The notes beneath the pieces were generated by a model. That model saw nothing but the letters and a program-made list of their open reading frames with translations, made no database searches and was not told where the DNA came from. Both the position numbers and the translations under genes were made by a program. Below, in pieces: positions 1-64,000 of a stretch of DNA of 64,000 nt; position 1 is the first letter of the stretch, and the number at the start of each line of letters is the position of its first letter. The stretch covers positions 44,052,001 through 44,116,000 of the forward strand of contig CM069873.1 of the NCBI GenBank assembly GCA_036172665.1. Direction: 5' to 3'. The stretch is from Prosopocoilus inquinatus. Its lineage: Eukaryota; Arthropoda; Insecta; Coleoptera; Lucanidae.

Positions 1-1607
1 GTACATACATCGCGTCTTGAAATTTGATAACTTTAACATCACCATTTATATTTGCGACAGTTGATACAGTACATTTGCCTTTAATTTGTGTATACGCATC
101 ACTCGCGAGATTTAGTTTACCGTGTCCGTTCCGATCAATTTTTGTGAAAAAGTCTATATCCTTGCACATATGCGACGTGCACCCGCTATCAATACACCAC
201 ATATCCTGATCTGTAGAACTTTTCGTTTGGAATTCTTCTTTCATCACTACTCCTGACATTGCGAACACGTTTTCGGCATTATTTGCTGAGTGTTCTTTTG
301 ATTTCTTTGACGCGTGACAGTTTTTGAACCTATTGTTACCGGAGGGGAGCGAACTGTGGCGATAAATTCGGGAAACATTTTTATTAATTGATAACAAAAT
401 TTATTAATTAACGGTTCGTTAATTAGGAACAATGGGGTGCGTTATAATCATCGCAGTTGGCGGAGAAATTGCCTCGGCAACGTAAAAAAACAAAGGGTTG
501 AAGAAAAATGTTGTATGCTTATTAAATGATTAAAACATTCACTTATGATGGTTTGTGTGTTGTTAAAGTTCCCATTTCCGCACTTTACACCACTTCACCG
601 CCGGAATAGTCGAACGCGGATTGCCGCTGAATTTATCGGGGATTACTCGTCTCTCGAGGCCGAAAATATGCCGTTTTTATGCGTTTCTCGTCCTGCTCCT
701 GACCACGCCTCCACAGCCTCTTCGCCAACGGATCACAACTCCTCCACTAAGTCATCGGATCTGGCTTTCCTATGGCCCATATAAGCGTTGAGTGCTGCGA
801 CGCTCGTCGGTTTTTGCAGAATGAAGAAAAGCATGGAAAAATTACCGTTGGGTTTCCCGGGGTAACACTATGTCCAATTGTTCCGCACTTAAAACATTTT
901 ATTTTCGAATCATTGTTTTTAAAATTTTCTTTTTCTGATCTCTCATGCTGACTTTTATCTCGACGCTGATTTTTCTTTCAGAATTTTCCGGCAACCATCG
1001 CATTTTGTCCGATATTTTGATTAATTTCTTTTCTTGCATCGAATTCCTCTGTAATTTTAATACGCAGCGTTTTAAGAGACGGTAATTCATCTCGTGACGA
1101 CATAGCGCATCGAAAATTTTCAAAATTATCTGATAAATTGCGCAGAAGCATGGCGCATAATAAATCTTGATTTATTTCGACTCCTAATTCTGAAAACTTG
1201 TCAACGGTGTCAAAAAATAAATGAGTGTGTTCACGTGCATCATCATTACCTTGCATTTTCAGATACATTAACTGCTTCCGCGCAGGACCTTTGAACTGGT
1301 AAATATATTCCAGTTTATTCCAAACTGCTTGTGAAGTTTCGCATCCTTTAATCTGTTTTATTTCCGATGGACTCATAGCCAGCACAATGTCGAATTGTGC
1401 CTTCAGATCAGCTTCTACCAATCGTTTCGCAGATTCAGCAGATGCCGCATTTACTTCTATTACCTCAGATTTCACATTTGTGCCACTGAAGTAACCCCAC
1501 GCGTCGTTCTTAATGAGAATTGCACGAATCTGAATTTTCCAGGTATCGTAATTCTTCTTCTTCAATACTTCGAATTTCACACCAGGAGACCTATTCTTGA
1601 CAAGTGA
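1..1607 (-). mobile_element. Ty1/copia retrotransposon, 5' part of gag-pol, truncated by the window edge
   Basis: The minus strand reads gag, then a zinc-knuckle-like segment (about 860-900), a linker, and the aspartic protease (about 60-220) with the copia-type signature WCIDSGCTSHMC. Integrase and reverse transcriptase would lie beyond position 1. The frame is interrupted by an in-frame TGA at 978-980, and the linker at 440-850 is not open throughout, so this copy looks dead. No LTR or primer-binding site could be recognised upstream of gag (1608-2180). Confidence 0.85.
978..1580 (-). pseudogene. copia-type gag polyprotein, nonsense-interrupted
   Basis: About 200 residues match the UBN2/gag family typical of copia elements, beginning KFEVLKKKNYDTWKIQIRA and containing AVWNKLEYIYQ. 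Gag would package the element RNA into virus-like particles. The open stretch ends at a TGA at 978-980. The same frame then continues through a basic segment to CFKCGTIGHS at about 865-890, the start of a CCHC knuckle whose last cysteine is missing. The frame is also open upstream of 1580 to about 1670 without a Met, so the true start is not visible. Calling it gag is secure; function is unlikely. Confidence 0.82.
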
Positions 1608-2185
1608 ATTTTTGCGCTCGCATTTGTAATATACGAGTGCGAAAAGCGTATACGCTTTAGATAAGTTATTCTAGACCACTCGAAAATTTCGTTCGAAAAT
1701 AAATGATAGCGCTCGCATTTATTCGAGTGGCAGGATTTGGCAATGTCGCGAATTTGTCAAAATTCTGCTGTGTCCATCGTGAATGACAATTAAAGCAAAA
1801 CATTTTACGTTTTAAATTAAATCTAACTCTACGAAATATACATAAGATATCTCGCTTACGTTAAAAGTCATTAAATATAAGTAAGTACGATTTATTTTGT
1901 AATAGGTACACATATTGTTATAAATGAATTTTAAAACGCTATTTGCGAAATGTGGGTACTCATTAAAATTACGCAAATTAATGGGATGTCAGTGATTATA
2001 ATGCATCGACTCTCTTCCTCAAGTTATTACCTCAATTTAAGAAGACCAATGACTAATGCTAGCTAAATATGTACCTATAACAAAATTGCAAAACAAAAAC
2101 AAAAATGCAAACAAAAATTTGTTAATTTAGAATTTTCTTAAGACCTTCTATTAAAATGGTCAGATTCCTAAGCCGAATATAACTA
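1608..2185. other. No gene seen; possible copia leader
   Basis: AT-rich sequence lies upstream of the copia gag. A short palindrome occurs near 1630-1655. No LTR ends, primer-binding site or coding signal could be supported. Confidence 0.5.
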
Positions 2186-2187
2186 AC

Positions 2188-2625
2188 CTCTGGACAGCTG
2201 TTTCAGCCCTGCTGAAGAAGCCCCAAGCAGGGCTGAAACAGCTGTCCAGAGGCTGCTCGAGGTTTTCACTGCAATCAAAAATGATTTGCACAAAATTTTT
2301 CTAAAAATTTTCATTATGCTTTGACAGCAAGCATGGCCGCCTTGCATGGGAGACTTATTAGGAGCAAATCCCACTTCAATTTGTCTATCCTACTGCAATG
2401 TCAGGTCAAAAAGCGATAGTAAGATGTCGCTATTTTATCTGTTCATCACTCTTACATCGCAATTGCGAATAAATTGGACAAGTCGTTTTTGTTTGCAGTG
2501 GAAATGTCGAGCTACGTCTCTGCTGAAGAAGCCCCAAGCAGGGCTGAAACAGCTGTCCAGAGGCTGATCGAGGTTTTCACTGCAATCAAAAATGATTTGC
2601 ACAAAATTTTTCTATAAACAAAATT
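2188..2625. repeat. Satellite-like ~310-bp repeat: inverted fragment plus two direct partial copies
   Basis: A short minus-oriented fragment (2188-2213) meets a plus copy head to head, giving a perfect palindrome around the block CCCTGCTTGGGGCTTCTTC. The plus copy runs to about 2350, and a second partial plus copy (2346-2620) follows directly. Both carry the family landmarks GCGACATCTTACGATCGC-like, CAGCTGTTTCAGCCCTGC-like and GCAAATCGTTTTTGATTGC-like. Confidence 0.85.
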
Positions 2626-2643
2626 AGTCAATAATAAAATCTG

Positions 2644-2776
2644 TAAGGCCCGGTTTCACCATCACAGTTTAACTTTAAGCTCCGTTTTATTCCTATAGAA
2701 ACAATTACCTTGCAATTGTTACCATGGGAATAAAGCGAAGTTTAAAGTTAATCTGTGATGGTAAAATCGGGCCTAA
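2644..2776. mobile_element. Foldback MITE, TAAGGCCC family, copy 1 (133 bp)
   Basis: The ends are inverted repeats: TAAGGCCCGGTTTCACCATC on the left matches the complement of the right end (TTAGGCCCGATTTTACCATC). Pairing continues through almost the whole element. It is non-coding and related to copies at 3376-3509 and 8651-8784. Confidence 0.8.
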
Positions 2777-3375
2777 GTGAATAATAATCACTGTATACAA
2801 CGACCTGAGTCACAAAAAATATCTAATAATTAATTTTATAAATAAAACTTAATTTTAGGTAAGCAAAATTTTGTAGCTCTTTTTCGACATTCCGCATTCG
2901 ATTAGTTTGATTATTTTGGAATACCTGTGAATGTGGCATTCTCCTAAAGATTAATTTCAGTTCATAGTAATTGATGCAAACGTTTTTTAAATTTATAGTC
3001 ACTATTCAACTTTCTTAGATTTCGAAGGTGTCCTTTCACACTATTCCATCATGATTCCAAGTCCTAACGTTGATTTATTATGCTTAATGAACGAACCTGA
3101 TTGATAATATCGAAGTATCTTCATTGCTGAGTGTGAATGCGGCGAAAGTTGAAGCCTTATCAGGAGCCGTTTTTCTTACCCATTTGTGCATGCAGATAAG
3201 TTAAAAATGCAAGAAATCGCGCACGCTTCAGTTAGATAGGTGTTCATAAATCTTTTGCGTTTAAAACACAAATGTGCTTGAAACGCAACAAATTTTAAAG
3301 CTAACGGTAAATCGTCTGACAACTGTCACGAAATGTCACTGCGCCATATTGATTCCTTTTCGATAGTTCTCACTC

Positions 3376-3509
3376 TAAGGCCCAGTTTTACAATAACGGT
3401 TTAACTTTGAGCCGAAGCTTAAACCCTTCACAACAATTGTTGAAATAATCGTTGCTAAGAGTTTAAGCCTCAACTCAAAGTTGAGCCCGTTTTGTAAAAC
3501 TGGACCTTA
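3376..3509. mobile_element. Foldback MITE, TAAGGCCC family, copy 2 (134 bp)
   Basis: Left end TAAGGCCCAGTTTTACA pairs with right end TGTAAAACTGGACCTTA. The interior is also self-complementary (TTTAACTTTGAG with CTCAAAGTT). It is non-coding and almost the same length as the other two family members. Confidence 0.8.
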
Positions 3510-3785
3510 TTCATAGTCTTCACCAATTGTTCTCTCTCCAACTCATTGTCCTTACCAATTGCGGTACTTTGATAGATCTAGGGACTTTAGTCAAATTCAT
3601 ATACCAGCGCGGTTGACATTCACAGCATCACCACAAAAATAATCGGCATAACCTTGACTACTCATCGTATTACATCTGAGCATTTTATTTTTCGTTTTAC
3701 GTAAATTACTTTTAGAATTAATTTCCCCAAATAATGAAAGACTTAATATGTTTTATATTCCGAAAAGGGAATCATTATTGATAAC

Positions 3786-4172
3786 TTAGAAAAATTTTGT
3801 GCAAATCGTTTTTGATTGCAGTGAGAACCTCGAGCAGCCTCTGGACAGCTGTTTCAGCCCTGCTTGGGGCTTCTTCAGCAGAAACGTAGCTCGACATTCC
3901 CACTGCAGACCAAAAACGACTACGTTTCTGCTGAAGAAGCCCCAAGCAGGGCTGAAACAGCTGTCCAGAGGCTGCTCGAGGTTCTCACTGCAATCAAAAA
4001 CGATTTGCACAAAATTTTTCTAAAATCTTTCATTATGCTTTGACAGCAAGCATGGCCGCCTTGCATGGGGGACTCATTAGGAGCAAATCCCGCTTCAATT
4101 TGTCTATCCTACTGCAATGTTAGGTCAAAAAGCGATAGTAAGATGTCGCTATTTTATATGTTCATTATTGAT
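3786..4172. repeat. Satellite-like ~310-bp repeat, head-to-head inverted pair
   Basis: A minus-oriented half (about 3789-3912) is followed by a plus-oriented copy (about 3920-4172). The join makes a long hairpin centred near 3915. The two arms share the block from GCAAATCGTTTTTGATTGC to AACGTAGCTC. Confidence 0.85.
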
Positions 4173-4174
4173 AA

Positions 4175-5150
4175 CAGTCTTCTAGCCAAAAGATAATGTG
4201 ATCCACTTTCTCAAACTAATTGGTATTAATTAACTCTTTCATTTGTGTTCACGTTTTCGATCTAATTTTGTGATTTTGTACAATTCGTAGATAGATTTTT
4301 ATACATCTCAAAATACTCCGGCAATAAATTCTTTTACGATTTCTCTGTTTCGGCATTCTGTTAAACTTTTATGAGCCCGAAGTCTGTGTTCTTTGCGCTA
4401 ATTTCACATTTATACGAAATCATCTACAATTGCGCTTTACAAGATTTGCGTGAGAATTAAATTGAAGATGTTGAAGCTTGCAGGGTACCTTGATGCTTCC
4501 TCCAACAAAAAAAAATTTAAAGCTTTAGATGTCCAGGAAGTCTGCAGACGTTTTTATAATTTTTTTTGTAATTTGACGCCGAGTAGGCTACTTTGCCGTA
4601 GGGCAGCATTCACACCAAATTAAAGAAGGGACTAGGCGTCTGAAAAGTAGCCGTTCTCTGATTTCGTTTTCCATAGTAGAAATTGGCCGTTGTTCTCTCC
4701 TGTGATACGAACTCATTGTCTCAAAATTTACGACAAAACAATTTCGGAATGAATTTTCTCTCTCGACATTTCGTAAACCTAAATAATAATATTTAAGTGA
4801 TAGAATACTGAACTTATTGTCAAAAATACGAAAACATTGCTAAAATAGAAGATACATAGAGTTTAAATTAGCTTGCAACATTGTTCCGAAACTTAGTATA
4901 GCGTTTAATAAATGGATTCAGGAAGAATTTTCTTATCCTTTTTATTATTATTTAAATAATAAATCGTATTAAGTATAAGATGTTTTTGTCGCATATATTT
5001 ACTGTGGTTTAATCGACTAAAATTCCGAATACTGAAGTTGAAATTTTGTTAGGATTTTCCAACATTTATCTTACATAAATTAAAAGGAAATATTTGCCAT
5101 AAATTAAGATATAATTCAAATTGTTAATCACTATTAATCAGTTGCTTGAA
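4175..5150. other. No gene seen
   Basis: AT-rich sequence with only short open frames. No repeat landmark or coding signal was recognised between the satellite-like pair and the peptide gene promoter. Confidence 0.5.
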
Positions 5151-5165
5151 TAAGATAAGAAGACA

Positions 5166-5173
5166 TATAAATA
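5166..5173 (+). promoter_or_regulatory. TATA box of the first peptide gene
   Basis: TATAAATA lies 43 bp upstream of the ATG at 5209, which implies a very short 5' UTR of roughly 10-15 nt. A GATA-type motif (AGATAAG) lies just upstream at about 5153-5159. This is inferred from position and sequence only. Confidence 0.55.
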
Positions 5174-5208
5174 AATGAAATTTAATAGAACATTTTTAGT
5201 AGAATAAA

Positions 5209-6036
5209 ATGAGAAATGTTTGGATTTTATTGATTGCAGTCGTGGCTGCGGTAAATTGCTACAATGAAACAGGTGACTTTAGTTTAACAATTTTAAATAT
5301 GTATGTATAAAAGTATCTGTTCGATGTAATAGAAAATGAAGAAGACAATGGCTCCTGCTTGAAAACTTTTACAAGTTCAATGGGAATAACTACTTCATTA
5401 ACTTGCCAAGGCTTTTGTTACACCAAATTTTTGTATCCAAAATGCGAAAAGGAGAACTGCACCTGCGTATCTGAGGAACCAGTAAAGAATATCAATATTC
5501 TAACTTCAACAAGTAGTAAGAAACTTATTAATACTAATTATAATAACTTTGATCCAACCGCTCCAAAAGTCGTACAATGTACGATCACAAGCATGCGCAT
5601 TAAACAAAACGTGGGTCGTTTTATTTACTGCTCATGTCGTTTTGTTTAATGCTCATGCTCGTGATTGTACAGCGAATTTTCGAGCAGTTAGAATAAAGCT
5701 GCTGTATTTATTATAGGTAACAAAAAATCGAACAGTAACTGCTACAAGGAAATCAAATTCGACGAAGAAGAAACTGCAAATATCTCATGCGTGTCATTTT
5801 GCTCCGCTAGACATTTACGGGCGAAGTGTGAAGGAGATTATTGTAAATGCATTGCACGTGCAAATGCTAAAAAATATCCTACTCTTCCACCTTTAAACAT
5901 GCCAGCGTCATCTAAGTCCTATTATAATTCCTATCCTTCATCGAAGGACCACTTGTTTCCTACGTTTGAAATTCCCACAGTACCAAGTAAAAGCGAGTAT
6001 TTGAAGCACTATAAAGGTAGATATATTATTTTATAA
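5209..6036 (+). CDS. Secreted peptide with two tandem six-cysteine CS-alpha-beta (defensin-like) modules
   Basis: I infer three exons, 5209-5272, 5333-5515 and 5717-6036 (introns of 60 and 201 bp, both GT-AG and both phase 1), giving 188 residues. Exon 1 encodes a signal peptide (hydrophobic core about residues 4-16). Exon 2 carries cysteines at 30, 46, 50, 59, 64 and 66; exon 3 at 91, 107, 111, 120, 125 and 127. Both modules have exactly the spacing C-x15-C-x3-C-x8-C-x4-C-x-C, as in CS-alpha-beta defensin-like peptides. A Ser/Thr/Asn-rich linker joins them, and a Pro/Ser/Tyr-rich tail of about 60 residues follows. In that fold the expected pairing is C1-C4, C2-C5, C3-C6. The role (antimicrobial, ion-channel or signalling) cannot be told. 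A possible donor at 6018 (AAAG|GTAGAT) means a further exon is not excluded, and no AATAAA was seen nearby. Confidence 0.72.
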
Positions 6037-6254
6037 GAGAGATAACTATATGGAAAATATACAATAGATACTCTTTCTTCTTTCTTCCTTCGTGTTTTAT
6101 TTTCTTTTTGTTTTATCGAGTTTTGCGGAAAAAAGTACAATATATATTATTAGAAAAGATTTTATACTTAATATTTTTTAAGGTTAATAGGTGATATTCT
6201 GTATCGAGTATAACAACGTTTTCAATTGAGATGCACTATGTATTTTCAACTCAA

Positions 6255-6440
6255 AAGATTTTGTAGCAAATTGTTTTTGATTGCAGTGAAACCCTCCAGC
6301 AGCCTCTGTATGGCTATTTCAGCCTTATTTTGGGACTTCTTTAGCGGAAACGTGACTTATTATGTAGCAAACCCGCTTCAATTTGTCAATCCTTATGCAA
6401 TGTGAGGTCAAAAAGCGATCGTAGGGTGTCACTGTTTTAT
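6255..6440. repeat. Diverged satellite-like ~310-bp repeat fragment
   Basis: Recognisable but mutated family blocks, including GCAAATTGTTTTTGATTGC near 6268 and AGGTCAAAAAGCGATCGTAG near 6406. It is older than the copies at 2.2, 3.8 and 7.8 kb. Confidence 0.7.
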
Positions 6441-6499
6441 CCATCTTCAACTAGTTTTAACCTCATCGAATAGAACGAGATGAAGTGCACACAGACCGT

Positions 6500-6795
6500 C
6501 CATTTTTCGAGTCCAAGTATGGGGATCTCACTTATCTTAAGAGATATGAGGTCGGTTAAATTAGGCCAAAGTTGTGTATTTTCATGCTAATTAATAATAT
6601 GAAAGGCAATTTAAATTATTCCTTTTCGTTTTGAAGATATTCAGAAAAAACTCATTTTTTTCTCCGATTCTAGAATGTATCACACGTTACGGTTGACTTG
6701 ACTTTTTCACCAAAATTTCAATTTTTTAATTAACGAAGAGCGCTGTGGAAGCAATAATGATTCTGTCACTTATGTGGCGCTAGCTTAACCAACTG
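6500..6795 (+). repeat. Dispersed repeat C, copy 1
   Basis: The segment is the reverse complement of two stretches that flank the macrodomain gypsy element: 19385-19545 matches about 6505-6660, and 9950-10080 matches about 6660-6795. Shared words include CCTTTTCGTTTTGAAGATAT and AAATTTCAATTTTTTAATT. It is non-coding. Confidence 0.7.
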
Positions 6796-7065
6796 CAAAC
6801 GCAGAAAAAAATCTGCACTCTTAAAAATCACTTTTTCATCACTCAATTTTTATAATATTCTTATTGCAAACAACCCCCACTTTAAGTACAAAACAATTCT
6901 TCGGATTTAACAGGACAAATGCAGTCAATTTTACATGCCACACCATGGAGAATTTGGAGAATTCTGAAAGAAACATAGTCACTGAAAAATCCATATCCAC
7001 AACCACATAAAAAGTAGCTTAAACTTTGTAATTTTTTGTATTATAAATTTGTGTTTCATTGTACT

Positions 7066-7735
7066 GTGGCTTGCAAAAAAATCGCGTACACTTGCTTTTC
7101 GTTGTATTAAGTTGGTCTTGAGATTTAATTTGTCAGTGTCAAACAATTAAAATTCAGACTGACAGAAAACGAGTAAGTTAGAAGACGAATAGTTATTTTC
7201 AGTAGTAGCGAATGATTGTAGCTTAAATAATAATACTATGATGCACAAATATGTGGGAAGAAGAAAAATGTGCAAATAGCTAGGAGATAGATGTCCAAAA
7301 ATATCGATTCACGATTCGAATAAAGCCCTTCTGAATTAAGAGAAATCCAATATAAACCGCAACGAATTCCATGTTTTAACAAATTTTCCAATACTCTTGT
7401 CACCAACACGTCGAAAATTACAAATTCAACTTTAAAGAGTCTTGTCAAGTGTTAAGAAATTATATTAATAGCAGAACATAAGCAACCGACAATTCTATTT
7501 CGATTAAATTATATTTATGGGCCGTTAAATATTTGAAATAGCCTAATATTTATTTAACAAATCATTCGTCCAAGTAAAATAGTAATCATTTCAATCTCAG
7601 TACCCAACCTGTACATTTGGATACATGACAAAATTCTCAAAATACCCATTTACAAAGCAAAAAATACGTGAAAACTCGGCTACTTGATTTTGAAGGTGTA
7701 CGCGATTTTATTGCAAGTAAGTGTACAGTTGCGAA
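7066..7735. mobile_element. Tc1-like MITE (repeat E), ~0.67 kb
   Basis: The termini are inverted: CTTGCAAAAAAATCGCGTAC on the left and GTACGCGATTTTATTGCAAG on the right. The GGCTTGCAAAA-type end is common in Tc1/mariner elements. No transposase frame is present. A diverged, inverted copy lies at 50818-51360. Confidence 0.72.
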
Positions 7736-7832
7736 AATAGAAAGCGGGAGAATTATAACGAAATTTTCTATTATTTTGATAGTGTGAAGTTTCCTTGGTG
7801 ACGGTCGTAACCCTTCTAATTAATTTATTACC

Positions 7833-8462
7833 AGATAAAATAGCGACATCTTACGATCGCTTTTTGACCTCACATTGCAGTAGGATAGACAAATTGAAGC
7901 GGGATTTGCTCCTAATAAGTCCCCCATGCAAGGCGGCCATGCTTGCTGTCAAAGCATAATGAAAGATTTAGAAAAATTTTGTGCAAATCGTTTTTGATTG
8001 CAGTGAAAACCTCGAGCAGCCTCTGTACAGCTGTTTCAGCCCTGCTTGGGGCTTCTTCAGCAGAGACGTAGCTCGACATTCCCACTGCAAACAAAAACTA
8101 CTTGCCCAATTTATTCGCAATTGCGATGTAAGAGTGATGAACAGATAAAATAGCGACATCTTACGATCGCTTTTTGACCTGAGATGGGCCTTGCATGGGG
8201 GACTTATTAGGAGCAAATCCCGCTTCAATTTGTCTATCCTACTGCAATGTCAGGTCAAAAAGCGATCGTAAGATGTCGCTATTTTATCTGTTCATCACTC
8301 TTACATCGCAATTGCGAATAAATTGGGCAAGTCGTTTTTGTTTGCAGTGGGAATGTCGAGCTACGTCTCTGCTGAAGAAGCCCCAAGCAGGGCTGAAACA
8401 CCTGTACAGAGGCTGCTCGAGGTTTTCACTGCAATCAAAAACGATTTGCACAAAAAAAAAAT
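7833..8462. repeat. Satellite-like ~310-bp repeat: full unit plus large head-to-head inverted copy
   Basis: AGATAAAATAGCGACATC occurs at 7833 and again at 8143, in the same minus orientation, giving a 310-bp period. After a short join near 8180 the sequence turns round and runs as a plus copy to about 8460. The result is a palindrome with arms of about 280 bp. Copies agree closely over the shared parts. Confidence 0.88.
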
Positions 8463-8650
8463 TTTAATTTATTACCGTCAGTAAACGTCAGAAATAACTT
8501 GTCAAATTGAATTCTTAGGAATGTATCGTCTTTCTAAGGGAAATGTAAGTGAAAATTTTCGACCAGTGAATCAAATAGACTTAATTCAATCAATGTTCAG
8601 ACATTTGCATTCAATAAAGTGTGGTTTATACAGTCAGTAAAACTATCAAC

Positions 8651-8784
8651 TAAGGTCCGATTTCTTCACCTACGGATAAATTTATCCGCCAGGAAGTATC
8701 CTCGGAAACTATTATAGATACAATGGTTTCCAAGGATAATACCTTTCAGATAAATTTATCAGGAGGCGAAGAAATCGGGCATAA
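8651..8784. mobile_element. Foldback MITE, TAAGGYCC family, copy 3 (134 bp)
   Basis: Left end TAAGGTCCGATTTCTTCACC pairs with right end GGCGAAGAAATCGGGCATAA. Inner blocks GATAAATTTATC are also palindromic. It has the same length as copy 2, but its interior has diverged. Confidence 0.75.
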
Positions 8785-9180
8785 GAAATTATACTGCCGT
8801 ACTGATACGAAGCGGTTTGTACATTTTCACCAAAAATTAAGAATTCGTTTATTTCAATTCATAGTGGAAAAGGCGGGATGACCGTAAATTCGACTGCACT
8901 TTCTCTCTAGTTAATATTCCCTTCAAGGAATTTTCACAGCCAGGTGTGCAACGAGCATACGTAATTTTTGGTTGAATAAACGGAAACTTTTGCATAGTTT
9001 TAATTTTAGTTTTAGTTAATTATCAGTTTTAGTTTTAGTGACTGTATAAACTAAGCATAATACAATCGAAAGGCTGCATGACTATTAGTTTGTTTCATTT
9101 TATTTCGCATGGCAATAATTGTAAGTAAAATAAAAACTAACTATTACACCAGTATGATGTATTTGTATGAAGTTCTTGCA
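8785..9180. other. No gene seen
   Basis: AT-rich stretch. A run of TTTTAGTTTTAGTT near 8998-9040 is low-complexity. Nothing else was recognised. Confidence 0.5.
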
Positions 9181-9182
9181 AT

Positions 9183-9290
9183 GCATGTGGGACTTATTAG
9201 GAGCAAATCCCGCTTCAATTTGTCTATCCTACTGTAATATCAGGTCAAAAAACGATCGCAAGATGTCGCTATTTTATCTGTTCATTTTAC
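9183..9290 (+). repeat. Partial satellite-like ~310-bp repeat
   Basis: It contains the GGACTTATTAGGAGCAAATC to AGATGTCGCTATTTTATCTG portion of the family unit, in plus orientation only. Confidence 0.8.
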
Positions 9291-9945
9291 TTAATGTAAA
9301 GGTTGATAAATTACCATAGTTACCGAAATTTAGAAGTAAGGTTTACACTAACGAAAGTTTATTGTCCCGCTTTCTATTTTCCAAACTGTACCTATTCATC
9401 AGAAAATAGTCTGTGGGAAATAAATCTGCCCCTCTGTTGGCCAGCCGATGTTTCCGTTATTTCTTTTTGGAAAACATTTTAGTTAAACAATCAGCAACAT
9501 GAGAGAGCAAGCCATCTTATTGAAATCAACTGTTTATTAATGTATTTTATAAGAAACGTTTTTTTACGAAAATTTGGTATCCGTTTTCAGACAATGAAGA
9601 TTTTTATGTTCGCTGTGTTGCTTGAAGAGCTACTCATCATTGGTGACTTTGTATTTGGCTCGTCGGCATCGGAGCATATCACAATTTGAAGGAAATTTGT
9701 ATTTTCTTCTGACTGGCTTCTTATAAATGTACAAAATTTTATTCGTCATTCATTATCGCAGGGCAGAAGAAGTTTCATTTTTTTTCGTCATTCTTCATAC
9801 CACTTAATGTGGTAGCTTGGAAACAATTTGGTTTGTTGAGCTAGAAGTATTATTTTGCACCGAAAGCAGGAATTGTTTACAATTAAAATATTATGACTTT
9901 CGAGCTTTTAAAACTTCTTCCGCGTTTTCAATTGATCTAGCTAGT
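9291..9945. other. No gene seen
   Basis: Only short open frames. A minus-strand frame at 9891-10112 ends within this stretch, but its upstream part is shared with repeat C, so it is not called as a gene. Confidence 0.45.
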
Positions 9946-9949
9946 GCCA

Positions 9950-10133
9950 TGTAAGCGTCAACGTCTTGATTGTTTCCACAGCGCTCTTTGTAAAAATTAA
10001 AAAATTGAAATTTCGGCCAAAAAGTCGAATCAACCATAATGTGTGATACATTGTTAGAATCGTAGAAAAAGATCTTTATTTTTGAAATATGAAGATCCAA
10101 TATGGGGCCCAAAAGAAAAAAAAAAGTTCGTAT
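9950..10133 (-). repeat. Dispersed repeat C, copy 2, left half
   Basis: Inverse of about 6660-6795. It is interrupted at 10133/10134 by the gypsy insertion and continues at 19248. The last four bases, GTAT (10130-10133), are the target-site duplication. Confidence 0.65.
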
Positions 10134-10411
10134 TGTGGCGCGCCACCCGGCTTAGCTCAAGGCGTCAAGAAGTCGGTTCGTTATGCGTCATTGGCTGCCA
10201 CGCCACCGGGGTCTATATCGAACAGCCTAGACTTTCCGGCGATGGAACAAACTCGAATCTTCCAGCGTAGAGAATTCCAGACGGCAGCAAATGATATAAA
10301 ATCGCCCGGAGTTGACTCACGAGTCAGTGGAATTCGAACAGCGATCGTCGAAGTTAGATTTTAGTGTGAAAATAAATTGTTACAAATAAATTAGTTTTTA
10401 AGCTTTATTAA
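10134..10411 (+). repeat. 5' LTR of the macrodomain gypsy, first segment
   Basis: It begins TGTGGCGCGCCACC and matches the 3' LTR at 18899-19177 apart from one T. TATAAAAT at about 10298 is a candidate promoter element. It is broken at TTAA (10408-10411) by the piggyBac insertion and resumes at 13742. Confidence 0.92.
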
Positions 10412-10599
10412 CCCTTAACTGCTCGCGTGCATTACACATACGTAACTGCCCGCGTAGCGCCAATTAAAAAATTGAGAAAATATGTATTTATTTGTTTATT
10501 TAAATCAATAAGAACAAAACAACACAAACAAAATAATGTAAACAATATAAATTTGCTATTTATTTTACAAAAATAAAATTAAGTTCATTCTTTTTGTCG

Positions 10600-11046
10600 G
10601 CGTACAAATTCATATTTATTTATCTGCATAACACTCTATGCACATCCTTCTTTGATGATCAGAACATGTATGTTTGTAACAAATCACACAAATTTGTATT
10701 TGTCGAGTATGTCTATTTCTCGACCTCGGACAAAAGTGACAACGTCGCCTCTCTCCTGTAGGAGGCACCGGTATTTCGTTTTGCAAATCAATGTTGAAAT
10801 GATCTTGCAATCTTTTCTTAATTTTTTTTTGTATCTGGCCCTTTTCCATTCGCTCCCTTTGGTATGGCTCTAAAAGGGAGCGTCCCAGAATTTTCAAGAA
10901 TCGATTTTTTGGTGTTCGAATCTGAGAATTAATTTTTGAAATTATGAATGCGTTTATGGCACATACATTTATAAGATGGAAAAATATGGCCATCGGCCAT
11001 CTTCGAGTCCTTCTTCCCACATTGTAAGTTGAGCACATTTGGTCAT
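10600..11046 (-). repeat. Duplicate of the piggyBac transposase 3' end
   Basis: This stretch repeats 11493-11938 almost base for base: the zinc domain and the GVDTND-proximal region. Here the zinc domain is in frame with the upstream segment over about 140 residues, unlike the other copy. Near-identity points to a recent duplication. Confidence 0.85.
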
Positions 11047-11490
11047 TTGATAATGAATATTAGTACAAGCCGTAGAAGGTAGGGAACATTGTATAGAATA
11101 TTTTAGTCGCCAAACAACGGTTCAGGAGCAACGGTATCATTCCTTCGAATTGGAAACGTTAGCCGTTGTAAATTCAGTAAAGCATTTCCGTCATTATTTA
11201 TACGGAAGACCTTTTACCATTATAACTGATTGCGCCGCGGTACCTAGTACTTTCCAAAAAAAGAACTCAACCAACGCGTGGGTCGGTGGGGCATGGATCT
11301 CAGTGAATATCAATATGAAATCAAGCACAGGTCAAATTCACAGATGCGCCAAGTTGACGCCCTCAGCCGAAATTCTATTCCGAAAATAAAAACTATTTGC
11401 GTTTCTATTATTTCTAAAGCTGATTGGTTGCTGACCACGCAACAGCTTGGACAAGGAAATTCGAAAAATAAATGAAACTTTAGAAACGGG
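11047..11490 (+). pseudogene. Captured fragment of a gypsy RNase H domain
   Basis: The plus strand reads LETLAVVNSVKHFRHYLYGR, then FTIITDCAAV, and frameshifts into SEYQYEIKHR and VDALSRN. These are RNase H motifs of mdg4/gypsy-type pol. It resembles, but is not copied from, the RNase H at 26800-27150. It lies between the two copies of the transposase 3' end. No LTR is present, so it arrived as a fragment. Confidence 0.82.
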
Positions 11491-11501
11491 TGAATTCATA
11501 T

Positions 11502-13194
11502 TTATTTATCTGCATAACACTCTATGCACATCCTTCTTTGATGATCAGAACATGTATGTTTGTAACAAATCACACAAATTTGTATTTGTCGAGTATGTCT
11601 ATTTCTCGACCTCGGACAAAAGTGACAACGTCGCCCCTCTCCTGTAGGAGGCACCGGTATTTCGTTTTGCAAATCAATGTTGAAATGATCTTGCAATCTT
11701 TTCTTAATTTTTTTTGTATCTGGCCCTTTTCCATTCGCTCCCTTTGGTATGGCTCTAAAAGGGAGCGTCCCAGAATTTTCAAGAATCGATTTTTTGGTGT
11801 TCGAATCTGAGAATTAATTTTTGAAATTATGAATGCGTTTATGGCACATACATTTATAAGATGGAAAAATATGGCCATCGGCCATCTTCGAGTCCTTCTT
11901 CCCACATTGTAAGTTGAGCACATTTGGTCATTTGTATCGACACCTCCTTTCGTGTCGTTATAAAACATTAATATTGATGGTTTCTTCGCATCACCAGATT
12001 CAGGATCTATTTGATTGTCATTATGCAATGTTGATAACAGAAGGACGGCCTTAGACTTTTGGGCACATACGATGCAATAGTAATAGTTTTTGTGAAACCG
12101 AATAAAGTGCTTTTTGCTTCTCTTGATTTATTTGGTAGGAACTGTTGTGGAATATCTCTTTTATTCTTGCGTAATGTTCCAACCAATGTCAATCTGCATT
12201 TAGATAATAGATTTTCTGCCAAGGAAATATTGGTGTACCAATTATCTATGGTTACATTTCTTCCAGTTTTTTTCAATAGGTTCAACTAAACGCATTACTA
12301 CGTCACTGGCAGAGTTATTCATTTTATAGGGACCATCAGGTTGTTGTCCTGCGTATATTTCCATTTTCATATTGTAAAATAGTCGTGAATCTACCAATGC
12401 AAATAATTTGATGCCATTTTTATTTGGTTTTGCTGGGATGTATTGCCTGAAACTACAGTGTCCTCGAAATCCAATTAGCTGTTCGTCTATGGTTAGGTAC
12501 TCACTGGGCGTAAAAAACATACTGCATTTTTGGACAATATTTTCAAAAAGTAATCTTATAGGTGCCAATTTATCGATTTTCAGGCGATCTGATCTTGTTC
12601 GTATGTCATCAAATCTTAGACACCGCAAAATAAACAAAAATCTTTGGTAACTCATAGTCATATGAAATAAGTCATTCCCTGTACCATCTGCTGCAAATAA
12701 ATCTTTATAATTTAGGTGGGATGCACAATAGACTCCGGAAGGAATTAGAAGTCCCAGAAACGCTTTTATTTCATTCACTAGTCGTGCATCACGTTCCCTT
12801 TTATATTTTTCTGTAACTTTTTCCGTTATGTATATGTTTGTGCAATTCAGGAGAATATTTACAACTTCGTCATCAAAAAATAAAGAAAATGCTGTCAATT
12901 CATTATTTGCATCTTTTGCTGCCCCTTTACAACCCGGAAGGTGGGTAATTATATTATGTTTGCGAGCTTTAGATGTTGGTGGCGCTGCTTGCTCCATTTG
13001 GTTATACCATCTTTGCCTAGATAGTATGTTTTGTCTTGCATTGTGGTATTTTCAATATCTTCTTGATCTGCGTCTATTTCACTTGCATTATTATGGTCAG
13101 TGTTGCTGATATTCACATCTTCGTTATCATCTGAATTAAAATCAATATCTTCAGAGTCGCTCTCCAGCCACAAATTGTCAACTATTTTTTGCAA
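11502..13194 (-). pseudogene. piggyBac transposase (DDE_Tnp_1_7), frameshifted
   Basis: Reading the minus strand: an acidic N-terminus (13194-12949), then the transposase core with LTIDEQLIGFRGH (first catalytic Asp, about 12485), TIDNWYTNISLAENLL (second Asp, about 12250) and FYNDTKGGVDTNDQM (third Asp region, about 11945). A cysteine/histidine-rich C-terminal zinc domain (CHFCPRS, CVICYKHTCSDH, CIECY) follows at about 11640-11505. This enzyme cuts and pastes DNA at TTAA. At least three frame changes break it (near 12970, in a T-run at about 12265, and near 12010-12030), with another near 11700 before the zinc domain. It is therefore inactive as read, although the ends remain clear. Confidence 0.88.
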
Positions 13195-13741
13195 CTCTGT
13201 TTGCGTGAGAGGTCGCTTACGCGAGGTACTTGAGCCACTCGTGGATGCAACTCCAACATATCACCTGCATGGTCACTTGAAGACATTATTGCCGAAGACT
13301 CACTATAATACGTTATTCAGTGCACAGTGTCAAGTCGAAACTAAAGAGAAATCGGGACCCTAGCTTTATAAATCTGGTAAATAATGTAATAAATCGTAAT
13401 AAAAATATCAAACGCAGGCCATAATAAATATGCAAGTGTTCGTTTATAAGATTGTAAACTGAAAAGTTTAAGTAAACACAATCTAAGGGATTCATAATAT
13501 TTACAAACCTAACTGCTGGCGTGGCGTCTGTCAGGCTCCAATTCTGTACACGCTGGACTTATAATTTGTTTTTATGTAATATCTGTGTAATAATTTCATT
13601 GTACTTTATGATTAATATGAGAAATATATGATTGAGGAATTGGTATAGGTGCGATTACGAAAATGCCCATACTTACAAAAATATACGACTTCAAACTACT
13701 GTTGGCGCCTCTCAGACTCCACGTGAGCAGTTAAGGGTTAA

Positions 13742-13811
13742 ATTACGATTAAGTTTTTACCGAGTGTTTTATTCGTTTAAATAAATAAATTTAAACCCTA
13801 GAAACGTAACA
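13742..13811 (+). repeat. 5' LTR of the macrodomain gypsy, second segment
   Basis: It continues the 5' LTR after the piggyBac and ends in GTAACA at 13811. The following GTGGTGTCGGTGTGCGGG starts one base before a TGG, the usual start of a tRNA primer-binding site. I could not name the tRNA. Confidence 0.88.
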
Positions 13812-13909
13812 GTGGTGTCGGTGTGCGGGTTTGTGCAAATAAATAAACAATTTAAAGTAAATTAAATTTAATCAGATTATTAAATAAGTACAGTATCGGA
13901 AAAAAAACA

Positions 13910-16900
13910 ATGGCTACGAGAAAAGTGTTGTTGAAAGACTTAAAAGTGGCCGAATTAAAAACCGAATTGGAAGAACGAGAGTTAGAAACCGGTGGTTTGA
14001 AAGGCGCACTTCAACAGCGTCTCCGATGCGATTTGTTGACAGCTGGTGAAGATTCAGAGACGTTCCTTTTCGAAATTTCGTGTGGTCCCGCCGATTTTAA
14101 TAAAATCTTGAAGGATGAATTTCGAGAACAATCCAGAAATTTGGACGAGAAGTTTCAAGAACAGTCTGGAAATTTCAAGGACGAACTTCGAGAACAATCC
14201 AGAAATTTGAACGAGAAGTTTCTAGAACAATCTGGAAAATTCAAGGACGAACTTCGAGAACAATCCAGAAATTTGGACGAGAAGTTTCAAGAACAGTCTG
14301 GAAATTTACAGAAGCTTCGAGAACAATCCAGAAATTTAGAGGAGAAGCTTCTAGAACAATCTGGAAATTTCGACAAATTACAAAATAAATTGTTGGAACA
14401 ATCTAGAGACTTAGACGAGAAATTTCTAAAGCAATCCAGAAATTTCGACAGGAAACTTCTAGAACAGTCCGGAAATTTGAAGGGTGAATTTCTAGAACAG
14501 ACGAAAGGACTCGAAGATAAACTAGTGGTAAAAATATCGGAAGAAACAAGAAACCTGCAAGAAAATGTGGAAGAAATAATATTCCAGCAGGATAACAAAA
14601 TCAAAAGTCTGGAACAAATCATAGCGGGGTTGCGAGTGTTCGGGGATCAGCCACCAGTAGAAATACTAGAAAATAATGAAACCCGAATTGTGGGAGGACA
14701 AGCAGAAAATTCGAAATTGAAAATAAAACCACCAACGTTCGATGGAAAGTCTTCTTGGCCCAACTACTTCAAACAGTTCGAAGCAGCAGCAAAGGCAAAC
14801 AGATGGACGGCCAGCGAAAAAGCCACTTCGTTAATTGTGGCCTTGAGAGGGGACGCTATCGATGTGCTACAGACGATGCCGCCAGAGGAACAAGAAGACT
14901 TCGACAAGCTGGTGAATAGGATGGAAATGCGTTACGGACAGGCCCATCTGACCGAGGTATACCATGCGCAGTTGAGGAATCGCTGTCAGAAATCCGGAGA
15001 AAGTCTTCAGGAATTCGAAGCAGACGTAGCGCGTCTGGCCCAGTTGGCATATCCCACAGCTCCTGTTGAATTCCTCAAATGTTTGACGGTGCAGACCTTC
15101 ATAAATGGAATCCGTGACCCAGACAACCAGCAGACATTGAGAATGACCCATCCGAAGACGTCCAAGAACGCATTGGCTTATGCCTTGGAATTTGAAGCGG
15201 CAAGACGAGTTTCAAGAGGGCATGTCAAGGTGCGAGCGGCTATGGACTTCCAAGAGGAAGAAGAGGAAGAATCCGCTAACTCCAAGGTGGGATCTGCTAT
15301 AAAGGAGCGACCCAGGGAATATACCACCGCCGAGGATGTTCGCCGCATTGTGGAACAGGTCTTCAAGCAGAAGAAGCCGCTGGTGTGGCCAGGAGGAAGG
15401 ACATATTCGCAGGCGATGTCCAAAGCCCAGACAGGATCCACGGAAGCCACAGTTAAACTAAGCCGCGTCGGTGCAGAGGGCCAGACGCCGACCCGTATTC
15501 AAAGGCCCCCAAAGACGAAATCCAAACAAGTAATATCCCTACGGCAGTTAACCAGCAGTGTCTTCGTGGATGTCACCATTGATGACATTCCTCACACCAT
15601 GTTGTTGGATACGGGTGCGACGAAGACCATCCTAAGACCCGACGTCGTTAAGTCATCTGGACGCACCGAGCCGACCAAGTGGAAACTGAAAACTGCAACT
15701 GGAACATCAGCAACTGTCCACGGTGAAGTAGAGGTTATCATCACCATTGGTTCAACTCCAATAAAACACCGTGCACTGGTGGCAGATATAGAGGACGAGG
15801 CAATTTTGGGCATGGACGTCATGTGTGCCCACGGGTTCCAATTGGACTTAAAGCGTGGCGTGATGGCGGTCAATAATGAGGAGTTGGTTCTACATCAACG
15901 AGGGGACGTGGCCGCTCGAGTAGTCCTCGCTGAAGACGTTGTTTTACCCAGCAGGACTGAGGTTATCGTCGACGCAAAACTGGACGGTGTTTTTCAAGAT
16001 GGGCAAGTCATTATGGTTGAACCTAATACTGATGATCAAAGGATTGGAAGAGGAGTCCTCGTTGGGAAAATGTTGTTGACGGCGAAGAAGGAAGTACCTG
16101 TCCGCCTGATGAACGTCAATTGTTTCTCTGTCAATATCAAAAAAGGAACAATCTTGGGAAGCTGCACCATGGTGTCCTCCATCTCCCGGCAACTTGAAAC
16201 AAACGTGCCAGAAGCGAAAGTCCCAAAGAAATTATGGGAAATGGTTATGTCAACAGCCCAGGAATTGACTCCAGACCAGAAGACAAAAGCAAAGAATCTG
16301 ATCGGCCGCTATCAAGATGTATTTGAGGTAGAAAATGGATCCAAGGGAAGAACTGATGTCGTGAAACACAAAATAGAGACTGGAGAAGAAAGACCTATCC
16401 GTCAAGCTCCAAGGCGATTACCGTTGGCGAAGCGTGAGGAAGCGGAACGCATTATTCGCGAGATGGAAAAGGATAATGTAATAGAACCATCAAGCAGCCC
16501 GTGGGCGTCACCAGTAGTGCTTGTGAAGAAGAAGGATGGGTCCACCACGTTCTGTGTAGACTACCGGTTACTCAATAATGTCACCAAGAAGGACAGCTAT
16601 CCCCTGCCACGGATTGATGATACCCTGGACACCCTGGCCGGCTCAAAGATCTTCTCAACTTTGGACTTAAAGAGTGGATATTGGCAAGTGGAGCTGGCGC
16701 CCGAAGATCGAGAAAAGACGGCGTTTTCCATTGGTATGGGTCTGTGGCAGTTCACAGTGATGCCATTCGGGTTATGTAATGCCCCAGCGACATTCGAGAG
16801 GTTAATGGAGACGGTTCTGAAAGGTCTGTCCTGGACAACGTGCATGGTGTACCTTGACGACATAATTGTCGTGGGAAAGACGTTCGACGACCACCTAAGG

Positions 16901-17449
16901 AACCTGGAAGGAGTGTTCCAGCGGCTTCGCGGAGCTGGACTAAAGCTTAGCCTCAAGAAGTGTCACCTGTTCCAGAAGGAAGTGAATTACCTGGGGCACA
17001 TTGTTAATGGAAATGGAATCGCCGTGGACCCTGTGAAGATTCAGGTGGTGAAAGACTGGCCAACTCCCGGAAATAAACACCAAATAAGGAGTTTCCTTGG
17101 CCTGTGCACTTACTATCGGCGCTACGTTCCTGGATTTGCAGACATTGCTAAGCCGTTGACAAAACTCACTGAAGAAGGTCGTCCATTTGAATGGGACCAA
17201 CAGTGTCAAATTGGCTTTGAACAACTAAAGCAGTACTTGATTAGTGCTCCTATTCTGAGTTATCCTCTCCCGGAAGGCAAGTTCGTCGTGGACACAGATG
17301 CTAGCAACGTTGGGATTGGTGGCGTACTCTCCCAGATACAAGAGGGGCAAGCCGGAACGAAAGCCGGAACGAAACTATTGCGTCACAAGAAGGGAATTGC
17401 TAGCCGTCGTAAAAACGATAGAACACTTCTACAAGTACTTGTATGGTAG
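13910..17449 (+). CDS. gag-protease-reverse transcriptase polyprotein of the macrodomain gypsy
   Basis: 1179 codons are open from an ATG in good context (AACAATGG). Domains: SAP-like DNA-binding helix pair (about residues 5-40); a hendecad coiled coil built from about a dozen 11-residue EQSxNLxEKxx units (70-205); retrotransposon gag (270-435) without a CCHC knuckle; aspartic protease with LLDTGA (565-570); reverse transcriptase (about 820-1010) with DYRLLNN, LDLKSGYWQ, PFGLCNAPATF and catalytic YLDD (981-984); start of RNase H with VDTDAS (about 1117). The coiled coil probably drives gag assembly, and SAP may replace the knuckle for nucleic acid or chromatin binding. The frame runs out of homology near 17345 in RNase H, at a local duplication GCCGGAACGAAA. 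Confidence 0.9.
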   Translation: MATRKVLLKDLKVAELKTELEERELETGGLKGALQQRLRCDLLTAGEDSETFLFEISCGPADFNKILKDEFREQSRNLDEKFQEQSGNFKDELREQSRNLNEKFLEQSGKFKDELREQSRNLDEKFQEQSGNLQKLREQSRNLEEKLLEQSGNFDKLQNKLLEQSRDLDEKFLKQSRNFDRKLLEQSGNLKGEFLEQTKGLEDKLVVKISEETRNLQENVEEIIFQQDNKIKSLEQIIAGLRVFGDQPPVEILENNETRIVGGQAENSKLKIKPPTFDGKSSWPNYFKQFEAAAKANRWTASEKATSLIVALRGDAIDVLQTMPPEEQEDFDKLVNRMEMRYGQAHLTEVYHAQLRNRCQKSGESLQEFEADVARLAQLAYPTAPVEFLKCLTVQTFINGIRDPDNQQTLRMTHPKTSKNALAYALEFEAARRVSRGHVKVRAAMDFQEEEEEESANSKVGSAIKERPREYTTAEDVRRIVEQVFKQKKPLVWPGGRTYSQAMSKAQTGSTEATVKLSRVGAEGQTPTRIQRPPKTKSKQVISLRQLTSSVFVDVTIDDIPHTMLLDTGATKTILRPDVVKSSGRTEPTKWKLKTATGTSATVHGEVEVIITIGSTPIKHRALVADIEDEAILGMDVMCAHGFQLDLKRGVMAVNNEELVLHQRGDVAARVVLAEDVVLPSRTEVIVDAKLDGVFQDGQVIMVEPNTDDQRIGRGVLVGKMLLTAKKEVPVRLMNVNCFSVNIKKGTILGSCTMVSSISRQLETNVPEAKVPKKLWEMVMSTAQELTPDQKTKAKNLIGRYQDVFEVENGSKGRTDVVKHKIETGEERPIRQAPRRLPLAKREEAERIIREMEKDNVIEPSSSPWASPVVLVKKKDGSTTFCVDYRLLNNVTKKDSYPLPRIDDTLDTLAGSKIFSTLDLKSGYWQVELAPEDREKTAFSIGMGLWQFTVMPFGLCNAPATFERLMETVLKGLSWTTCMVYLDDIIVVGKTFDDHLRNLEGVFQRLRGAGLKLSLKKCHLFQKEVNYLGHIVNGNGIAVDPVKIQVVKDWPTPGNKHQIRSFLGLCTYYRRYVPGFADIAKPLTKLTEEGRPFEWDQQCQIGFEQLKQYLISAPILSYPLPEGKFVVDTDASNVGIGGVLSQIQEGQAGTKAGTKLLRHKKGIASRRKNDRTLLQVLVW

Positions 17450-18119
17450 ACGCTTCCTGCTGAGGACCGACCACGCCGCTCTAAAATGGCTTCTCCGTTT
17501 CAAGAACCCAGAAGGGCAAGTTGCACGATGGATCGAACGACTTCAGGAGTACGATTTTGAAATTCAGCATCGGGCAGGAAGTAGCCATCGAAATGACGAT
17601 GCTTTGTCGAGAAGACCCTGTGCCGAAGACTGTAAGCACTGTAGTCGTTTGGACGAGAAAGTAGCCACGACTGCGAGGACAGCCATAGTTGACGACAAAT
17701 GGCAAGACGAAGAACTGCGAAGAGACCAGAAGAACGACCCGGATTTGAAATTAGTGCTAGAGTGGAAAAGCAGGGACGCGAGGCCTACCTGGGAAGAGGT
17801 AGCACCATGTGCACCGTCCGTAAAATCATACTGGGCGCAGTGGGACTCCATAGTGTTGGATCGTGGTCTTCTGAGACGAAGCATAGAGAATCAGGAAGGC
17901 ATGGAACAGAAGACACAGTTACTAATCCCCAAGAATAGGGTGCCAGAAGTTCTGAGGGAACTTCACGATGGAACTTCGGGAGGGCATCTGGGAGTTAAGA
18001 AGACTATGGAGAAGGTCCGCGAAAGATTTTACTGGGTGAACTGCAAGGAAGACGTGAAGGACGTCGAGGCCTCTCCCCAAAATTACAGACCTCTTGGGAA
18101 GGTCCTTACAAAGTGGTGA
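17298..18119 (+). pseudogene. RNase H remainder and N-terminal integrase, integrase core deleted
   Basis: In a shifted frame the plus strand resumes RNase H at PERNYCVTRRELLAVVKTIE (about 17367) through RTDHAALKWL and HRNDDALSRR. The integrase zinc-binding start follows: ELHDGTSGGHLGVKKTM (about 17960). It stops abruptly at VKDVE (about 18065). The C-terminal cysteines of the HHCC motif and the whole DDE catalytic core, normally around 150-200 residues, are absent. Sequence passes straight into the C-terminal GPY/F region in another frame. Some RNase H residues upstream of PERNY also appear lost. This copy could not encode a working integrase and would need one supplied in trans. Confidence 0.85.
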
Positions 18120-19036
18120 AACGGATCAACGACGTCGTTTTCCGCATCAAGAAGGTCCCCCATGGCAAACCCAAAGTAATCCACTTCAACCGGATAGCCC
18201 CTTACCATGGAGAAGCAGATGAAGGGACAGTACAAAGGGCGCAAGTTTCCGAAGTGAACTTCGAAACCTTCATGTCTCATCACGCCGAAGGAAGCAAGGC
18301 ACGGTTTGGAGTGACCACGGAGAAGCAACAAGATCTCTTTAAAGTGCCACTGGAGTACAGTCTGGCCCACTGCGTAGCAGAAGACCTGAAAATGTCCAAA
18401 GGAATCGCTCAGGTGTTTAGGAAAAAATTTGGCCAAATCGAGGAGCTACGAAGACAGCATCCCATGGTAGGCAAGAGCTTGCAGATCATTGATTCGACGG
18501 CAGATCGGAGGCGCCACGTGCATTATTTAGTCACTAAGAAGACATCAAGCGGTAAACCTGACTATCAAAGTATGTGGAGAGCGCTATATAGCCTGAGGAG
18601 GCAGCTAATAGAGAACCATCAGATGAAGTTAGCCATCCCCAAATTGGGCTGCGGATTGGACGGACTAGACCGGAGAGTAATTCGAAGCATGCTGGAAGTC
18701 ATCTTCCACAGAACGGGAATTGAAGTCCTAGTCTGCAGCCACCACCCACAGGCAACAGTCAGCAACAGCAAAACCGTAGACTGCTACTTCTTCCAGACGG
18801 GAAGTTGCAAGAATGGGCCAGCATGTAGATTCCGACACCCTCCTTCAAGACTATCACCAGGAACATTTCGAGATGAAACGTTTTTAAGAAGGGGGCAGTG
18901 TGGCGCGCCACCCGGCTTAGCTCAAGGCGTCAAGAAGTCGGTTCGTTATGCGTCATTGGCTGCCACGCCACCGGGGTCTATATCGAACAGCCTAGACTTT
19001 TCCGGCGATGGAACAAACTCGAATCTTCCAGCGTAG
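18092..19036 (+). CDS. Integrase GPY/F module fused to a TARG1-like macrodomain and a CCCH zinc finger
   Basis: The frame is open from the integrase deletion into the 3' LTR. Numbering from codon 18113, residues 1-30 finish a GPY/F-type module (GPYKVVKR just upstream). Residues 73-208 (18329-18736) resemble the OARD1/TARG1 macrodomain, which binds ADP-ribose and removes it from proteins or nucleic acid. Landmarks are DLFKVP, SLAHCVAED, GIAQVFRKKFG, YLVTKK and LGCGLDGLD. The Asp of GCGLD (183) matches a TARG1 active-site Asp; the catalytic Lys position is not clearly kept (Met118 by rough alignment, Lys121 nearby). Residues 224-242 (18782-18838) form CYFFQTGSCKNGPACRFRH, a C-x7-C-x5-C-x3-H finger typical of RNA binding. 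The last 46 residues are translated from the LTR. I infer ADP-ribose and RNA binding; the host partner is unknown. Confidence 0.85.
   Translation, partial: SWEGPYKVVKRINDVVFRIKKVPHGKPKVIHFNRIAPYHGEADEGTVQRAQVSEVNFETFMSHHAEGSKARFGVTTEKQQDLFKVPLEYSLAHCVAEDLKMSKGIAQVFRKKFGQIEELRRQHPMVGKSLQIIDSTADRRRHVHYLVTKKTSSGKPDYQSMWRALYSLRRQLIENHQMKLAIPKLGCGLDGLDRRVIRSMLEVIFHRTGIEVLVCSHHPQATVSNSKTVDCYFFQTGSCKNGPACRFRHPPSRLSPGTFRDETFLRRGQCGAPPGLAQGVKKSVRYASLAATPPGSISNSLDFSGDGTNSNLPA
18886..18898 (+). other. Polypurine tract
   Basis: AAGAAGGGGGCAG lies immediately before the TGTGGCGC of the 3' LTR, where plus-strand DNA synthesis of an LTR element is primed. Confidence 0.75.
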
Positions 19037-19247
19037 AGAATTCCAGACGGCAGCAAATGATATAAAATCGCCCGGAGTTGACTCACGAGTCAGTGGAATT
19101 CGAACAGCGATCGTCGAAGTTAGATTTTAGTGTGAAAATAAATTGTTACAAATAAATTAGTTTTTAAGCTTTATTAAATTACGATTAAGTTTTTACCGAG
19201 TGTTTTATTCGTTTAAATAAATAAATTTAAACCCTAGAAACGTAACA
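18899..19247 (+). repeat. 3' LTR of the macrodomain gypsy (349 bp)
   Basis: It runs from TGTGGCGCGCC to GTAACA. It matches the split 5' LTR with one T inserted in a T-run. It is followed by GTAT, the target duplication. A diverged solo copy of this LTR lies at 35991-36323. Confidence 0.95.
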
Positions 19248-19560
19248 GTATCTCTGTAATTTTGACAGCTCGAGTAAATATAATGACAGATTTAGATTCT
19301 ACGTAAAAAAGTGCTTTAATAATGAGTAATGTCTAGGTTTATCGGTTTTCGATTTAAAAAATAAAAACGAAAGTAAAAAATTTCAGTTTTTTCTGAATAT
19401 CTTCAAAACGAAAAGGAATAATTTAAATTGCCTTTCAGATTATTAATTAGCATGAAAATATGCAACTTTGGCCTAATTTAACCGATCTCGTATCTCTTAA
19501 AATAAGTGAGATCCCCAATGGCTCGAAAAATGCCTGTATAGTGCATCCTAATCGAAAACG
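19248..19560 (-). repeat. Dispersed repeat C, copy 2, right half
   Basis: About 19385-19545 is the inverse of 6505-6660. The intervening 19252-19384 has no counterpart in copy 1. Non-coding. Confidence 0.65.
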
Positions 19561-19580
19561 CTGTTAACTTAATAAGTACT

Positions 19581-19767
19581 ATGCCCGCCAAAACAATCTG
19601 GGACATTAGTATGTCCTATTACGGTCCTATTGTAAATATAACGACGTGTTATTACATTGCCATAGAAACAAGCTCTAATAGAAAGTTGAATGGCTTAAAG
19701 CTGCATTGAAACTAATAAAATAACTCAATGCATGTAGAGAGTTGTCCCAGATTTTTTTGGCGGGCAT
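19581..19767. mobile_element. MITE, ATGCCCGCC family, copy 1 (~187 bp)
   Basis: Left end ATGCCCGCCAAAACAATCTG and right end CAGATTTTTTTGGCGGGCAT are inverted repeats; TGGGACA/TGTCCCA extends the pairing. It is preceded by CT and followed by TT, so the target duplication is uncertain. A second copy is at 53452-53644. Confidence 0.78.
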
Positions 19768-19883
19768 TTTACATAAAACATGCATTTTTATGAAACTGTC
19801 CTTGTTAAATAGAACATGAGATGACAGCTGTCATAAATCTGTTCTATTATTAGTGTTTTACATGTACTTGTACCACGATATAC

Positions 19884-21602
19884 AGAACACTGGTACGCGC
19901 ACTTGCCTATCTTCCCCATACAAAACGAGGAAGTCAAAAGTAGTGCCTAGTTATGTGATTTAAATTTTACCGCTAAATGACACCAATGTATGAAGGACTG
20001 TCACTAAACGTCATTAATGTACTCCTATAGGTTAAATTACGTGTTGTTGGCACGGTTGTAGGCGACGTATAATCAATATTTACGTGTGTATTAATGGCAA
20101 GTGTGAAATTTAGTAAGCAATCAAACAGGTGTAAAAAGATATTTACTAACGTAACGAGCAAATACGGTTTGCTATGATTTTTACAAACCTTTCAGAGGCT
20201 ATTGGTATTATTTGTTTCTTGTATCTGTTTGGTAGTGGTGGAAGAAAGGACAGAAGTGAGATTAGCATTAGTTCAGTAGGAGCATACATTTACTTGAGGA
20301 ATTGCATTATCTGTCATTGTTCTTCGAATGATTTCATTTCCACTGACTTAATGATTTTTTACAAATTTTTATTGAAAATGTATCAAGCACACAAAATGTT
20401 GCTTCGATATTGTGACACCTGCATTTTGGTTCATTCTTGAAGCCTTTCCAAAATCCATAATTAATGGTATGTATTGTAAGTCTACATCTGTAACCCAAAT
20501 TTACTGAGCGGTTTGACAGCAGTTTATTCTGGTTAACTGAAAATTTAATGATGCTTTAAATATCTACTAATGTTTTCGATTCAATGGCATTAATCGCACA
20601 ACGAGTCTTCATCTTGTGTTATTACAAGATGCAAATACTCTGACTGCAACCAGTGCAAATGAATCAAACATGCTATTTGCTTCACTATTCATTGTCAATT
20701 TCTTCGAGATTAATAAATCATTTTATTTTTTGAAAGAGCCAGAGTGAAACGCAGACAAACTTTTATTGCGTTGGTCATCATCATCGGCTTTTTCAAACTT
20801 GTGATGCAAATGAAGACATGTGCTTCTGTTACGGTAATCTTGGACTAAGGGATGTAATCTTGTAATCAGATTAAACAATATGTTTATTAAATCAGAAATA
20901 ATATAAAGAAGGTTATGTGCCTCTCACATAACACTTGATATTTTCAGCTTCGATGGAATTAATTGGCAAGGTCATCAAACTTGAAGGAAACAAGTTGCAG
21001 TAACGTTTAGGTGTTTTAACTTTATGCACTTTTGGTGTCACTTGCATGCATAACTGATGTTACTAGATAGGTACTTTTGTGAGTTTATATCCACTCGTTA
21101 TATTGTGTACATTTTAATCAGTACGTCAGTGAGTTTAATGCCAGTTGTATTGGTGGATATTCTATGTTAGCTAGCAATCTTACGACGAGTTCATGTTTAT
21201 GTTAAAATCTCCTTGCTTCAATACAACTTAACTCTGAGAAGTCTTTCTATTTTCACTGCAATGTAAATAATTTAGGAAACGAATTAAATTATTCGCCAAT
21301 ACATACCCTCTTTAAATTAAAATTTCTACACCTGATAACTTCGCTTTAAATTCATAGTTAAAATTTAAAATGCAGTATCTAACCTCAAAGCAGTTTGTTG
21401 CATACTATTTATCTCTGCCCATGTGTTTTATGTTTACCACAAGAGCCCATATAGAACAAGAGCCCCACAAGAACCGGCTGCGGAATTTGATAAAAATGAT
21501 AGTCCGCGATACGGTTCTGCCATCTAGCGAATTTTTGCAAACTACTCAAGTTGCTCAAAATTTTAAACTGAAAATGGCGGCGAGTGAGCGTACCAGTGTT
21601 CT
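19884..21602. mobile_element. TIR element AGAACACTGG, copy 1 (1.72 kb)
   Basis: The ends AGAACACTGGTACGC and GCGTACCAGTGTTCT are a perfect 15-bp inverted repeat. The interior is colinear with copy 2 at 21918-23244 over long blocks (for example around 20890-21340 versus 22540-22980) but carries extra sequence. No transposase was recognised, so it appears non-autonomous or too decayed. Confidence 0.78.
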
Positions 21603-21917
21603 TTGATTAGGTCGTAATCACGATGAACAATATATTAGGTGACGGCACGAGAACACTCGGCCATATGTCAACTACGAGAGCGACAGCTAAAAGAGGGTTC
21701 AAATATCAATGCGGGAGAAAGAATGGTGTTTAATCCTTCAGCATGAGATAATATTAAAATATGTTTCGCAGTTACGTGCACGTTTCGAACGCTCGCGCTG
21801 CTACCTATTCATTATTTACTGTGGGGGTCATTCACGAAACACAATAAGCGTCTGTAACCCTTTGCAGGTTGCAAATTCAGGTAACTTAATTAATTATACT
21901 CTCAGCCCACGGTATAC
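21603..21917. other. Spacer between the two AGAACACTGG copies
   Basis: No gene. It contains GGGGGTCATTCACG at 21833-21846, which pairs with CGTGAATGATCCC at 23772-23784 and may be one end of another element enclosing copy 2. Confidence 0.5.
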
Positions 21918-23244
21918 AGAACACTGGTACGCGCACTTCCCTATCTTCCCCATACAAAACGAGGAAGTCAAAAGTAGTGCCTAGTTACGTGATTTAAATT
22001 TCACCGCTAGATGACACCAATGTATGAAGGACTGTCACTAAACGTCATTATATTACGTGTTGTTGGCATGGTTGTAGGCGACGTATGTTCAGTATTTACC
22101 TTAAACTTTGGTTGGTGTGTAATGAAATAAAGAATAAATGGCGACTGTCAAATTTAGCAAACAATCAAACAGATGTAGAAAGATATTTACTAATGTTACG
22201 AGCAAGTACGTTTTGCCTTGATTTTTACAAACCTTTCAGAGGTTATCGGTATTATTTGTTTCTTGTATCTGTTTGGTAGTGGTGGAAAAAAGGACAGATG
22301 TGAGATTAGCATTAGTTCAGTAACAGCATACATTTAGTTGAGGAATAGAATCATCTGTCAGTGTGCTTTGAATGATTTCATTTCCACTGACTTAACGATT
22401 TTTTTACAATTTTTCTTGAAAATGTATCAAGCACACAAAATGCTTTCTTTTTCAAACTTGTGATGCAAATGAAGACAAGTGATACTGTTACGGTAATCTT
22501 GGAATAAAGGATGTAATCAGATACAGTACAATATGTTTATTAAATTAGAAATAATATAAAGAAGGTTATGTGCCCTTCACATAACACTTGATATTTTCAG
22601 CTTCGATGGAATTAATTTGCAAGGTCATCAAACTTGAAGGAAACAAGCTGCAGTAACGTTCAGGTGTTTTAACTTTATGCACTTTTGGTGTCACTTGCAT
22701 GCAGAACTGATGTTACTAGATAGGTACTTTTGTGAGTTTATATCCACTCGTTATATTGAGTACATTTTAATCAGTACATCGGTCAGTTTAATGCCAGATG
22801 GATTGGTGGATATTCTAGGTTAGATAGCAATCGTACGACGAGTTCATGTTTATGTTAAAATCTCCTTGCTTCAATACAACTTAACTCTGAGAAGTCTTTC
22901 TATTTTCACTGCAATGTAAATAATTTAGGAAACGAATTAGATTATTCGCCAATACATACCCTCTTTAAATTAAAATTTCTACGCCTGACAACTTCGCTTT
23001 AAATTCATAGTTAAAATTTAAAATGCAGTATTTAACCTCAAACCAGTTGTTGCGTACTGACCTCTGTTTATCTCTGCCCATGTGTTTTGTGTTTATCACA
23101 AGAGCCTCAGAAGAACCGGCTGCGGAATTTGATAAAAATGACAGTCCGCGATACGGTTCTGCCATCTAGCGAATTTTTACAAACTACTCAACTTGCTCAA
23201 AATTTTTAACTGAAAATGGCGGCGAGTGAGCGTACCAGTGTTCT
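21918..23244. mobile_element. TIR element AGAACACTGG, copy 2 (1.33 kb)
   Basis: It has the same perfect 15-bp terminal inverted repeat as copy 1, in the same orientation and internally shorter. No coding capacity was recognised. Confidence 0.78.
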
Positions 23245-23830
23245 CTATATCGTGTGTCAGCCAAATGAGAGCATTATTAGTGTAACCATGCGAGCAAGTA
23301 AATACCGATAAGGTAATTCTTCAAAAAGATTTGCTCGGTTTAGTGTCGTTATCGGTTTGTAAATTGCACCTGATCTTGACGTCCTGTAACGACATTTGTT
23401 TTGATATAGAAATAGGCCATATTCTATTTAATTTTATTTAAAAAGTATTTTTATATAATAATTAACAGTAGCAAATCTGGTAAGTGTTAATTTGCGTGAA
23501 AATTTTTATACATACAAAAATATTTTTTAAAGAAAATCAAACACAATTACGATTTTATAGTAAAAGGTTTGATTGAAAACGATGTGACAGGAAGAACAAG
23601 GTTTTCGAAACCTATTAACGTCGATGCTCCATTATATTTAGCTCTTCCCGTTCAGTCTGATTTGCAAAAACCGTGCAAAAGTGTTTTGACCGTGTAGTTA
23701 CTATGACAATGTCACTGCATTGCAAAGGATTTGCAATTTGCACCGTCGGTAACGACTTACAAGTCCTTTTACGTGAATGATCCCATGTGGCCGTAACTTA
23801 TTTTTTTGAGATGGAACAACTAACAACCTA
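23245..23830. other. No gene seen
   Basis: AT-rich. It includes the candidate right end CGTGAATGATCCC (23772-23784) of an element whose other end would be at 21833. Confidence 0.45.
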
Positions 23831-23834
23831 ATGA

Positions 23835-24075
23835 AAATTTCATATGCTGTAAAAATTTTAAAAACCAAAATGCAATCAAAGGAGTGGCTTTCTCGAATTA
23901 CTTGATCGCACTAGAACGAAAATACACAATTATTAGCTTTGCAAATTAAGAAACAAAAAAGAATTCGCTGACATTCATACTCATAATGAACTTTACATTC
24001 CAAACATGTAAAAAATATATAGGCCGCTCCATTTAAAATAAGAAAGTTGATGTCACTTTCGGCGAAATGGGAAGT
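23835..24075 (-). repeat. Dispersed repeat D, fragment
   Basis: The minus strand matches the other D copies, including TCAACTTTCTTATTTTAAAT and GTGCGATCAAGTAATTCGAG. It is diverged and truncated. Confidence 0.68.
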
Positions 24076-24598
24076 CATACGGTGGCGAGTGCTACGTTGG
24101 AAAATTTAGCTTTTTATTTATCGATCCCGAATTTTAAGTAAAAAATAAAAAAGTGAACACATAGCATAGACATCATGTATTGCGTATTGGACATAAGTTT
24201 ATTATAATTTTTTTTTTGTATTGAACTCTACTATTACCAAGCAAACGACGTACAGATTTTGATTAACACCTTGTATAAATGTAGATTGTTATGTAGACAA
24301 TATCGTAGTTGAAGATCAATCCTTTCCACGTGGACGGATATTAGATATTATTAGGTTACCGACTATTTGATTTCTGCCGCCATTAATCGAATAACCAACT
24401 AACAGTTCCGATCTAAATTCCACAGAGCAATATAGCAATAAGAGAAATTCTCTTACAAACCCACAAAAGAAAATTAATTCAACATAAAAAATAATGAACT
24501 TTACAAATAATTTTAGATTGAACTCCGCCGCGTCCAATACTATCTTACTACAACGTAATTAAATTTTTGTAAGTAGTTTCTGACATGTAGTAATTATA
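24076..24598. other. No gene seen
   Basis: AT-rich, short frames only, no recognised repeat. Confidence 0.5.
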
Positions 24599-24599
24599 T

Positions 24600-24795
24600 T
24601 TTAGAAAAATTTTTTTAGAAAAATTTTTGTGCAAATCGTTTTTGATTGCAGTGAGAACCTCGAGCAGCCTCTGGACAGCTGTTTCAGCCCTGCTTGGGGC
24701 TTCTTCAGCAGAAACGTAGCTCGACATTCCCACTGCAGACCAAAAACGACTTGCCCAATTTATTCACAAATGCGATGTAAGAATGATGAACATAT
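24600..24795 (-). repeat. Satellite-like ~310-bp repeat, left flank of gypsy 2
   Basis: Family blocks run from GCAAATCGTTTTTGATTGC to GATGTAAGAATGATGAACAT. They are cut by the gypsy LTR at 24796, and satellite sequence resumes beyond the other LTR at 29909. Confidence 0.85.
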
Positions 24796-25049
24796 TGTTA
24801 GAAAACCACAGATGTAATACAAAAATAATTGCTTTATTAATACAAATAACTTTTAGTAGATTTAAAAAAACAATTGGATATTTTTAAGACGAAATACAAA
24901 GTGTTGCCAGTTGCTGAGTCTTGATTCGACTGACCGAGGCTTGAATTGTCATCCGTACGAGCTGATGCTTTCTGCTGTCTCAGCGTCTGCCTCCTCCCAC
25001 ATGCTGGTACTTCCCCGGCGAATCTTATCGCAACTATGCTGGCCACACA
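24796..25049 (-). repeat. 3' LTR of gypsy 2
   Basis: Direct copy of 29654-29908; it begins TGTTAGAAAACCAC on the plus strand and ends GGCCACACA. Confidence 0.9.
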
Positions 25050-25384
25050 GGTTTCTCACACGGCCTCTCCTGACGTTTACGTGTCCCCACGTAATAGAGT
25101 ACAGCAGGGTATCAGCTACCTGGGCAATAGGCAATGGGACATTAGAATCGCAAATGATCAAAATATAACAAAATATTTAACAGACAAAAATAATAATCGG
25201 ATAATTAACTAATGCGGACAAGTTGACAACAATCTCGTGGTCTTCCTGAAAATGTACAGGGTACACGTGTATGCATACACAGTCAAATAGGGGCAACACA
25301 AAAAAAAATACAAAAATATAATATCTAAACAAAATTTTTAAATAAAGAAAACAAAATTGATAATAATATTGGAGCTCCATTTTA

Positions 25385-25545
25385 TTTCCAGGTAGGACTA
25401 AAAGTACCAGGGTTTTCACCTGCAGTTAGTCCCCCTGCCCAGAGCTCTGTCCCCAGAACAAAGTACCAGGAATTTCACCTGCAATGTTCTGTACCAGAAC
25501 AAAGTACCAGGATTTTCACCTGCAGTGTTCTGTACCTTACCACTA
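25385..25545. repeat. Minisatellite of about 55-60 bp inside gypsy 2
   Basis: AAAGTACCAGG recurs three times with TTTCACCTGCA and a CTGTACC/CAGAACA junction. It lies in the non-coding segment between pol and the 3' LTR. Confidence 0.75.
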
Positions 25546-25607
25546 CCTTTTATTACTCATCATAATATCGTATCCAGGGCTCCATATTTTCCAGCCCTGC
25601 AATACCT

Positions 25608-27179
25608 TTATAGGGTGGCTCCAGGTATGTCCGTTACCTCATACCTGTCATTTTCCAACACCTTACTGACTCTAAACGGTCCTCTCCAACGTGGCAATAG
25701 TTTTCGGCTACTTCCGGTATTCGGGACAGCGGTAAGTCGTAACAGTACCAGGTCGACTTCGCAAAATTTTTTTTTTTCGGGGAGACGTTTTTTATCGAAC
25801 CGCCGTTTCTGTTGTATTTGATGATTACCTGCTAATTCTATCATACGGTTGCGAATGGCTGTTATATCTAGTGCCTGATTTTCTTCCGCTTCTAGAAGCC
25901 TTGTACTTGTGACTCTAAAACCCATTAGGGCCTCACTAGGCGAGACTCCGATGGCTTTGTTTATTGTTCCGTTTATGCCTAGTTGTAGATTTGGGAGGTT
26001 GACGTCCCATTCCCTGTCTTCGGAGTTACCTCCCATTGCCGCTAAAGAGTTTATAATTACCTGATTATACCTCTCAACTTGTCCATTTCCACGTGGAAGT
26101 GCTACAGCGTTCAAATGATGATGCGACCCATAGGTATTTACAAATTCTGAAAATTTCTTTGAAGTAAAAGCTCTGCCCTGATCGCTAATAATGCGGTGAG
26201 GCGCCCCAAATGTTGAAAACATATTTTTGAAAGAACTGATAACATGTTTAGTGCTGGTGCCTTTTACGGGATACAATATGATAAACTTCCTGAAAGCATC
26301 AATTATGACGAAAATGTAAGAATTACCAGTTTTGGTTTTAAGAAAAGGACCCAACTGATCAATATGAACCGTATGAAATGGTATTGGTGTTTTTGGGATG
26401 GGATGCAAGAATCCACATCGTTTACCTGAAGTTGTTTTAAAATAAATACAATTCAAACAGTTCTTGACATATTTTGCTACGAACCTCTTCATATGGGGAA
26501 ACCAATATTTACAAGCGATTAGCTCGTAAGTTTTATCGATACCAAAATGCCCTTTATCATCGTGAGCCATTCGTAAAATTTGGTATCTCGCTACTTTTGG
26601 TACCAACCACCGCCATCCATTCGGTGTCGCACGGTAAACTTTTCCACCCTTCAGTGCGTAATCATTGAAAAGGTCTTTATGATCATGGCGTTGGCCAGAT
26701 AGTAAGATTTCCTTTATTTCCTGTATTGTTTTATCGGGTTGTTGAACAGCAAGCAGCCAATCTTCTTCCACTATTGTGGCAACAGTTTTCGATTGATGTT
26801 TACTGTTGAAAGGGTTGCGACTAAGAGCATCTGCATGTTGCATTTGTTGATTACCTTTGTGTTTAATTTCGTAGTTAAACTGACTAAGTTCCAAGACCCA
26901 CCGTCCCACTCTGGCGTTCAATTCCTTTTTTCCAAATGTATACTGAACTGCAGCACAATCTGTGAAAATTGTGAACGGCTGACCCAGCAAATACTGTCGG
27001 AATTTCTTGACTACACACTCCACCGCAAGAGTTTCAAGTTCGAAGGAATGAAATTTTTGTTCTCCAACAGTTGTGTGACGGCTGTAATATGCTACTACAT
27101 GCTGTCTACCTTCTTTGATTTGTATAAGAATCCCTGCTACCCCGAGTCCACTAGCGTCAGTGTAAACCTGGGTCTCCAA
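25608..27179 (-). CDS. gypsy 2 RNase H and integrase
   Basis: 523 codons are open on the minus strand. RNase H opens with YTDASGLGVAG and continues through FTDCAAVQYTF and QHADALSRNPF. Integrase has a zinc-binding segment (MAHDDKGHFGIDKTYELI, then NCLNCIYF). Its core has the catalytic residues in HIDQLGPF (first Asp), ISDQGRAFTSKKF (second Asp) and NGQVERYNQ (Glu). A GPF-type C-terminal module (LLPRWRGPFRVSKVLENDRY) ends the protein. It would process the RNA-DNA hybrid and join the cDNA to the genome. This part looks intact, but the reverse transcriptase upstream is broken, so the polyprotein cannot be made whole from this copy. Confidence 0.92.
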   Translation of the reverse strand: METQVYTDASGLGVAGILIQIKEGRQHVVAYYSRHTTVGEQKFHSFELETLAVECVVKKFRQYLLGQPFTIFTDCAAVQYTFGKKELNARVGRWVLELSQFNYEIKHKGNQQMQHADALSRNPFNSKHQSKTVATIVEEDWLLAVQQPDKTIQEIKEILLSGQRHDHKDLFNDYALKGGKVYRATPNGWRWLVPKVARYQILRMAHDDKGHFGIDKTYELIACKYWFPHMKRFVAKYVKNCLNCIYFKTTSGKRCGFLHPIPKTPIPFHTVHIDQLGPFLKTKTGNSYIFVIIDAFRKFIILYPVKGTSTKHVISSFKNMFSTFGAPHRIISDQGRAFTSKKFSEFVNTYGSHHHLNAVALPRGNGQVERYNQVIINSLAAMGGNSEDREWDVNLPNLQLGINGTINKAIGVSPSEALMGFRVTSTRLLEAEENQALDITAIRNRMIELAGNHQIQQKRRFDKKRLPEKKKFCEVDLVLLRLTAVPNTGSSRKLLPRWRGPFRVSKVLENDRYEVTDIPGATL

Positions 27180-27656
27180 CGCTGGGTCAAATAGGGCAAG
27201 TACGGGTTTTCTTACTAACTGTTGTTTTAAAAATTCAAATGCCTTATGTTGCTGATCTTGCTAACTCCAAGGTACACCCGTATGCAATAATTTAGTCAAA
27301 GGTTTAGAAATGGTGGCATAATTTTAATAAATTTACGAAAATATCCAGTGAGACCTAAAAATTGCCTCACTTGGTGAACATTCTGTGGTGCAGGAAAATA
27401 TTTGACGGCTTCTATTTTATGCTGAATACCGAATTCCGAAATAGTGTAACTTAAATACTCAATTTTAGTTTGTAAGAAATAGCATTTTTTTAGTTTCAAT
27501 GTAAACCCATGTTATCTTAACACGTCAAGTATTTCTCGTAAGGTAGCCAGAGCTTGTTCTGTTGTTTTTGCGGGAATTTATAGGTCATCTAAATAACACA
27601 ATACTTTGTTAAATCGGAGTTGACCTAGTACACCATTAATAGCTCTTTGAAAAACA
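27180..27656 (-). pseudogene. gypsy 2 reverse transcriptase C-terminal part, frameshifted
   Basis: Motifs KLKKCYFLQTKIEYL and VRQFLGLTGYFRKFI are readable at 27300-27500, and LCYLDDL-type sequence is traceable near 27585-27605 in another frame. Several indels and stops separate these pieces from the segments on both sides. Confidence 0.8.
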
Positions 27657-29606
27657 CTAGGGGCTGTACAAAGCCCAAAGGGCATTCGTAAATACAAATG
27701 CAGTATAAGGTATTGAATCTGCGAACATTGGGATTTGATGATACCCTGAAAATAAATCTAAAGTAATGTAATATTTGTTACCCGCCAATTTGGATAATTG
27801 ATCTTCGATTAAAGGGAGAGGATATCGGTCTTTTACAGTTATCTTATTTAGCATACGATAGTCTACACATAAGCGTCTTTCTCCGTCTTTTTTATTGACC
27901 AGTAGAACGGGACTTGCATAGGGTGAATTCGATTCCCGAATTACCCCATTTTTAATTAATTCGTCGATTACTTCCCTTGTAACTTGTCGTTCAGACTCGG
28001 GAAGCCTGCGAACCCTACTTGTGATTGGCTCTGTCGTTGTTAATTGTAATGTCATACAGACATTTTTAGCCTTGCCTACTTCGGACATTTTGGTGGCAAT
28101 ACAATCGCTGTATTCATTGAGCAATGATAAAAGCTCAGCCACCACCTTTTGGTCCTTTACTCCTACATTTACTGTCGAGTAACTGATCAAATTTACACAC
28201 CGTGTGTAGCCTTCTTTATTTTCAGAAAACTGTAAAAGATTGCCGGGTTTAAAATATTGGATGTCACTCATCTCGGTAAAATTTTGTCCTAGTAAAACTT
28301 CTACATTCATAATACATTTACCAACCACATAAAAATCTATTAATTTTCTGATACCATCAATCTCAATGCGAGCACGTACAAATGATTTAGGTTCGATGTG
28401 TGAGTCACCGAGAGTAGTTAAAATAACAGGAACTGGAAGTGGTGTACTTTCGAGTTCTAATATAATTACCGCGCTTTCTGAAATGAGAGAGCACTGGCTG
28501 CCGAAATCGACAAAGCACTTAATTTTTTTATTTTCGATCAGAATTTCTTTGAAATACTTTTGTGTAACAGTATCGTTACTCCCGATAAAATTTATATTTT
28601 TATATTCCAACGCACGAAATTTTTTCTTAGGATAGTTTCTGTTTGGGCAGTTACGACGCAGGTGTCCCACGGTTTGGCAGCGATAACATATCGGGCGCAT
28701 GACATCATCCTGTTTAATAGCTGATGCTGAAGTTGCCGTGGTTGTTTGTTTTGTTAAGTTTCTATCGGTATCAATAAGTCGTAAATGAGTGGCAAGGACA
28801 AATGGGTCCCTAATATGTACCGCGGCGACCATAAATTTAGTTTGTGCATCGTCAATACCTCCCATTATTAAATTAACGCGATCCTCATCGTTTAACGGTA
28901 TCTTTAGTTTATGTATAAGGGCCAATTTGCGAAATACATATTCGTAAAGGGATTCATTCAGTTGTGGCTTACAGGATATAAGTTCCTGCAATAACCCGTG
29001 TAGATCGCGTTTGGGATGAAAATTTTCTTGAAGCATGGCGCTCCATTCTGCCCACGTAAACAATCGCATTGGGAGTCCCCTAAACCATACCTCAGCGGTG
29101 CCCTTCATTTTTGTTAATGCTAAATGAGAGGTTGTTTTATCGTCCCACCCGTGTATCAGGGCGAACTCATTAACAGAGTTTAACCACTCATTCACATCAT
29201 GCATTACAGGGTTGAACTCAGAAATAATGTTCGTGGCTATAGAAATATTACTTACGCTGGACGTCCTTCGTTCGACCAACCTTTCAATCCCGGATACCAT
29301 CGCAGCGCCAAACTGCGAAACGCTATCAGCAAAAACGCTGGCAGACACAGCCGAAAGGGTTTCTCTCCTTTCTCGCGACCGACTCCTACGACCATCCTTA
29401 AAGACACCGCCTCCTCGTGAGGACTCGCTCCGGTGTGGCGAACGAAAACGCTGATGCCGTTGTCCACGCGTTCGGCCATCCAATTCATCCATGGGGTGAT
29501 CATGCAGGTTAATTGCGTCTGAATGTCGTTCGCGTGTCACCTTTATCAATTTTTTTCGCCCGTCAGATGTTTGCGGCGTAATTTCCTCATGCCATCGCCG
29601 GTACAT
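27657..29606 (-). CDS. gypsy 2 gag-protease-reverse transcriptase N-terminal part
   Basis: About 649 codons are open. There is a basic Arg/Ser-rich N-terminus, a gag core (NEWLNSVNEFALIHGWDD onwards) and a CCHC knuckle, CYRCQTVGHLRRNC, near 28680. The protease-like segment reads FVDFGSQCSLIS, where gypsy elements normally have D-S/T-G; Phe in place of Ser/Thr may disable it. Reverse transcriptase motifs follow (SPYASPVLLVNKKDG, CVDYRMLNKIT, TLDLFSGYHQIPM). The frame ends at ALWALYSP, beyond which homology continues in other frames. A true Met start is not certain: the frame opens at 29606 inside the leader region. Confidence 0.9.
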   Translation of the reverse strand: MYRRWHEEITPQTSDGRKKLIKVTRERHSDAINLHDHPMDELDGRTRGQRHQRFRSPHRSESSRGGGVFKDGRRSRSRERRETLSAVSASVFADSVSQFGAAMVSGIERLVERRTSSVSNISIATNIISEFNPVMHDVNEWLNSVNEFALIHGWDDKTTSHLALTKMKGTAEVWFRGLPMRLFTWAEWSAMLQENFHPKRDLHGLLQELISCKPQLNESLYEYVFRKLALIHKLKIPLNDEDRVNLIMGGIDDAQTKFMVAAVHIRDPFVLATHLRLIDTDRNLTKQTTTATSASAIKQDDVMRPICYRCQTVGHLRRNCPNRNYPKKKFRALEYKNINFIGSNDTVTQKYFKEILIENKKIKCFVDFGSQCSLISESAVIILELESTPLPVPVILTTLGDSHIEPKSFVRARIEIDGIRKLIDFYVVGKCIMNVEVLLGQNFTEMSDIQYFKPGNLLQFSENKEGYTRCVNLISYSTVNVGVKDQKVVAELLSLLNEYSDCIATKMSEVGKAKNVCMTLQLTTTEPITSRVRRLPESERQVTREVIDELIKNGVIRESNSPYASPVLLVNKKDGERRLCVDYRMLNKITVKDRYPLPLIEDQLSKLAGNKYYITLDLFSGYHQIPMFADSIPYTAFVFTNALWALYSP

Positions 29607-29653
29607 CGCAATAAATGCGGCTCACAAAGCACGGGGCACAATCCCACTTCTGA

Positions 29654-29908
29654 TGTTAGAAAACCACAGATGTAATACAAAAATAATTGCTTTATTAGTA
29701 CAAATAACTTTTAGTAGATTTAAAAAAACAATTGGATATTTTTAAGACGAAATAACAAAGTGTTGCCAGTTGCTGAGTCTTGATTCGACTGCCCGAGGCT
29801 TGAATTGTCATCCGCACGAGCTGATGCTTTCTGCTGTCTCAGCGTCTGCCTCCTCCCACATGCTGGTACTTCCCCGGCGAATCTTATCGCACCTATGCTG
29901 GCCACACA
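29654..29908 (-). repeat. 5' LTR of gypsy 2
   Basis: Near-identical to 24796-25049. Reading the minus strand, the sequence after the LTR is TCAGAAGTGGGATTGTGCCC. A possible primer-binding site starts at its TGG; the tRNA was not identified. Confidence 0.9.
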
Positions 29909-30410
29909 GGAGCGGGATTTGCTCCTAATGAGTCACCCATGCAAGGCGACCATGCTTGCTGTCAAAGCATAATGAAAGATTTTAGAAAAATTTTGTGCAA
30001 ATCGTTTTTGATTGCAGTGAGAACCTCGAGCAGCCTCTGGACAGCTGTTTCAGCCCTGCTTGGGGCTTCTTCAGCAGAAACGTAGCTCGACATTCCCACT
30101 GCAATTTGTCTATCCTACTGCAATGTTAGGTCAAAAAGCGATAGTAAGATGTCGCTATTTTATATGTTCATCATTCTTACATCGCATTTGCGAATAAATT
30201 GGGCAAGTCGTTTTTGGTGTGCAGTGGGAATGTCGAGCTACGTTTCTGCTGAAGAAGCCCCAAGCAGGGCTGAAACAGCTGTCCAGAGGCTGCTCGAGGT
30301 TCTCACTGCAATCAAAAGCGATTTGCACAAAATTTTTCTAAAATCTTTCATTATGCTTTGACAAGAAGCATGGCCGCCTTGCATGGGGGACTCATTAGGA
30401 GCAAATCCGT
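29909..30410. repeat. Satellite-like ~310-bp repeat, head-to-head inverted pair
   Basis: The minus-oriented part is 29911-30102 and the plus-oriented part 30103-30408. They join at TTCCCACTGC|AATTTGTC. It is the right flank of gypsy 2. Confidence 0.87.
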
Positions 30411-30785
30411 CGCAAGGCGGTGCTCCAACGCTTTGCTCATTTATTTTTCAAAGACATTCCGATCTACATACTAATTATATTTCTCTTATCTATATACTTT
30501 GAACTTTTTTTAAAAAATGGAAATGTCTCTAAAACGGCTAATTTTCCTTGTATCACATGTTACACAAAATATTTTTAGAATTTCATGAAGATTTCAGAAA
30601 AACAATAAAAAATGGGGTACTCCATTTAAAATAAGAAAGTTGACAGCAACTACCGGTACAAGCGGAAGTGTCCGAAAGTTGGAAATATTATATTTTAATA
30701 GATCATTATCGCTAACTTATAACCGCAAAATATGAAATAGAAATTCAAAGAGGAAGTCCGTAAACTTTTAATGAATGGGTTGCCT
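30411..30785. other. No gene; short repeat-D-like motif
   Basis: TCCATTTAAAATAAGAAAGT at about 30618 is shared with repeat D in inverse orientation. Nothing else was recognised. Confidence 0.5.
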
Positions 30786-30789
30786 GAAT

Positions 30790-31203
30790 CTCCCTGTATA
30801 CCGGGTGTCCCGCGCCATGTGCTCACCTTTATAGAATCTTTATTTATTAATCGATGAACCTGAAATTTGGAGACGATAAATTAAACAAAAAATGGAATTT
30901 TTCGACATACTGATAGTAGTCATAGAACTTCCGGTTTCGCCGGAAGTGATATCAACTTTCTTATTTTAAATGGAATACCCTATATATTTTTACGTATTTA
31001 AAATGCACGGAGCATTACGAGTCCAAATACGTATCAATTGTTAATTTTGGTTTCCATGACAACGACAAAAAAAACCTTTAATATTTCAATCTAGAAAGCT
31101 ATGAATCGAAGTTTTTCGATCTAATGCGATCAAGTGTTTCGAAAAAAATCACTCCTTTGAAGGTATTGGGATTTTTAACATTTTTACAGTTTTTGAAATA
31201 TAA
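30790..31203 (+). repeat. Dispersed repeat D, copy with clear left end
   Basis: It starts TATACCGGGTGTCCCGCGCC, a Tc1/mariner-MITE-like end, and is nearly identical to 52448-52860. It is interrupted at its right side by the mariner-type relic at 31204. Confidence 0.78.
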
Positions 31204-32180
31204 TGTTTTGATTGCAGTATTCGATAGATAATACTTTTCTACGCATCATACAGTAAAACAATTATGGGGTTGTATAACAAAATTTTCGAAAAAATTAAAT
31301 CAAAACTGATAAAATTTAGTAACCAAAAAATTTCTCAAACTCAAAAATTCTTAGGATATGGAGATCGAACAAGAACTCAAGACAGCAGTTTACGAGATTT
31401 TTAATAAAAACAAATAAATCGACAACCCATGAAACGTTCAACTGTGAGTAAAATTGAGAAAAAATTCAGAGAAACTGAAGGTTAGACGACTTGGACGTGG
31501 TCCTTCAAAATGACACTTAAATACCGAGTTGAACGTCTTATTGGCTTTGCGTGAGTCTCCATTCAACAAGTCGACAGATTGCTTTAGACAATTCAATAAG
31601 CCATAATTGCGTTCAAAAAATGTGTCACAAGGAAAAATTATACCCGTACAAAGTCATCAGATATTGGGACCAGTATTCAATCAGATTCTTTTAATGACGA
31701 GATGTGGTATCATCAGGATGGTGCACCATCGCACTATGCAGCAATGATTCGTAATTATATACATAAGTTATTTCTCAATCGGTGGATCGAGCAACGTGAT
31801 CCTATGGAGTGGCCTCAGCGGTCTCCAAACTTAACTCCACTAGATTATTTCCTACGGGGTTACTTCAAAAGCAAAGTATACGTGAACAAACCGCAAATTT
31901 GTTAAAAGAGCATATTAGACTTGAAATGTGCTTCATTAGTCCAGAAGTAATTCATGACGTCCAAGAAGGGTTCATTATTTCTTTAGATCATTGCCAGGTG
32001 ACTAACAGGCAAGATTTTGAATATCTTCTTTCTTTTTTTATTACTGATTTTATAATTTTGAGAAATTTCTTGGTTACTAAATTTATTACTTTTGATTTGA
32101 TTTTTCTCGAAAATTTGTTATTTTTTACTTTTTGATACGTAGAAAAGTAGTATTATCTCTCGAATACCGTAATCAAAACA
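31204..32180 (+). mobile_element. mariner/IS630-type transposon relic with ~130-bp inverted ends
   Basis: TGTTTTGATTGCAGTATTCG on the left pairs with the complement of the right end. Similarity extends inward to about 31340 and 32045 (TTTAGTAACCAAAAAATTTC with its diverged inverse). A decayed transposase lies between. Confidence 0.82.
31430..32030 (+). pseudogene. Transposase of the mariner/IS630 superfamily, decayed
   Basis: Fragments in changing frames: VLLALRESPFNKS (about 31540, N-terminal helix-turn-helix region), then WYHQDGAPSHYAAMIR (third catalytic-region block, 31705), RSPNLTPLDYFLRGYFKSKV (31828), and LKEHIRLEMCF at the C-terminus. The middle part with the first two catalytic Asp residues is missing. 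The enzyme would have catalysed cut-and-paste transposition at TA. Confidence 0.82.
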
Positions 32181-33119
32181 GTAGGTTTACATTTGAAAAA
32201 ACAATCGATAGTTTCACAACTTTGATGTCGGTCACTGTAAAAAAAAACAATTGCAGCTAAAATGTGCCCATTCAAAATTCAAAATTGACCTGTCCGAGCG
32301 TTTTTCCGAGAACAAAGTACTTTCGAAGGCATCGAATTAGTTCCTCAATTTTCTTCCACACTGTATACAGGGTGGGTCAATAGTATCGATTTCTTCAATA
32401 GCGCCGTAACTATTAATTATAAAAGAAAATGTCCTCTACAAAAGTTATCGTCTGGAATGAGTTCTATCTCAGCAAATTATTTTCACATATACAGCATGTT
32501 CCATAAGTGAGTTATCTACCAAACTTATACTTTTTTAAATGGAATGTACCAACTTTCATTGCAGATTTCGATAGATTTCTTAAAAATAACAATTTTTTAT
32601 TGGGCAGCTATAGGGCTAAATAGAACCATTCGCAATCTACAACTATTCAATTGAATTAAAGAACTAAAAATGTAGCTATATTTTATTCGTAATCAACAGA
32701 TAAAAAAATATCTTTAATGTTTCTAACTAAATGTAAATATCGTGTAGAATAATCCTTATGAATAAGAGTAACATTTTTTATGTACGTTTGCACAGAAACA
32801 TGTGTGTGGTGTGGCCGCGAGCCAACATGAATCGGGCAAGTTCTGCCTAATTTTTTTATTTTTATGTGGTTTAATCAAAGTCCTCCTCGATAATAGTTAT
32901 ACGATAGTGTTTGGTTTTCTACATCGAGTCAGTGAGTAGACAAAATTTTACTAAAACTTATTTAGCTACTGCATAATTAAACTTTAAAGTGCGGACGAGT
33001 GACAGTGCCCTAAGATTTTTAATGCACGTCGGTTCTTAAAAGTATTCTACGTGAAGAGAATCTTTTGTGAATTGTAATATACCTGTTTTTAATACTAGAC
33101 ATTAATTATAAATACGAGC

Positions 33120-34313
33120 ATGCATAACAAAAAAATTAAGGACTTAAAAATATACGAGCTAAAGGAAGAATTGCGGAAACGAAAACAATCAAATTGCGGG
33201 AAAAAGGACGAATTAATTCAGAGATTACAGAGTGTTCTTGGTTCTAATTACGTAAAAGAAGAAGAATACGTGGATGACTTAAACTCAAGTGTCGAGAGTG
33301 TTAATTCGACGGACACAATTATTTATAACAATAAAAATAATAAAGTAAGACGTAAGAACAACAAATTAGTATTTTCGTTAATTAATAAAATAAAGTCTTT
33401 AGAAAATCAAATAAATGTTTTGGAAGTTCGACTGACAAAATTTCAGAAGAATAATTTGAAAACAAAAAAACGTAAAAAGCAGTGCATCGATAAATCCAAT
33501 GACTGGAAGAAAGAAATCGTTTCGGCGTCTGATGAAAATAAGACAATACCTGTAACTGATAATGGGTCAACGAAAAAATGTATAACTTCAATCAATTTTA
33601 CAGACCTAAATAAAAAAAAAATGTGAATCACAATTTATGCAAATCAGGATCTAATGAATTAAGTGATAATCAATCGAAACATAAAGTTTTATTACTTGGT
33701 GACAGCCAAGCAAGGAACGCTATCTTTTCCCTTAAATCTAATTTAAATAGTAGTGCGAGTGTACAGTCCGTGTTTAAACCTAATGGTTTATTCAAAGATG
33801 TAGTGTGCGACGTAAAAAATTTGGCAAAAGACTACTTCTCGAGATTTCGTTATAATTCTTGCTGGAAGCAATGATGTCTTAAATGATCGGAAGGTGGATA
33901 AGGAGCTTCTTCTTAACACGATCGCAAGTCTATCTCATACAAACATCTTATTTCTAGGAGTCCCCTACTGGAATGGGAAAGCACATCATAACAAACTTTC
34001 TTACGATTTTAATTGTGCATTATACAACTTTGCTAATAATGATTCAGTTAATAATGTTTATTACATTGATGTAAATAGAATAATAGGAAATAACTCCAAA
34101 AAAATTGGTATACACTTAACCAAGTCTGATAAATTAAATGTTATGAAACACACGGCTAACTTTATAATCAATCTTTTAAATGTGGATTTTAAATCTTCTA
34201 CCGTAAATTTTAATAATTTAATTTGTTTAGCATGTCATGAAATACAAACTCAAAAGGTGTCGGAGGTTCAAACAAATTTTCAAAATGTAAGCCATCCCGT
34301 TTTCGATTTATAA
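33120..34313 (+). pseudogene. LINE ORF1: SAP domain, coiled coil and SGNH-hydrolase-like domain
   Basis: It starts at ATG 33120. Residues about 5-40 form a SAP-like helix pair (LKIYELKEELRKRKQ, KKDELIQRLQ), followed by an acidic linker and a Lys/Asn-rich coiled coil. The frame shifts in a ten-A run (33612-33621), then reads VLLLGDSQARN, block I of SGNH esterases. It shifts again near 33845 and reads ILAGSNDVLND (block III) and FLGVPYWNGKAHHNKLSYDF. Esterase domains are known in ORF1 of CR1-like LINEs, and the product normally binds element RNA. The frameshifts make this copy non-functional, unless the A-run shift is tolerated. Confidence 0.8.
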
Positions 34314-34319
34314 CGTACA

Positions 34320-37300
34320 GTACAACATTTGCAGCCTACGCAATAAAGTTAATGAATTAAATGTATTTTTAAAGGACCTTAATTATCCGGAAATTTTATT
34401 TATTACTGAGCACTGGCTGAATGATGCCGAAATTTTGATCTACAATATAGATAATTATACTTTTATTTCTGGATTTTCTAGGAAAACATGTAAAGAAGGT
34501 GGAGTTGCGTTGTACGTTGTAAATTCCTTACAATTATTTTGTAAGCCTTTCGTGTTCAATGATTTACATGTTGCAGAAAAAAATTTTGAAGTGTGCTGTG
34601 CTGTATTGCGTGTGAAAACAGTTCATATTTTATTGATTAATTTGTACAGATCACCTAATACGGATATTCATCTATTCTTCAAAAATATAGAATTAATTTT
34701 AGATAATTCAGCTTCCTTTAAGGGGCACATTGTTATTGGAGGCGATTTTAATATTGATTTTTCCAAGTATGAGTATGAATCAAGATACATGATTGATTTA
34801 TTTGAATCATTTGCTTTACACAACAGTTTGGAAACACCTACTCGAATCAATGGCCATAGTTCCACTAGAATAGATAACTTCTTTACTAATTTAGACAGTG
34901 AGTCATGTGACATACTTACTTTGGACCCCGGTTTATCCGATCATATTATGGTAACATTGGTTACTAGTTTTAATTTATCTATCACTACAGAATCTCATGT
35001 AACTAAAAAACGCATTTTTACTCAAAATTCTATAAACAGTTTTACATATGCCATTCAGTCTGAAGCATTTCAGTGTATCAGTGTTAATCGAGATTTTGAT
35101 TCAAACTTTACAATTTTTTTAAACACTTTTTTGTATTATTACATACTTCCAGCTTAAGCAAGAAAAACATGCTACAAAACATCGTAAAAGATGGATTTCT
35201 CAAGAATTGATTATTGAAGGACGTAAACTAAGACAAATTCACAAAAAATTAAAAACTAACACTTGTAAGAACGGTGATTTGTTGACACAATACAATGAAC
35301 AAAAAAAGGAATCATCGTAAAAATATAGTAGTAGCAAAAAAAAGATTCAACGATAATTTCATAAACACTTCTTCTAATAAAAACAAAGCAGCATGGACGT
35401 TACTAAAACATAAGAATTCTTTACCTGTTCTACCGGAATACATCACTGATATAGATAATCTCAACCATAATAATCCTCAGGACATCAGCAATGTTTTTTA
35501 CAATTACTTTGTAAACTCAGTAAATGAAATAGTTGATGACTCAGCTATAAATTCAATTAACTTTGATGGCAATAGTAGTAGTATGTTTTTATACCCTATT
35601 GGCGAAGTAGAAACCTATAATATAATTCTGTCTGTCTCAAAGAAAAATTCTGCTGGAGTCGACGGTATATCTTGTTCAATTATCAAGTATGTTGCCGAAT
35701 TTTTAACTGTTCCTTTGTGCAAACTAATCAATCAGTCTTTTAAGGAAGGTGTTTTTCCATCTATTCTCAAAACCTCGAAAATTATTCCTGTTCCAAAGAA
35801 AGGTACTAAAGACCGATATTAGAAATTACAGACCCATATCTGTTCTTTCTGTTTTTTCTAAGGTATTTGAAAAAGCAATGTTGGCTAGGTTAATTAACTT
35901 TTTTGACAGCAATAAAATTATTGGTAAAAATCAGTTTGGTTTCAGAAGAGGACTGTCAACTAACGATGCTTTATGTGTGGCATATAATACTGTGGCGAGC
36001 CACTCAGCACTACGTCAAACTGAAGGCGTCAAGAAGTCGGTTCGCTGTTATGCGTCATCGGCCGTCACGCCACCGGGGCCTACATCGAACAGCCTAGACT
36101 TTTCCAGCGTGGAGAATTCGGGACGGCAGCAAAAGATATAAAATCGGCCGAAGTTGACTCACGAGTCAGTCGAATTCTAACAGCGATCGTCGAAGTTAGA
36201 TTTTAGTGTGTAAATAAATTGTTACAAATAAATTAGTTCGTAAGCATTATTAAATTACGGTTAAGTTTTTACCGATTGTTTTATTCGTTTAAATAAATAA
36301 ATTTAAACACTAGAAACGTAACAATACCATCCTGCGGAACATTGAATGTAAGGATAGAGTCGTTGGCATATATTTTGATCTAACAAAAGCTTTTGATACT
36401 GTTCATCACAGCATTCTTCTACACAAATTAAAGCAGTATGGCATACGTGGTCCTGCTAGAGACTGGATCGCTAGTTTTCTAAGTGACCGTTGCAGTATCA
36501 GAAGTCGCTCAAATACATTACGGTGTTCCGCAGGGTAGTATTCTTAGTCCGTTTCTTTTTATTACTTACCTTAATGATTTGAGCAAATTTATTGAACTAG
36601 GAGACATTATTCATTATGCGGATGATACCTCATCTATACTTAATTACACATCTCATGAAGAGTTATCACATAAACTTAATATATTACTTAAGAAAATGAT
36701 GGATTGGTGTTATTGCAATAACTTATCTTTAAATGTCAACAAGACAGTTTTGGTCCCTTATTCATTAAGCACTGCGCAAGTTAAACTAGAAACTCTTAAT
36801 GTTGACATTCCTATTGATACAAGTGTAAATTTCTTAGGGCTAACTTTTGATTCAGGCCTTACTTGGAGTGATCATTGTCTCAAATTGGCAAAATCATTAA
36901 ATTCTGCATGCTATTTACTAAGAAAACTTAATGGCTGCGTATCTCTTGAAGTTTTAAAAATGTTTTATTTCGGCTGCGTCCAATCTAAATTAAATTATGG
37001 CATCCTTTGTTGGGGAAATTCGTCTTCATCGAATTCTTTATTTATAATTCAAAAACGCATAGTAAGAGCCATGATGGATATAAAAGCACAAGTAAGTTGC
37101 AGAAAGTTTTTTAAAGAACTTAAAATTTTAACATTGCCTTCTCTGTTTATTCTTTATTGCCTAATGTATGTTAAGAATAACGAACAGTTGTTTATAAGAG
37201 AGACTGATATTTGGAACTGTAATACTCGTTCACATGGAAAACTCAAATTTTACTTACCACAACATCGAACAACCAAATTCTACAATAGCGTATTTTACAT

Positions 37301-37440
37301 AGCAATAAAACTTTATAATCATCTCCCTGTTAATTTGAGACAATTAAACTCTAACAACTAATTTAAAAAACAAATTAAGTACTATCTTGAGACAAATGCC
37401 TTTTACTCTATTGGAGAATTTTTTACATCTGTGAACCACT
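34320..37440 (+). pseudogene. LINE ORF2: APE endonuclease and reverse transcriptase, broken
   Basis: Endonuclease motifs: YNICSLRNKVNEL (34338), FITEHWL with catalytic Glu, INLYRSPNTD, GGDFNIDF (34739), RIDNFF and GLSDHIMV (34933). Breaks occur near 35150, 35300 and 35820. Reverse transcriptase motifs: SAGVDGISCSI, NYRPISVLSVFSKVFE, KNQFGFRRGLSTND, then after the solo LTR FDLTKAFDTVHH, GVPQGSILSPFLF and the catalytic YADDTS (about 36617). A gap with frame change lies near 36485. The C-terminal tail ends in NAFYSIGEFF near 37420. The protein would nick target DNA and copy the RNA there. It is certainly inactive. Confidence 0.88.
35991..36323 (+). repeat. Solo LTR of the macrodomain-gypsy family inside the LINE
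   Basis: It starts TGTGGCGAGCCAC and ends GTAACA. It aligns along its length with the LTR at 18899-19247, with several substitutions and small gaps. ATAC precedes it (35987-35990) and follows it (36324-36327), a 4-bp target duplication. Ignoring the LTR and one ATAC, the reverse transcriptase frame continues without loss. Confidence 0.92.
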
Positions 37441-39022
37441 GTGATATTAGGTGATCTTTCAACTAAATTGTTAGTAATGTATTTTTTCGTCGCATTTTTA
37501 TATTTTTATTTTTATATTATATTTTAATTGACAATTTCCATTTTGGAATAATTATCTTTTAATATGTATCAAATTTGTATGACAATTGCTAACATCTGAT
37601 AACTACCGATCTAATCAGCATTAGAGAATTATTATTATTATTAAACAATTGCAACTTAGAAGTTTAAATTTATCGAAAAATTTAAATGGAATGACGAATT
37701 TTAACACATTCGAACAACTCGTTAAATTCTGTTTCTAACAAATGCATCTTGTATTGGTCTGAAGCTTACGGTTTTCGAGATACATGCACTTACAGTTAGA
37801 GCTACTGACAAGAACCATATTTCAAGAAAATAAACAAAAAAGAAAGGGTACAATTACGTTTATCTGTTAAATCTCAAGGAAGTATTGATATTTATAAATA
37901 ACCCGAGAACTTAAGTTCACTATAAGAACTGCTTAGAGCTGAAATTAACTAATTGCTAAAGTTCTAACAAAGAAATTCAAAGTGTAATTTTCATTTAAGG
38001 AGGAAACTTGCACTCTATCAACCCTTCAATTTATTTCGAACATCTAATCGATATACAACGCTAATGATTTGTTATTGAAACTATTTTAACCCTTAGTATT
38101 ATTTATTTTTTAATCCAACCCAATACGATTGGATATTAAAAAATTAATACAAATTTTCAAAAAAATAAGCTAGGAATTATTAACAGATAATAATAAAAAT
38201 AAAATAAAATAAAAAATAAATTAAAAAATAGTGCCCAAGATATCGATTAGATGTTGGAAATAAATTGAAGGATTGATAGAGTTCAAGTTCCATAAAATGA
38301 AGATTACACTTTGAATTTCTTTGCTAGAACTTTAGCAATTAGTTAATATCAGCTGTAAGCAGTTCTTACAGTTCTCGGATTATTTATAAACGTCAATACT
38401 TCCTTGGGATTTAATAGATAAACGTAATTGTGCCCTTTTCTTTTGTTTTTCTTTTTATTTTACTTTTTATTTTCTTGAAATTGGTTATTGTCAGTAGTTC
38501 TAACTGTAAGTGCAGATATCTCTAAAACCGTAAGCTTCAGACCAATACAAGTTGCATTTGTTAGAAACAGAATTTAAGCTTATAAGTTTCAAATGTTTCT
38601 GTGCAAACGTACATAATGTAATGTTGCTCTTATTCACAGGGATTATTCTACACGATATTTATAATTAGTTAGGTACAATAAAGATATTTTTTTATCCGCT
38701 GATTATGAATAAAATACGTCTAAATTTTAGCTCTTTAATTCAATTGAAGATTGCGAATGGTTCTATTTACGTCCATAGTTGCTGAATAAAAAAATGCTTA
38801 TTTTTAAGAGATCTTAGAAATCTGTAATAAAAATTGGTACATTCCGTTTAAAAAAGTATAAATTCGGTAGATAACTCACTTATGGAACATGCTGTATATG
38901 TGGAAATAATTTATTGAGATAGAACTCATTATAGATGATAATTTTTGTAGGAATCATTTTCTTTTATAATTAATAGTTAAGGCGCTATTGAAGAAATAGA
39001 TACCAATAACCCACCCTGTATA

Positions 39023-39650
39023 ATATAATATTACTACTTAATGTTTAAGTAACTATTTTCTGGTATCATTTTATAATGTGAAACTGGTTTAACATAAATA
39101 CTAAACATTAGGCGCGTTCAGCCAGGGCAACGCTGAGACAGGAATGTTAACACAAATGTTAACGGTTTAAGTTGTGCGTTAACTGTTTGATAACGTCAGT
39201 GTTAATTGCTTCATCTGGAATATAAAGAACGCATTTTAAAATTCTTTTTATTTAATGGAAATAATAATATTACGTAACTTTCAAAATGGCTTGGACGATA
39301 TCACTTGAAACTTAAACCTCGACAATTTTGCCGTTTATAATAAATTTCTGAGTTTAGTTTCAGTTCCATAACTTTGAAAAAATCGCATTTTCTGTTTTTT
39401 TTTAACTTCACAAACCGTCACTATCGCTCAATAATCAAGCGGAGGTGCAGCAAAAATAATTTAACTGAGAAAAATGGCGACCGCTTTCACAGCAGAGGCA
39501 CAGCATTATAAGTCAGCAAGGTCACTGGTCTTGTCACAGAGTAAGAAAGGCGTTCAATGCGATTGCCGTCCCGGTTGAACCCGCCGAATGTGCCTTTAAA
39601 AATTCGAATAATTTGGTGTCGGTTCTCTGCCATTATTTTCTTCTAGGAAA
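39023..39650. other. No gene; weak inverted termini
   Basis: GGCGCGTTCAGCC (39111-39123) and GGTTGAACCCGCC (39575-39588) are imperfect inverted repeats and might bound a ~480-bp MITE. This is too weak to call. Confidence 0.35.
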
Positions 39651-39653
39651 AAA

Positions 39654-40950
39654 TACCGTGCCTTCAATTGAATTCCTCATTAAAGTAAGCTGTGATTTTT
39701 TTATGAAGTTGGCGACACAATTCTAGAGAAAGCAGTTGTCATTAACTGTCAGTACTGATCATAACATCAAATAAAAACACAACATTAAAATTTAAAGTAG
39801 ATGCTCAAAGTGCTCTCCTTCAGCTTAAATACGTAAGCGTACTCTGCGTTTCATGTTTTCAAACCCGTTTGCTAAGTGTTCGGGGGTTATGTTAGCACAC
39901 ACATCTGTAATGCCCGCACGAAGTTCTTCGATTGTGTGACGCGTAGTTCTAAAAACTGATTTTCATGTGCGGATAAATGAAGTAATCCATAATTGTGAGA
40001 TCCGGAGACCTTGCAGGAAAATTCACAATCCGTTTATCGAAAAACTGCTGCAGGAAAGTCATTGTTTGATGAACCTTCTGTAAGTTAATCATCATGTAGT
40101 TGATTAATGAAAGGTTCTAATAACTCATTTCGGTATCTTTCAGCAGTTACTGAGTCGTTAAAAAATATTGGTCCGATGATACGCCTTCTTGACACTGCTA
40201 GCCAAACACCAATTTTTAATGGATGTAGTGGAGTTTCCACAAATTCATGGGGATTTTCTGCTGACCATATTCTCATATTCTGTTTATTTAAATACCCTGA
40301 GAGATGAAACCAGGCCTCATCGGAAAAGAAACACTTGTCAAGAATGTCGTCGTTGTTTAAGTTATCAAGAAACCACTGACAATATTCTATTCTTCTGTGA
40401 AAATCTACTGGCCTGAGTTCGTGGACTGCTTGAATCTTATATGGATAAAGCTTTAAGTCCTTTTTAAGAATAGTGTGACATGTTCCCACTGATAGCTGAA
40501 CTTCTTGTGAAAGTTTCGCAATAGATTTCTTGGGAGTGTTCCATTCGATCCCGAACATCTTCAATGCAGGCTGCAGTCCTTTTCTTAGCTGCTCCGTTCC
40601 CTGTTTTGGGACCAAGTGATCCTGTTTCACGAAATTTAAGAACACAAGCATGGATATGTTTCACTAGCTATTCATAAGTAATAGCAAAATTAGGAAACTG
40701 CTGTCGAAACTTCTGTACACACTGATTAATTGAATAAACTAACTGTCCATTTTCTATTCTACCGGTTTGAAAATAACTTTCAACAATATTTTCTGCTGTA
40801 ATTCTAACATTTTAAATTGAAAATACAAAGTGTCAATTTGACATTTGTTTAATTAAATAATTGAACATCTATCAGTGCTGCAAATTTTAGGAGAAGAAAA
40901 CAGTGAAATCATAGCCCACTTTAATGAGGAATTCAATTGAAGGCACGGTA
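39654..40950 (-). mobile_element. mariner/IS630-superfamily transposon with TA target duplication
   Basis: Inverted ends of about 45 bp: CCGTGCCTTCAATTGAATTC on the left and its complement on the right (GAATTCAATTGAAGGCACGG), each bordered by TA. A minus-strand transposase fills the interior. Confidence 0.88.
39830..40815 (-). pseudogene. mariner/IS630-type transposase, frameshifted
   Basis: The N-terminal part reads NIVESYFQTGRIENGQLVYS (about 40780) and FRETGSLG (40630). The open stretch 40085-40651 contains LSQEVQLSVGTCHTILKKDL (helix-turn-helix) and CFFSDEAWFHLSGYLNKQNM with a catalytic Asp. After 40085 the C-terminal part is readable in other frames as FPARSPDLTIMDYF (about 40010). The first half is also frame-changed near 40660. 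The enzyme would have cut and pasted DNA at TA, but this copy is broken. It belongs to the group of short-TIR insect elements with a FRxTGS N-terminal motif. Confidence 0.85.
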
Positions 40951-40954
40951 TTTA

Positions 40955-41300
40955 TTTAGTTGTAAATGGTTGCAGTAAAAGTTCCCCTTTTCCGCGACCA
41001 GTATAACCAACAATAAAAATATCTGCAATGGGTAGTTACTTTATACTACTACGAGCTAAGTTGTCTGTTTTTTGGGATTTTTAATGCATTTTATTAGTTC
41101 TTATATCAAGTTACAATATTCTAATACAATGATGTAGTTTTCATAAGAAAATAAACAGAGTATTAAAATTAAAATATCCTAATTGTTAATTTTTATTTTT
41201 ATTATGTAGTCCTAAATCAAAAACAGGCAAAAATTTTAATACAGTGATAATTGTCTTCAACAGTTTGCAATGTTTCATCTTTTTGCAAATTTTTACAATA
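40955..41300. other. No gene seen
   Basis: AT-rich; nothing recognised apart from the 3' flank of the minus-strand peptide gene. Confidence 0.5.
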
Positions 41301-41308
41301 AATAATAT

Positions 41309-41314
41309 TTTATT
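41309..41314 (-). terminator. Polyadenylation signal of the second peptide gene
   Basis: AATAAA on the minus strand lies about 67 nt past the stop codon at 41381-41383. Confidence 0.6.
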
Positions 41315-41380
41315 ATGCAACAGATGTAATATTTAATTTTGCCGTTGCTTCGGTGTGCAGATAACTGCAAATATTAAAAA

Positions 41381-43218
41381 TTAGAAAATCGGAGAAGATT
41401 TGAAAATATCTTTAAGATCAGGCAATGTACTTGGTTGTCCAGCTGAAGGCTGAAGAATATTGTTGGGAACAGGCGACATACTTGGCTGTGTGGGTTGTTG
41501 TTGTTCAGGAATGGCTGTACAAGTGCAATGATTGTTGACACACTTTGGCCACGATCCATGATAAAAACAGAAAGCGGTGCAAGACGTACGGTAAATTTCT
41601 CCATTGGAAAATGAATCAACTTTGTAGCAATCCATTTGTCTCTTGTAACGCGTTAAAACATAACCTGAAAAAGAGCCTTGAATAAACCATACGATTAAAT
41701 GAATAAATAACCTGCTTCATTTATAAAATTGGAGTTGGCCGTATTAGTAGCAACATAATTGCATCTTTTTGATATAAATCTCACCTCAGATCACTTAAAC
41801 GTCATTTTTACTCGATCCGTCAATGTAACGAATCTATTGGTTCGATTAAAAGAACAGTAGGTTGTGTTTACAAATCTCCGATCGGTAAGTCACTGTTTTA
41901 TCGTTCGGAAGGCAGTAAAGTAATTAAATATACCTATAATCTCCAAAGTAACTGAGCGTATTTTGCCATTTTCAGATAATTTTAGTCCGTCATAGTTGTC
42001 ACAGAATTGTCACTTTGACATTAAACCAATTTAGAATCATTTAATTTGTAGCGTTTTCCACTGGCTGCACTAGTGCGCACTGACTGTATTTCCATCTCGG
42101 CTGAGCTTTATGTAATAAAACGAGATGGAGATATACTCAGTGCACATCAGTGCAGCCAGCGGAAAATGCTATTAGTTTAGTTGTTGCATGGATCATGCAA
42201 AAAACGTAATAAGCATCACAAGCGTTAAGGGCTACCGATCTCAGACAAGATTATTTAAGCTTTTAATGCTTAAATAAATATTTCAGTAGCACGAACAAGA
42301 TACTTAGGATACTTCGACTTAGCGATCTTAACTGATGGGAGCGGTCAAGCGGCAAGGTGGGAGGACGAAATATCAGTTCAAACCGTGCATGGAGTATTCC
42401 CTCCACAGTTCAAACTAAACTGTACGTGCTAACAGAACAGACACGAGATCTGAGGACAGGAAAGCAGGAGTTACATTAAAAACTTAGTTTCTAACTCCTT
42501 ATGATGAATATAATTTGTCCAATTCATGAAAGAATACATGCACGTCATATACAGTGCTCCTCTGTTTCAAACAGCTACGCTGCGTTAATCAACACTCCTG
42601 TTAACTTAGTATTTGAACTTAAATGGCGACCTGGTGCCTTTTGATCACTATAATCGGTATACAGACAAACAAACGAGTAAACAGGTAGACAAATACAAGT
42701 ATAAGACCTGAAATGCAAAATGTGTTTATTTATCTTTTAGATAGCGACTCAATATTTTATTGGGTAGACTATTAAAATAACATGACTGTACATAGAGCAA
42801 GTTAAAAGTAAAAGTACCGTGTGATGAATTAAATTCATAATTAGAGGAGGCTGTGATGGTTGGATATAATGATAAATAAATCATAAGTTGACAGAATATT
42901 AGGAGCGGTTCGACAAGACATTATCAATCATTAAAAAAGAGTCACAGTTCTGAAACTGATAGGTTTTTTAACTTCAAACTGTAAGCCTGTGTTGCCAACT
43001 TTTTGGAATATATCACAGCCTGCTCTAAATATAAATTCCGTTGATCGCAGGATACAATACTGAAGAACTGAACTGAAGATGCTCTAATCGAATTTGAGGG
43101 TAAGGAGAAAACAAAATTAGACATTTACTTTACCTTCATCGTCCATAAGTAGGGCAGAACTCTGAAGAGTGGATACCGCAATAATCAATATGGCTAAGCA
43201 AACGAAGAGCTTTGCCAT
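41381..43218 (-). CDS. Secreted pro-peptide with one six-cysteine CS-alpha-beta (defensin-like) module
   Basis: I infer two exons on the minus strand, 43218-43134 and 41664-41381, with a 1469-bp GT-AG phase-1 intron; together they give 122 residues. Residues 1-22 form a signal peptide (MAKLFVCLAILIIAVSTLQS). A short pro-segment ends in R34-Y-K-R37, a furin-type site, so the mature peptide would begin at Gln38. Cysteines at 41, 57, 61, 70, 75 and 77 give C-x15-C-x3-C-x8-C-x4-C-x-C, identical to both modules of the gene at 5209. A Pro/Gln-rich tail of 45 residues follows, which is unusual for a defensin. The signal-pro-module order matches insect prodefensins. The role is inferred as secreted defence or signalling peptide. 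The intron holds a foldback MITE (42049-42171). Confidence 0.75.
42049..42171. mobile_element. Foldback MITE in the intron of the second peptide gene (123 bp)
   Basis: TAGCGTTTTCCACTGGCTGC on the left pairs with GCAGCCAGCGGAAAATGCTA on the right. Pairing extends about 48 bp on each side, to CCATCTCG/CGAGATGG. TA may be the target duplication. Confidence 0.8.
42325..42425 (+). repeat. Possible tRNA-derived SINE fragment
   Basis: GGTCAAGCGGC (A-box-like) and CAGTTCAAACCG (B-box-like) are about 40 bp apart, as in a pol III promoter. No cloverleaf or second copy was found. Confidence 0.25.
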
Positions 43219-43269
43219 CTTTGTTACGACTGTTACAAAGAACACTGGCTACATACATGAAAATTATTC

Positions 43270-43278
43270 TATTTATAG
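43270..43278 (-). promoter_or_regulatory. TATA box of the second peptide gene
   Basis: TATAAATAG on the minus strand begins 60 bp upstream of the ATG at 43218. The implied 5' UTR is about 30 nt. Confidence 0.6.
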
Positions 43279-43279
43279 G

Positions 43280-44430
43280 AACCGTTATGAACAAAAAAAC
43301 CCACTAAATTTTAATCTCAAATTTCACGATAAAAAAGAAATAAATCTTCGAAGTCTACATAAATTCATTAATCTTAAAAGCCGAAATTTATTATGGGTAA
43401 ATTTTATTTGGTTGACATCGCAACAATTTATACAAAATTATTGCCCTTATTGTTGGAAAATTGTGTCTAGTCCGCATCAAATAATACATTTACTACTAAA
43501 AAATTAACCGTTTAAATATAAACAGTAGCAAAGAGAAAAACTTAATTCTAATCATTTCCATGGTTACAAAAAAATTTCAGCGGCACTTGTACAAATTACA
43601 TCGAATATTGTACAGAGTGGTCCATTTTTGATGATTTTACAGGGTTTCTCATTTATTTACAGGAATAGAAGGAAACCGTTTTCGCGACCCAATGCTACTT
43701 TTTCGAGAAAAACTCAATGGAGAGAGCAAAAGTTAGCTATCTCGGTTCGTTCGGGAAATATCGGCTGAAAACGAATTTTTCCGAAAAAATATTTTCATAA
43801 TAACTCAGTTGTTTGACAAGATATTTTAAAAATTCAGGAACTAATTTATACAAAAATGTTACATAGATTTCACTGATATTATTATCTCTTGTAAGAACCA
43901 CACCAGTTCTGCGAAAATAACTTTCTAATTTTAAATGGAAACTACAGTTGGCTAGGACACAAATAAATTTCTTGTTTAAGGAGGTTTCCAAAAATATAAA
44001 GTTTGATATAATTATTTTTACAAATAATAAAGATACTAATTATTTTTTGTTTTCTGATAGCCAACAAGCCAATACCAAAAATAAAAAATAGCTCAGTTGT
44101 TTCCCACAAAAAATCAATCATTACTAAGTAAAACAGGTAATTTAATTCAATAAATAAGTAGCTTCGTATATCTATCAGAGACTGGCATAAAACCACAAGA
44201 ATGTAAAAATGAATTAACTCCATTTGACCATTTCTTTAATTATTAATATAAATGGTTAAAATATTTTTATATATTTTAAATTGTATTAGTGTGTTTCTTT
44301 AAGAAATTATGGAAATATTTCTTAAGTTTAACAAAGCTTGCAAGAACTTTTGTATATTAATAAATTCACGGATCACGGATGGAAGTGAAATAAACACATC
44401 TAAGAATTTTTGGTAATTATAAATTTAACT
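43280..44430. other. No gene seen
   Basis: AT-rich. Short frames on both strands have no recognisable domain. Confidence 0.5.
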
Positions 44431-44436
44431 TTTTAA

Positions 44437-44612
44437 AAAATTTTGTTGCAAATCGTTTTTGATTACAGTGAAAACCTCGAGCAGCCTCTGTACAGCTGTT
44501 TCAGCCCTGTTTGGGACTTCATCAGCAGAGACGTAGCTCGACATTCCCACTGCAGACCAGAAACGACTTGTCCAATTTATTCGCAATTGCGATGTAATAG
44601 TGATGAACAGAT
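44437..44612 (-). repeat. Satellite-like ~310-bp repeat fragment
   Basis: Family blocks run from GCAAATCGTTTTTGATTAC to GATGTAATAGTGATGAACAG. They are cut at 44613 by the CAGGGTTGG element. Confidence 0.82.
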
Positions 44613-44825
44613 CAGGGTTGGAAAGTTTAAAGCAAACTGTTTAAAACATAGTGTTTAAAACATGTTTAAAACACCGAATTCAAAACATACCAAACATTTA
44701 AACAAAATGTTTTAAACATGTTTTTTTTTGGTAATGTTTTAAATTCATTTTTTGTAATTTTAAGCTAAAAAAGAACTCTTTTGATATAAGTGCTTTATTT
44801 TTAAGTTTTAAATATGTTTTTTTTT

Positions 44826-45310
44826 AGTTAATAATAATAATAATAATAATAATATATTTCGTTCCATAAATACCTCAGTGTAGAACATGTCAATTTAATA
44901 AAGTTGTAAATACAAAGTAAAATAATACTTGTACATATATACAATTAATACATATATGATAACAAATAAAAGTGCACGTGTACAAATTACATTTAAATAT
45001 CACAGACAATGCTGGTTTTAAAAAAATCTTCGTAAGAATAAAAAGCGCTTTTATGAAGATGTCGTTGTAGCACAGCTTTGAATTGCTGATAAGTTAAATC
45101 TCTAATTTTTGAGGGAATAACATTGTAAATTTTTATCAATTGAAATACGACGTTTCTCTGAACCTTTGACAAGTTAGTTTGAGGTGTATTAAGATAACAG
45201 TTTGTTTTTCCGCGTGTATGGTGATTATGGTCTAATATATATTTTTCTTGAAATTGTTTGTAATGTTTTTTCACGAAAAGAGCGCATTCGAGGATGTAAA
45301 GTCCACACAA
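44826..45310 (-). pseudogene. 5'-truncated LINE 3' end (reverse transcriptase C-terminus)
   Basis: The minus strand encodes about 105 residues including LDHNHHTRGK, KVQRNVVFQLIKIYNVIPS and SAFYSYEDFF. These resemble the C-terminal region of the LINE at 37100-37430 (AFYSIGEFF). A (TAA)n-type tract at 44830-44853 is its 3' tail. Similar ~75-bp sequences flank it (44737-44816 and 45309-45385). Confidence 0.8.
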
Positions 45311-45639
45311 TGTTTTAAATTCATTTTTTTAGTTTTAAGCCAAAAAAGACCAGTTTTGATATATGTGTTTTATTTTTGCAACGTTCTCATATCAATTGTT
45401 TTAATAATTGTAGACAATGCGTGGCTGAGCTGATGTGATGACTACACTGTAGCTCTGATTTGAACTAAATTTAAATTGCATTAGATTGATTATAATCAAT
45501 TCATTAATTCTGATCACTAGAATAATACTTATATTGTAAAAGTTTTAAATACCTTTTCAATATTTAACCTTTTATTATTACATTTGAAACATACTGGGTC
45601 CTCCGCTTCCCTGTTCATACTATAGGCTACGGGGTGAGT

Positions 45640-45730
45640 TATTTCGTAGCAAACTGGATTGAATTTGTCAATGATAATGCAATGTTTGGTCAAAAAGTGA
45701 TCGTAGGATGTCGCTGTTTAAACTATTTAT
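45640..45730 (+). repeat. Diverged satellite-like ~310-bp repeat fragment
   Basis: It matches the family over GGTCAAAAAGTGATCGTAGG and the preceding GTAGCAAACTGGATTGAATT, with many substitutions. Confidence 0.6.
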
Positions 45731-45769
45731 AACGTTATCGTTTCATTTGTCTTCATTGAATTTCTAACG

Positions 45770-46140
45770 TGTGTCCCAAGGCCGTATATTCGCCCTTTTA
45801 GAATTTTAAGGTTTGTTTAAAATTTGAAAACGATTAAAAACGATGAATTAAACAAAAATTTAATTTGAAATTTCAGACATGTACCTACCGGATTTTTGGT
45901 TTCGCCGGAAGTAATATCAACTTTGTTATTTTAAATGGAACATTCTACATATTTGAAATTTTTGTTTTCCAGTATTGAAAGCCACGAGTCGTGTATTTTA
46001 GTTCTAACGCGATCAAGTAATTTGAAAAAAATATTTCTTTGGATTGTATTTGAGTTTAGTTTTTATTGGGAATGTTTTTCTCAGTATGTTGATACCAAAT
46101 ACTTCATACTTTCTCTGAAAATCATTTAAAACACTGCGAC
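45770..46140 (+). repeat. Dispersed repeat D, diverged copy
   Basis: It shares GGTTTCGCCGGAAGTAATAT, the TTTTAAATGGAACATTC motif and the GTTGATACCAAATACTTCAT block with the copies at 30.8 and 52.4 kb. Confidence 0.68.
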
Positions 46141-46899
46141 CGTAGATCCTAAATAAATCAAACTCTGCCTTAAATGATTTAAATTATTATCAAAGTACAT
46201 ACATTATTTTTAAAAGGGTACATAATCTAACATTACAAACTTTCCATCTTTCTTATAATTAGAGATCGAATTTTAATAAATTCTTCTTTTTACACAAATA
46301 TCTTTTTATGTAAGCTGTGAGGGCAATTTAAACATTTAACAGTTGTTTTAAACAGCTGTTTTTTTTTTTTGTTTAAAACATGTTTAATTTAGGGTCAATT
46401 TTAAACATGTTTTAAACAAAAAAAACTGTTTAAAACAAAAAAAAACAGAAGTTCTGTTCTTTAAAAAAAAACAGTTTTTTTTCCAACCCTGCGTTTATGT
46501 ATCTAAATTATGTAAAGTATAAATTATGTATAGTATTATCGGTCGCAGATTACAATGAAGGGAAAATTTTTTAGAACGTAATTATTGCAGCAAATTGTCA
46601 CCTTCAACTTCAATTCAAATAAACAGCGTTCTTGGTTTCCTTGATTTCCGACGACGTTTTAAATCACTGATGAGAACTTAATTAAATAAAATTCCAGCAA
46701 TAAAATAATGAAATTTCAAAACGCTGCCACCGCTAAAATAACGATCACAGATCAATAACATTTAATCTATTACAAAGAATGTAATGTGAAGATTCTCCTG
46801 ATATGAAGAAACTGAAAAAATATTTGATATTAAGTTCTTTAACCAGCTAATTCATATATTGCACCAAAACAATTGCTTTCACTGAAAATTTTCACGTAG

Positions 46900-47720
46900 T
46901 CATAAAGTAAACATCCGTATCTATTTAATAATGCCTTTAGAAAATTTTAGCCGGTTGATTTAAAGTAATTAGAAAATTAATTAAATATGGCATTCCCAGC
47001 AATAAAATAATACTATATTTGAACGTCCATATCTTTTCATCCAGTATTCGCATAAACATTCTACTTTCAGAATATGAAAGCACAGATCGAAATCTATCGT
47101 TTAAATCACCCTCTGAGTTTTAGCCTGTTGATTTGAAGTAATTAGGAATTAATTAAAAGTGACGCTCGGAGCAATAAAACAGTACCAACTTCAAACTTTC
47201 ATAACTTTCCATCCAGCACTACCATAAACATTCTGTTTGCAGAATATGAAAGTGCATATGGGGAACTTCCGTCTAAAGCACCCTCTGAGTTTTAGCCGGT
47301 TGATTTGCAGTAATTATAAATTAATTAAAAGCGACGTTCGGAGCAATGAAACAGTACCAATTTCAAACGTTCATAATTTTCCATCCAGCATTTGCATAAA
47401 CATTCTGTTTGCAGAATATAAAAGTGCATATCGAGAACTTTCGTCTAAAGTACCCTCTGAATTTTAGCCGATTGATTTCAAGTAATTAGAAATTAATTAA
47501 AAGTGACGCTAGGAGCAATAAAACAGTAACAACTTCAAGCATTCATAACTTTCCATCCAGCACTAGCATTAACATTCTGATTGCAGAATATGAAAGCACA
47601 GTTCGAGATCTGTCGTTTAAATCGCCCTCTGAGTTTTAGCCGGTTTATATGAAGTAATTAGAAATTAATAAAAAGTGACGCTCGGAGCAATAACACAGTA
47701 ACAACTTCAAACGTTGGTCA
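46900..47720 (+). repeat. Tandem array, 172-bp unit, about 4.7 copies
   Basis: TTTTAGCC followed by a TTGATTT-type word recurs at 46945, 47118, 47291, 47462 and 47634, a spacing of 172-173 bp. Each unit also contains GGAGCAATAAAACAGTA-like, CATCCAGCA-like and AAACATTCTGTTTGCAGAAT-like blocks. Units differ by about 10-20 percent by eye, so the array is not newly amplified. Confidence 0.87.
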
Positions 47721-48276
47721 TGGTTTGAACTTTCAATTACATTACACAGGCTGTTCAAAGTTTTTGTTATACGCACACAAAAACTTCGTTATTATGGAGG
47801 AAACGAAGTTGTTCAAATTGGCAAAAATATACTGCTTTTACTCAAAATTAGTAATTAAGCATTATCCATGCGTAAGCTGACCGGATCAGTCACATTACGG
47901 TGGAATTCTCGATATGTCCTTCTTCTGATGAGATCTCAATTAGGGCCGAAATCGCTATGAGAACCCTGTTGTAATTTAGCTGAAATGTAGCAGATTTTTA
48001 ATGATTTTTTTAATGGTGAGTACAAATATCGCAATAACTCCTTTATTATTCGTTCTGAGGTTAAATAGTTAAGAGTACTTTATATTTAGAATTTATTATT
48101 CTTTCGTTTCACAACAAAAATACGGCATATTTCATTAAAGAAAAGTTTACATATGAAGATATTACGAGAACGCGATACATAATTGTTTTTTTTTTAATAT
48201 CGCCGCTGTAATTGTGGGTTCATTATTGCTGATGATTTGAACGATTTCGAACCTTAATAATAATGCAGTTATTGTA
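47721..48276. other. No gene seen
   Basis: AT-rich. A small hairpin (AACTTCGTTATT with its near complement AACGAAGTT) lies at 47787-47815. Nothing else was recognised. Confidence 0.5.
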
Positions 48277-48584
48277 TGTATACAATGTTTCCCAAAAGTA
48301 ATGGATAAATTCTATAAAATGGTTAAGAAAAATGCTTCACAAGAATGCTCAGACAGGTCGATTTTTATTTTCCATCATCCCTCAACCCCTAAGCTACAAC
48401 AACCCCAACTTTAAAAATTCAAAAAGCAACCCTTGTGATACCTCGTTAAATAGCATTTTTAATGCTAAATACATCAGATAAAACTTATTCAAAATCGAAT
48501 GATAAATAACTGAGATATTCAGAAAAATACATTGAAAAAAACGGGGAATTTTCAAGCGGACATTGTTACAGCTCTAGCAATAAG

Positions 48585-50530
48585 TAGAGCTGATAATTAT
48601 ATGCATTAAAAAGCTTTAAATATGCTGCATATATGCAGACAAAACATGTGAAAACATGCAAGATATAAGCCTCATGAATTAAGAGGTATGCTCCGAAAAA
48701 AGTTAAATAAACTAAAATACTATTAATTTAAATAAAAAATTGAATATATAAAATTGTTAATAAATAAAATTATTAATAAAAAAAACTCTTAATAAGTAAA
48801 ACTAATAAATAAAACTCTTAATATATGAAACTATTAATATAAAAAATTTATTTCCAGTCAAATCAATGTGATGTATTGCAAGAACATACCAAATATTTTT
48901 TTAAGTTAACAGTTAAAAGGCTTTTATAAGCAGAAAATGACCGTTTAACATCACATGAAACCTGCATGGGTGCATATTTAAATTTTGATAATAATATTGA
49001 TAGCATCTTCTTCTTTCCCCGAAAGAAGAGTAGATATTTTATGGAGGGTTTGAAACTGTATTTTTCTTTAAAATATGATTTAATTTATCCTTAACCTGCT
49101 TCCCACACATATCAGGTATGGCATTAATTTTATTTTGAACATTCTTTATTCAGTCCATACTTTTTATGAACATTGTGTTTAAATACATGACCTCGTCTGC
49201 TAAGAAAGCAAATTGTGTTTTTATTAATTGTACTTGCACTAGCAGTTTTAGATTATTAAAAAGTTTTAGGCGCAAATAATTTTGACTCAAAACTCGTGAC
49301 CACTTTTTCAAAAGATTGATTGATTAATTTTCAGCGTAGTATTTAACATTAAGTTAAGTTTCCCAAAGTACAAGAATAGGCTCAAATTGTAGAGCCATTA
49401 CAGGGCACATGTCTCGAAAAGCTTGAACTATGGGAGGAAACCAATTTATTTACAGTACATATTCCGATCGCACTGTTTCTGCAGTTCGTGTCATGCATTT
49501 AATGCAGGACACGAACATGTTGCATGAATCATATTTAGATAATACACCCTTAGCTATTGACCCGCCGTAATCATACAAGATGCTCAAAAATAACAAAACT
49601 CTTTCATTGCCTGAAAGGCCAAAAAGTCACTGACTACACTCATTTACAAACCTTGCTACAGTTGCAAAATTGTTTTTCTAGAACCTTAGATTATACTAGA
49701 TAAGGCCTTGCATAAGCATTTTCATTTCGTTTTCCAACGATCAAATTTGCAACATACTCGCTACGAATATTTGTTGTTTCAACTGCCAATATCGACAATC
49801 CGTTCGAATAATTTTTAAATAAACTTTGTCTACAAATACATTTTTTACAGCACCTTGAAATGGAACGTTTTGTGATGTATGTTTTTCGATAAATGCTTTG
49901 AAGATGTTCTTCTCCAGTTAATAAAATTGTGTATTTACACATATAAAGGCCGTACACAAATCAGATATGATTTAAACACATTACTAAGTTCCAATTGTTG
50001 GCTAAGAGCCCCTTCATTGTTTAAAAATGTTTGTCTTGTAGTTTCCATTTTTTTTACTTTTTTCTTGATGTGCAGATGTTGATAACTCTGAAATTTCTTG
50101 CTATATGAAATCTAAAACGAAAATAATACTGTTGTCCATTTGTTCAAGTCAGAGATTACAATTATTAATAAATTATAAATTTAATAAACCGGCAATTAAG
50201 TAATTACTAATTTTTATTTTAACTGACTTGTTTGGAGTCAATAAATAAATTTTCGGTTTCTACGGCTACCGGTTGCCGTCATTCTCTGTAACGATGAGAT
50301 AAAATTGAAAATAATTAAATTAAAAAATCTTTCAAAGGCCTAAATGTGCTTCAAATATGCAATTGAGCTGTAATATGCATCTTATGCACTAACCCAATAT
50401 TTACGCATATATATGCTCAATAAAATTTAAAATTTGTATGTTATTTTCAGTAATTGGTATAAGTAGCAAAACAAAAACATCTTGCATACCTTCAAACTCC
50501 ATATGCGTTTGCAAATAATTATCAGCTCTA
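48585..50530 (-). mobile_element. hAT-family transposon with perfect 8-bp target duplication
   Basis: The ends TAGAGCTGATAATTAT and ATAATTATCAGCTCTA are exact inverted repeats fitting the hAT end consensus. GCAATAAG flanks both sides (48577-48584 and 50531-50538). The interior, 1.95 kb, holds a decayed minus-strand transposase. Confidence 0.9.
48870..50090 (-). pseudogene. hAT transposase, heavily decayed
   Basis: The minus strand reads, in shifting frames, FQGAVKNVFVDKVYLKI (about 49860), FVNECSQ, a central region with IKCMTRTAETVRSEY (about 49500), and QVSCDVKRSFSAYKSLL near 48950. The last is the hallmark of the hAT C-terminal dimerisation domain. Multiple stops show it is inactive. The intact enzyme would excise the element and generate 8-bp duplications, as seen here. 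Confidence 0.78.
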
Positions 50531-50817
50531 GCAATAAGTGATAAAAACAATTGCAAGTTGTTATATATTAAATAGAATTTATTGACATTACATGGTGCAG
50601 TGTTTGTTACTTGTTTTAACGATTAGTTACCAAAAGTGAAGCCGTTATTTATTTGTTTTTATTTATCATCTCACTTTGAAAAAGAAATTTATTGTATTTT
50701 ATTGTATTCAGCATTAAAAATGCTGTTAAATGAGGTATCACAAAGGGTGCTTTGCTATTTGATTTTTTAAAGTTGGGGTTGTTATCGCTTAGAGGATGAG
50801 GGGTGGGGGGTTGAAAA

Positions 50818-51360
50818 TTACACTTGCTTGCAACAAAAACGCGTACAACTTCAACATCAAGTAGCCGAGTTTTTACCTATTTTTTGTTTTGTAAATGGGT
50901 ATTTTGAGAATTTTGTCAGGTTTCCAAACGTACAACTGATATTAAAATAATTACTATTTTACGTGGTACAAGTCAGACAGTATGATTTGTTCAATAAATA
51001 TTACGCCATTCCATATATTTAACGGCCCATAAATGTAATTTAATCGAAATAGAATTGTCGATTGCTTATGTTCTGCTATTAATATAATTTTTTTAACACT
51101 TAACAAGACTCTCCAAAGTTGAATTTGTAATTTTCGACGTGTTGGTGACAAGAACGTTGGAAAATTTGTTAAAACTTGCGGTTTATATTGGATTTTCTCT
51201 TAATTCAGAAGAGCATTATTCGAATCGTGAATCGATATTTTTAGACATCTATCTCCAATCATCTTTTCTATATGCAAGTTTATCTTCTTTCCACATATTA
51301 TTTGTGTATCATAGTATTTTTATTTAAGCTATAATCATTCGCGACAACTGAGAATCACTA
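50818..51360 (+). mobile_element. Tc1-like MITE (repeat E), truncated copy
   Basis: It is the inverse of 7250-7735, starting ACACTTGCTTGCAACAAAAA. It interrupts the right arm of the 48277-51453 element between TTGAAAA and AAATCGACC. The far terminal repeat present at 7066 is missing here. Confidence 0.75.
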
Positions 51361-51454
51361 TTCATTCAAAATCGACCTGTCTGACCATTTTTATGAAACA
51401 TTTTTCTTAATCATTTCATAGAATTTATCTGTTACTTTTGGGAAACACTGTATA

Positions 51455-52185
51455 ATAGTAACTTTGATCATCCTATACAGACTGTTCAAAAATAACTCGG
51501 CACTATTGCAAACTTTTTTATTATTAAAGTTACAGATACGATTAAATTAGCAAACTAGTGGTATCTTTCGTCCTGATTGCAACGATGCATTCGAAAAAAA
51601 AACAATTGAACATCGAGTTTCTGAAATAAAGGGAAAGGAACACTTTTTTTAATGGAACATCCTGTATATGACCAATCGATGGAGAATAAAATTTTGAATT
51701 CAAATTGTTCTTTATCATAAAAGGAAGATAAAGCAGTGGTTAGTTCGGGTGTGTCGGGATAGTGCTACCTACCGTCTGCACAGCTATTGGGAGCTATTGT
51801 TGCGCTGTCTGAGGTGAACGTTCTGTGCCTTTGGAGAACTACCAGGATGGGTGATGTTGTGGTGTTTGTAACTCTCATAATCTTAATCTTTAATCCTTAA
51901 TCATTTTCTTATGTCATCTAGTTAAATGAATTGCCACTGACAAGCTTTAAGATTAGTGGCGCTAAATTCAATTTACTTTGTGTTATATGTATGTACTCCT
52001 TCGATGTTCGATTGTCTCAATTCTTTCGATTGTATTTCTTTTTTCTTTTTGAAATAAACTATAATAAACTCTTTCTTATAAGTTTTCGAAAATACACGAT
52101 TTATAGTTTTGGAAATTAAAAAAAAAAAACAAGAAAAAATTTCCTTGTCATGAAAACCAAAATTACTATGTGATACATATTCGGA
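51455..52185. other. No gene seen
   Basis: A moderately GC-rich patch at 51735-51860 lacks a readable domain or tRNA-like structure. The rest is AT-rich. Confidence 0.45.
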
Positions 52186-52189
52186 CTTA

Positions 52190-52425
52190 CAATGATCTGC
52201 AGATTTCAAATATGTAAAAATATACAGGCCGTTACACCATTCAGACCAGAGAAAAATATTTTTCCCGCACCGAGAGGGTCGCCGCGCTAGATATACGTTA
52301 GGTGGGTAGCCGCACCGCGGTTCACCGCGGGTCGCAACAGTGTGCGCACTCTCATAAGAATACAGCAAAAGAAATATTCTTCGCCGCGCTAGATGTGCGA
52401 CAACATTAATAAGCAACGATAGTTT
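52190..52425. other. GC-rich island with repeated CCGCGCTAGATRTRCG
   Basis: CGCCGCGCTAGATATACG (about 52271) and CGCCGCGCTAGATGTGCG (about 52382) are direct repeats, each preceded by an AATATT-type word. In between is GCACCGCGGTTCACCGCGGG. The composition differs sharply from its surroundings. An open minus-strand frame of 147 codons crosses it but matches nothing I know. Confidence 0.5.
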
Positions 52426-52447
52426 ACAGATTTTGTATTCAAAAAAT

Positions 52448-52860
52448 ATGTATACCGGGTGTCCCCCGCCATGTGCTCACCCTTCTAGAATCTTTATTTA
52501 TTAATCGATTAACCTGAATTTTGGAGACGATAAACTAAACAAAAAATGGAATTTTCCAACATACTGATAGTCGTCATAGGACTTCCGGTTTCGCCGGAAG
52601 TGATATCAACTTTCTTATTTTAAATGGAACATCCTATATATTTTTACATGTTTGAAATCTACGGAGCATTACGAGTCCGAATACGTATCAATTGTTAATT
52701 TTGGTTTCCATGACAACGGAAAAAAAACTTCTTTATTTTTCAATCTAGAAAGCTATGAATCGCAATTTTTCGATCTAATGCGATCAAGTGTTTCGAAAAA
52801 ATCACTCCTTTGATGGTATTTTAATTTTTAACATTTTTACAGTATTTGAAATTTTCATTA
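52448..52860 (+). repeat. Dispersed repeat D, best-preserved copy
   Basis: It starts TATACCGGGTGTCCCCCGCC and follows 30790-31200 closely, including TTCCGGTTTCGCCGGAAGTG, itself a palindrome. Confidence 0.8.
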
Positions 52861-52867
52861 GCTCTTA

Positions 52868-53120
52868 ACTCATTTTTTTTCGATAGAACCTCATACGTTT
52901 CTTAGCTTAGTTCAACAGAACATTTTTTTCTGAGTACGCTGATACCAAATACGTCATATTTTCTTTGAAAGTCATTTGAAATAAAGGGAGTGTAAAATTT
53001 CAATAAGACATGCTCTATTTTAAATTATTTTCGAAGAAAATATGATGTATTTGGTATCAGCGTACTCAGAAAAAAATGTTCAGTTAAGAAACATATGAGG
53101 TTCTATCGAAAAAAATGAGT
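52868..53120. repeat. Foldback with ~100-bp arms
   Basis: Arms of about 100 bp, 52868-52980 and 53025-53120, are inverted: TACGCTGATACCAAATACGT with ATGTATTTGGTATCAGCGTA, and TTTTTTCGATAGAACCTCAT with ATGAGGTTCTATCGAAAAAA. It follows repeat D directly and shares its 3' block. Confidence 0.82.
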
Positions 53121-53162
53121 CAAAGCATTTGGTTGTCCGGGGAACTCGAGTACCGACTGCTA

Positions 53163-53357
53163 TTTTCATTCGAATTCTGCTTTCATTCGAATACCACTAT
53201 CCCTTTCCCGAATACTATTTTTATTCGAATACGAAATTGATTCGAATGCTAATTTCATTCGATTACTATTTTATTCGAATATTAATTTTATTCGAATACT
53301 AATTTCATTCGACTTCTGATTTTATTCGAATACTAATTTCATTCGAATACTATTTTT
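53163..53357. repeat. Minisatellite of ~17-bp ATTCGAATACTAATTTC-like units
   Basis: ATTCGAATACTAATTTC-like words occur about eleven times with variation. The array ends in TTTTTCGCCCATCACT, which looks like a hAT-MITE end, but no partner end was found. Confidence 0.75.
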
Positions 53358-53451
53358 CGCCCATCACTACTTAATACCTCTATAGACTACAATAGCAAAC
53401 TTTGATGGGACTGTACATTTTTATTATTATTTTCATGTACTGTGCCCGCCA

Positions 53452-53644
53452 AAGAAATCTGGTACAAGTCTTTACACGCATTTTTGAGTTATTTTAATAG
53501 TTTGAATGCAACTTTAAACTTGTTTCTACGGGAACGTAAAAACGCAGAAATAAACATGCGGACGGATACACCATAGCAACAATAAATAACTCGTCATATT
53601 TACAATAGGACATGTTACGTGTCGCAGATTTTTTTGGCGGGCAT
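53452..53644. mobile_element. MITE, ATGCCCGCC family, copy 2 (~193 bp)
   Basis: Ends GTGCCCGCCAAAGAAATCTG and CAGATTTTTTTGGCGGGCAT. It has the same family and similar length as 19581-19767. Confidence 0.78.
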
Positions 53645-53759
53645 AGTATAAATAGAAAACAAATAGAAAAATGGTAGACTAACCCAGGTACAAAGATATT
53701 TTTTTTTTGTTGACCGGTATTATCAACCAATAAATATAAGTCTTATTTGTAATCGTTCA

Positions 53760-54835
53760 TCCTTGTTTAAAAAATTAAAAATTTGATTTACCTAACAAGT
53801 ACGGCATTACTTCCTTGCGGGTGTGCAATAAAATAACTGTATACATTTTTAAGTTTATTTCTAATCACTCCTTAGACTTAAATTTCGCATTTTTTAAACG
53901 AATGATGAAATATTTGCCTAAAACCTTCGATTTTAAATGTATTTAAGGTGTCTTCTTGCATTTTACTTTTCTTTTATAAATTAGTTCCATAAAACATTAT
54001 TTGTTCATTATATTGTTCTAAACATTTCATCATTTTGTTTAATGAAATATAAAACTTTCTAACCTTAAAAATCTCGTTTTAGTATTCTTAAAAATATCAT
54101 CGTCGGTAAAATTCACTTTATATCCAACAATGTACACTTGCGGTGAAATGTTAACGACATACAGTTTACAAGTGTGTGTTGATTGATATTACTGTTACTG
54201 TCGTAGTGTGTAAGCTTTTATTTATGAAAACAACAGTTTTATAATTATTATGGCATATTACATCAACTTTATTAAGACCACGTTTTGAACACGTTCCATC
54301 TAGATGTTTCTGCGCACGCGTATTACCCGATTGATCTACATGCACAAATGTCCTAATTTGTACTTGCTCCAACAGTTACTAAACAGTAATGTTAGGAAAA
54401 TCAATTTGCCAGACTACTTGTACAAGTATTAATATGTTGTATAAAGTAACTACTATTAATAAATTATAAGCTATAATTGTTGATTTTTATTCAATTGCAA
54501 ATAGAAAACAGCTGCTAGATCTATTGCCTAACGTCTACTGTCATCTATAATGCCTTAATCCCCGAAATTAGTGCCTTACAATATGGCTACACTTTTGCTT
54601 GTATGGTATCTAATTAAAGTACAAAGACCACGTTAGGCGTCGTATTAGACACAGATATGTATAGCCCTAGCATAAGGGTGAAAATATTTTAAGTCGAGTC
54701 CGATGAAAATTGTAAGAAAGTAGTTTTTCGTTAGGAGTCCGTGAACTATAAAAAGAAAATGAAACATTGAGCGTTCTTTCAATTTTAATTGTGTCCGTTT
54801 AAAGTTCAAAAACTACATATTTTCTGAAAATATTT
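53760..54835. other. No gene seen
   Basis: AT-rich. Short minus-strand frames (for example 54166-54372) lack any recognisable domain, signal peptide or cysteine spacing. Confidence 0.5.
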
Positions 54836-54837
54836 TA

Positions 54838-55092
54838 AACAGATAAAATAGCGACATCTTTCGATCGCTTTTTGACCTGACATTGCAGTAGGATAGACAA
54901 ATTGAAGCGGAATTTGCTCCTAATAAGTCCCCCACGCAAAGCGGCCATGCTTGCTGTCAAAGCATAATAAAAGTTTTAAAAAAAAACTGTGCAAATCGTT
55001 TTTGATTGCAGTGAAAACCTCGAGCAGCCTCTGGACAGCTGTTTCAACCCTGCTTGGGGCTTCTTAGCAGAGACGTAGCTCGACATTCATTA
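54838..55092 (-). repeat. Satellite-like ~310-bp repeat, near full unit
   Basis: It runs from AGATAAAATAGCGACATC to GCAGAGACGTAGCTCGACAT in minus orientation and lacks the inverted partner. Confidence 0.85.
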
Positions 55093-55267
55093 TTTACAAA
55101 CAACTCTTTTTCAAGTAGTCATTCGATCGGTTATTCGATGTCAAAGTAAAATTTCGACCCCGTTTTATAATCAAAAGGGTTTCATGAGTCACCGATGTTT
55201 TAAACAATTTTGCCCTCTATTTTCTAAATTTTTAACCATTCATAATTTCAAATTTTTCTTAAATTTT

Positions 55268-55532
55268 ACAATTGAAGACCATAACTTCAAAAGGGTCTGA
55301 ATGCCAGAAAATAAAAAAAAATATATATTTTCACAGCAAATGGGTCTGTGGACAAAGCCCAATGTCATGCAAAATGGTCTATGTACCTGTGGTTAAATAA
55401 AAAGTGTAATAAATGAATCATAGGTGGCGATATTTGTATGTGCGTTTAAGATTTAATAAATCAGTTTTCTTTATAACTTCTAAACATGTTTTTGGCACTT
55501 AGACTCTTTTGAAGTTATGGTCTTCAATTCTA
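55268..55532. repeat. Foldback with ~36-bp arms
   Basis: AATTGAAGACCATAACTTCA on the left and TGAAGTTATGGTCTTCAATT on the right; pairing continues through AAAGGGTCT/AGACTCTTT. The spacer is about 190 bp and the family is unknown. Confidence 0.72.
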
Positions 55533-55963
55533 AACTTAATTTAATGTCACTTATTCTAAATATTTCAATTAAATTATTTAAAAGGTCTTTAAATACTAAA
55601 ACTTCTTATAATTTAATAAATTTGAAAATTTCCCAGTAAGCAAAAAGATGTTATATAAACATTGTATGAACGTTATTTTGTTAGATGTAATGTTTACAGT
55701 TAAACGTTTTTAATGTAGAAAGTAACGTTACGCCAATAGTTCTATGTCCTAGTAAGCGATGTTGCAGAATAACGTTACAAAAAAAATATTGACCCGACGT
55801 CTCTTTATTAACGCTGCATAAATATAAATTGCAATGTTTTATTAATGTTTAAATGTAATATTATCTTTATGTTTCCTATACTTGTTTCATGAACGTTCCT
55901 TTAGGAATGTGTCATTGGCGTTCATTTAGAAACATTGCACTACTGTTGCAGTACAACACATTG

Positions 55964-56505
55964 TGTTTCACTTCTCAACTGCACACCCCTGTCCTTTTTT
56001 TATTTTATTAACGCATCGATTTTAAATTTTCATCTAATCATGAAAGGTTATTAAGAAAAGTTGTTTAAAATTAGGAAATAACCCCAATTCCCAAATTTCA
56101 GGGAACATTTTTGATTTTTAATGATTTGATTAAGAGCAAAATTTAGCTAGCTGAAATACACAGAACCAAAAATATCATTACCTATATGTTATACTAAGCC
56201 CTCATCATATGGTGTCCCTTTTTCAAAAGGTCTGCCATTTTGCTCTCCATGGGACAGTTACAAAAGAAAATATTCACTGTAAATGTATTATTTCAGCTTG
56301 TCTTTGAATAATTAAAAATTAAAATTTTTCGCCCAAATTTGAGAATTCGGATTATTTTCTAATTCTAAACAATTTTTCTTTGTAACTTTTCGTGATTAAA
56401 CAAGATCAAAAATGTTCATTTTTTGCAATTTGCAAAAATTTAGAATCGATCCGTTAATAAATTTAAAAAGTCAGGGATTTGTAGCTGAGAAGTGAAACAC
56501 AGTGG
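55964..56505. repeat. Foldback with arms of ~190 bp
   Basis: GTGTTTCACTTCTCAACTGC (55964) pairs with GTAGCTGAGAAGTGAAACAC (about 56484-56503). Diverged pairing continues inward (ATTAACGCATCGATT with AATCGATCCGTTAAT). It is nested in the 3.5-kb element. Confidence 0.72.
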
Positions 56506-56729
56506 AAATCTTTAAAGCAAACCGCACATTAGCATCGCATCATTTTGCAAACTAAAAATCCGCAGCAATCACTACCTAACATAGTTTTTGTATGTCAGTT
56601 CATTCCGTACTGATTGTTGCAAATTTTTAGTTTAGCAGTATGAAGCAATGTAACAGATCCTAACGTCCACTTCGATAAAGCTGCTTTAACACTTGTAAAC
56701 TTTAAAATGTTTCATTACAGCGCTACCCC

Positions 56730-56790
56730 TTTGCTGAGGAGCCCCCAAACTGGGTCGAAACAGCTGTCTAAGCGATCCCACTGTAATCGA
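56730..56790 (+). repeat. Short diverged satellite-like fragment
   Basis: CTGAGGAGCCCCCAAACTGG and GTCGAAACAGCTGTCTAAGC resemble the core of the ~310-bp family. Confidence 0.5.
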
Positions 56791-56799
56791 AACTATATT

Positions 56800-58380
56800 C
56801 ATAAGTAGTTGTAAAGGAATCTTACTCACATATATATAATATTCAAATTCTCCTAATCCTGAGATCTTTCTTATTTTGTGAGACAGGGATAGATTTAATA
56901 AATTCGAAACCCATCCTATTGTAAGAAAGTCCCAATGACCAAATGCAAAGATAAAATATATCCTGTATTAAAGTATCTACATAGATTATATTTTCTAATT
57001 GTGACACAGAAGGAATCTAATCTAATACTATGCAAAGTGTTTATTAATACAATTAATAAAACTTGGGTGGACATCCATATATGTATTTACAATCAAAATA
57101 ATATGTTGAAACACGAAATATAAAAATGTAAACCGTGAAGATCATAATAATTATAAAATCTAATCCGCTTATTAATCTAAGCGGGCGAAATAGGTGTACT
57201 TGCAGGCGAGAGACAATACAACGTAAAGCAGCGTATCAGCTGTGTCTATTTGCTGCGTTGAGTTTGGTCCAAAACTTCTATTTAATCCTTGTTAATCATG
57301 CATTTGCTTCAAAAACTTGTATGGCTTCATCATTTTACCATGCTAAAAATTTTGTTCTCGGTGAGGTGCCAAAATTCTGTAAATATAAATTAAGAAAATG
57401 ATATATAAGTACATTATAATGTCAAAACTATTAAAAAAATCATATTACTTATCCTTCATCAGTTTTTCAACATTTCAATTTTTCCTTATTAATATAAAAA
57501 CATTTTAGACGATGTGACTGATAATCTGAAAATTAATTTGTTTTACAAATACGTGAAATAAATAAATCATTTTACCTCTATATTTTCTACGTGTATATTG
57601 CAATCTGTATTCTATCAGTAAAATGTAGCAAAGCATCACTTTCGAGGATTTATCGAAAAGCGATAGTGCAGCCTAACTGCATAGTTTTTTTTCCCCTTTC
57701 CTAAGACATTGTCACTTTCCAAATCTGAAGTGAAAGCAAATGTTTGTCTTTTTGCTTAGCTTTGGCTTAAAAGTAAGATAAATCCAGCACAAATTTTATA
57801 GAGTAATACAATTGGCTGTATTTGTATAAATTTTCAGTTGATTTCCACTATTTTGCTCTAAATTTAGAATTGAAAGGGTGTAGTGGATGAAGGGAATTCC
57901 CGTATTGACATCCTTACATTTAATAAATAAACTTTTTTAAATAAATTTTTAAAAGTGTATTTCTTATAACGAGCTTTCAACAAAAAAAATACACCTCGAG
58001 TAGCCTTGGAAACAAAAGTACCATCGCGAATTAAGAATCAGTAATACTACTTTTATTGTCAAAGTAAAACCATAACAAGAAACTTCATTCTGACTTTTGT
58101 TCAAAGTTGGGTTTAAACCAAAATATTTTGCTTCATTTCTACCAAAAATTAGAACTCCTTTATCCCAGTATTTTCTGGTCGCGATGGTACGTATCGTAGA
58201 TTGAACACTACAAGTTCTGTGGTAATCGCAAGAACTGTCAGAATACAAAATTAAGGTTATGCGATGAACCTGAATTCAAGCTATTTTCTTTTAAGTATGA
58301 AAATAGTACTTTCAAAATTTCTTCTAGCATTGTCACTTTCACCAATAAATATGCTAATTTGCAGATATAAAAAAGTAGAA
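56800..58380. other. No gene seen inside the 3.5-kb candidate element
   Basis: Open frames at 57135-57401 (+) and 57964-58248 (-) have no transposase or peptide-family signature. Confidence 0.45.
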
Positions 58381-58385
58381 TCTTA

Positions 58386-58502
58386 TGCACTGAGTCGTAC
58401 TCAGTGTAGCTCCCATCTTATCCCAACCTAAAGTAATAAAATGACTTGGAGTTACTCTGAGTAACTCAGTGCATGTAGTGCACGTCAGTAGAAAACGCTA
58501 TC
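58386..58502. repeat. Partly palindromic repeat related to the 42049 MITE
   Basis: TGCACTGAGTCGTACTCAGT and ACTCTGAGTAACTCAGTGCA are inverted. The right end GTAGAAAACGCTATCAG resembles the GGAAAATGCTATTAG end of the foldback at 42049-42171. Confidence 0.5.
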
Positions 58503-59159
58503 AGTTTTTGTCACGTAAGAAGTCGAGATATATTTTTTTATTTATAGATTTTGCGTTTTTAACACTAAACATTTGAAAGAGGTAGGTACAAATTCAAACT
58601 GCGACATATTGCGCATGTTAACGATGATTCATAAACATACAATTAAATACGTAAAATAGAAGTATTAAATTAGCCCACAAACTGCTTACCTTTTTATTAA
58701 ATAGATGATGATTCACGTCCCCAAATTAAGAACAGCAACGACAATCAGCACTATCAGCAGCAATTGGAAAATAAGTCGAATAAGTTTAGTAAATTGACGG
58801 AACCAGTGAAGAGTGAAGGGAAAGCTGCGACCCCATAATATTATTGCGCACATGCGCATTAAATAATTGTGACATCGTTGAATTTGGGTTGTTATTATAA
58901 CATTTCAATAAAACGTTACTTATAAAAATATCATGTTCCAACAATATTATGTAATGTTTCATGCCAAGCTGTAAAATTATTTCGATATTTTCAAAAAATG
59001 TTATTATTCTGTTATGTGGTAACATTACATTGGTGCTTCATAACATTCCATATACCATTCGTAATATTCTATCAACATTTTGATAAAAATGTTGCTAAGT
59101 TGTTGTGTTGAAAACATTTCAGAAATGCTGTGTAACATTCTATGCTTAGTGGGTTAATT

Positions 59160-59635
59160 TTGACGCTTACTCAACCTTACATTTTACTGTCAATTTGACA
59201 CAATTTAGATAGGCCTAAATGTTCTTCCAACATGTATTCCTAGTGTAAGAAATATTATTTTTACTGAAATGATTTAATATCCGAACGTGCGAGGCAATGC
59301 TGCGCTATCGAAAACTGTTTATTAAAACAAACAAAATTGTAACCTTTCGATGACTAACCGACGGCTTAGAAAGAAATACGAGATCAGCGGTAATACATTA
59401 ATGCGGCCTAAGCAAAATAAGCAAAGGACCGAAAGCTGAAATTATTCGAAACGCATTATAAAGTCGTCTATTGACTTGTGTGTGTTGTGCCAGAGGGTCG
59501 TGCTAGTGCTTGATTTCTGCAGGCCAAAGTAAAGGTGAGTTTTCTCACAGAGCATTCTTGTTATTCTTGTTATTATTATTATTTTTGTTATTCTTGCTAT
59601 TTTCGTAAAAGGCAGATCTGGAGCATGCTTTAGTT
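59160..59635. other. No gene seen
   Basis: AT-rich with a TTATTCTTGTTATTATTATT low-complexity tract near 59558-59600. Confidence 0.5.
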
Positions 59636-59639
59636 GAGC

Positions 59640-59895
59640 TTGATTTTGAATTAGATAATAAGCTAGTCGTCCTAGCCGGAAAGCGGCGTGACGTGGGGGA
59701 TTCGCACGGCGGAGTTGACCGCAGGCGCTAGACGACCCGGGGGTTGTAGAAATATAACCGCAGGCGCTAGTGACCCGGGGGTTGTCAAAATAAGGGCACG
59801 GGGGAGCCGTTGGACGGTTTCGCATGCACCTTCTCCGTTCACGGGGGATCCGCGCGCACGAGCGCACCTGGATACCAAGGACATAGCAATTTTCG
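59640..59895. other. GC-rich island with a tandem duplication
   Basis: GCAGGCGCTAG followed by GACCCGGGGGTTGT occurs twice (about 59730-59751 and 59761-59785). The region is strongly GC-rich compared with the rest of the window. Frames are open on both strands, as expected from composition, without a known domain. It may be a retroelement leader or a transferred fragment. Confidence 0.45.
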
Positions 59896-60244
59896 GGTGA
59901 ACCGAACTTATTTGTTTAGCTGATTTTGGGTGAACCAATAGTACTAGATTGAGCATTAAATTACGTAACCTGATATTTGCAATAATCGTGGATGACCAGA
60001 ATGCTCAGGTTGCTTTTCTTTTACAGGTAAAATCCCGTCTAATCAAACCACGAAATAGGAACACCTCGCCGACGACGACGCCCTTCCGTTCGACCGTAAA
60101 TAATCCTGATTAAATTCTGTCAATACTTGATAGAAAAAAAAAATAATATTAAATAAATAAGTAAAAGGCGGAATTTTACAATTTGGTTGAATTTGCTAAA
60201 ATTTTCAAAAGATAGGTTATACTAGTCTACATGTACTTCTTTAA

Positions 60245-60551
60245 CACGAAATTTTAACACTTCCTGTTGTAGTAGAGTCTCCGGTTATTGGAACGTTGAA
60301 TGCAGTGCTGAGGATGTTCTCGTGGAAACTCTTATATGGTGTGCTGATGTTGTCTCACGTACAAACACTTGTTGATGCAGTGATGCTGTTGTCTCAGGTA
60401 CAAACACTGTTGCAGCGGTGTGGAGAATACATGGGAACATCTCTGGATGTAGTAGCTCTTCTTCATGTATGTTCTTTGTGCATTTAGTGTTATACGGTAA
60501 CGTGTATATTTTGTTGTAGGTATGTGGATTTGTTTTGTTTTTTTTTAAATC
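60245..60551 (+). repeat. Left arm of a large inverted repeat around the third peptide gene
   Basis: It pairs with 62676-63062, from CACGAAATTTTAACACTTCC to CCACATACCTACAACAAAAT-type sequence. The spacer is 2.1 kb. Inside the arm, CAGTGATGCTGTTGTCTCAG and a related word form an internal direct repeat. Confidence 0.87.
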
Positions 60552-60605
60552 TGATAATATTAGAATAGGGAGTCGGTGAATTCCAATAATTTTACGAAAT
60601 TGAAG

Positions 60606-60945
60606 CGGGATTTGCATAATTTTTTTTTTAACTTTTATTATGCTTTGACAACAAGCATGGCCGCCTTGCGTGCGGGACTTATTAGGAGCAAATCCCGCTT
60701 CATTTTGTCTATCCTACTGCATTGTCAGGTCATAAAGCGATCGTAAGATGTCGCTATTTTATCTGTTTATCACTCTTACATCGCAATTGCGAATAAATTG
60801 GACAAGTCGTTTTTGTTTGCAGTGGGAATGTCGAGCTATTTCTCTGCTGAAGAAGCCCCAAGCAGGGCTGAAACAGCTGTCCAGAGGCTGCTCGAGATTT
60901 TCACTGCAATCAAAAACGATTTGCAGAATTTTTTTTTGAAAATAT
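60606..60945 (+). repeat. Satellite-like ~310-bp repeat, near full unit
   Basis: Plus-oriented, from TTGACAACAAGCATGGCCGC to GCAATCAAAAACGATTTGCA. It lies between the left inverted arm and the peptide gene. Confidence 0.86.
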
Positions 60946-61117
60946 TTTAGTACGCATACCTAAATAAAAAAGAAAAAAGCTAAAGAAGTCTTAAATTTTG
61001 TAAAATTATTGGAATTCACCCCACTCTAATACTCTTTGAATGTATTTCTGAAATTTATTTTGAAAGAATATTTACTGATATAGATACGACAAAAAAATCT
61101 ACATATACTTTCTTTAG

Positions 61118-61127
61118 TGAAAATCCC
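61118..61127 (-). promoter_or_regulatory. Possible NF-kappaB-type site upstream of the third peptide gene
   Basis: GGGATTTTCA on the minus strand lies 57 bp upstream of the TATA box, with TTGATAAT (GATA-like) at 61138-61145. Paired kappaB and GATA sites are common at insect immune-peptide promoters. One short match can be chance. Confidence 0.3.
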
Positions 61128-61174
61128 ACTATTATAGCTTGATAATTTATTAATTGGGAAATAATCGTACCAGA

Positions 61175-61182
61175 TATAAAAG
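61175..61182 (+). promoter_or_regulatory. TATA box of the third peptide gene
   Basis: TATAAAAG lies 61 bp upstream of the ATG at 61236; transcription would start near 61205. Confidence 0.65.
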
Positions 61183-61235
61183 AAGCAAGTAAATGGTGAA
61201 TTTCATTTCAAATAGTAATCGGACGTAAGTAAATC

Positions 61236-61566
61236 ATGACGCAGTTTAATACGTTGTTTTTCTTAGCACTGTCATGTGCTATTATCTACGAAATAAGTGC
61301 TCAGAACTACAACCCCTATCCCTACGGAAATCCTTTCGGAACTGAGAATCCTTTCCGCTGTAAGTTTTATTACAAAATTATTGTTTGTTATATTCTTATA
61401 CATACTTTACGTTGCAGCACCAGATAAACCTGTCGAAAAGGACTGTGTGTCAAATTACGTGAGCGTAAGTGGATCGTCTATGCTAGTGAAATGTTCTACT
61501 CTCTGCAGGATCAGCGGACAAACATTTGTTGGTTGTGAAGCCACAGGATACTGCCAGTGCTCGTAA
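61236..61566 (+). CDS. Secreted peptide with one six-cysteine CS-alpha-beta module, closest to insect defensin spacing
   Basis: I infer two exons, 61236-61359 and 61418-61566, with a 58-bp GTAAGT...TTGCAG phase-1 intron; they give 90 residues. Residues 1-22 are a signal peptide ending ISA|Q. A Tyr/Pro/Gly-rich segment of about 20 residues follows (NYNPYPYGNPFG). The module has cysteines at 51, 67, 71, 81, 87 and 89 and stops one residue later. C-x15-C-x3-C-x9-C-x5-C-x-C differs from classical beetle defensins mainly in having x15 rather than x16 in the first loop. It is probably secreted to haemolymph or an epithelial surface as an antimicrobial or signalling peptide. It shares gene structure and spacing with the genes at 5209 and 43218 but little else of the sequence. 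Confidence 0.78.
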
Positions 61567-61615
61567 TATTACCTTCTTAATGTAAAGCATAAAAATTTAA
61601 TATTACATAATTAAA

Positions 61616-61621
61616 AATAAA
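61616..61621 (+). terminator. Polyadenylation signal of the third peptide gene
   Basis: AATAAA lies 50 nt past the stop codon at 61564-61566. Confidence 0.65.
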
Positions 61622-61742
61622 GATATGACTACCTTTCTGTTCCTTTAATTCGTTAGATATTCGTAACTATTCACCCATTTGCATTCCATGCAAGTTTTCA
61701 AAATTGTTTGAACCCCGATGTTCTAGGTTTCAGGAAACGATC

Positions 61743-61992
61743 AGGGCTATTCTGTAACATTGATATGCATATCAATTGATATGTTCTTCAATAATTGAAG
61801 AGAGCTTGTTACGATTTCATAACATTTCACTTCAATTGCCGACCGCAAATTGAAGAGAGATGCATATTAACTCGAGATCACACTTGAAACGGATTGCAAG
61901 TTGTTACGAAACTATTTACTGAATACCAATATTGCAAGGTCACTTGAAACATAGCAATATCAAGTCCACATCAATGTTACAGAATAAGCCCC
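61743..61992. mobile_element. Foldback MITE, ~250 bp
   Basis: AGGGCTATTCTGTAACATTGA on the left, starting at 61743, pairs with TCAATGTTACAGAATAAGCCC on the right. It is non-coding and of unknown family, lying inside the loop of the large inverted repeat. Confidence 0.75.
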
Positions 61993-61994
61993 AA

Positions 61995-62675
61995 CTTCTC
62001 TAAAGGCCATCATACACCGTGCATTTTACCTTACGTTTTGCCTGTACAGTTTCGAATAAGACGGAGCTTGAAAGAGTCCCCAGACATGTAGTTTTGGTGT
62101 CAGTTTTCCAATCATTTCCAATCGTATGTATGGACATCATACTGCTTTAGCACTGCCTTTAAATGCAAAGCAAAAGAAAAAGTGTAGAAGTAAATGAACA
62201 AAATATTGTCTAATGAAACGAGGTAATCTTTCACATACAAATTTACTTAAGGAGTTGTATAGGTATTAAAAAGAACCATCTCCGTCGCTTAGTGCATTTT
62301 TTCATCAAACTATAAGCGAGTTTTAGCGACAAACTATGTTGTAGTGGTTACGGAACTAAACATTTTCTCGACGAAGACGTGACGTCATTTTTATATATTT
62401 TCAATGCGGGTCGTGGAACTATTGGATGATGGTTGAGAAGAGTGTTTTAAGTTGTCATCCATTTTTCGTCAAAATTTGCAACACATCTTACTATTCATAA
62501 TAAGTGTTAGGTCTAACATGTGTTTCTAACAATGTGCATGCACATATTGCGATAATAACTCGCCAAACCAAAAATAAATACTTGGAAACTTAATAAAAAT
62601 ATTACCTTTGGGAACCATTAAGAAGAAACAACATCAAAATTAATTTCAATTGGGATGCAAGTAATTTAAATTATC
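61995..62675. other. No gene seen
   Basis: AT-rich, short frames only. Confidence 0.5.
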
Positions 62676-63062
62676 AGCTTTAAAAAAACAAAACAAATCC
62701 ACATACCTACAACAAAATATACACGTTACCTTATAGCACTAAATTCACAAAGAACATACATGAAGAAGAGCTGCTACATCCAGAGATGTTCCATGTATTC
62801 TCCACACCGCTGCAACAACAGCACCACATCATTAACGAGGCTACAGTCAACATCCCAGTAACCAGAGATGTTCCCATGTATTCTCCACACTGCTGCAACA
62901 GTGTTTGTACCTAAGACAACAGCATCACTGCATCAACAAGTGTTTGTACATGAGACAACATCAGCACACCATAAAGAGTTTCCACGAGAACATCATCAGC
63001 ACTGCATTCAACGTTCCAATAACCTGAGACTCTACTACAAAAGGAAGTGTTAAAATTTCGTG
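62676..63062 (-). repeat. Right arm of the large inverted repeat
   Basis: Inverse of 60245-60551 with an extra ~80 bp near 62790-62870, caused by partial duplication of the GAGATGTTCC to TATTCTCCACAC block. Confidence 0.87.
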
Positions 63063-63089
63063 TAGGACACAACGCTACATACATATAAT

Positions 63090-63270
63090 ATTTGCCAACG
63101 TGGGGCGAAGAACACCACTACACTACATAAATAAATTGGCTCCCCAACGTACGGTGAACAACATTACATAAATATTTTTGGCAGCGCAACGTGGGGCGAG
63201 GAACACCACTATACTACATACACTACACAACATAAATAAATTGGTTCCCCAACGTGGGGCGAAGAACATT
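63090..63270. repeat. Four tandem segments resembling a tRNA-Lys primer-binding site
   Basis: TTTGCCAACGTGGGGCGAAG (63091), TTGGCTCCCCAACGTACGG (63136), TTGGCAGCGCAACGTGGGGC (63178) and TTGGTTCCCCAACGTGGGGC (63241) recur. AACACCACTAYACTAC and CATAAATAAA lie between them. The core CCAACGTGGGGC equals the end of the site used by many retroelements primed by tRNA-Lys(1,2). No LTR or gag is attached. Confidence 0.7.
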
Positions 63271-63274
63271 GCAA

Positions 63275-64000
63275 TATGTATGTATGTATGTATATGAGTA
63301 CGCAAACATATTTCTTGAAGTGATTGACGTTACTTCCTTAATATTTTGTACCAAGCGCTTTATTATAATACTGTCATCGTCAAATATGATTTCATTTGCT
63401 ACGACACACAGTGGTCTAGAATGAATATTTAGCGCGAAATAATTCAAGAAATTAAGTCTTCATATATCACGTAAATGAAAATAATTCTTTTAATAAACAT
63501 CACAAAGAATATGAAAAAAATATGGGTTTGCATAAATATTGTTTTAATTCTGAATAAGCGATTGTCAAACTTATTAATTTTTTAAATCGTCATTCGTGTT
63601 TTATCAGTCGTCTTTGAAAGATCTTGCTTTTTAAAGTTATCTGTGTTTATTTCTATGTTGTGTTGTATTTTTTGCTATGATAATCATATACTGAATATGT
63701 AACACAGTTGTTACTATTCTGTCTTTAATGTAAATATTTTTTTGGCTTGCTAAATTACTTGCGTGTCAAATAAAAATAATTTCAGAAATTAAGTGGACCC
63801 ACAAAAAAAGGCAGATGTTTGCAGATGTGGAAATGTACATATTTAAGATCAATTTATATTCAAAATTCATTATTAAAAAAAAAAAACAAAGTGCAACTGT
63901 GCGCAACTTTCCTGTTTTCAATTTTTTTTTGAGGTGCACCACAACTGTTAAGCATACGGACTTGCTATGAAAAAAAATATTCGAGAGATCTGAAATCTTT
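63275..64000. other. No gene; short GTAT microsatellite
   Basis: (GTAT)n occurs at 63277-63293. The remainder is AT-rich without recognised content up to the window edge. Confidence 0.5.

What the first reader, a model, noticed from the sequence alone, without database searches (positions are those of the whole stretch)
18092..19036. A Ty3/gypsy retrotransposon that carries a TARG1-like macrodomain and a CCCH zinc finger
Seen: an open frame behind the integrase GPY/F module continues into a ~135-residue macrodomain with LAHCVAED, GIAQVFRKKFG and LGCGLDGLD, then a C-x7-C-x5-C-x3-H finger, before the polypurine tract. Known: TARG1/OARD1 macrodomains bind or hydrolyse ADP-ribose. Several RNA viruses carry macrodomains that counter host PARPs, and the host factor ZAP/PARP13 combines CCCH fingers with PARP-type domains. 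Inference: the element may have acquired a host macrodomain to oppose ADP-ribosylation-based silencing or repair, with the CCCH finger guiding it to RNA. I do not know of a described element with this layout.
Basis: partly seen in the sequence, partly recalled or inferred. Interest (0 to 1): 0.93.

Follow-up and report, generated by a model that had tools for sequence, protein, structure and literature searches.

The report
Jumping genes carrying ADP-ribose erasers
An abundant jumping gene, probably of an insect, carries a copy of a cellular enzyme-type domain whose best-known relative strips ADP-ribose tags from proteins and nucleic acids; other jumping genes carry similar domains in other places, which hints at a host defence that they need to undo.

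The parts
10134..10411 (+). 5' LTR, first part (interrupted by a DNA-transposon insertion)
   Evidence: 0 mismatches, one 1-nt indel to 3' LTR 18899-19177; target-site duplication GTAT before it and after 19247
10412..13737 (-). piggyBac-like element inserted into the 5' LTR; TTAA at 10408-10411 and 13738-13741, inverted ends
   Evidence: the name piggyBac and its TTAA habit are recalled, no family search was run on it
13738..13811 (+). 5' LTR, last part
   Evidence: identical to 19174-19247
13910..15265 (+). Gag with N-terminal SAP domain and 33-bp repeats; no CCHC knuckle
   Evidence: Pfam SAP 1.1e-6; repeats; motif scan
15566..15823 (+). aspartic protease
   Evidence: Pfam Asp_protease_2 9.7e-11
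16523..17005 (+). reverse transcriptase
   Evidence: Pfam RVT_1 1.3e-36
17361..17552 (+). RNase H, later part, in another frame than RT
   Evidence: Pfam RT_RNaseH 1.1e-18; frames
17925..18062 (+). integrase H2C2 zinc-binding domain; the integrase core that should follow is missing
   Evidence: Pfam 4.3e-14; 48 of 49 other own-genome loci have all or part of the core
18119..18202 (+). integrase C-terminal domain (p58 type), end
   Evidence: Pfam 1.3e-6
18308..18742 (+). TARG1/OARD1-class macrodomain; dyad equivalents Lys at 18536-18538, Asp at 18659-18661
18782..18838 (+). CCCH zinc finger (C-x7-C-x5-C-x3-H)
   Evidence: Pfam zf-CCCH 7.5e-8
18886..18898 (+). polypurine tract
   Evidence: sequence next to LTR start
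18899..19247 (+). 3' LTR

Best explanation
The window holds a young but defective copy of an abundant Ty3/gypsy-type element whose Pol ends in an accessory module: a TARG1-class macrodomain and a CCCH finger. Shown: the fold, the retained Lys/Asp dyad, the layout in many copies and several species, purifying selection on the macrodomain, and TARG1-like macrodomains at other Pol positions in other elements. Inferred: the module is made as part of Pol and carried into the particle, is an active ADP-ribosyl hydrolase, and removes ADP-ribose that host PARP-type enzymes put on element proteins, RNA or cDNA ends, so that reverse transcription, integration or expression can go on. The CCCH finger may hold it on the element's RNA.
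For: TARG1 match by sequence and fold. Dyad equivalents: Lys in 80 of 81 and Asp in 79 of 81 rows counted as element (many near-identical Molorchus rows); all 30 host-like and ligase rows keep both. Purifying selection: 13 nonsynonymous and 18 synonymous distinct changes among 14 copies (window copy included) ranked by LTR similarity, per-site ratio 0.21, binomial p 2.4e-5; omega 0.15-0.26, upper bootstrap limits 0.26-0.51, in the eight more diverged pairs of the own-genome protease-macro-RT family. Recurrence: 25 of 25 fetched own-genome loci with a TARG1-like Pfam hit carry other pol pieces. Literature: TARG1 removes ADP-ribose from acidic residues and from phosphate ends of DNA and RNA (PMC7050489, PMC8053099, passages). 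In parp-1 mutant flies, of eight significantly changed mobile elements five rose and three fell (three of the eight are gypsy-superfamily); ten more rose without passing the false-discovery limit, nine of them gypsy-superfamily (PMC7712786, passages).
Against: No activity was measured. P0009 has neither dyad residue and P0021 lacks the Asp. The window copy has Arg where a Trp is nearly invariant. The parp-1 authors say that derepression may be indirect, and most of the gypsy-type changes missed the false-discovery limit. Near-identical pairs decide little: bootstrap upper limits 0.92, 1.20, 1.34, and single ratios up to 0.85 and 1.67 at dS about 0.01 (L019/L021, L016/L017). In the LTR-based sample the CCCH finger showed no constraint (2 synonymous, 8 nonsynonymous; p 0.71).
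Confidence: 0.5

Rival explanations
1. The macrodomain is a reader, not an eraser: fused behind integrase it binds poly- or mono-ADP-ribose on chromatin or at DNA breaks and steers integration, as chromodomains do.
For: In the window lineage it sits right behind the integrase C-terminus, the place where chromodomains sit in chromoviruses (recalled); protein P0140 carries integrase, chromodomain and macro pieces together.
Against: The catalytic dyad is kept in 80 and 79 of 81 rows. In other elements the domain lies before protease, between protease and RT or between RNase H and integrase, not next to the integrase end.
Confidence: 0.2
2. Macrodomain plus CCCH is mainly a nucleic-acid-binding module that replaces the CCHC nucleocapsid knuckle in RNA packaging.
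For: No CCHC motif in the window Gag or, in open stretches over 200 codons, in 4 of 4 other own-genome Gag pieces; human TARG1 binds RNA, not or not only through the ADP-ribose pocket (PMC5928194, passages); the CCCH finger is conserved between 18 chosen rows (mean identity 0.52 against 0.29-0.43 in linkers and tail).
Against: Eleven Molorchus proteins have both CCHC and CCCH; the retained dyad is not needed for RNA binding; other elements have the macrodomain without CCCH; no constraint on CCCH among recent copies.
Confidence: 0.15
3. The domain acts on free metabolites (O-acetyl-ADP-ribose or other ADP-ribose esters) and changes NAD or sirtuin signalling of the host.
For: TARG1 hydrolyses O-acyl-ADP-ribose (PMC7050489, passage).
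Against: A domain in Pol, made at low level and put into particles (recalled Pol biology), is a poor way to change a metabolite pool.
Confidence: 0.08
4. Neutral passenger: a captured exon carried along by a successful element.
For: Elements can carry captured host sequence (recalled).
Against: Purifying selection; macro more conserved (mean identity 0.55) than linkers (0.29-0.37) between species; probably more than one capture.
Confidence: 0.04

Closest known systems
Human TARG1/OARD1/C6orf130 (ALC1-like macrodomain hydrolase)
   Same: Fold, sequence (35-36% identity), Lys84/Asp125 equivalents
   Different: Cellular stand-alone protein; here inside a retrotransposon Pol, next to CCCH; activity untested
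Fish epsilon-like endogenous retroviruses with macro-domain ORFs (Basta et al. 2009, known to me only from the review PMC4977317, passage)
   Same: A retroelement that carries a macro domain
   Different: Vertebrate retrovirus with an additional ORF; here Ty3/gypsy-type Pol, in frame, several positions, with CCCH in one lineage
[quoted passage not shown]
   Same: Gypsy Pol carrying a conserved ADP-ribose-processing domain
   Different: NADAR, not macro; brown alga; authors suggest RNA processing
Macrodomains of alphaviruses and rubella virus and coronaviruses
   Different: More distant: 14-19% identity for these rows; RNA viruses
Chromodomain Ty3/gypsy elements (chromoviruses; recalled)
   Same: Extra domain fused behind integrase
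   Different: Chromodomain reads histone marks; here an ADP-ribose domain

Membership tests
Ty3/gypsy LTR retrotransposon | Paired LTRs with short target-site duplication | tested here: met
   LTRs differ by one 1-nt indel, GTAT duplication
Ty3/gypsy LTR retrotransposon | Domain order protease-RT-RNase H-integrase | tested here: met
   Window: order met but integrase core missing; P0112, P0153: full order; own loci: 47 of 50 RNase H-H2C2-core-C-term-macro-CCCH
Ty3/gypsy LTR retrotransposon | RT clusters with named Ty3/gypsy reference elements in a tree | not tested
   No named reference RTs were placed; the RT tree holds only macro-bearing elements
TARG1/OARD1-class macrodomain | Sequence and fold of the class | tested here: met
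TARG1/OARD1-class macrodomain | Catalytic Lys84 and Asp125 | tested here: met
   Aligned residues present in the window copy; 80 and 79 of 81 element rows. Lys84 from PMC7050489; position 125 is Asp in the PDB chain, though that paper prints Glu125
TARG1/OARD1-class macrodomain | ADP-ribosyl hydrolase activity | not testable with these tools
   Needs an enzyme assay
CCCH zinc finger (PF00642) | C-x7/8-C-x5-C-x3-H, over curated cut-off | tested here: met
   32.5 bits against 20.5
CCCH zinc finger (PF00642) | RNA binding | not testable with these tools
   Needs a binding assay
NADAR-bearing Gypsy | NADAR domain in Pol | tested here: not met
   No NADAR family at E up to 1 in the seven window pieces scanned; the integrase core is missing there and could not be scanned
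Macro-bearing fish endogenous retroviruses | Retrovirus RT and separate macro ORF | not tested
   The fish elements were not fetched; the 2009 paper is not held

The most novel reading that the evidence does not exclude
Ty3/gypsy elements of insects and other animals have repeatedly and independently captured host TARG1 genes into different places of Pol because ADP-ribosylation of element proteins, RNA or cDNA ends is a general, so far unrecognised barrier to retrotransposition, and one such capture drives an abundant element family.
Probability: 0.35. Interest if true: 0.92.

Novelty: new variant of a known kind. Interest (0 to 1): 0.8.

Why it matters
Viral macrodomains are known counters to host PARPs (recalled). 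In-frame TARG1-type domains in retrotransposon Pol, with the active site conserved, suggest that ADP-ribosylation restricts retrotransposons in animals. It makes that directly testable with an isolated small domain and with PARP loss in insects. It also gives natural replicates: several elements with the domain in different places.

Tried and rejected
One-off captured exon: rejected by 49 of 49 other own-genome loci and several species. Artefact of a weak Pfam score: rejected. Single capture then spread: a clade of all 41 element rows is rejected at p-AU 0.028 when the 14 rows of unknown nature are not counted as others. The groups were named before the tree, but 'host-like' is my label from names and lack of pol pieces, not verified gene by gene, and the bootstrap had not settled. 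The p of 2.5e-7 counted the unknown rows as others although some group with elements, so it is not used. That the CCCH lineage and the Rhynchophorus element share one capture: p-AU 0.0445, borderline, and named after seeing the tree. That the protease-macro-RT family swapped its macrodomain between L007/L010/L012 and L013/L015/L019: not shown (p-AU 0.36); the much higher dS in macro (1.1) than in RT (0.22) between L007 and L010 remains unexplained.

Selection counts (macro ratio 0.07 and 0.29) are biased, because copies were ranked by protein similarity, and one search counted the window copy twice (as L029 too); they are not used. The LTR-based sample is rows 1-14 of the 40 listed by similarity (2691 candidates); it is small and leans to close copies. 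One of its 14 copies, L085, has a 1-nt gap and a stop in that frame. Searches scored only 150 of 1493 and 139 of 1425 candidates and overlap, so copy numbers are not exact.

Viral contigs gave no relative. Structure matches for parts outside the macrodomain were not looked for separately. Not in print, as far as searched: 87 of an open-licence library without preprints. Most listings were partial (2 of 2, 20 of 102, 15 of 41, 20 of 38, 4 of 4, 12 of 510, 25 of 31, 15 of 16), and passages were read in nine papers only. The fish-virus paper and the TARG1 structure paper are not held.

Full report
What is there. The window lies in an unnamed 650-Mb genome, probably an insect's (inferred from the relatives). 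Between 10134 and 19247 is a Ty3/gypsy-type LTR element. Its two LTRs differ by a single 1-nt indel and are flanked by the duplication GTAT; the 5' LTR was later split at a TTAA by a piggyBac-like transposon. Inside are Gag with a SAP domain, aspartic protease, RT, RNase H, the H2C2 integrase domain, the end of an integrase C-terminal domain, then the reported module. The copy is young but defective: RNase H is in two frames and the integrase core is missing. One other locus, L033, also lacks the core.

Not a one-off. A protein search listed 95 proteins; in a check with separate pieces, 18 of the 95 have integrase C-term, macro and CCCH in that order, the named ones from Aromia, Molorchus, Exocentrus, Gonioctena and Callosobruchus, which are beetles (recalled). 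Shorter proteins of Acanthoscelides and Brassicogethes have macro and CCCH. One search listed 23 long proteins, the query P0112 included; P0112 and P0153 have the full order protease-RT-RNase H-integrase-macro-CCCH. In the own genome the first look gave 1493 candidates; the 150 scored are 98-100% identical to the window's stretch, 4 of them with an internal stop. A second, overlapping search scored 139, 7 with a stop. Of the 50 loci fetched in these two searches, one is the window copy (L029); all 49 others show integrase C-term, macro and CCCH, and 48 of them all or part of the integrase core.

Constraint. Among 18 chosen relatives, mean pairwise identity is 0.66 for the integrase end, 0.55 for macro and 0.52 for CCCH, against 0.37 and 0.29 for the linkers and 0.43 for the tail. 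To avoid choosing copies by the domain itself, I took the first 14 of 40 places ranked by polypurine-tract-plus-LTR similarity (sequences in hand or; the first is the window copy). In their macrodomain there are 13 nonsynonymous and 18 synonymous distinct changes against the window copy, where neutrality predicts 3.4 to 1 (binomial p 2.4e-5). One of the 14 has a 1-nt gap and a stop. The CCCH finger shows 8 to 2 (p 0.71), so no constraint is shown there. Earlier counts are biased by the way copies were chosen and are not used.

Other elements, other positions. The Pfam Macro search of the genome gave 39 hits. Of the 28 loci fetched from them (pieces of 3.1-3.9 kb), 3 show no pol pieces (L001-L003, which look like MacroD-type host genes by motif, recalled), and 25 of 25 others carry pol pieces next to a TARG1-like macrodomain. 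Thirteen of these have protease-macro-RT, six have integrase-macro without a CCCH match, and six show only part of a layout (protease-macro, macro-RT or protease-macro-RNase H). Nineteen of the 39 hits lie in open frames of 1575-1953 codons. In database proteins the domain also occurs between RNase H and integrase (P0141 Leptinotarsa, P0145 Rhynchophorus; P0078 and P0085 end behind or within the macrodomain), before protease (P0144, P0131) and behind integrase without CCCH (P0137, P0147, P0140). In the own-genome protease-macro-RT family the eight more diverged pairs give omega 0.15-0.26 (upper bootstrap limits 0.26-0.51); near-identical pairs decide little (upper limits 0.92-1.34; single ratios up to 1.67).

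How many captures. In a tree of 85 macrodomains (the bootstrap had not settled) the window lineage lies in one set (99/88) of 21 rows: 18 with CCCH, two integrase-macro rows without it and one unknown. Elements with the domain elsewhere fall in several places. The Rhynchophorus element falls with a Dendroctonus host-like protein and an unknown (99/88), P0078 with Adineta, Didymodactylos and an unknown (98/94). A single element clade is rejected at p-AU 0.028 with rows of unknown nature set aside. That is moderate support for more than one capture, not a count.

What it does. TARG1 removes ADP-ribose from acidic residues and from phosphate ends of DNA and RNA (PMC7050489 and PMC8053099, passages) and binds RNA (PMC5928194, passages). 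Retained dyad, purifying selection and presence at different Pol positions fit best with an enzyme that must be in the particle rather than a part of integrase. Host ADP-ribosylation as the target is inference. Indirect support: in parp-1 mutant flies five of eight significantly changed mobile elements rose and three fell, and nine of ten further risers, none past the false-discovery limit, are gypsy-superfamily; the authors allow an indirect effect (PMC7712786, passages). SIRT6 silences L1 through mono-ADP-ribosylation of KAP1 (PMC4695847, passages). A reader role in integration targeting and an RNA-packaging role are the main rivals. The window Gag and 4 of 4 other own-genome Gag pieces show no CCHC knuckle, while 12 Molorchus relatives have one, 11 of them together with CCCH.

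Known before. A review states that some ray-finned fish endogenous retroviruses have extra ORFs for macro-domain proteins (PMC4977317, passage; the cited 2009 paper was not available). Ectocarpus Gypsy elements carry NADAR domains (PMC12477816, passages). Searches for macrodomain or macro domain with retrotransposon, Gypsy, OARD1 and related terms listed no report of macrodomains in Ty3/gypsy elements (open-licence papers only, listings partly cut). So this is a new variant of a known kind: TARG1-type domains in Ty3/gypsy-type Pol, at several positions, with CCCH in one abundant lineage.

Noticed in passing
window 10412-13737: piggyBac-like transposon with inverted ends inserted at TTAA into the 5' LTR; it holds a direct duplication (10607-11049 and 11493-11934).
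   Followed up: partly
window 14093-14532: 33-bp repeats in Gag (9 overlapping copies) coding an EQSRNL-type repeat behind an N-terminal SAP domain.
   Followed up: partly
L033 (G000:C5:31953544-31954212 and flanks): A second locus with the same 345-codon open frame length and no integrase core, 99.8% identical to the window copy over macro-CCCH: the defective form may have been copied in trans.
   Followed up: no
L007 541-3219 and L010 904-3504: Between two own-genome copies of the protease-macro-RT family dS is 0.22 in RT, 0.42 in protease and 1.1 in macro: the macrodomain looks older than its backbone.
   Followed up: partly
P0124, P0127, P0136: DNA-ligase-III-like proteins (by precomputed Pfam accessions, names recalled) with a TARG1-like macrodomain.
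   Followed up: no
P0141, P0157 and others: Element proteins carry misleading public names such as tropomodulin or cleavage and polyadenylation factor.
   Followed up: no
P0156, P0173: Records named Erysiphe pulchra (a fungus, recalled) on 5-7 kb contigs hold the same kind of element; possibly contamination.
   Followed up: no
P0093, P0095: Danio proteins with a TARG1-like macrodomain behind an unrelated N-terminus, possibly the fish-retrovirus macro ORFs.
   Followed up: no
L079-L082 and window Gag: No CCHC knuckle found in own-genome Gag pieces, although 12 Molorchus relatives have it.
   Followed up: partly
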